In this document: positions 1-25,664 of the stretch, one piece after another
Layout of the letters: each line of letters opens with the position of its first letter
Position numbering within the stretch: the stretch's first letter is position 1
Virus record (IMG/VR): IMGVR_UViG_3300020442_003349
Location: 1-25,664 of that record
DNA from: a virus
Length of the DNA: 25,664 bases
Reading direction: 5' to 3' (one strand)
Notes under the pieces: model-generated
Seen by the model: the letters and a program-made list of their open reading frames with translations, nothing else
Told to the model about the DNA's origin: nothing
Databases searched by the model: none
Made by a program: the position numbers and the translations under genes

Positions 1-224
1 TTGTCATGTACTTTACACTCAGGAGCACCTGGTTCTACCTCACAATAAAGTTCAAGTGGTGAGGGATCATGATGATCTCCTGCCTCAATCTCTTCTTTGT
101 GGTTTTCAACATACACCTCTAACTCATGTAGTTCTTCTTCTACGTGACGACGTTGCTGTGGTGAGGTGGTTGGATCTTGAAGGATTTCTTTATCCTTTTC
201 AATATGGGCTTCGATGTTTTCCAT
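1..224 (-). CDS. cp12: CP12-like Calvin cycle inhibitor (3' end outside window)
   Basis: Reading from an ATG at 224 gives 74 residues before the window ends. The last part, SPLELYCEVEPGAPECKVHD, matches the C-terminal signature of CP12, with two cysteines (C61 and C70) eight residues apart. In cyanobacteria CP12 bridges glyceraldehyde-3-phosphate dehydrogenase and phosphoribulokinase and switches off the Calvin cycle. Phage copies are thought to push host carbon towards the pentose phosphate pathway. The N-terminal cysteine pair of host CP12 is absent, and a charged helix (residues about 23-48) takes its place. The gene starts 5 bases after the gp27-like stop, so it probably shares that late transcript. 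No good Shine-Dalgarno is visible. Only a few C-terminal residues should be missing. Confidence 0.85.
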   Translation of the reverse strand, partial: MENIEAHIEKDKEILQDPTTSPQQRRHVEEELHELEVYVENHKEEIEAGDHHDPSPLELYCEVEPGAPECKVHD

Positions 225-229
225 TTTGT

Positions 230-1531
230 TTACGAGCAAACAACAGAATCTCTGATTATATTTAGCTTGGTGTAGCATCCTTCTGGAGCAATTAAATGCG
301 CCACGTCTGCTACTAGGTATTTTCCAGATTTTGTCTTCGATACATTTTTTTGAGTTTGTTTGGCAGAAACTTCTGGAAAGTCGCAGTGTATCACATCACC
401 TGGGAATATTCCAAAGTCACCATATGTCTTAATATTTACTGAAAATATGCGAGATTGATAATATCTCTTTGTTGCGAGTTGTGGAACTTCATCAACATTA
501 AAAGTTTGTTCTTCAGTATTTTTAAGTTGTTCTTCTAATGCTGGTCCTGATGGTTGAATACCAGTATCTCGTTGAGCACTCAGAACTCTAGTAGTTGATT
601 CCGAAATCCCTAAATGCTCAGCAACTTTAGGTGGATTGTCGGATAAGTTATTAGTGCCTTGATAAAGATCTTCAGCAACTTGTTCTGTTTGAGTATATTG
701 ATTACTCTTAGGATCAAATGTTCTCATTCTAGTTTTCTGAAATGCACCATACTTTAGAGAATCGTGTACATTTAATTCGTTTGTAAATGTAGCAGTCAAG
801 ATCTTATTACTATATCCTACGGGAAGTTTTGGTGTCTCAGTCAATATCATTCTTCTTTTAGGTTCTTGACTGAACATAACATCAAGAGACCTAAAGTTAA
901 GTCCATTATAAGTATCAAATAAAAGATAACCAGCAGATTCAGGAAACTTTTCTGGTTGTGCTTTAGGAGCTAATGACATGACAAAATCAAATGGTCTTTC
1001 AGTATTTCCTTTTACTGGCAATTCTGTTACAGTTGGATCAATAGCAATTCCTCTTTCTGTGATTGGAGTAAGAACTTCATTAACAGTATCACTTATTTTT
1101 TGATCGAACCTGGTTATAACAAAATTTTCTTCCAGATCATTTTTTATAAAATCTGGCATACACATTTCAATCTCATGCTTTTCTTTCATAGTATCAGACA
1201 TCGATGAATTAATTTCAGATATCAAGAATGCTGATCCACCAGTAAATTCTAACTTTTGTTTCCGTTCATCCTCAACTACAAGTTCAACTTTTTCACCAAC
1301 AGTCAAACAAAATTCTGTGGTGTCTTCAACAGACTGAGTTTCGTTACCATCTTCACGTCTTACACCAGAATCATACATATCAAACTTTCCTCTGACAGAA
1401 TGATCATATATGCTTTGGTATATCAATATGTGGGAAAAAGATCCTCCCCCAATCAAACTAATATCCTCTCCATAATTGGAAAAAAGAGTAAAAGTTGTTA
1501 CGTTATGTACCTCTAGTGCTTTGTTTGACAT
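230..1531 (-). CDS. Baseplate hub protein, gp27-like
   Basis: A 433-residue protein; T4 gp27, which forms the trimeric hub ring joining tail tube and spike, has about 391. The resemblance is one of pattern. Near the N-terminus, QSIYDHSVRGKFDMYDSG is followed by an acidic segment and a strand (VGEKVELVV), much like the start of T4 gp27. The C-terminus (FGIFPGDVIHCDF, then GKYLVADVAHLI) matches the gp27 pattern of 'LTPGVKIIF ... FYVDEVIHEL'. Its place downstream of gp26 and gp51 also fits the T4 order 26-51-27. The ATG directly abuts the stop of the upstream amidase-domain gene. It could instead be annotated simply as a virion structural protein. Confidence 0.62.
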   Translation of the reverse strand: MSNKALEVHNVTTFTLFSNYGEDISLIGGGSFSHILIYQSIYDHSVRGKFDMYDSGVRREDGNETQSVEDTTEFCLTVGEKVELVVEDERKQKLEFTGGSAFLISEINSSMSDTMKEKHEIEMCMPDFIKNDLEENFVITRFDQKISDTVNEVLTPITERGIAIDPTVTELPVKGNTERPFDFVMSLAPKAQPEKFPESAGYLLFDTYNGLNFRSLDVMFSQEPKRRMILTETPKLPVGYSNKILTATFTNELNVHDSLKYGAFQKTRMRTFDPKSNQYTQTEQVAEDLYQGTNNLSDNPPKVAEHLGISESTTRVLSAQRDTGIQPSGPALEEQLKNTEEQTFNVDEVPQLATKRYYQSRIFSVNIKTYGDFGIFPGDVIHCDFPEVSAKQTQKNVSKTKSGKYLVADVAHLIAPEGCYTKLNIIRDSVVCS

Positions 1532-4500
1532 TTATGAGTAGTATTTGCTAGATGTATACGTCAGAGGTTCTTTTCCACCACCATTATTAACTATATATGG
1601 TTGATTTATAACAATTACTTTTTGTCCTTCCTCTTCATAGTCTGCTTTGTCTTTAAGAGCAATATCTTTATTCAATTTATCAGGAACAATAATATTTTTA
1701 TCTGATGGTGGTGCAACAAAGTTATTAGATGATGAAGATGATGATGAGGAGGAGGAAGAAGATGATGAGGAGGAGGAAGAAGATGATGAAGACGAAGAGG
1801 AGGAGGATGAAGATTGTCTCTTAGGAACTATAGAAGATCTAGGAATTGGTGTAAAGTTTGGTGGTTTTGTTCCAAGATTAGCTCTTGCTTCAGCAAACAT
1901 ATCGGAAAATGCTCCACCTTTTAATGTAGAGAAGTCAACACCTTTCAATGCTACCGCAGAATCTTGACCACCAGTTGATGTGTTATCGGAGGAGGTATTA
2001 CCATCTAATGCACTATCAATCTGATCTGCAGTATCACTAGTATCTATTGTTGGTCGTGTATCCTTATATAATGTATCTCTCACATCATCATCTATATTTT
2101 TAGTAATTGTAGTTTGCCCAGACTTATCAATTTTACCATCTTTCATATCGATGAGAGCAGCTTCTTTTGCTGCTGCAGCTGCTAATTGCTTTATCTTATC
2201 GTATGGAATATTTCTCGCATCTTTTTTGGTGTAATGATCTAACCAATACTTATAATGCTGCTGATATGATTTGTCATACAAATAATACTTTTCAATATTT
2301 TCATCCACTATAACTTTTTTGAGTTCAAGATTTGTTTGCTTAGAAACTTGATCTTTCAAACCTTGACTTTCTAGAAGTTGTTTGAACTCATCGCTCCTTG
2401 GATCAACAGGACCGAGTTCTTCTTTTAAAAACACACCACCACGCAGTCTCTTATTCACCTGCTTGATGACAGCATTATTTCCTTCCATTTTATATCTTAC
2501 ATAATATGATTTGTCATTTAATACTAATCTCTCAGTAATTACAGATCCCTCTGAATATTTTGCAGGGTCAAAATCTTTCATTGAAGTATTACCTGATGGT
2601 GTATATGGTTGTACATCATTCTTAGGTGCTGGTTTTGGTCCAGATTTCTTGGGATCATCTTGATCACTATCTCCTCTAGGATTATTTTGATCATCACCTT
2701 CAGGAGGTTCTTTACCAGACAACTCTGCTTTGAAGTTTCTGAAATGTTTCTTGATCATGTCACGAACGACAGGACCACCACTTCCAGGTTCTGCACCTTC
2801 CTTGACTGTATACAAGTCCCATCTATACATTGGTTCATTAGGAGCACGATTGAACATACCATAATTGTCAGGTTTTCCATCTTTATTATAATCTAGATGA
2901 CCACTTAGACCTCTTGGATCTAAACCAGAACCTGCTTCAGCATGTGTCCAAATATTGGTATCAATATCACCTTCAGACCATCCCCACTTAACAGCAAGTC
3001 TTGCTGCCTCAGCAGCCATTTGATTTAATTGCTCATGAGTAACTGGTTGAGAACCAAAGTTATCAACACCTGTAGCACCAGCCATTGCAGCAAGAGACAG
3101 ACCAACTGAATTACTATTCTTTCCTTCAGTGTGTCCTCCTCTTGCATCGTAAGATTTGTTTCTAACTATACCACCATCACCTGTAAAGATTGTGTGGTAT
3201 CCATAGGTTGCACTTGCATCACCATAGTTTCCTGCTGTCCAGTGCAAGTAAATCATGGTATCTTTTTTCCTTGTCTTTCCAGGATTAAAGTTGGGGTCAT
3301 CAAATGGAACTTTTGTAATGTTTCCAGATCCAGATGGAAGACTTTTTGTACCACCACCTTTTGTTAAATTACGTTTGTGTGGTTTATTTCCTCCAGGACT
3401 GTTGGGATCATCTTGATCACTAGTTCCTCTCTTATTATTACCATTATTATTACCACTACCACCACCAGAATCATCATCACCTCCTGATTTCATATCAATC
3501 TTCTCATCTTTTGAAGCAGCAGTCATACTAGACTTGAAGAATGATTGTCTTAGAATATCAAATTTTTTCACTAAGTTAAGATTAAATGGATTCAATAAAG
3601 TTGCCCAACCACCAAGTTTAAATCCACCTTTAGGAATACCTATCCATTGTAAAGGTATTTCCATACCTAACCATTTTATTTTGCCTGGGATTTTTGGTTT
3701 TCCACCATCATAATTTTGTATATTAGATATACCTTTCATCATCCAATCTGCAAATAATTTTGCACCATTGATGACTTTCATTATATCACGTTTTAGTTTT
3801 TCACCAACAGCAGCTGGACCACCACCTCTGATCAATTCATAGAAAATATCACCAACATATTCACCTGCCAGTGTTCCTATGATTGATCCGAGAATTGGAA
3901 TAGGAATAAGGTTTCCAAGGAGACCACCAAGAGCAGCACCACCAGCACTAAACAATGCTCTATCAAGTTTACCAGTCTCCATATAGGTATTGATACCCAT
4001 GATGAGTGGACCGATGATCGGAATTTTGATCTTACTTGCAAACTTAGATGCAGCAGCACCGATTCTTCTGGTAGCAAGTCGAGCACCACGACCCATAATT
4101 CTGGTCTGAAGACGACTTCCTGCTTTACCAAGTCCTCGTCTAAAGACACCACCAAATCTTCCACTTGCTCTGGCTCCACCAGTAGCACTAAGACCTCCAC
4201 CAGCAGGTTTAGGAATGATCTGACCTTTTCTAAACAGTTTGTTTATATTTGCCTTTGCCTTCTGTGCTGCTTGAGTAGGTGACTTACCAGACTTTACAGC
4301 ATTATCATATGAATTTTGATATGCTCTCGCAGCCTCATTACCATACTTTCTTTCAATCAATTTTGCCTGACGACCACGGTTCATGTATTCCGCAGACTTA
4401 TTAGTGCCAGTACCAAATCCACCTGTTTGGTTATATCCAGCAAACTTATTCATTTGTACTGGTTTACCACCAGGTAATTTTATTGATTTTGGTGCAAGGT

Positions 4501-5332
4501 TTTTTCCACCACCAATAAGATTTTTTCCACCACCAAGATTAGCAGGAACACCTGCCATTGCAAGAATCATTGCAAGGTTGATGAACTTATTAAATGTTCC
4601 TAGGAATCTGTTGTATTCTTTTCCTGCTTCTTCTCCACCAACACCTTTAATTTCTTCACCAATGGCATCAGTTACACTGTAGACACCATCAACCAATCCT
4701 ATCATTCCATCTAGGATCTTACCACCAAGATCAATAATAAATCCTGTCGCAGCAGCAAGACCCTTTACAATATTAGTTACCGTCTCATAATTATTAAGTA
4801 AAAATATTAAAAATTTTCCAGCAAGAACACTAAAAATAAAATTTGAAATGGCACCTAAAATTCCACCACCACCTGGAGAGATCTTACTAAGACCTCCCAT
4901 GATACCACTACGATCAGGTTTTTTCTCAAGTCTTCTTTCTTTACTTTCTCTTCTTTCCTTTTCAAATAATTTTTTCTTATTCTTTACATCCTTACCCTCT
5001 TCTTTTACTGACTTACCAAGTAACTTTCTAATCTCTAGAACTTCTTTATCAATTTTTTCAAGTGTGCTTTTTCCAGACACTCCAGCAGTTGTCTTTGGCT
5101 GTACAGTAGTTCTTCTTGCAGGAATATCTGAAGCAGGGATAAGTGCAGTCTTTGGTCTTACTACAAGAGCACCACTACCACCTTGCTCTTGACCCTGAGT
5201 AGGACGTTTGATGATTTGATTTTTATTTTTATTTCTACCACCAATTAATTTTTTTCCAGCACCTCTCGCAGCACCTTTTGCTAATGCTCCTCCAGCACCT
5301 CTAAGTAAAGCTCCTCCTAGTGCCCCAATCAT
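1532..5332 (-). CDS. Large virion/tail protein with N-acetylmuramoyl-L-alanine amidase-like domain
   Basis: A 1266-residue multidomain protein. Residues 1-50 are Gly/Ala/Arg-rich. Residues 90-142 are highly charged and probably coiled coil. Hydrophobic segments lie at about 157-200 and 455-500. Low-complexity Gly/Asn/Asp linkers surround an amidase-like domain at about 680-850. That domain contains IYLHWTAGNYG (H697), SVGLSLAAMAGA and WTHAEAGSGLDP (H797), with histidines placed like zinc ligands of the amidase_2/PGRP fold. A 33-residue module (about 1126-1158) is shared with the upstream protein and is followed by 29 consecutive serines (1174-1202). It likely cuts peptidoglycan cross-links during DNA injection as part of the tail or baseplate. 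The start overlaps the upstream stop by ATGA. T4 has no clear equivalent at this place. Confidence 0.75.
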   Translation of the reverse strand: MIGALGGALLRGAGGALAKGAARGAGKKLIGGRNKNKNQIIKRPTQGQEQGGSGALVVRPKTALIPASDIPARRTTVQPKTTAGVSGKSTLEKIDKEVLEIRKLLGKSVKEEGKDVKNKKKLFEKERRESKERRLEKKPDRSGIMGGLSKISPGGGGILGAISNFIFSVLAGKFLIFLLNNYETVTNIVKGLAAATGFIIDLGGKILDGMIGLVDGVYSVTDAIGEEIKGVGGEEAGKEYNRFLGTFNKFINLAMILAMAGVPANLGGGKNLIGGGKNLAPKSIKLPGGKPVQMNKFAGYNQTGGFGTGTNKSAEYMNRGRQAKLIERKYGNEAARAYQNSYDNAVKSGKSPTQAAQKAKANINKLFRKGQIIPKPAGGGLSATGGARASGRFGGVFRRGLGKAGSRLQTRIMGRGARLATRRIGAAASKFASKIKIPIIGPLIMGINTYMETGKLDRALFSAGGAALGGLLGNLIPIPILGSIIGTLAGEYVGDIFYELIRGGGPAAVGEKLKRDIMKVINGAKLFADWMMKGISNIQNYDGGKPKIPGKIKWLGMEIPLQWIGIPKGGFKLGGWATLLNPFNLNLVKKFDILRQSFFKSSMTAASKDEKIDMKSGGDDDSGGGSGNNNGNNKRGTSDQDDPNSPGGNKPHKRNLTKGGGTKSLPSGSGNITKVPFDDPNFNPGKTRKKDTMIYLHWTAGNYGDASATYGYHTIFTGDGGIVRNKSYDARGGHTEGKNSNSVGLSLAAMAGATGVDNFGSQPVTHEQLNQMAAEAARLAVKWGWSEGDIDTNIWTHAEAGSGLDPRGLSGHLDYNKDGKPDNYGMFNRAPNEPMYRWDLYTVKEGAEPGSGGPVVRDMIKKHFRNFKAELSGKEPPEGDDQNNPRGDSDQDDPKKSGPKPAPKNDVQPYTPSGNTSMKDFDPAKYSEGSVITERLVLNDKSYYVRYKMEGNNAVIKQVNKRLRGGVFLKEELGPVDPRSDEFKQLLESQGLKDQVSKQTNLELKKVIVDENIEKYYLYDKSYQQHYKYWLDHYTKKDARNIPYDKIKQLAAAAAKEAALIDMKDGKIDKSGQTTITKNIDDDVRDTLYKDTRPTIDTSDTADQIDSALDGNTSSDNTSTGGQDSAVALKGVDFSTLKGGAFSDMFAEARANLGTKPPNFTPIPRSSIVPKRQSSSSSSSSSSSSSSSSSSSSSSSSSSSSSNNFVAPPSDKNIIVPDKLNKDIALKDKADYEEEGQKVIVINQPYIVNNGGGKEPLTYTSSKYYS
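1727..1813 (-). repeat. 29-codon polyserine tract containing a 21-bp tandem repeat
   Basis: The minus strand encodes 29 consecutive serines, all with TCN codons and none with AGY. Inside the tract, 1740-1760 and 1761-1781 are identical 21-base copies in direct tandem. The tract lies near the C-terminus of the amidase-domain virion protein and probably forms a flexible linker. On the plus strand it reads as an Asp/Glu-rich shadow frame. Confidence 0.95.
1859..1903 (-). repeat. 45-bp perfect direct repeat, copy 1 (shared virion module)
   Basis: The 45 bases at 1859-1903 are identical to 5974-6018. They encode the core of a module (DMFAEARANLGTKPP) found in both neighbouring large virion proteins. 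Similarity continues beyond the perfect stretch to about 1955, with third-position changes and a two-codon length difference. Confidence 0.9.
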
Positions 5333-8300
5333 GCGTATTCACCTCCTAGGGTATTTGCAAGAACCATTTGTCTCACTTCTTTTGCTTCTCTTGATTGAGA
5401 GACTGTTGGGAATTCTGGATCATTTGCTACATTTGCACGATTATTAGGATCTTGTTGAGCACCTTCAGTCATCGGTGGGTTGTTTATGATTTCAGTCTGA
5501 TCTTTTTTGACTGGTTTTAACTTCTCAGTAGGTGCAACTTTATCTAAAGGAATTGGAGTAAGTTTTGATTTATTGATATTCTTTTCTTCATCAATCAGTT
5601 TAAGAGTTTCAGGATCCGTTACCTTTTTACCAACATCGGCTCCAAAAATATTAACAGATAATTTATTAATTTCACTCTTTGTTGGTGCTCTACCATTCTT
5701 CTTTGTAAATTTAACTGCTTGCTTGGCTAACAATTCTGTTTGCTCGGGACTTAGTTGATTAGTTTTTGCATGTGCTCTTGCAAGTTGATTTGCATCCATG
5801 CCACCAGGAAGATCCTTGAGTTGCATTGTAGGATCTAGTTCAACATCCCCTAGATTAAAATCTACATTTGAAGTTAAATTTGTTGGATTATTTGTTACTT
5901 TAGTTGGATCAATTTTTGGTGAAGGAGATGAGGAGGATGAAGAAGATGGTGATGGGGATGATGAAGAACTTGATGGTGGTTTTGTTCCAAGATTAGCTCT
6001 TGCTTCAGCAAACATATCAGAGAATGCTCCACCTTTACCTTTTAGTGTAGAGAAATCAACACCTTTTAGTGCTACTCCAGGTTTATCATTTCCACTACTA
6101 TCTTGACTACTATCTTGACTACTATCTGTAGTAGTATCATTACCTGCATTTGGATCTACCTTATCACTTCCATCTCTATTCCTTCCAGTTCCTCTGTGTC
6201 CATGCTTTTCATGGAACGCTCTTACCAAACCAGGAACTTTTGATGGATCAACAGGTTGTTTATTGAATCCATAAATACCACCATCGGTTACTTTCCAACC
6301 ATCTTCGGTTTTTGTAAAGTGATAATTTTTACCTTTATGTCCAACAGTGTCTGACATACCAGGTTTCAGACCATAGTTTCTATTTCCTAGTGAATCTGTT
6401 CCTGCATTATCTGGAATTTTATGCCTCAAACCTGGATCATCTTTCGGATGTATTGGATCTCCTGATGGTTTCGGATCAGATGGTCTTCCTGAACCATATG
6501 TTCCATCTCCGAATGTACCATCTCTACCGCTTCCAGTGTTAGCACCACCACCTTTGATTTTTTTAAGTGCAGCTGCAACTTTCTCTGGAGTTGTGTGTGC
6601 AGCATTGGATGTTCCACCATAGAAAGTAGATCCCTTTGGTCTATCACTCTTCGGATATCCATTTCCAAACTCACCAGCTTTCATGTCTCTTGGCACACCA
6701 ATAGACGCAAACTCTGCAGACAAATGGATGATTGCATCTTCAAGTGAAGCTTTACCATCAAGATATTTTCCAACTACTGGTCTCTTCGTATAGACAACAT
6801 ATTTCGGGAACTTCTCTTGTGTTGCTGCATCAAACATATCACTCTTACTTACACCACCTCTAGCAACAAAATCTTTCATTGTTGTAGGAACAATTTGATA
6901 TTTTCCTGCTGCATATAATTTTTCCTGTGCTTGTAGGTCCATTATCTCACTCACCTTCATTGCGGTAAGGTCTTTACCAAGGTACTTCTTAGCACCTCCA
7001 GGACTATCTCCAGCCTCACCTCTATTGATGGAGTTATAATTACCTTCACCCTTAGCAATGAGATCAAATAGTGGTGCATAATTACCAACACCACCACCAC
7101 CTGCAGCATATGTGGTGCCACCCATTACCTTTGGTTTATTTGTACCACCACCTGCAGCATTAATAGACTCCATAAAGTCACTGCCGAACTTATCAACGGC
7201 ACCCTTACTCATAACAAATTCACCAGGAGATAGCATAGCAGGAACAGTGTCAGTTCCCATTGGTTTCATGAATGCATTACCACCACCAGCCATTGCTAAC
7301 CAGTCAGGAACTCCACCACCACCAGAGAACATGCCACCCATTGGTGATCCAGTCATTCCACCAGAGTCCATGATCTCATCAAGATGAGACTTGCCTGGAT
7401 TCTTAGGATCTTTTATAACTGCAGTTCCATCTCGACTTGCATTATATGCCATGACAGCAGTAGTTCCGACTGTTGCTAATGCCAGAGCAGCAATTGGATT
7501 TTTTGCTATGAGTCTTAATAATGTAGGTATTGCTTTTTTCAGTAAGAACCCAGTAAGTCTTACCATTCCACTTACCACGGTTCGGATGAAACCACCCAAT
7601 GGAGTAGCAAATAATACGAATGCAGCAGTCAGTGCTGGCCACCAATCTTTTAAGAACCTACCAAGACTTTCAAGTTTCTTTTTATTCTTTGGATCACCCA
7701 TCCAGTCAAGTATTTTGACTAGAATCTTACCCATGATAACATTTTTGATCCAATTAAAGATCATATCAAAGACACTTAGTCTAGGTACAGCACCTTTTAA
7801 TTTTTTGAGGAAATTTTGTCCTTTTTTATCTTCTTCTAGTCTATCTTCTTTTGCCTTTCTTCTCTGCTTCTGAAGATTTTTTCTCTCAATATCTCTAATA
7901 CTTTTGGTTATATCAATTCTCTTCTGCAAAAGTGCTTTTATTCCAATAACATTCTTCAAGATACTTTCAAGAAGTCCTTGAGATTTATCTGATTTTATTT
8001 TTTCCTTCTTCTGCTCACTCTTAGGTTGTTCTTCCTCTTCAGGTTTCTTATATGGAACAAGAGCACTAGTAGGAAGTGCCTTTGGTCCTGCAGGTTTTGC
8101 CTTTGGTTTAAAAGAACTCTTGGATATCTTTGCTTTTTTTGCTTTGAACTTGGGATCTGCTGCTTTTCTTTTCTTTCTTACTTCTATAATTTCTTTTCTA
8201 AGGACAGCACTGCGTTCATCACCACTTCCTTTTGTTTGAAACTCGATGGTTGCTGCTGCTTCCATCAAGGCACTAAGATAATCTTCCTCACTAGAGAGAT

Positions 8301-8364
8301 TATCTAGGTCTACACCCATCTCTAAGAGTATTTCTATTGGATCGGTAGTAGTCCTAGATGCCAT
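5329..8364 (-). CDS. Large tail protein with lysozyme-like domain; tape measure candidate
   Basis: A 1011-residue protein. Residues 50-190 are Lys/Glu-rich and probably coiled coil. Residues 195-305 contain several hydrophobic segments. At 370-385 sits GTDTVPAMLSPGEFVM, a motif common in phage tail tape measure proteins. Residues about 428-560 look like a lysozyme or muramidase domain: LIAKGEGNYNSINRGEAGDS with candidate catalytic E440, then LYAAGKYQIVPTTMKDF, the 'aGrYQi' element of phage muramidases. The shared module at about 763-797 leads into Ser/Pro repeats (798-816). It may be a tape measure or tail-tip protein that opens peptidoglycan. Its length would suit a long tail, but that is inference. 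The start overlaps the gp51 stop by 11 bases. Confidence 0.72.
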   Translation of the reverse strand: MASRTTTDPIEILLEMGVDLDNLSSEEDYLSALMEAAATIEFQTKGSGDERSAVLRKEIIEVRKKRKAADPKFKAKKAKISKSSFKPKAKPAGPKALPTSALVPYKKPEEEEQPKSEQKKEKIKSDKSQGLLESILKNVIGIKALLQKRIDITKSIRDIERKNLQKQRRKAKEDRLEEDKKGQNFLKKLKGAVPRLSVFDMIFNWIKNVIMGKILVKILDWMGDPKNKKKLESLGRFLKDWWPALTAAFVLFATPLGGFIRTVVSGMVRLTGFLLKKAIPTLLRLIAKNPIAALALATVGTTAVMAYNASRDGTAVIKDPKNPGKSHLDEIMDSGGMTGSPMGGMFSGGGGVPDWLAMAGGGNAFMKPMGTDTVPAMLSPGEFVMSKGAVDKFGSDFMESINAAGGGTNKPKVMGGTTYAAGGGGVGNYAPLFDLIAKGEGNYNSINRGEAGDSPGGAKKYLGKDLTAMKVSEIMDLQAQEKLYAAGKYQIVPTTMKDFVARGGVSKSDMFDAATQEKFPKYVVYTKRPVVGKYLDGKASLEDAIIHLSAEFASIGVPRDMKAGEFGNGYPKSDRPKGSTFYGGTSNAAHTTPEKVAAALKKIKGGGANTGSGRDGTFGDGTYGSGRPSDPKPSGDPIHPKDDPGLRHKIPDNAGTDSLGNRNYGLKPGMSDTVGHKGKNYHFTKTEDGWKVTDGGIYGFNKQPVDPSKVPGLVRAFHEKHGHRGTGRNRDGSDKVDPNAGNDTTTDSSQDSSQDSSGNDKPGVALKGVDFSTLKGKGGAFSDMFAEARANLGTKPPSSSSSSPSPSSSSSSSPSPKIDPTKVTNNPTNLTSNVDFNLGDVELDPTMQLKDLPGGMDANQLARAHAKTNQLSPEQTELLAKQAVKFTKKNGRAPTKSEINKLSVNIFGADVGKKVTDPETLKLIDEEKNINKSKLTPIPLDKVAPTEKLKPVKKDQTEIINNPPMTEGAQQDPNNRANVANDPEFPTVSQSREAKEVRQMVLANTLGGEYA
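5974..6018 (-). repeat. 45-bp perfect direct repeat, copy 2 (shared virion module)
   Basis: Identical to 1859-1903. Here it encodes the same module inside the lysozyme-domain protein, just before a Ser/Pro-rich linker. In both proteins the module precedes serine-rich sequence, so the pair 'module plus Ser linker' appears to have been copied or exchanged. Confidence 0.9.
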
Positions 8365-8533
8365 TTGCTGTCTGCTGTTTTAACTTCTCTTCATCAAGAT
8401 GTTGTTGAAGAAGCATAACATAGATGTCACGTTCGATCGGAATCATATTCTCGATCTCTGTTAATGAGTATTTATGGTACTGCATCAAGGCAAAATTGAG
8501 ACGGAAATAATTCTCAAGATCCATATGGATCAT
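8354..8533 (-). CDS. 51: gp51-like baseplate hub assembly protein
   Basis: A small gene of 59 residues from the ATG at 8533, or 56 from the in-frame ATG at 8524. The product contains MDLENYFRLNFALMQYHKYS, then IPIERDIYVMLLQQHLDEEK and a Lys/Gln-rich tail. It resembles the short helical gp51-type and tail-chaperone proteins in which an 'IP..R.iY..lL..hl..E' stretch follows the companion gene. T4 gp51 helps assemble the baseplate hub. The position immediately after gp26 (2 bases beyond its stop) reproduces the T4 26-51 order. The 3' end overlaps the next gene by 11 bases, as expected of translational coupling. Confidence 0.7.
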   Translation of the reverse strand: MIHMDLENYFRLNFALMQYHKYSLTEIENMIPIERDIYVMLLQQHLDEEKLKQQTANGI

Positions 8534-8535
8534 GC

Positions 8536-9249
8536 CTATGCGAAAAAAGATGCTAGACCCTCAAGTACGACTTCACTTTCAACACCAGTGTTTGGATTTT
8601 TAATCTTCACTGTGTGGGATAACTTAGGCATGGAGGTAAAGAAGTCTTCAATCTTCTTGAACTGTGTAGAGTTCATACCCTCAACAAAATCCAAAATCTC
8701 CTTTTTAGTACAGTTTACAGTCTCCCATACTTCTTCTTCGGTATAAACTTTATCAATGCACGTAGCAATTAGATCAAAGGATCTGTCTGCTTCACTCTCA
8801 GTATCAAAGTTTTCCTTAACAAATTGGGTTAGAGATGGATATCTCATCTCAATCATGAGTTCATCATTAAGTTTAATCTGAGTGTCATGTCCTTTGTCTT
8901 TTTGCACTTCAATATCTTCTACGTTAATATTGACAGTAACAGTGGTTTCACCATCGTCGGGACAAATCAGACCAACTTCAATATCTTCTCCAACAGACTT
9001 TCCACGAATGTTCAAGAACAGATATTCGATATCAAAGGTTGGAAGTTTTTCTACCTTGATACCTTTTGTTTTGATGCAGTTTTTGATGACAGTCTTGACT
9101 GCGTTACTGATCTGCTTTTGACTTTCAGATTCCAATGCATATAGAAGAATTTTTTCTTCCTTAACTAGAAATGGTCTGTACTCGATTGTTTGTCCCGTTG
9201 AAGGCAATTCCAACTCAAATGTTGGTGTAGCAATTGATGGTAATGGCAT
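8536..9249 (-). CDS. 26: Baseplate hub subunit gp26
   Basis: A 237-residue protein; T4 gp26 has 208. It starts MPLPSIATPTFELELPSTGQ, followed by YRPFLVKEEKILLYALES. This 'P(S/T)yeLelPStg....yRPFlVKeEKiLl.A.es' opening is the hallmark of T4-like gp26 baseplate hub proteins. The middle holds strands with acidic turns (ICPDDGETTVTVNI). The C-terminal part is helical and includes LDFVEGMNSTQFKKIEDFF. It is needed for building the central hub. A late-type promoter motif lies 27 bases upstream of the ATG, separating this gene from gp54. Confidence 0.85.
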   Translation of the reverse strand: MPLPSIATPTFELELPSTGQTIEYRPFLVKEEKILLYALESESQKQISNAVKTVIKNCIKTKGIKVEKLPTFDIEYLFLNIRGKSVGEDIEVGLICPDDGETTVTVNINVEDIEVQKDKGHDTQIKLNDELMIEMRYPSLTQFVKENFDTESEADRSFDLIATCIDKVYTEEEVWETVNCTKKEILDFVEGMNSTQFKKIEDFFTSMPKLSHTVKIKNPNTGVESEVVLEGLASFFA

Positions 9250-9276
9250 AATAAACCAAATGAAAAATTCAGGTTG

Positions 9277-9288
9277 TATTTATTTATT
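9277..9288 (-). promoter_or_regulatory. Late-type promoter motif before gp26
   Basis: The minus strand reads AATAAATAAATA, which contains the ATAAATA core of the T4 late promoter TATAAATA. It ends 27 bases before the gp26 ATG, close to the 29-base distance seen at gp4. No -35-like sequence is needed for gp55/gp33-directed promoters. Confidence 0.55.
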
Positions 9289-9293
9289 ATGGA

Positions 9294-10343
9294 TTAAAAC
9301 ATGTCAAGAGATTGCTTGACTAGATTTTGTTCATCCCTAATAGCTTGTTTATCTTGTTCAGTCATTGTATTGAGATTTCTTCTAAAGGAAGTATCAGAAT
9401 TAACAGCTGGTGTATTATTATTGTTTTGAGTTGATGTAGTAGGTTGATCGTTATTTGGTTGTACGGGTTTAGATCCTCCCTGTGGTGTATCAGTTGCATT
9501 ATATTTCAATGGAGAATGCTCACTATTCCATCCTTCTGGTGCATCACCATATTTTGGAACATCACCGTTGTTTCCGTATAATCCACCATCAATTCCATTT
9601 TTCAGTTCAATGTTAAATCCCATATCAGGAACTTCGTCAGTTAGACTTGGAGTAGAATTATTTCCTTCACTAGTAGGACCAGGAGATCCTGCAGAACCTT
9701 TTCCTTTACCTTGTACAGGATGAACATAATATTTTTGATAATCCATTGTTACTGTCATTGTTAGCAAATCAGTTGGACCCTGTGATATTGGCATACTCGC
9801 AATAGAAATTGGAAATGCATTTACAAAAGTATATTCTAAAGCTGTTGGTGATGTATTCTTAATACCACGAGCTATTGCATCTTTTTCATACTTGATAAGT
9901 TTGAATGCAGGAGCTGTATATTCAGCAATAAAAGGAACTCTATATCCACGTCCAGCTTCATAGTTTCTATAACCATCAGAAGCTTCACCTCCAATATATC
10001 CCATCCATGCTTCAAAGAATTTTATAAGTGTGTATTCTCTGTCAATTGCAAAAGTAAAGTCTAATTTACCATCAAATTGTCTACGATATACATGCCTCTC
10101 GGTGATTCCCATGTGATCATTTGTAGCCTCATGAGTTGCAAAAGTAGATCCTGGTAGAGACGCATCAATACAAGCAATATCTATGTAATTTCCCCAAGAT
10201 CCTCCACCATATGTTTTTGCGTGAGTAAAAACTCCACCTGGTGGCAAGATATACACATGAAAAAAGTTAGTAGATGCATACCTACCCATCCTAGCTTTCA
10301 CATCGGACATACTAAAAGCTTTTGGTCCTGGTGCTGCTGGCAT
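9294..10343 (-). CDS. 54: Baseplate tail tube initiator, gp54-like
   Basis: A 349-residue protein; T4 gp54 has 320. The N-terminal two thirds have the tail-tube fold pattern: NFFHVYILPPGGVF, CIDASLPGSTF, then RQFDGKLDFTFAIDREYTLIKFFEAWMGYI, and a closing strand set (LEYTFVNAFPISIASMPIS ... LLTMTVTMDYQKYYV). This matches T4 gp54 segments such as the 'itGRELDPLViSFRMD' and 'FTGCIPISVSAPELSYD' regions and is related to the gp19 tube protein. The C-terminal 140 residues are Gly/Asn/Pro/Thr-rich and probably disordered. It is first in the minus-strand late operon. A gp19-like assignment is the main alternative, but the gene context favours gp54. Confidence 0.68.
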   Translation of the reverse strand: MPAAPGPKAFSMSDVKARMGRYASTNFFHVYILPPGGVFTHAKTYGGGSWGNYIDIACIDASLPGSTFATHEATNDHMGITERHVYRRQFDGKLDFTFAIDREYTLIKFFEAWMGYIGGEASDGYRNYEAGRGYRVPFIAEYTAPAFKLIKYEKDAIARGIKNTSPTALEYTFVNAFPISIASMPISQGPTDLLTMTVTMDYQKYYVHPVQGKGKGSAGSPGPTSEGNNSTPSLTDEVPDMGFNIELKNGIDGGLYGNNGDVPKYGDAPEGWNSEHSPLKYNATDTPQGGSKPVQPNNDQPTTSTQNNNNTPAVNSDTSFRRNLNTMTEQDKQAIRDEQNLVKQSLDMF

Positions 10344-10348
10344 TACAC

Positions 10349-10356
10349 TATAAATA
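10349..10356 (+). promoter_or_regulatory. Late promoter TATAAATA for gp4 operon
   Basis: A perfect match to the T4 late promoter consensus TATAAATA, 29 bases before the gp4 ATG. Transcription would start about 6-8 bases downstream of the motif, leaving a leader of roughly 20-24 bases. It lies in the 42-base divergent gap. Confidence 0.8.
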
Positions 10357-10373
10357 AAGATACTTTGTTATAC

Positions 10374-10381
10374 TATGTATA
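10374..10381 (-). promoter_or_regulatory. Late-like promoter motif TATACATA for gp54 operon
   Basis: The minus strand reads TATACATA, one mismatch from TATAAATA, 30 bases before the gp54 ATG. That is nearly the same distance as its plus-strand partner. It is the only late-like element available to the minus-strand tail operon in this gap. Confidence 0.5.
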
Positions 10382-10385
10382 AGAG

Positions 10386-10835
10386 ATGTCTGAAAGCATC
10401 AAAAGCAGATATAAACCTTCCAATCCTCAAAAGTATGTAGGTGATGTGAACAATATTATTTGTAGAAGTTCATGGGAAAGAAGGTTCTGTGTCTGGTGTG
10501 ATAGTAATGAAAATATTTTAGAATGGGGAAGTGAAGAGTTTTGGATTCCTTATCGTTCTCCTGTTGACAATCGGGTTCACAAATACTTTCCAGACTTTTT
10601 TATCAAAGTCCGTGAAAGGAATGGGTCAATTAAAAAGTATGTGATTGAAGTGAAACCACATAGACAAACACAACAACCAAATCCTAAACCAAAACGCAAA
10701 ACAAAATCTTGGTTGTATGAAGTGAAGACCTATGCTGTAAACCAAGCAAAATGGAAAGCAGCAACAGAGTTCTGTGCTGATCGTTTACTTGAATTTAAAA
10801 TCATAACAGAAAACGAACTCGGTATCAAGAGATGA
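10386..10835 (+). CDS. 4: Head completion protein gp4
   Basis: A 149-residue protein of the same length as T4 gp4 (gp50/gp65), which is required to finish DNA-filled heads before tail joining. The diagnostic parts are SRYKPSNPQKYVGD, ICRSSWERRFCVWCDSNENI, YFPDFFIKV and YVIEVKPHRQ. These spell out a PD-(D/E)XK endonuclease-like core with E31, D70, E88 and K90. The C-terminal helix holds QAKWKAATEFC, as in T4. It is first in the plus-strand late block, behind a perfect TATAAATA. Its stop overlaps the next start by ATGA. Confidence 0.92.
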   Translation: MSESIKSRYKPSNPQKYVGDVNNIICRSSWERRFCVWCDSNENILEWGSEEFWIPYRSPVDNRVHKYFPDFFIKVRERNGSIKKYVIEVKPHRQTQQPNPKPKRKTKSWLYEVKTYAVNQAKWKAATEFCADRLLEFKIITENELGIKR

Positions 10836-11179
10836 ATCGAACTGCAGAGTTAGAAGAATTAATTGATACTCTTTCTGATCCTGATGATTACATGACCGCA
10901 ATTCTTGAAGTGCTTACTGAATCTGAATTCATACCAGAGGCAGGAAATTATTATACCTTCGTTTATCTCGCAAAAACACCTAATATTATTTACGATCAAC
11001 ATCCTCTGATTGCTTGCACCTCTGTTCAATCTTGGGGATTCACTGGTTTAAACTTTCACTTGAATATGCCAAGACGTTACACTTGGCAAGAAGTTATTGG
11101 TAAAGTTCATCGTGTATACAATGAAGAGATCACTTACATGAGATCTATACCATATCAAAAAACGATCCTAAATAGCTGA
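10832..11179 (+). CDS. Hypothetical cyanophage protein, 115 residues
   Basis: Not recognised with confidence. The first 35 residues form an acidic helix. The rest looks like a compact alpha/beta domain containing YYTFVYLAKTPNIIYDQHPL, then WGFTGLNFHL and RYTWQEVIG. The 'YDxxPL ... GFxGLNxH' arrangement recalls small unnamed proteins of T4-like phages encoded beside structural genes. The start overlaps the gp4 stop (ATGA), and 17 bases separate it from the gp48-like gene, so it belongs to the late structural operon. A role in head or tail completion is possible only by position. No signal peptide or membrane segment is present. Confidence 0.8.
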   Translation: MNRTAELEELIDTLSDPDDYMTAILEVLTESEFIPEAGNYYTFVYLAKTPNIIYDQHPLIACTSVQSWGFTGLNFHLNMPRRYTWQEVIGKVHRVYNEEITYMRSIPYQKTILNS

Positions 11180-11196
11180 ATAACAGCATCTATTAG

Positions 11197-12627
11197 ATGG
11201 CATACAAATCCGAGAAAGAACACGAACTAAAACTCAAAATTAATGTGAGTAAAGGTTCTAAAGTTCAAAATAAAGAAGTTAAAATACCTGTAACGTACAA
11301 GTTCCCGACTGATGAGGAAGGACTTGTAACTAATAATGGACAGTATGATATTGTTGTAACTAATGATGATGGATCAGAATCCGTAATTGGAAATGGTGGT
11401 AACGTAGCAAATAATGGAATCATTCAGATTACGGATAATGATAAACTACTAGAAGCTGCTCAAAAATCTAACAAAGATGTAACTCAATCCAATTTAGATG
11501 CTGCCATGGCAAATGGTGGAACTGATGATCTTCAAAAAACTGGTATACAAAAAAGAAATGATAATTTAAGTCCAAAAAATCAACAAGATCTAGCAAATAA
11601 AAATAATCTAAGTCAACAGCAGGCAGAAGGTCAAGGATTAAACAAAGCACAAGATACTGAAACTACAGATACTGATAAAGAAGATAATAAAGAACCAAAA
11701 ACAACGGATGCTGATGACAGTCAAGCAGATGATAGTGAGCAATCTGGTGGTTTTGGTAAGTTTGCTTTTAATACTCCCAATTCACAAGACTATGGTGCAA
11801 TGCACTATCCAGAGAAATTAGATAGTCTGATGGTGGATTACATAAAATTTCAAACGTATAGATACGAACCTCAAGCATTTAAAGGAACAGATGATAATTT
11901 TGGATTTGAGGACATGAAACTTGGACAATTGGAAGGAACTTGTTACTTACCAATTCAAAGTGCTGCTGATGGTAATACTGTTAGTTGGGGAAGTAATGAA
12001 ATGAATCCCATACAAGCAGCAGCATATCAAGAAGCTTATAATCTTATTCTTGGAAATAAGGATGCAGGAAGTACTATTGGTAAAGGTCAGGCAGTTATTG
12101 CAAATAGCAATGAGATGGCAAAGAAATTTATTGCAATACAACTGGCACAAGCAGCATCTCAAACAACAAATATGCTGTCCAGAACTAGTGGTGCTATTGT
12201 AAATCCAAACATGGTTTTACTATTCAATAAACCAGAATTGAGAAACTTTAGTTATAGTTACACATTCCGTCCGAGAAATGCTGCTGAAGCTTCATCAACA
12301 AAAAGAATTATTAGAATGTTTAAACAATCTATGTCAGTAAGAAAAGAAGCAACAAATCTTTTCTTACTAGCACCGAATGTATTTAAAATTGGTTATTATC
12401 GTGGTGGAGTCTCTGGTGAAGATCACACTCATAAATCAATCGGAAGAGCTAAAATAGTTGCTTTAAAATCTTGCAGTGTAAATTATATGCCTGATGGAAG
12501 TTACATGACTTTTAATGATCCTGAAGGAACAATGACTGCATATTCAATGCAATTATCATTTACTGAATTGGAACCACTGTATTATGATGATTATGATAAG
12601 TATTCAACAGACGAAATCGGTTTCTAA
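11197..12627 (+). CDS. 48: Baseplate tail tube cap, gp48-like
   Basis: A 476-residue protein; T4 gp48 has 364. About 190 N-terminal residues are rich in Asn, Asp, Gln and Lys and of low complexity. The remainder carries the tube-cap pattern: a long helical stretch (IQAAAYQEAYNLI), then VLLFNKPELRNFSYSYTFRPRNAAEASSTKRIIRMFK, and SCSVNYMPDGSYMTF with MQLSFTELEPL at the end. These correspond to the T4 gp48 'DLTPRSTEDLMAIINIYQYF' and terminal 'FTLEITMREI' regions. It likely caps the baseplate dome on which the tail tube starts. It is followed after two bases by gp53. The split from gp54 across divergent operons differs from T4, where 48 and 54 are adjacent. Confidence 0.7.
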   Translation: MAYKSEKEHELKLKINVSKGSKVQNKEVKIPVTYKFPTDEEGLVTNNGQYDIVVTNDDGSESVIGNGGNVANNGIIQITDNDKLLEAAQKSNKDVTQSNLDAAMANGGTDDLQKTGIQKRNDNLSPKNQQDLANKNNLSQQQAEGQGLNKAQDTETTDTDKEDNKEPKTTDADDSQADDSEQSGGFGKFAFNTPNSQDYGAMHYPEKLDSLMVDYIKFQTYRYEPQAFKGTDDNFGFEDMKLGQLEGTCYLPIQSAADGNTVSWGSNEMNPIQAAAYQEAYNLILGNKDAGSTIGKGQAVIANSNEMAKKFIAIQLAQAASQTTNMLSRTSGAIVNPNMVLLFNKPELRNFSYSYTFRPRNAAEASSTKRIIRMFKQSMSVRKEATNLFLLAPNVFKIGYYRGGVSGEDHTHKSIGRAKIVALKSCSVNYMPDGSYMTFNDPEGTMTAYSMQLSFTELEPLYYDDYDKYSTDEIGF

Positions 12628-12629
12628 TC

Positions 12630-13283
12630 ATGGCAAACTATTTTAAAAGACTACCAAACATAAACTATCAAAATCTTGAGGACTTAAGCAACCCAGGAAA
12701 AACTTTTCAGAACAAAAATCTTTTCAGAAGAGCAAAACTCAGAGAAGATATTGCATCTAACATGACATTCTTTGAGGATTATTTTATTCAGGCTGACGAA
12801 AGACCTGACAATGTTGCATTCAAAGTTTATGGTGAAGAGGATTTGGACTGGGTAATATTAATTACTAATAATATTTTAAATATTCAAGATGAATGGCCGA
12901 TGCCAACTAACTTATATAATGAGTATCTACTAGAAAAGTATGGAAGTTATGAGGCAATTTATGAAGTTCATCACTATGAATCTAAAGTCATAACAAATGT
13001 TGATGGTGTGAGAGTCTTACCAGGAGGACTGGAAGTTGATGATAACTTTAAGTTTGAATATTTTGAAGAGACTATAGGTAAGCACGTAACCCTCGAAGAT
13101 TGTTCTAATGCAGTCACAAATTATGTGTACGAAGAAAGAATCCAGGAGAAAAAGAGAACAATCAAAGTTCTAAAACCAAAATACTTGAATCTTGTATTTG
13201 AAGATACTGCAGAGATCATGTCATATAGAAAGGGTTCCACTGGTTTTATCAGCAGAACCCTTAAAGATACGGAATCTATTTAA
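12630..13283 (+). CDS. 53: Baseplate wedge subunit gp53
   Basis: A 217-residue protein; T4 gp53 has 196. It starts MANYFKRLPNINY. The central segment PDNVAFKVYGEEDLDWVILITNNILNIQDEWPM is the family signature, in which T4 has 'PEELANAIYGNPQLYWVLLMCNDNYDPYYGW'. The C-terminal helix KYLNLVFEDTAEIM matches the 'iikp.yi..f..d...iM' ending. gp53 joins wedges to one another and to the hub around gp48/gp54. It is last in the plus-strand block and is followed after 30 bases by a hairpin shared with the converging gp32 unit. Confidence 0.85.
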   Translation: MANYFKRLPNINYQNLEDLSNPGKTFQNKNLFRRAKLREDIASNMTFFEDYFIQADERPDNVAFKVYGEEDLDWVILITNNILNIQDEWPMPTNLYNEYLLEKYGSYEAIYEVHHYESKVITNVDGVRVLPGGLEVDDNFKFEYFEETIGKHVTLEDCSNAVTNYVYEERIQEKKRTIKVLKPKYLNLVFEDTAEIMSYRKGSTGFISRTLKDTESI

Positions 13284-13313
13284 ATATTAAACTATAATAT
13301 GTTGCAACAACCA

Positions 13314-13334
13314 AGAGGGTTAAGCAAACCCTCT
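13314..13334. terminator. Hairpin between converging gp53 and gp32
   Basis: AGAGGGT (13314-13320) pairs with ACCCTCT (13328-13334). An extra T-A pair extends the stem to 8 bp around a 5-base loop. It lies in the 63-base gap where plus- and minus-strand units meet. Neither side has a run of T, so it may be an inefficient bidirectional terminator or an mRNA 3'-end stabiliser. Confidence 0.55.
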
Positions 13335-13346
13335 CATATGTCCATC

Positions 13347-14288
13347 TCACTCTTCTTCAGCAAGTTTCTGGAAGAATGAGAGTGCATCATCCTCTTCTGC
13401 GGTAGTTTCCAGAGAAGGTTCAGGTGCAGGATGAGGAGTTGGGGTAGGAGTAGAACTGAACTTAGGAGTGAAGGAAGGTTCTTCACCACGGTTCTGACGA
13501 CGGAACTCCTCTTCCTCCTCTACAGTTTCCTGATCTTGGAAACGAGGAGTGCCTTTGTTACCTAGAACATAGTCAAGACGCTTCTTCAGATCCTCATAGG
13601 ACTTGAATTGATCAGCAGCAGTTAGGGCAGCAAGAGAATACTCTTTCTTCCACAGTGCTTCTAGTGCATCATCGTCATCCAGAAGAGCACCAGGACGTTC
13701 AAACTCAGAAGAGTCATAGTTCCAGTAACCTGCAACCTTCTTGATCTTCAGTTTAAAGTTAGCACCCTGCCAAAAATCGAAGGGATTGATAGGAGTCTCA
13801 TCTTCAAACTCAGGTTGCATTGCTTCCATGATCTTATCAAAGATCTTCTTACCAAACTTGTACAGGAAGACTTGACCTTCGTTGGAAGGATTTGCAGAGT
13901 CCTTGACAACATAGATGTTGGCATAGTAGGACAGTTTGCGTTTCTGCTTACGAACAGTTTCCTTGTCTGCTTCGTTACCACTGTTCCAGAGTTCACGATT
14001 GTACTCGGAGACAGGATCCTTCTGACCGATAGTAGTGAGAGAGTTCTCGATGTACCAACCACCAAGACCTTGGAAAGCATGTGAGTACATCTTTGCCCAA
14101 GGGAGTTCTTCACCATCAGGTGCAGGAAGGAAACGAATGACAGCATAACCATTGCCAGACTTATCAAGTTCTGGCTTCCACAGTCGGTCATCGGAGTTAC
14201 TGTTGGTGTTGAGTTTCTCTACTTCTTTCACCAACTTGGCAGTAAGATTTCCTAGTGAAGACTGCTTCTTTAGATTTGAAAAGGACAT
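13347..14288 (-). CDS. 32: Single-stranded DNA-binding protein gp32
   Basis: A 313-residue protein; T4 gp32 has 301. It coats single-stranded DNA in replication and recombination and contacts gp59. Clear matches to T4 are GNGYAVIRFLPAP, GGWYIENS, KLSYYANIYVVKDSANPSNEGQVFLYKFGKKI, FDFWQGANFKLKIKKVAGYWNYDSS and FKSYEDL. The C-terminus is acidic and Pro/Thr-rich, ending DDALSFFQKLAEEE, the usual protein-interaction tail. H70 is kept, but the three T4 zinc cysteines (77, 87, 90) correspond here to S83, D91 and S94. GAGGT lies 7 bases before the ATG. A consensus sigma70 promoter stands immediately upstream. Confidence 0.95.
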   Translation of the reverse strand: MSFSNLKKQSSLGNLTAKLVKEVEKLNTNSNSDDRLWKPELDKSGNGYAVIRFLPAPDGEELPWAKMYSHAFQGLGGWYIENSLTTIGQKDPVSEYNRELWNSGNEADKETVRKQKRKLSYYANIYVVKDSANPSNEGQVFLYKFGKKIFDKIMEAMQPEFEDETPINPFDFWQGANFKLKIKKVAGYWNYDSSEFERPGALLDDDDALEALWKKEYSLAALTAADQFKSYEDLKKRLDYVLGNKGTPRFQDQETVEEEEEFRRQNRGEEPSFTPKFSSTPTPTPHPAPEPSLETTAEEDDALSFFQKLAEEE

Positions 14289-14333
14289 TCGGATTACCTC
14301 GGTTTGTTTGTATTGTGGCTTGTGTGCTCTGCA

Positions 14334-14362
14334 ATTATAGCAGGCATTCTATTTAGTGTCAA
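14334..14362 (-). promoter_or_regulatory. Consensus sigma70 promoter for gp32
   Basis: TTGACA (14357-14362) and TATAAT (14334-14339) on the minus strand are separated by exactly 17 bases. The -35 box overlaps the stop codon of the DUF1825 gene. The predicted leader of about 39 bases is nearly free of T and is CA-rich, hence likely unstructured, and contains the gp32 Shine-Dalgarno (14296-14300). Confidence 0.9.
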
Positions 14363-14697
14363 TCGATTTCCTTGATCAATTGCTCCTTGAGATTGCCAAC
14401 CAACTTAGTCATGTTAGCAAAGAGTGCGTTCATGTCAACGTTCTCTGGCAAACCCATCATCGATGCAGAGTCCTGAATTCTTAGTTTCATATTCAGTGCA
14501 TCGGGATCATCAGACAATGCAAGTCTCATGTAGAGAATCTTTTGTTTCTCCATGAGTGTCTCAAGATCATTAATATGTCTAAGTTTACCTTCTCTATCTA
14601 AACTTGGAAAGGCAAACACATTTGAGTATACTTTTTCTTGCAACTTTGAGATTTCTTGCATCTCAGTTTGTACAAGTTCTGAGTCGAAGAAACTCAT
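14359..14697 (-). CDS. DUF1825 family protein
   Basis: A 112-residue, mostly helical protein starting MSFFDSELVQTEMQEISKLQ, with FPSLDREGKLRHINDLETLMEKQKILYMRLALS. This matches the DUF1825 family of cyanobacteria and their phages ('FFdSeivq.E.....q.y......f...dreGK..fi..mE.Lle.qkif..R..LS'). Its function is unknown. It sits between gp59 and gp32; the start overlaps the gp59 stop (ATGA) and the end carries the gp32 -35 box, so it is co-expressed with replication genes. A role near the replisome is inference by position only. Confidence 0.85.
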   Translation of the reverse strand: MSFFDSELVQTEMQEISKLQEKVYSNVFAFPSLDREGKLRHINDLETLMEKQKILYMRLALSDDPDALNMKLRIQDSASMMGLPENVDMNALFANMTKLVGNLKEQLIKEID

Positions 14698-15290
14698 AAC
14701 ACTATCTCCTTAAGTATTTTTTTGTATTTAAAGACATCGATATTTAGAAAGGGAATATATTTTTTAATTCGTAGACTAGTTAATTCCCATACTGGATCCT
14801 TCAAAGACTTATCAAAGTGCTTCTTGTATCCTAAGATCTTTTCCAATATTACTAGTGTTTCAATTGAAATATCACCACACAAATGTTTCTTTAAAATGGT
14901 TGGATGACCATTCTTCACAGAAAACAAGGCATCAAAGTCTTGATTTTCAAAGAGACTTTGAACTTCCTCCTTGAAAATATACGACAGAGACTGATTTCTC
15001 TTCTGCCACTTAGTATAATTCATCTGACCAGAACGAATGATCTCACCAATCCATAAGGTCTGTGGATCATCACATGAAATAAAGTTAGAGACAAAAAAGT
15101 CCCTAACTTCATCATCACTCTTCTGTCTAGAAATTTTCTCAAACCAGTACCGATCTTTCCTTTTGTAGAAAGACTGAAGAGAGGCACGGGTTTTACCACA
15201 ATACTTATGATAGTCATAAGAATCTTTTGTGAAATGATTCTTCAAACCAAGATAAGTTTTATAGCAATCAAATGGAGTCATCTTCAACAT
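14694..15290 (-). CDS. 59: gp59-like loader of gp41 helicase
   Basis: A 198-residue, all-helical basic protein; T4 gp59 has 217. It loads the replicative helicase onto gp32-covered DNA. Matches are MTPFDCYKTYLGLKNHF (T4 has SVYKLYLMIKQHM), YDYHKYCGKTRASLQSFYKRKDRYWFEKIS (T4 has YDVIKYNWCMRVSDAAYQKRRDKYFFQKLS), FFVSNFIS, LWIGEI and the C-terminal KYKKILKEI. The ATG at 15290 gives MLKMTPF, and an in-frame ATG at 15281 is an equally plausible start. The 77 bases upstream hold an A/T-only inverted repeat and no consensus promoter, so transcription probably comes through gp33. Confidence 0.85.
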   Translation of the reverse strand: MLKMTPFDCYKTYLGLKNHFTKDSYDYHKYCGKTRASLQSFYKRKDRYWFEKISRQKSDDEVRDFFVSNFISCDDPQTLWIGEIIRSGQMNYTKWQKRNQSLSYIFKEEVQSLFENQDFDALFSVKNGHPTILKKHLCGDISIETLVILEKILGYKKHFDKSLKDPVWELTSLRIKKYIPFLNIDVFKYKKILKEIVL

Positions 15291-15367
15291 AATATTTTGA
15301 AAAACCCTTCGCGTGAAAAAATTTTGGGGATTTTTTTTCGACCTAAAATGGATTTAAAAGTCGATTT

Positions 15368-15661
15368 TCAAATTGAGAGCTTAGCTCTACTACTTCTCTT
15401 CAAGAAGTTAAGTTCCATTGCTTCGTATTTAATTTTTTCTTTTAACGGTTTTGAAATTAGTTTAGGAATAGATTCAACATCTATCTTATTGAGTTCACAG
15501 AAATACATTACACTATCAATGTAATTCATATCAGAATTCTTAGTATAGATTTCTTCAATATCCTGTGATACTTTTGCCTGTGAATAGAATTTATTCTCTA
15601 GTTCCTTTTCTAACTCTTCGTTTTCTTTCTTAGGCATAACATCGGAAAAGATCGATAACAT
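15368..15661 (-). CDS. 33: Late promoter transcription accessory protein gp33
   Basis: A 97-residue protein; T4 gp33 has 112. It bridges RNA polymerase to the sliding clamp and activates late transcription. Key matches are MNYIDSVMYFCELNKIDVESIPKLISKPLKEKIKYEAMELNFLK against T4 'MSYLEATTAFLEENSIPETQFAKFIPSGIIEKIQSEAIDENLLR'. The T4 hydrophobic clamp-binding C-terminus (LDFLL) is here reduced to RAKLSI, so clamp contact may differ. The ATG at 15661 follows a sigma70 promoter with a leader of about 18 bases. An alternative start is the ATG at codon 9. Confidence 0.85.
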   Translation of the reverse strand: MLSIFSDVMPKKENEELEKELENKFYSQAKVSQDIEEIYTKNSDMNYIDSVMYFCELNKIDVESIPKLISKPLKEKIKYEAMELNFLKRSSRAKLSI

Positions 15662-15685
15662 ATAATAAAATCAGTTCATGTATGT

Positions 15686-15714
15686 ATTATAACATTAGGT
15701 ATACTAAAGGTCAA
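15686..15714 (-). promoter_or_regulatory. Sigma70 promoter for gp33-gp59-DUF1825
   Basis: TTGACC (15709-15714) and TATAAT (15686-15691) on the minus strand are 17 bases apart. The -35 box overlaps the stop of the upstream nuclease gene. Confidence 0.88.
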
Positions 15715-16382
15715 GCAAGTTTATCTTCGACAAACTTTTTGATGTACTTAGCTAATAGACGAATATATTTTTCCTTATTGTACTCTTCGTATACTTCTAC
15801 TTCACCGTTCTCACAAGACATAATAATTACGAACTTCTTGACTGATAGACCAGTCAATTCATGAAGCATACACGCATACGCACAACACTGCACGAAATAG
15901 TTTTCGATCCACTCTCTGGGTTTGGGTTTCTTAGATGTCTTGAAGTCTATGATCGAAAGCTCACCGTCAAACTCTGCAATACAATCGACGGTTCCTGCAA
16001 TACCTAGGTACTGACTATATAGGGACCTTTCAAGAGCGTAAATATTATTTATCCTCTTAAGGTCATCTTTCGCAAGTAAGTACAGAAACTCTGACAATGG
16101 TTGAACAGAACCAGGTGGCATCTCTTGATTGCGAAGAAAGTTTTCTACAAGGGTATGCATGTCAGTACCACGACTTGTAGCCTTCTTAGTAATCTTGTTT
16201 GCCTCATCCTCACCAACTCTCTTCCTCCACTTCGCAAAGGTCTCACGATTGAAGTGACTGGTAATTGATGTGACTGATACTAACTTGAGTGGACCTTCAT
16301 GGGTTGGAACAGTATAGTAACGAACTCCATCAATAGTTTCTCTGCTAAGTTCTGGTAGGTCTATGTCAATGTGATTAAACAT
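15711..16382 (-). CDS. RecB/Cas4-like PD-(D/E)XK exonuclease
   Basis: A 223-residue protein carrying the full RecB-family nuclease motif set: GTDMH (H76), ALERSLYS (E118), GTVDCIAEF (D133), IIDFKTSKK (D146 and K148) and a QxxxY helix (Q165, Y169). Such enzymes degrade or resect DNA using two metal ions. Phage copies may help break down host DNA or support recombination. The chosen ATG at 16382 overlaps the upstream stop by 8 bases. An ATG at 16409 would add nine residues (MPEQNALST), and the frame stays open to a TTG at 16418. The active site looks intact. Confidence 0.82.
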   Translation of the reverse strand: MFNHIDIDLPELSRETIDGVRYYTVPTHEGPLKLVSVTSITSHFNRETFAKWRKRVGEDEANKITKKATSRGTDMHTLVENFLRNQEMPPGSVQPLSEFLYLLAKDDLKRINNIYALERSLYSQYLGIAGTVDCIAEFDGELSIIDFKTSKKPKPREWIENYFVQCCAYACMLHELTGLSVKKFVIIMSCENGEVEVYEEYNKEKYIRLLAKYIKKFVEDKLA

Positions 16383-17109
16383 TGTGGAAAGGGCATTTTG
16401 CTCTGGCATCTTTATCAAATAAAATTGTATTCATAAATTTACGATCATTGACAAGTTTATCTCTTCTATCGTCAAAAGTATCTAAAAGTTCTTCAGATAT
16501 TTCTTTCTTTTCAAGTGTAAACTTATCATTCATATTTTCACTATAGAATCTGATTCTATAAAGTGGATCTCCTTTTTCAATATAAAGTTCACCATCACCA
16601 TCTTGAAACTTAAGTGCAAGAGAAGTATTTCTAGGATGACTTGCCAGATTCCACCAACCACCAATACCAATAAAGTTATTATTGAGTGCAGTTTCTGGAT
16701 GATCTAGCATTTCAAACCAAACATATGGGTTATCAAAGTCTGTCCAGAAATGTACATTAGGAAACTTCAGTTGAACAACTGGGTTATCCTCTTGAACATC
16801 ACTGAGAACACAGTAAATGTTATCATCATAATAATCATCTGCTATGTTGCCCTGAGAATCAGATCCACAATCAAAATCATCCACAGATATTTCAACCATG
16901 TCTTCATCATCAAGTTTATACCAAAGAACCTCTTCGTCAAAACCCATTCTAAATGTGCATGGTGAATATGCAACGAAGGTCCTGTTCTGTCTATGTTTCC
17001 ATACAGGACAGTCACTATAAGTATACTTACTGTGAATTGATGGTTCTTCTACTTTGATTGTAATTTCTTCAAAAAAGTTTTCTGGACAATAATATACTTT
17101 GAAACTCAT
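16375..17109 (-). CDS. Hypothetical protein, 244 residues
   Basis: Not assigned to a family. It is acidic (Asp-rich at about 65-105) and rich in aromatic residues, with many short strands. Sequences such as FVAYSPCTFRMGF, FPNVHFWTDFDNPYVWFEMLDHP and FIGIGGWWNLASHPRNTSLALKF suggest a beta-rich fold. The closing GDPLYRIRFYSEN loosely resembles DUF6065-like proteins, but this is weak. No signal peptide, membrane segment or catalytic motif stands out. It overlaps PhoH by 4 bases (ATGA) and the nuclease gene by 8, so it is translated in the same operon. Confidence 0.75.
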   Translation of the reverse strand: MSFKVYYCPENFFEEITIKVEEPSIHSKYTYSDCPVWKHRQNRTFVAYSPCTFRMGFDEEVLWYKLDDEDMVEISVDDFDCGSDSQGNIADDYYDDNIYCVLSDVQEDNPVVQLKFPNVHFWTDFDNPYVWFEMLDHPETALNNNFIGIGGWWNLASHPRNTSLALKFQDGDGELYIEKGDPLYRIRFYSENMNDKFTLEKKEISEELLDTFDDRRDKLVNDRKFMNTILFDKDARAKCPFHNV

Positions 17110-17867
17110 AGAATACCTAATTCATTCTTTGCAATGATATATTCTCTACACAAACCAGATCTTACGATATCATCAGCATCAAACTCAACAATATCAACTG
17201 AAGGCATTTGCTCTAGGATTTTCATAAAGTCAACGATACCGTTCTTCTCATTAACCTTTACTAGATCACTTTGAGAACCATCTCCACAGAACATGATCTT
17301 ACAGTTGTCTCCAACCCGTGTGATAATACTATCAAGTTCATGATAGTTCAAGTTTTGGAATTCGTCAATAAGGAGAATGGCATTATCAAATGTAGTGCCT
17401 CTGATGAATGACGTGCTCCAGAAACTAACTGTTCCCTGAGTCTTTAGATTGCCATAGAGCATTTCAAACTCAGCATCAGAAGGCATCTGAAACATGTACT
17501 TGACCATGTTCTTATATGGAATCTGATACAGATTAGATTTATCATCATGGTCTCCAGGAAGGAAACCAATCTCACGGGTTGCTACAAGAGACCTAATCAC
17601 ATACACCTTTTCATATGGTGTGAATTGATCTAGGACTTCCTTAATTGCATGATACAGGGTGATAAAAGTTTTACCTGTGCCAGCAGTTCCATAAGCAACA
17701 ATGTGTTTACCTTCCTCATATGATTTGAACAACTTCTTCTGATTCTCAGTAAGTGGTTCAATAGGTAAAAGGTGATCACTGTTGATTGGTTTCTTACCCT
17801 TAAGTGCCTGACGATGATACTCTGAATTAATACCAACGTTGTCGTTGTTTCTTTTCCTTCTAGCCAT
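17106..17867 (-). CDS. phoH: PhoH-like P-loop ATPase
   Basis: A 253-residue protein. PLTENQKKLFKSY is followed by a Walker A motif GTAGTGKT (60-67), VYVIRSLVATREIGFLPGD, a Walker B motif ILLIDEFQNL (about 164-173) and a sensor region IMFCGDGSQSDL. This is the phage PhoH family, related to the helicase-like ATPase half of bacterial PhoH. Its function in infection is unsettled; RNA metabolism and phosphate stress have been suggested. The N-terminus is strongly basic (MARRKRNN). It lies one base after the upstream small gene and overlaps the next gene by ATGA. Confidence 0.93.
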   Translation of the reverse strand: MARRKRNNDNVGINSEYHRQALKGKKPINSDHLLPIEPLTENQKKLFKSYEEGKHIVAYGTAGTGKTFITLYHAIKEVLDQFTPYEKVYVIRSLVATREIGFLPGDHDDKSNLYQIPYKNMVKYMFQMPSDAEFEMLYGNLKTQGTVSFWSTSFIRGTTFDNAILLIDEFQNLNYHELDSIITRVGDNCKIMFCGDGSQSDLVKVNEKNGIVDFMKILEQMPSVDIVEFDADDIVRSGLCREYIIAKNELGIL

Positions 17868-17868
17868 A

Positions 17869-18120
17869 TCAGATCTTTAGATTTTGTGCTCCAGGTTGTT
17901 TTGATGCTCGTTCAAGAACTTCATTCCATCCTGGTTTTGATTTTACGAGTTTGTCTTTCCACTCACCAACTGGTTCAAGTCCCAATCCAGGTGAATTTTC
18001 TGGAGTATAGAACCGTTCCCAATCTGGGTTATCTATTTTCCACTGATCCCATTCGTGAATACTCATCTTCACTTCTTTGGTCTCACCAGTCTCCTTATGT
18101 TTTACAGGATATGTTGCCAT
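17869..18120 (-). CDS. Small hypothetical cyanophage protein upstream of PhoH
   Basis: An 83-residue protein from the ATG at 18120. A GTG at 18129 would add three residues but reads less naturally. The start MATYPVKHKETGETKEVKMS is a beta-hairpin seen in short phage proteins sometimes labelled FmdB-like, but no zinc-binding cysteines are present. HEWDQWKIDNPDWERFYTP and a C-terminal helix with GWNEVLERASKQPGA follow. Function unknown. It is one base from PhoH, and probably translated together with it. The 23 bases before the ATG hold no consensus promoter. Confidence 0.8.
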   Translation of the reverse strand: MATYPVKHKETGETKEVKMSIHEWDQWKIDNPDWERFYTPENSPGLGLEPVGEWKDKLVKSKPGWNEVLERASKQPGAQNLKI

Positions 18121-18143
18121 AGTTATCACTGAGTGTAGTTTAT

Positions 18144-19160
18144 TTAGATCTTAATCCAACGTTCGTTTGCGAGTGTCCATTCAACAACTTCTTTGACACG
18201 ATCACGGATATCTTTGGGTTGCCATCCCATTGCTCGCATCTTCTCACCAGACAATGCATAACGTAGATCATGTCCAGGACGTGCAGAGTGGAAGTCAACC
18301 ATCTCATACTTAAGTTCCTTGCCCTGAGCATCAGCAATCAACTGTGCAAGTTGAAGGTTGTTCAGTTCCTCAGCACCAACGATGTTGAACTTGGGACATT
18401 TTGCACCACCCCAAGTGTAAGATTCTACGTTCTTACCAAGTAGGAACAGAAGTGCATCTGCAACATCCTCAGCATGGATGTAGTGTCGTGAACCAGGAAT
18501 TTTTTTAGTTGGATCACTGTGAATGGTAATTGTTTCACCATCCCGCACACGTTTAATACACATTGGAATGTACTTCTCTGGGTGCTGACGTTGCCCAAAG
18601 ACATTCATCGTGTGAGTGATGTAGACAGGAACACCATAAGTATTATGGAATGCAACTGCTAGTTCTTCACCACCTGCCTTTGTTGCACTGTATGGGTTAG
18701 TAGAATTGTAACGATCATTCTCCTCATACAAGATGCCGTCTGGTGCAGGACCAAAGACTTCATCAGTACCGAAGTAAATAAACCGTTCTAGATGATCTAG
18801 ACCACGGGCATAGTCAAGGATGTTGCAGGTTGCCACAACGTTATCCATGACGAATTCCATGGGATATTCGATGCTGCGATCAACATGAGAACCAGCAGCA
18901 AGGTGAAGGATGTAGTCAACCTTACCAATGTCTGCAGCAATCAATGGGTTCACTGCTGCTTTTAGATCATGGAATACAACCCTTACCCGAGAACGATCCT
19001 CAGCAGAAAAATCTTTGAGAACGTCCTGAAGACGATTAAGATTTCCACTGAAGTCTAGACGATCTAGCGTAACTACTTCCCAGTCTGTGTTCTTCAGAAT
19101 CTGTGAAATAAGATGGTGAGCAATGAATCCTGCACCACCAGTAATTAACGCTCTTTTCAT
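18144..19160 (-). CDS. dTDP-glucose 4,6-dehydratase-like nucleotide-sugar enzyme
   Basis: A 338-residue extended short-chain dehydrogenase. The N-terminal GGAGFIAHH (8-16) binds NAD. LAAGSHVDRSIEYP, the catalytic TDEVFG (T132, D133, E134) and YSATK (Y157, K161) follow. The Asp-Glu pair after Thr is typical of 4,6-dehydratases (RmlB) rather than simple epimerases. The C-terminal half has GSRHYIHAEDVADALLFLL and ARPGHDLRYALSGEKM. The predicted reaction makes a 4-keto-6-deoxy sugar nucleotide. It follows the carbamoyltransferase half-genes by 20 bases, which suggests joint modification of a sugar on the host surface, virion or DNA. Confidence 0.88.
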   Translation of the reverse strand: MKRALITGGAGFIAHHLISQILKNTDWEVVTLDRLDFSGNLNRLQDVLKDFSAEDRSRVRVVFHDLKAAVNPLIAADIGKVDYILHLAAGSHVDRSIEYPMEFVMDNVVATCNILDYARGLDHLERFIYFGTDEVFGPAPDGILYEENDRYNSTNPYSATKAGGEELAVAFHNTYGVPVYITHTMNVFGQRQHPEKYIPMCIKRVRDGETITIHSDPTKKIPGSRHYIHAEDVADALLFLLGKNVESYTWGGAKCPKFNIVGAEELNNLQLAQLIADAQGKELKYEMVDFHSARPGHDLRYALSGEKMRAMGWQPKDIRDRVKEVVEWTLANERWIKI

Positions 19161-19180
19161 GTTATTTTCTCAAATACAGA

Positions 19181-20404
19181 TCAATTATAACCCACCGCAT
19201 TCATTTTTGCAACCTCATATTCAATCTGACTTTTCAAAAGTCCTTTGGGTGGTTGCTTAACTCCAAGATAAACGTTTTTGAATGGATACTTCTCCATGGA
19301 TTTTGTTGCCTCATAGTAAAATAACTTTGCTGCTCCAAGAGACTGACAAGCATCACCTGCAATAGGATCAATAAAGAAATTAATGTCAGGAAATTGTTCT
19401 TGGATGACTGAGTTTGCACAAATGTTTAATGCACAACCTCCAGAAAATACAATGTTCTTCGTATCTGGTCTCAGTTCAAGAACTTGCTGAACTCTCATCT
19501 TCAAAACATGTTCCATACAATTTTGTATTTCCCATGCAAGATCTGCTTTCTTTTGAAAGTCGTCATGATGCCTAAGTTGAGGGAAGTTTGTTGTGTTGAA
19601 TAATCTATTACTATAGAACACATTCATATTTGCCATTCCATTATCAAGAATGAATGATGGTAAGTCATCATTATGATCACCATATGCAGCAAGACCCATG
19701 GTCTTTCCACATTCATCTCTAATAAATCCAAGGTGATATGTAACAGTTCCATACATCACACCAATGTCATAACAAGAATTGACATCGATAATATCATTAT
19801 CTGTCAACATCTCAAAGAAATTATTTGGGAAATTGACTTCAATAAATCCTCTTGGTGATGGTGCAGGAACGATCAGATTTTTATAGAGCAATCCAAAGTC
19901 ATTTGGATACTTTGCATAATATATTGAGGTGCTCTCCAAGAACATGATGTCACTCCACTTCTGAGCATTCTCCTTATCTTCATCGGAGAGTTCAATCTCT
20001 GCCAATTCCATAAGAGCATCAACTCTATAGTCAGCACCCCAACCATCAATCACAATGACAGCAGCTTCATCAAAACCTGATGCATAAAAACCAGAGGCAG
20101 CATGATAAAGATGATGCTCATCAACTTCAATGGTTGTTGTGATGCTATCTAATTTAAATTTCTTTAAGATCTCTTCAATATCACCAATATCTTTATCATC
20201 ACCATTAGTGATTACAAACTCATCGATACCATATTGTTCATGAAATTTTAGAACACGATCAAAAACACAAAGAAGTGAATTATCATGCTTCTTGCCAGAA
20301 AGTCTTTCTTCCAATACCATTTCATGAACTTCACCATTACGGATCATGGTGACACCTGCTTCATGTCCACTAATTGAGAAGCATACTACATTATAGTTTT
20401 TCAT
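19181..20404 (-). CDS. Carbamoyltransferase N-terminal (ATPase/Kae1-like) half, copy 2
   Basis: A 407-residue protein equal to the N-terminal domain of NodU/CmcH/TobZ carbamoyltransferases. It has VVCFSISGHEAGVTMIRNGE (the ASKHA-fold start), HHLYHAASGFYASGFDEAA with metal-type histidines 97, 98 and 101, then VIVIDGWGADY. CGKTMGLAAYG, NIVFSGGCALN and IDPIAGDACQSLGAAK come later. In full-length enzymes this half uses ATP to activate carbamoyl phosphate. The usual C-terminal half is absent downstream: after KNVYLG there are 26 more residues and a stop. It overlaps the preceding C-half gene by ATGA. Its partner must be one of the two separate C-half proteins if it is active. Confidence 0.88.
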   Translation of the reverse strand: MKNYNVVCFSISGHEAGVTMIRNGEVHEMVLEERLSGKKHDNSLLCVFDRVLKFHEQYGIDEFVITNGDDKDIGDIEEILKKFKLDSITTTIEVDEHHLYHAASGFYASGFDEAAVIVIDGWGADYRVDALMELAEIELSDEDKENAQKWSDIMFLESTSIYYAKYPNDFGLLYKNLIVPAPSPRGFIEVNFPNNFFEMLTDNDIIDVNSCYDIGVMYGTVTYHLGFIRDECGKTMGLAAYGDHNDDLPSFILDNGMANMNVFYSNRLFNTTNFPQLRHHDDFQKKADLAWEIQNCMEHVLKMRVQQVLELRPDTKNIVFSGGCALNICANSVIQEQFPDINFFIDPIAGDACQSLGAAKLFYYEATKSMEKYPFKNVYLGVKQPPKGLLKSQIEYEVAKMNAVGYN

Positions 20405-20958
20405 TTGACTACCAACATATCAACATCGGGGAAGTAAACATAATATAGATCTGATTTTTTCAGAGATGTCATTGCTTGCTTTGCAGTTTCAACTATCGGA
20501 TCACCAGCAAGATTGAATGATGTGTTTAGTAAGATTGGAACCTTTGTATTGATATAGAAAGTTTTAATTAGATTATAGTAGTGAAAATTTTCTTCTTTGT
20601 TGACTGTTTGTATTCTACAAGTTCCATCGACATGAGTGATAGCAGGAATATATTCCTGCATAGTTTCTTTCACTCTAAGATTGAATGTCATATAAGGAGA
20701 ACTCTTTAGACCAATCATATCAAACCATCTGTCAGCATGTTCTTCCAGGACAGAACCAGCAAATGGTCTAAAACTTTCTCTCTTTTTTACAGTATTGACT
20801 ATATCCTTTCCGTTAGGAATTCTTGGATCAAACAAAATGGACCTATTGCCCAATGCCCTAGGTCCAACTTCTGATCTACCTTGATGTATTGCTCCTATCT
20901 TTTTATCTAAAATCAGTTCAACGACATCATCATAAGTAACATCATATCTAATCTTCAT
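20401..20958 (-). CDS. Carbamoyltransferase C-terminal (YrdC-like) half, copy 2
   Basis: A 185-residue protein equal to the C-terminal domain of the same family. It contains IGAIHQGRSEVGPRALGNRS with GPRALG at 32-37, then ILFDPR, FRPFAGSVLEEHADRWFD, GTCRIQTVN, YYNLIKTFY and VPILLNTSFNLAGDPIVET. This domain carries the carbamoyl-phosphate and acceptor site. The motif is fully canonical. It follows the copy-1 N-half with an ATGA overlap, so these two genes together equal a normal N-to-C enzyme cut in the interdomain linker. Confidence 0.88.
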   Translation of the reverse strand: MKIRYDVTYDDVVELILDKKIGAIHQGRSEVGPRALGNRSILFDPRIPNGKDIVNTVKKRESFRPFAGSVLEEHADRWFDMIGLKSSPYMTFNLRVKETMQEYIPAITHVDGTCRIQTVNKEENFHYYNLIKTFYINTKVPILLNTSFNLAGDPIVETAKQAMTSLKKSDLYYVYFPDVDMLVVK

Positions 20959-22181
20959 ACGCTAGGTCCAAAATAAACATGCTTAAATGGGAATTTCTCT
21001 TTGCTCTTTGTCATTCCATACCATAGATATTTTGCTGCACCAATTGCAGTTCCAGCATCATGAGGAATAGGATCAACAAAAAATTCTACTTCTGGAAATG
21101 CCTTTGTGTATTTATAGTTGTTGACACAATTTAAGAAATATCCACCAGACAATACAATCTTATTCTTACCAGTCATATCAATCGTCTTTTGAATTAAACG
21201 ACAGGTATGATTGTAGGTTTCTTCCTGTAGTTTATGTGCAAGAGATGCACAGAGATAAGTATCCAGATCTGGCAATTCAAATTCACATTTAATATCATTA
21301 TCTTCTAGGAAGTTTTCCATTGCTGATTGGATGTTTTCAATTGTCATCCAAACACCTTCCTTCTCATAGAACCAGTCGCACACAAAGATGAACTTATCCT
21401 TTTCATAGTTTCTCAGAATATGATAGTTCTGCTTATATGAATCAGATGCAAGTCTGTGTCCAGATAGACCCATTAATTTACCTGCTTCATTTGAACCACC
21501 AAGTTCAAAGACAGCACACATTATATTAAATAAGTCTCCACAACTCCTTGTTCGGGAGTAAATTTCATTCTTACTTCTCTTCCAAAATATTTTTCTTTCA
21601 TCATCAGGATCTTCATCATCCTCATCTAACATGGAACAATGCTTAAATTTTGTGGTGAAAAGATTATCATAAGAACAATCAAAGATACTTTCAATTTCTC
21701 TGAAAGGATATTTACTATGTTTATATGTTTCTTCCTTTCTATATTCTACATCATATGCACCACCACCATCCAGAACTAGTGCTGCTGCATCATCAAATCC
21801 AGATGCAAAGAATGCATTTGCTGCATGGTAGATGTGATGATTGTCAGCAAAAATCATAGAGGTATTGAAAGAAATACCTTCTTTCTCAAGTGCTCTAAGA
21901 ATATTTCTCCTGATGAGGTCATCTTCTTCTGCTTTGTCTCTACCATAAGAAGTAAAAACAATATAGTCAATCCATGTTGTATATTTTTTAATCGTATCAG
22001 TATGATGATAGATGTCAGTATATCCACCATTCTCATCATAAAGATCGAACAGTTCGTTAAAATCACCCTCTGGCATTTTGACACCAGTCAGTCTATCATC
22101 TTCAGAAAAATATACAATCTCACCATCTTTCAAGAGACAAGCAGATGGTTCATGAGATATATTAACTCCTAGAATATACAT
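20955..22181 (-). CDS. Carbamoyltransferase N-terminal (ATPase/Kae1-like) half, copy 1
   Basis: A 408-residue protein. It starts MYILGVNISHEPSACLLKDG and has HHIYHAANAFFASGFDDAA (histidines 115, 116 and 119) followed by LVLDGGGAYD. NEAGKLMGLSGH, KIVLSGGYFLNCVNN and VDPIPHDAGTAIGAAK complete the fold. It stops at FKHVYFGPSV, exactly where fused enzymes pass into the linker, and overlaps the copy-2 C-half by four bases. It directly abuts the upstream C-half stop. Copy 1 and copy 2 N-halves share the motifs and overall length but have clearly diverged, so the duplication is not recent. Confidence 0.88.
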   Translation of the reverse strand: MYILGVNISHEPSACLLKDGEIVYFSEDDRLTGVKMPEGDFNELFDLYDENGGYTDIYHHTDTIKKYTTWIDYIVFTSYGRDKAEEDDLIRRNILRALEKEGISFNTSMIFADNHHIYHAANAFFASGFDDAAALVLDGGGAYDVEYRKEETYKHSKYPFREIESIFDCSYDNLFTTKFKHCSMLDEDDEDPDDERKIFWKRSKNEIYSRTRSCGDLFNIMCAVFELGGSNEAGKLMGLSGHRLASDSYKQNYHILRNYEKDKFIFVCDWFYEKEGVWMTIENIQSAMENFLEDNDIKCEFELPDLDTYLCASLAHKLQEETYNHTCRLIQKTIDMTGKNKIVLSGGYFLNCVNNYKYTKAFPEVEFFVDPIPHDAGTAIGAAKYLWYGMTKSKEKFPFKHVYFGPSV

Positions 22182-22754
22182 TTATGATACCTCGTTCTTT
22201 GCGTAAATTAGGGTTGCTTTTTCTGGAAGATAAAGATATTCAAATAATGATCTTTCTAGTGTTGATAATGCCTGCTTCAGAGTGTGAACAATTGGTTCAC
22301 CTCCAAGATTAAAAGATGTGTTGCCAACAATAGGAACTCCAGTCAAATCCTTATATGCCTTAATCAAATTATAGTAATGTGGATTATCTTCTTCACGCAC
22401 AGTTTGAATTCTGCATGTTTTATTCTTATGGATAATTGCTGGAATTTTCTTTGCCTGATCTGGTCTTACGTCAATTGCATATGTCATGAATGGAGATTCT
22501 TCTATAGTTCCGTTGTCAAACCATTCAGAAAAATCTTCCACCAAAATAGATCCAGCAACAGGTCTATACCATTCTCTCTTCTTGAGGATGTTGACGTGCC
22601 CCCACATCTCGTAAATACGTGGGTTGAATAGGAATGATCTATTTCCTAGAGCACGTGGTCCTCCTTCATCACAACCTTGATAAATGGCAACAATGTGACC
22701 ATCATCAATAAGTTTAGCAACGGTAGAATAATCAACCTTTGGTATTACTTTCAT
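22182..22754 (-). CDS. Carbamoyltransferase C-terminal (YrdC-like) half, copy 1
   Basis: A 190-residue protein that is transcribed first in the array. It contains IVAIYQGCDEGGPRALGNRS, FLFNPRIYEMW, YRPVAGSILVEDFSEWFD, KTCRIQTVREEDNPHYYNLI and VPIVGNTSFNLGGEPIVHT. The GPRALG motif is present (32-37), but the position usually Arg in 'QGR.E.GPRALG' is Cys (C28). No N-half precedes it; ThyX lies upstream. It probably pairs with one of the two N-half proteins encoded after it. A late-type promoter motif lies 21 bases before the ATG. Confidence 0.88.
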   Translation of the reverse strand: MKVIPKVDYSTVAKLIDDGHIVAIYQGCDEGGPRALGNRSFLFNPRIYEMWGHVNILKKREWYRPVAGSILVEDFSEWFDNGTIEESPFMTYAIDVRPDQAKKIPAIIHKNKTCRIQTVREEDNPHYYNLIKAYKDLTGVPIVGNTSFNLGGEPIVHTLKQALSTLERSLFEYLYLPEKATLIYAKNEVS

Positions 22755-22774
22755 CTGAAGACCTAGTGTATGTT

Positions 22775-23422
22775 TTATTTATTATGCTCCGTCCATCCAA
22801 GTGCTTCAGCAATCACTGGGAACTGACCAGCAAAGATACACTTGCATTCATTAGCAATATCCATGTGCTCCTTCTGTGTGCCATTAGCAGATCTCAGATC
22901 GATATAATGGATCCATGAGCGCACTGAGCCCGACATGTAAATTTTTGTTGGTGTTGCTAATGGAAGCACAAAGCGGGCACATTCCTTTGCAATTCCCATC
23001 TCAAGCATGTGCTTATAGATGTCCATACCACTCTCAAAGTGTCTCCTGATAGTAATCTCAAGTTCTTGCTTCAAGAAAGGATCAACATCATCAATAGAGT
23101 TCTGTCTGTTCTTTGTGTCTTGAGAACGTAGGTCAAACATAGGAATCTCATCGGAAAGCAGAGATGAATCTGCATACCGTTGTGAAAATTCTTGATATGT
23201 GAACGAACGGTGGCGCAAAATTTGAGCTGCCAGACCTCTGGTAGTATTGATTTCCAGAGTCATGAATGCCATCTCAAAGATACTCCAGTGCTTGTGATTG
23301 ATACAATACTTGAGTAGTCCAGCAATCTTTTCATTCTCTTGATTTGCAGGATTGCTTACACGGGCACAATATGCAATATTCTTCTCCGCATCAGGTGTAA
23401 CAGAGATCAGTTTAACATTCAT
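22775..23422 (-). CDS. thyX: Flavin-dependent thymidylate synthase ThyX
   Basis: A 215-residue protein. The ThyX signature is RHRSFTYQEFSQRY (residues 70-83), with Thr where Ser is more common inside the motif. The C-terminal SVRSWIHYIDLRSANGTQKEH provides the substrate and flavin contacts. It makes dTMP from dUMP with methylene-tetrahydrofolate and FAD/NADPH, supplying thymine for phage DNA. The length is normal. The start overlaps the preceding 59-residue gene by 11 bases. It is the last gene of the unit started by the promoter at 23804-23832, unless readthrough enters the carbamoyltransferases. Confidence 0.95.
   Translation of the reverse strand: MNVKLISVTPDAEKNIAYCARVSNPANQENEKIAGLLKYCINHKHWSIFEMAFMTLEINTTRGLAAQILRHRSFTYQEFSQRYADSSLLSDEIPMFDLRSQDTKNRQNSIDDVDPFLKQELEITIRRHFESGMDIYKHMLEMGIAKECARFVLPLATPTKIYMSGSVRSWIHYIDLRSANGTQKEHMDIANECKCIFAGQFPVIAEALGWTEHNK
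22776..22783 (-). promoter_or_regulatory. Late-type promoter motif before carbamoyltransferase array
   Basis: The minus strand reads AATAAATA, one mismatch from TATAAATA. It overlaps the ThyX stop codon and ends 21 bases before the ATG of the first carbamoyltransferase gene. The AT-rich context makes chance occurrence possible. Confidence 0.4.
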
Positions 23423-23591
23423 CTTTTTTAAATTGCTTACGACATTTTTTAACTTCTTTCAGCTCATCCTTAATCATCTGATAAGCATCTTCAGATGATA
23501 ATCTCTTGGAGAGTTCCATGGCACAGATTACTTCAACTCTTGTACCAAAGTGTTTGAGTGCTTCTTCAAAGCAGTTTAATTCTTCATACAT
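23412..23591 (-). CDS. Small hypothetical protein, 59 residues
   Basis: An ATG at 23591 opens a frame with MYEELNCFEEALKHFGTRVE, an amphipathic helical core and the basic, Cys-containing end KKCRKQFKKDEC. The start overlaps the upstream stop by one base (TGATG), and the end overlaps ThyX by 11 bases, which is typical of coupled phage genes. No family is recognised. The three cysteines (7, 23 and 50) plus the terminal Cys are not arranged as a zinc finger. Reality of the gene rests on tight packing and good codon pattern. Confidence 0.7.
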   Translation of the reverse strand: MYEELNCFEEALKHFGTRVEVICAMELSKRLSSEDAYQMIKDELKEVKKCRKQFKKDEC

Positions 23592-23782
23592 CAGTCTGGA
23601 TATCCATCATCATCGTTGAAGATCTCATCATAGTCTGAGATTGGTGCATAGTAAGATGCAGGATCATCAAAGTTCTCCTGCTTCGTTTGGTATGCATTGA
23701 CATCTGAGTAAACTTCAGACTTGAGAGATTCGACAAGTAACTCTAGGTTCCTTACTATCAATTTCAATTTGTCCTTTTCCAT
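23591..23782 (-). CDS. Small acidic hypothetical protein, 63 residues
   Basis: First gene behind the promoter at 23804-23832, with a leader of about 15 bases. The N-terminal half is a helix (MEKDKLKLIVRNLELLVESL), and the C-terminal half is acidic and Tyr-rich (YYAPISDYDEIFNDDDGYPD). No family recognised. The pattern of helix plus acidic tail suits a small protein that binds another protein, but that is inference. Confidence 0.75.
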   Translation of the reverse strand: MEKDKLKLIVRNLELLVESLKSEVYSDVNAYQTKQENFDDPASYYAPISDYDEIFNDDDGYPD

Positions 23783-23803
23783 AGCACGAAATCTACTGTA
23801 CTA

Positions 23804-23832
23804 ATTATACTCATAAAAAAAGGACCTGTCAA
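23804..23832 (-). promoter_or_regulatory. Consensus sigma70 promoter overlapping a terminator
   Basis: TTGACA (23827-23832) and TATAAT (23804-23809) on the minus strand are 17 bases apart. The -35 box lies in the loop and downstream stem of the terminator at 23815-23841, and the terminator's T-run forms part of the spacer. It starts the unit 63-residue gene > 59-residue gene > thyX. Confidence 0.9.
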
Positions 23833-23841
23833 GCAGGTCCT
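23815..23841 (-). terminator. Rho-independent terminator
   Basis: On the minus strand AGGACCTG (23834-23841) pairs with CAGGTCCT (23821-23828) around the loop CTTGA and is followed by a run of T (to 23815). The stem begins at the last base of the upstream stop codon, so it ends the small-gene unit that begins near 24769. Confidence 0.92.
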
Positions 23842-23999
23842 CACTTTTTGTACTTCCAGATTTTGTCGGTTCGTGATTTTAAATCTATCCATTTGGCATA
23901 ATGTATACCACGATAAGTTAAAAATCCGAAGACTTTATCTGGATCGTGCTTCGATGGATCGTATTCTGGAAGATCATATTGAAATCTGATCTTCAGCAT
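23841..23999 (-). CDS. Small YRGxxY-motif protein, 52 residues
   Basis: An ATG at 23999 gives a basic protein with LPEYDPSKHDPDKVFGFLTYRGIHYAKW and a Lys-rich end. YRGIHY (29-34) is the same short beta motif found twice in the nearby 54-residue protein and typical of the cyanobacterial DUF4278 family. The gap to the upstream gene is 4 bases. The TGA stop touches the terminator hairpin. Function unknown. Confidence 0.75.
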   Translation of the reverse strand: MLKIRFQYDLPEYDPSKHDPDKVFGFLTYRGIHYAKWIDLKSRTDKIWKYKK

Positions 24000-24003
24000 T
24001 TAC

Positions 24004-24099
24004 CTAACCTTTTTGTAATAGGATTAGTTCACCGTAAAGCAATGACATAGCAGCAACACAACCGAGGGATAGGATCCCGACTACCTGTAGTGCTTCCAT
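24004..24099 (-). CDS. 31-residue single-span membrane protein
   Basis: The frame MEALQVVGILSLGCVAAMSL plus LYGELILLQKG forms one hydrophobic helix (about residues 5-28) with a short basic end. GAGG lies 5 bases before the ATG and overlaps the stop of the upstream gene, which supports translation. It is flanked by genes 7 and 4 bases away. Its size recalls the small single-helix subunits of photosynthetic complexes, but no specific subunit (such as PetM or PsbM) can be matched, so no function is assigned. Confidence 0.65.
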   Translation of the reverse strand: MEALQVVGILSLGCVAAMSLLYGELILLQKG

Positions 24100-24106
24100 G
24101 ACTGCC

Positions 24107-24271
24107 TCACTTAACGTAGGTACGACCACGATAGCAGAACTCCCCGTGAGTTTCCTCAACAGCCTGCTTGCACTCGTACTTGACACCACGATATGCAGTG
24201 TTAGCAATCTGAGCATCGTGAAGACGTGCTGCCTTCTCGATTTGCTTCTTGATTAGATTGAGTGTGTTCAT
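24107..24271 (-). CDS. DUF4278-like small protein, 54 residues
   Basis: The ATG at 24271 is chosen because AGGAG (24280-24284) lies 8 bases upstream; the frame extends further but without a good site. The protein begins with a basic helix (MNTLNLIKKQIEKAARLHDA) followed by two YRGxxY motifs (27-32 and 47-52) with one Cys after or before each (C34, C46). This double motif is characteristic of DUF4278 of cyanobacteria and cyanophages. Function unknown. Confidence 0.78.
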   Translation of the reverse strand: MNTLNLIKKQIEKAARLHDAQIANTAYRGVKYECKQAVEETHGEFCYRGRTYVK

Positions 24272-24341
24272 TTGTCTTACTCCTGAAATACTAGGTGAAA
24301 TTAACCTTCTCATCTTGCGATGGATCCGTTTCCCCGTTCCT

Positions 24342-24509
24342 TCAGTCGTTTGCGTCCCAGTAATACTCACATTCTGGTGCTGATTCCTTTACGGTCTCAA
24401 TTAACTCCAGTTTAAGTTGATCATCTAGATGCCTATTTGTAGTAATCCGAAACATAACAGCATCGGCTTGACTACAACTAAGAGTTGTATACAGAAGAAG
24501 TTCAAACAT
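24342..24509 (-). CDS. Small conserved-type cyanophage protein, 55 residues
   Basis: An ATG at 24509 gives MFELLLYTTLSCSQADAVMF, then a helix LDDQLKLELIETVKESAPEC and an acidic aromatic end (EYYWDAND). The N-terminus is hydrophobic enough for a weak signal sequence, and the TTLSCSQAD stretch is distinctive. Two cysteines (12, 47) could form a disulfide. The upstream gene stops 35 bases before. A 70-base gap follows, holding only the next gene's ribosome site. No known function. Confidence 0.72.
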   Translation of the reverse strand: MFELLLYTTLSCSQADAVMFRITTNRHLDDQLKLELIETVKESAPECEYYWDAND

Positions 24510-24544
24510 GGGATGAACGCTCCGTTCCGCGACTTACTTGCGTC

Positions 24545-24745
24545 CTATGTATACAATCCAGTACATTCACCTTCCACTTTTGTCTTGAGATACCCAATTA
24601 CATTCAACTTCGACCGTAGGTCTAGGTGTGGATCTGCTTGGATCTCTGCTCGTCTTTGGAGGAACCTTTCACACGACATGTGCCATCCGTAAGGATTGCC
24701 GTCATCATGATGGGCAAGGGTGAATGCCAGCAGGAGTGCTAACAT
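24545..24745 (-). CDS. Small exported protein with signal peptide, 66 residues
   Basis: The sequence starts MLALLLAFTLA, a short hydrophobic signal segment likely cut near Ala11, followed by HHDDGNPYGWHMSCERFLQR and a helix, ending with KVEGECTGLYT. Two cysteines (C25 and C62) remain in the mature part and could pair in the periplasm. The ATG is only about 12 bases from the predicted transcription start of the promoter at 24764-24792. Signal assignment is by eye. Function unknown. Confidence 0.72.
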   Translation of the reverse strand: MLALLLAFTLAHHDDGNPYGWHMSCERFLQRRAEIQADPHLDLRSKLNVIGYLKTKVEGECTGLYT

Positions 24746-24763
24746 ATGGATGAACGTATGGTC

Positions 24764-24792
24764 ATTATAGACCGAACAGACTATATAGTCAA
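24764..24792 (-). promoter_or_regulatory. Sigma70 promoter with palindromic -35 region
   Basis: TTGACT (24787-24792) and TATAAT (24764-24769) on the minus strand are 17 bases apart. GACTATATAGTC (24780-24791) is a perfect 12-base palindrome covering most of the -35 box and could be an operator. Confidence 0.88.
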
Positions 24793-24828
24793 GTTCTTTT
24801 GTAATTTGTGATACAGTTTTATTATATC

Positions 24829-25065
24829 TTAATGAATGAGTTCGTTACGTCTCATATACTTGAGTGTCTCATTCATATTACCAATGTGCTTGTATCCAAT
24901 AGAAACTTGAGGGTAGGTAGCTTCTTCTCCAAACTCTTGCTCAAATGCTCTTTGAGAAAAGTGTTTGTCCAATCTGTATTCTAGAAACTCACCACCTAAA
25001 GATTTTAAGAGTGCTGCCATTCTTTCGCACTCTTGACTTCCGTTACTGTAGATTACTGCTGCCAT
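24829..25065 (-). CDS. Glutaredoxin-like protein with altered active site
   Basis: A 78-residue thioredoxin-fold protein: VIYSNGSQECERMAALLKSL (first strand, active-site loop, helix), then EATYPQVSIGYKHIGNMNET with the cis-proline P52 and the glutathione-binding strand. In ordinary glutaredoxins the loop is CPYC or CPPC; here it reads SQEC, so the nucleophilic first Cys is Ser10 and only C13 remains. It may therefore bind a partner or glutathione rather than reduce disulfides in the usual way. The start overlaps the upstream gene by 23 bases. Phage glutaredoxins are thought to serve ribonucleotide reductase. Confidence 0.8.
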   Translation of the reverse strand: MAAVIYSNGSQECERMAALLKSLGGEFLEYRLDKHFSQRAFEQEFGEEATYPQVSIGYKHIGNMNETLKYMRRNELIH

Positions 25066-25213
25066 CTTCTTTGTAAGTGATTGAAATTTTTCTCTGCTCT
25101 ACACCTTTGTGATCAAGCAAATAAGAATACTGAACCTCTGCATCTAAAAGTTCAGCAATCTTTTCTGCCAAGTTCTTAGCAATATTCAATTTAGTTTCTT
25201 TGCTGCCAGTCAT
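25043..25213 (-). CDS. Small hypothetical protein, 56 residues
   Basis: The ATG at 25213 (MTGSKETKLNIAKNLAEKIA) is preferred. The frame is open to 25267, but that extension lies wholly inside the preceding gene and reads as its shadow. An amphipathic helix is followed by strands (EVQYSYLLDHKGVEQRKISI). Overlaps of 23 bases on both sides suggest strong coupling to its neighbours. No family is recognised. Confidence 0.65.
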   Translation of the reverse strand: MTGSKETKLNIAKNLAEKIAELLDAEVQYSYLLDHKGVEQRKISITYKEDGSSNLQ

Positions 25214-25367
25214 CAATTTCTTCTTGAGTGGGAACCTTAATTCGGAAGGCAAGACCTTCTTCTTCAAACTCTTCGTTCATCTTTTCGTATGTTTCTGGTG
25301 TGATCTTATTGACCTTCCACGATCCACCGACACCGCCATCCATATTAACAATAATATCGTCAGTCAC
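25191..25367 (-). CDS. Small hypothetical protein after thioredoxin, 58 residues
   Basis: The proposed GTG start at 25367 overlaps the thioredoxin stop by 8 bases and gives MTDDIIVNMDGGVGGSWKVN. An ATG at 25343 (50 residues) is the alternative. The rest is acidic and helical (ITPETYEKMNEEFEEEGLAF) and ends IDDWQQRN. Function unknown; location suggests it accompanies the thioredoxin and glutaredoxin genes. Confidence 0.65.
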   Translation of the reverse strand: MTDDIIVNMDGGVGGSWKVNKITPETYEKMNEEFEEEGLAFRIKVPTQEEIDDWQQRN

Positions 25368-25653
25368 AATACTTATCCCACACCTTACGAATGTTTTGTG
25401 TGATGGGTAGACCACCAATGTAAGTTTCTAAAAGTTCTCCATCCGCATCAGCAATAACAAGAACAGGAGTGGCAGTCACACCATACTTTTTGGCGAGTGC
25501 AAGATTCTCTTCAGGAATAGGTTCATCACTTACATCCTCAAGATAAACCTCTTCAATAATACTCTCACGGGGATCTTTGAGAGCATTAATATACTTCTTG
25601 ACAAGTCCACAAGGACCGCAAGACTCTTTTGTGAACATTAAAAACTTAGTCAC
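25360..25653 (-). CDS. Thioredoxin
   Basis: A 97-residue protein with FTKESCGPCGLVKKYINAL (active site C12-G-P-C15) and YGVTATPVLVIADADGE (cis-proline P63). It reduces protein disulfides, and in phages it commonly serves ribonucleotide reductase. The start is a GTG with a very strong ribosome site, GGAGG at 25658-25662, four bases upstream. The active site is canonical, unlike the glutaredoxin-like protein three genes on. Any promoter lies outside the window. Confidence 0.92.
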   Translation of the reverse strand: MTKFLMFTKESCGPCGLVKKYINALKDPRESIIEEVYLEDVSDEPIPEENLALAKKYGVTATPVLVIADADGELLETYIGGLPITQNIRKVWDKYCD

Positions 25654-25664
25654 GTTGCCTCCAG

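Follow-up and report, generated by a model that had tools for sequence, protein, structure and literature searches.

A cyanophage array of four separate carbamoyltransferase half-genes in the order C-N-C-N, probably encoding two split enzymes

The window, the whole 25,664-base IMG/VR virus contig analyzed here, is a genome fragment of a T4-like cyanophage carrying genes for a gp32-type SSB, a gp59 loader, PhoH, an exonuclease, and baseplate proteins, and among isolates it is matched most closely along its length by Synechococcus phage S-SCSM1 (81% covered, 88% identity). Among the replication genes, the minus strand carries an array of four intact ORFs, each corresponding to half of a carbamoyltransferase, which are transcribed in the order C_A-N_A-C_B-N_B and bordered by thyX and an NDP-sugar dehydratase gene. 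In order of transcription, the locus comprises the following features:

22775..23422, minus strand: thyX (TIGR02170), the upstream border of the slot.
22182..22754, minus strand: C_A, YrdC-like half, 190 aa, first gene of the array (PF16861, E 2e-54).
20955..22181, minus strand: N_A, Kae1-like half, 408 aa (PF02543, E 1e-13).
20401..20958, minus strand: C_B, YrdC-like half, 185 aa (PF16861, E 5e-59).
19181..20404, minus strand: N_B, Kae1-like half, 407 aa (PF02543, E 3e-24).
18144..19160, minus strand: SDR, dTDP-glucose 4,6-dehydratase-like (TIGR01181, 233 bits, below its cut-off of 365).

Coordinates and Pfam matches agree with an earlier note on this DNA, which had described two N and two C half-genes of these lengths in C-N-C-N order, each abutting the next or overlapping it by four bases; C_A and N_A abut with 0 bases between them, and the N_A/C_B and C_B/N_B junctions are 4-base overlaps, the latter retained in most arrays. 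All four products fall into carbamoyltransferase families in PHROGs. The two C halves share 51% identity and the two N halves 34%. PF02543 and PF16861 are thus both present, but on separate chains, so that the four ORFs depart from the single N-C polypeptide that defines class III O-carbamoyltransferases. Members of this class (TobZ, GdmN, VtdB, NovN, and NodU) have the same two domain families and the same metal and catalytic residues, and they provide the best PDB matches; whereas they are single Kae1-YrdC chains, the array has two chains per enzyme, with the YrdC gene first, in two sets. A profile search matched N_A to TobZ, which is also the best PDB match of the AlphaFold model of N_B, a Kae1-like fold (pTM 0.86).

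Two other known systems resemble the array in part. HypF also places YrdC before Kae1 and uses carbamoyl-AMP chemistry (PMC9654439), but it is a single polypeptide that also contains acylphosphatase and zinc-finger domains and acts on HypE, and no Pfam match to these additional domains was found in the four ORFs. A joined C_A-N_A model aligns to HypF over both domains, sharing the YrdC-Kae1 order but differing in the relative placement of the domains; in the AlphaFold model of the C_A-N_A readthrough chain (pLDDT 87, pTM 0.68), the halves fold well and their relative placement is not fixed. The TsaC/Sua5 and TsaD/Kae1 proteins of t6A synthesis, on the other hand, are separate YrdC-like and Kae1-like chains that pass on an acyl-adenylate, but they handle a threonylcarbamoyl group, have tRNA as acceptor, and belong to other Pfam families; none of the four ORFs had a TsaC/TsaD family as its best match, carbamoyltransferase families being the only ones retrieved at E 0.01.

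The isolate S-SCSM1 carries an orthologous array, annotated gene by gene in GenBank, in the same order and the same slot (SSCSM1_194 to 197, between thyX and a dTDP-glucose-dehydratase-like gene), at 73-89% identity (89% for C_A, 85% for N_A, 88% for C_B, and 73% for N_B). Related loci include 14 distinct C-N-C-N clusters, counted after identical contigs and sequences were merged, with identities down to ~40%. The order is therefore conserved across phage genomes, as the earlier note had proposed to check. The same note had regarded fused halves or a random order in related phages as evidence against its reading, and here the outcome is divided, because fused NC, N-C, and N-C-N forms do exist, whereas within the clade of the window the order is locked. 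Because the isolate shares the order and 14 distinct loci repeat it, the array is no sequencing or decay artefact. Two ordinary fused N-C genes broken by frameshift errors or pseudogene decay might otherwise have been suspected, since cells as a rule, and phages often, have the fused form, but the split and the order are the same in the isolate and in many independent contigs, dN/dS is low, and a C-first order is unobtainable by frameshifting an N-C gene; the conserved array already refutes this explanation, to which we give practically no credence. In L001, L012, and L020, C_A and N_A are in frame and parted by TAA TAA. Stop-codon readthrough from C_A into N_A was also considered and rejected, as one or two TAA codons intervene in the several contigs where the genes are in frame and in others they are out of frame, with no conserved design.

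The catalytic His, the HxxxH...D...D metal site, and the KxR and SxN motifs are kept across the four halves and their clades. In N_A, the conserved residues are His10, His115, His119, Asp138, and Asp375, and the catalytic residues of the N halves do not vary among 19 N_A-type and 19-20 N_B-type proteins; an N_B fragment with a missing end is the sole exception to invariant catalytic and metal residues in the array clades. Motif residues Lys58, Arg60, and Ser147/Asn149 are conserved in the C halves, of which C_B is the best-conserved of all four genes. The roles of the catalytic and metal residues are taken from work on GdmN (PMC9633730), with a summary of TobZ/TsaC motifs as a second source (PMC9654439). 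The likely equivalents of the residues altered in the TobZ PDB variants H14N, K443A, and S530A are His10/His14, Lys58, and Ser147, all of which are present; judging by alignment position, K443 would correspond to Lys58 and S530 to Ser147. All four genes are under purifying selection, with dN/dS of ~0.04-0.20. The view that decay is unlikely, previously drawn from intact motifs in both N halves, is supported by the low dN/dS, and catalytic residues are present in all four halves. The same source had assigned ATP use to the N half, an assignment that has to be reversed: the YrdC-like C half does the ATP-dependent activation, and the Kae1-like N half does the transfer (PMC9654439). In C_A and its orthologues, Asn replaces two Asp residues (44 and 111, C_B numbering) that are invariant in the other sampled C halves; Asn occupies these positions in 15 of 17 cases, and nearly all other C halves have Asp. 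Given these replacements, we are less sure that C_A is active.

In phylogenies of the individual halves, the array positions each form a clade of their own (C_A within C1, support 99/97; C_B within C2, support 100/98), and these clades are old. A sister relationship of N_A and N_B is rejected (AU p=0.007), and with it, for the N halves, a single tandem duplication of one C-N unit; the array therefore does not stem from one such duplication but from two related units that were joined. Wider sampling revealed phages with a single C-N pair. A B-type N is paired with a B-type C (clade support 90/87) in 9/9 single-pair loci (L118, L119, L120, L121, L124, L126, L135, L136, and L145, with a fused gene in addition to the pair in L119 and L120), and an A-type N with a B-type C in 0/8 (L002, L003, L029, L149, L150, L157, L215, and L219), these loci representing a few clades and hence no independent samples. 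The wider trees do not place the C partners of the A-type N halves as kin of C_A, and AU tests tying them to C_A or C_B gave p values of 0.355 and 0.158, neither being rejected. Distance correlations among the four genes, with the ThyX/PhoH background removed, all lie at 0.71-0.81, and no partner stands out. Because the halves sort into concordant A and B types, with each C-N pair standing alone elsewhere, the simplest and most likely reading of the sequences is that the native units are C_A+N_A and C_B+N_B, both with C ahead of N, which were joined in the clade of the window. This concordance points away from the inner pair N_A+C_B, whose collinearity with a normal enzyme the earlier note had remarked on, as the basic unit, and gives no indication of its suggested two specificities made by swapping halves.

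The genes, their order, conservation, residues, and selection, and a pairing concordant by ancestry are the observations on which our interpretation is built; complex formation, chemistry, and acceptors we infer. The array would encode a pair of heteromeric class III O-carbamoyltransferases, C_A+N_A (unit A) and C_B+N_B (unit B), each divided where its two catalytic domains meet. By analogy with TobZ and GdmN (PMC9654439), the YrdC-like C subunit most likely makes carbamoyl-AMP from carbamoyl phosphate and ATP, and the Kae1-like N subunit, through its metal site and catalytic His, would transfer the carbamoyl group to an acceptor hydroxyl. The domains being separate, the carbamoyl-AMP intermediate would have to pass across a chain interface, and tightly coupled translation may supply the halves in matched amounts. 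A hetero-oligomer, as suggested previously, would be the natural expectation. The N lineages being old and distinct, the units are likely to serve two acceptors, or two positions of one acceptor. That C_A+N_A and C_B+N_B are two split carbamoyltransferases, each making and transferring carbamoyl-AMP, is the reading we hold to be probable, if by no means secure.

A single large heteromer of four subunits, for example an N_A-N_B heterodimer, like TsaD-TsaB of t6A synthesis, that is supplied by C_A and C_B and directed at one acceptor, would fit the persistence of all positions together across the larger arrays as well as the 14 C-N-C-N clusters, a distance correlation between N_A and N_B as high as that of the other pairs, and the fact that GdmN works as a dimer in which a partner loop helps form the acceptor pocket (PMC9633730). 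We consider it unlikely, however, as each unit type stands alone in other phages and all N halves have a complete active site, which sets them apart from a TsaB-type helper.

Viral carbamoyltransferases are more varied in architecture than the array indicates. Counted as clusters, 69 are fused NC, 31 are N-C (mainly from one separate clade), 22 are C-N (a few of them cut by contig ends), 14 are C-N-C-N, 10 are NC-N, and 9 are N-C-N (one cut by a contig end); rarer forms are C-N-C-N-N (3), NC-C-N (2), NC-N-N, C-N-N-C-N, and C-N-N-C-N-N. The enzyme is fused in all of the 80 cellular loci sampled, which are the nearest relatives of C_B rather than a random draw; one of these loci has an N in addition. 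Five arrays are larger than C-N-C-N, with five or six half-genes (L023:5427-11545, L024:5427-10254, L128, L130, and L132; C-N-N-C-N-N, C-N-N-C-N, or C-N-C-N-N). N_B is the type found duplicated in larger arrays. Transitions between the fused and the split state seem to occur, because in the thyX slot the corresponding N genes of L171 (NC-N) and of L238/L241 (N-C-N) group together. A separate clade of marine phages (L036-L083, e.g. L037:5995-7468) has a split N-C form with a short N of ~320-345 aa, gene overlaps of 4 or 17 bases, and 2OG-Fe oxygenase and virion structural genes as neighbors; frameshift fusion was rejected there, the overlaps showing no obvious slippery site by eye. Other loci (L004:7237-8346, L006:4986-6143, and L193) combine a fused enzyme with one or two stand-alone N halves, which are clustered with sugar genes (hldE-like, sugar kinase, gmhA-like) and retain the active site in the two that were checked.

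Across these forms, surplus copies are always N (NC-N, NC-N-N, N-C-N, C-N-C-N-N, C-N-N-C-N-N), a C surplus occurring solely at contig ends, and the additional N genes of L023/L024 all belong to the N_B type, beside a single C_A, N_A, and C_B. Both features would suit a modular arrangement in which the C subunits are general makers of carbamoyl-AMP, to which several interchangeable N subunits that differ in acceptor can bind. We regard such sharing as possible but doubtful, since every array keeps two diverged C types, which would be needless if activation were general.

Carbamoyltransferase genes are found repeatedly in the thyX-RbpA-phoH slot of T4-like cyanophages, in the forms C-N-C-N, C-N, NC-N, and N-C-N. 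Where visible, the flanks are thyX on one side and an RbpA-like gene or phoH on the other in all 14 C-N-C-N clusters; in L149, L157, L160, L215, and L219, carbamoyltransferase genes are flanked by the RbpA-like gene on one side and phoH on the other, and in S-T4 the slot has none. PDB matches of the SDR behind N_B are dTDP-glucose dehydratases. This gene and the glycosyltransferase and sulfotransferase genes adjoining the B-type pairs in L118 and L120 are faint pointers to sugar hydroxyls or nucleotide-sugars as acceptors, which is probably the best guess, although many arrays have no SDR (it is limited to the near clade and missing from L023, L024, L026-L028, L128-L133, and L148). S-SCSM1 encodes a fused carbamoyltransferase elsewhere in addition to the array; therefore, the array probably does something that the fused enzyme does not.

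Modification of phage DNA bases has a precedent in the 5-hydroxymethylcytosine carbamoyltransferase found on phage contigs by MetaGPA (PMC8670742), a phage enzyme with the same domain pair, and thyX, which adjoins the array in a slot among replication genes, could be imagined to supply the base. That enzyme is a single 63-kDa chain with a neighboring dCMP hydroxymethylase of the thymidylate synthase family, a partner missing here: no PF00303 match (thymidylate synthase/dCMP hydroxymethylase) was found in the complete S-SCSM1, S-RIM44, and Sf-FP1 genomes or in six contigs. In addition, thyX is also found in phages with an empty slot, the RHRSFTYQEFSQRY motif of its active site being identical in S-T4, and relatives of the array neighbor glycosyltransferases. 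With the partner not found and ThyX not special, modification of the 5-hydroxymethylcytosine type was rejected, and we consider carbamoylation of DNA bases very improbable.

The domains and their chemistry are already known, as are the S-SCSM1 genes in GenBank, but the family is bigger and more varied than the earlier note implied. The main text of the S-SCSM1 genome paper does not mention carbamoyl enzymes, and in the literature covered, which took in part of the subscription papers, we came across no account of Kae1/YrdC or phage carbamoyltransferases in split or multi-copy form. Cyanophage carbamoyltransferase has been treated as a pyrimidine-synthesis (pyrBI-type) enzyme (PMC9146016, PMC10436341); on a cursory inspection of the two genomes concerned, genes of NodU/TobZ type seem to have been misannotated. 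A role in pyrimidine synthesis is not supported by the domains of the genes analyzed here. From an evolutionary point of view, it is conceivable, if only tentatively so, that viruses have a modular carbamoylation of their own, in which C subunits feed a growing, exchangeable set of N subunits and new acceptors are gained by duplicating N alone. Kae1-YrdC carbamoyltransferases have been described as single chains that hand on an unstable intermediate internally, and the split, multi-copy versions of ocean phages are natural material for studying how carbamoyl-AMP moves between separate proteins; the array may also help to address whether a single activator is enough for several transferases and which molecules phages carbamoylate.

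Follow-up and report, generated by a model that had tools for sequence, protein, structure and literature searches.

Can some 40 bases of viral DNA both end one transcription unit and begin the next? The question is raised by a boundary between small genes in a record of 25,664 bases from a marine cyanobacterial virus; we call this record the window. Its best matches are members of the Kyanoviridae (T4-like cyanophages), namely S-SCSM1, S-SM2 and S-CAM1. A previous sequence-only reading had remarked that a promoter -35 box is embedded there in a terminator hairpin. Our answer, drawn throughout from the comparison of sequences, is that the 40-bp element is very probably a fused terminator-promoter, predicted to act as a stop for the upstream small-gene unit and as a sigma70-type start for the following one.

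Anatomy of the element

The element (AAAAAGTGAGGACCTGCTTGACAGGTCCTTTTTTTATGAGTATAATTAGTACAGTAGATTTCGTGCTATGG, minus strand, 5' to 3') and the genes that surround it are described in Table 1. The coordinates confirm the arrangement that had been noticed, with the -35 box shared by loop and stem of the hairpin and the T-run lying within the promoter spacer. The interval first proposed (23804-23841) needs two small amendments: the element lies on the minus strand, and it extends to 23843, two bases beyond.

Table 1. Signals and genes at the unit boundary (window coordinates)
Feature	Position	Strand	Remarks
Upstream gene, 52 aa	23841..23999	minus	ORF; phrog_6192 (unknown function), E=3.4e-28
Upstream stop codon TGA	23843-23841	minus	two bases shared with the foot of the hairpin
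Intrinsic terminator hairpin (predicted)	23842-23820	minus	GAGGACCTG-CTTGA-CAGGTCCTT; 9-bp stem, loop CTTGA; from sequence and folding
-35 box TTGACA	23832-23827	minus	loop holds TTGA, 3' arm holds CA
T7 run of the terminator	23821-23815	minus	inside the promoter spacer; from sequence
-10 box TATAAT	23809-23804	minus	17-base spacer from the -35 box
Predicted transcription start	23797	minus	from standard sigma70 spacing, seventh base past the -10 box
Downstream unit gene 1, 63 aa	23591..23782	minus	ORF; phrog_878 (unknown function)
Downstream unit gene 2, 59 aa	23412..23591	minus	ORF; phrog_765
Downstream unit gene 3, thymidylate synthase ThyX	22775..23422	minus	phrog_85, E=2.9e-87

The promoter scores 12/12 against the sigma70 consensus, the top match in the scanned half of the window, and the ATG of the 63-aa gene, at 23782, leaves a 15-nt leader after the predicted start. 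Folding of the RNA hairpin yields -15.5 kcal/mol (z = -4.3). An Rfam search of the element region returned sub-threshold matches only and no known RNA family. A terminator working in both directions was considered and set aside: the stem is present on the plus strand, but the tail is weak there (CACTTTTTGT), and the listed surrounding genes run on the minus strand. Elsewhere in the window (19181-22754, minus), two consecutive ORF pairs match split halves of a carbamoyltransferase; the same ORF order is found in S-SCSM1, whose four ORFs all carry the annotation carbamoyl transferase.

In the mechanism that we propose, the RNA made by a polymerase coming from the upstream small-gene unit would fold into the hairpin, and transcription would end in the T-run. 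The same DNA would be read by the host sigma70-type RNA polymerase as a consensus promoter of the early type, presumably used early, with a -35 box made of the hairpin loop and the beginning of its 3' arm, and a spacer that holds the T-run. This promoter would start the next unit, made of the 63-aa gene, the 59-aa gene, thyX and beyond. Because the new start lies downstream of the hairpin, the terminator would never be carried by the new transcript. Cyanobacteria lack Rho, which makes an intrinsic terminator plausible for insulating units, while in Synechococcus elongatus only 22% of transcript 3' ends have the look of a canonical intrinsic terminator (PMC13289151). A point against this mechanism is that a ribosome terminating at the upstream stop codon, which shares bases with the stem, could get in the way of hairpin folding.

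Rarity by chance and spread

Compact genomes have short intergenic spacers that push signals together, and this alone might create such an overlap. The fused composite, present once in the window, was not reproduced by any of 300 dinucleotide-shuffled versions (0/300). Five cyanophage genomes, with 102 coding-strand terminators, were then scored for promoters starting 8-20 bases before the hairpin end: the -35 box falls within a terminator hairpin for 12 promoters that score 10/12 or better, where simple consensus rules lead one to expect 0.52, and the offsets cluster at -12 to -15. Each of the five genomes has between 1 and 4 fused composites on its coding strand, while shuffled genomes yield 0 or 1. 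With this tight phasing, and with the co-conservation described below, chance overlap is refuted on sequence statistics, and the probability that we leave to it is negligible.

It counts against our reading that well-studied cyanophages are poor in the fused form: S-PM2 has two such elements (0.73 expected), and syn9 has none in the same scan. In KVP40, neither fused nor tandem elements are clearly in excess under the promoter model used. In a test blind to pairing, where sites were picked solely by their -35 box, T-run and -10 box, a matching fused hairpin was found at 26 of 113 sites in viral contigs, compared with 0.3-0.4 after shuffling of the 30 bases upstream. Most of these 26 contigs share DNA with cyanophage genomes. 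The same test gave 8 fused hairpins for 116 sites in bacterial contigs. The fused design thus also exists outside phages, with enrichment in viral contigs.

Two further observations belong here. A fused-like element (AAGGGGCTTGACAGTCCCTTG, T-run, TATAAT) is present at L138 position 2003 and in Mammaliicoccus phage PMS3 (record 131019), one of the Herelleviridae, which is probably a case of convergence. Bacterial (clostridial) contigs, L306, L330 and L363 among them, carry strong promoters in which the -35 box TTGACA pairs as 3' arm with TGTCAA in an inverted repeat and is followed by a T-run.

A sigma70-like promoter class in cyanophages

Is the promoter half of the element a member of a genuine class? 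In five related cyanophages the pattern TTGACA-N17-TATAAT, with at most one mismatch, is distributed between the coding and the other strand as 25:1, 22:1, 34:2, 16:2 and 22:2, and controls with the pattern reversed give 0-3 per strand in the five genomes. This strong coding-strand bias, together with the scarcity of control matches, argues that the sigma70-like class is real in cyanophages. The window holds three more strong promoters of this kind, without a fused hairpin (14334-14362, 15686-15714 and 24764-24792, minus); all three recur in S-SCSM1, at least one of them identical and the others nearly so. Another promoter, TTGCCAagaggcaacgc(t/a)ctgtgaTATA(A/C)T, is present in nearly identical form in S-SCSM1 (139577), S-CAM1 (189565), S-PM2 (138858) and syn9 (168293); its -35 box is part of an inverted repeat, and its -10 box is 0-2 bases from a hairpin.

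Conservation with changing stems

The sequence-only reading had suggested a search for the same fusion in related genomes. We took viral loci encoding the downstream 63-aa protein, keeping the best 80 of 273, some of them near-identical. A hairpin with its T-run stands immediately 5' of the 63-aa gene in all 80 of these best loci, and in 59 of the 80 the -35 box lies inside the hairpin, so that the fusion proves widespread in cyanophages. The element of S-SCSM1, with its -35 box at record position 146713, is almost the same as that of the window. In the 59 fused loci a spacer of 16-18 bases, 17 in nearly every case, separates the -35 and -10 boxes. Since related loci are only partly independent of one another, we count distinct hairpins: the 59 loci carry 32 hairpin sequences, every stem being fully paired (for example GAGGACCTG/CAGGTCCTT, GAGAGGTTG/CAACCTCTC, AAGGCGGGT/ACCCGCCTT and AGGGGGGGTT/AACCCCCCTT). 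When arms are swapped between loci, pairing falls to 68%. The detector favours well-paired stems, so the weight is borne by this swap control and by the variety of the stems, not by the perfect pairing as such. Most fused hairpins keep TTGA or TTGAC in or beside the loop. Stems thus change in a compensatory way while the promoter letters stay, which suggests selection on the pairing as well as on the promoter letters. The earlier view that one unit stops and the next starts on the same DNA gains from this joint presence of promoter and hairpin at 59 loci with 32 hairpins. A design kept in many related viruses despite altered hairpin letters is, on the evidence of these comparisons, a real, recurrent control element of cyanophages.

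One might argue that the element is a promoter and nothing else, the inverted repeat around the -35 box being the operator palindrome of a regulator, with no terminator at all. The repeat is indeed centred near the -35 box, a typical position for an operator, and TGTCAA/TTGACA inverted repeats do occur at strong promoters in some bacterial contigs. However, a protein-binding site would keep its letters, whereas the stem letters of the 32 hairpins change fully under perfect pairing. The T-run, moreover, directly follows the repeat in every locus, the upstream stop codon is close, and the 21 loci that are not fused keep hairpin and T-run at the same boundary under a different promoter layout. 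An operator without a terminator is in our opinion highly improbable.

Upstream neighbours and possible gene exchange

While the downstream gene is constant in the best 80 of 273 loci, the upstream gene belongs to at least seven unrelated families at this one site. An identical core of about 41 bases is found behind different upstream genes, and the same stem, with small changes, precedes nrdC in P-SSM4. Contact between the upstream stop codon and the hairpin, part of the first description, holds here, and the two-base overlap recurs in nine loci that have a gene of the 52-aa family upstream; where the upstream gene is another, stop codon and hairpin are mostly 3-34 bases apart, which rules out contact as an essential feature of general value.

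Such variable neighbours fit gene gain and loss at the element, as far as gene order can tell. If the element marks the boundary of upstream gene exchange, an incoming or outgoing gene would always meet a stop and a fresh start. Could it then be first of all a recombination cassette, a short shared homology kept for gene shuffling, for which the roles in transcription would be secondary? The seven or more upstream families and the 41-base core shared by loci with different upstream genes speak for it, as do 16 aligned columns, in the closest set of loci, where both bases occur with both types of upstream gene. In that same set, 23 fixed downstream differences split by upstream gene type, and this limits free exchange at the element. 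The stems also differ widely, which lowers homology, and selection for homology would preserve letters, not pairing. Free recombination exactly at the element is weakened by the 23 fixed differences; taken with the 16 all-combination columns, they leave exchange there neither free nor proven. A role in recombination may accompany the fused terminator-promoter, but we think it unlikely to be the primary one.

A second layout and the possible fate of the polymerase

In the remaining 21 of the best 80 of 273 loci, S-SM2 included, the promoter is placed just 5' of the hairpin, and the hairpin touches the start codon. In this layout B (layout A being the fused form), 0-2 bases separate the stem from the -10 box, which sits where the upstream gene has its stop codon; in L376, L379 (S-SM2), L384, L421, L428 and their relatives the T-run leads into the start codon (TTTTTTATG). 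Since the predicted start falls in the hairpin loop, the 5' arm would be missing from the new RNA. Over the genomes of seven cyanophages such phasing occurs 10 times against 0.37 expected, six cases being exactly abutting. In the S-SM2 record, the annotated start of SSM2_272 (187258) lies inside the predicted promoter, 5' of the hairpin; among the two starts, the ATG at 187291 is the conserved one.

These loci matter for the opposite reduction, in which only the terminator would be real, TTGAC being a favoured loop, TATAAT an AT-rich accident, and the downstream genes being transcribed from elsewhere. A hairpin in 80 of the best 80 of 273 loci, with the promoter inside it in just 59, is what this would predict, and the -10 box is weaker in many loci (TAAAAT, TAAACT). 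Yet the hairpins that lack TTGAC, with loops GTAA, GTTA, GCAA, GTAT or CAC, each have a separate promoter just before them. The nearly invariant 17-base spacing and the strong strand bias of the promoter class likewise tell against an accident, and we hold this reduction to be very improbable.

For the fused terminator-promoter, the sequence-only reading had raised interference between the two units, and it is possible: a polymerase standing in the T-run would sit on top of the promoter. It is just as possible, by analogy, that the terminated polymerase is reused at the overlapping promoter. After intrinsic termination, RNA polymerase usually stays on the DNA, diffuses, and can restart at nearby promoters; this was seen in vitro with the bacterial enzyme, with supporting RNA-seq evidence (PMC6978380, PMC6978322). 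The cyanophage layout, which is known from sequence, would put the nearby promoter directly beneath the terminated polymerase, whereas recycling was demonstrated for bacterial RNA polymerase in vitro.

Tentatively, and with more doubt than confidence, a general rule for cyanophages might be proposed, that of terminators from which the new transcript is exempt. The -35 box would be the hairpin loop in layout A; in layout B the -10 box would abut the hairpin and the start would lie in its loop. Either way, a transcript begun at the new promoter would be free of the 5' arm and escape, while read-through from upstream would stop. Layout A may in addition hand over the polymerase: having just terminated, it would sit over a consensus promoter and, still bound to the DNA, could move on to the next unit.

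Relation to known systems

Arbiol in 2010 and Comeau in 2014 reportedly described PeSL (promoter-early stem-loop) cassettes in the T4-like phages RB49, phi1, PST and nt-1. A PeSL combines an early sigma70-like promoter and an intrinsic terminator in a small intergenic cassette, present in several copies between variable small genes, and PeSLs are thought to act as gene-shuffling points. In Escherichia coli, the frd terminator, which is also the ampC attenuator, overlaps the ampC promoter region; in that case the upstream operon contains the promoter, and the hairpin, placed after the start, is an attenuator. The PeSLs of T4-like phages are described as composite promoter-terminator motifs, and PeSL-type shuffling was judged unlikely for the ORFan region of S-PM2 (PMC4503421).

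The cyanophage element resembles PeSLs in its sigma70-like promoter (12/12 consensus, of a class biased to the coding strand), in the predicted stem-loop terminator of the same cassette, kept in 80/80 relatives (best 80 of 273), and in its several fused copies per genome (1-4) between variable small genes; the window virus itself, with its Kyanoviridae relatives, belongs with the T4-like phages. It differs in phasing. In our scan of RB49 the hairpin is followed at a distance of 13-32 bases by the start of the -35 box (11 cases where 1.0 were expected), and no promoter is in the fused phase. RB49 is thus tandem (+13 to +32), while cyanophages are fused (-12 to -15) with the T-run in the spacer; tandem order is an anatomical trait measured in RB49, not one known to belong to the published definition of PeSLs. 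Copies per genome are also fewer in cyanophages. By its sequence, the cyanophage form is a compact, tighter-phased variant of the PeSL cassette, set apart by the RB49 scan. With frd/ampC it shares a promoter region and a terminator used by two adjacent units on compact DNA; it differs in that the hairpin holds the -35 box and the start lies beyond the hairpin.

Significance for cyanophage biology

Two opposite signals appear to be held together by selection within about 40 bases, across a large and abundant group of viruses. For the annotation of cyanophage genomes, this provides a search rule for unit boundaries: TTGAC in a hairpin loop, a T-run, and a 17-base spacer to TATAAT. The element may also supply compact stop-start parts for cyanobacterial genetics. 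Finally, it would make a natural test bed for a question asked since the single-molecule work of 2020, whether polymerase fresh from termination goes back to work at a promoter that overlaps the terminator.
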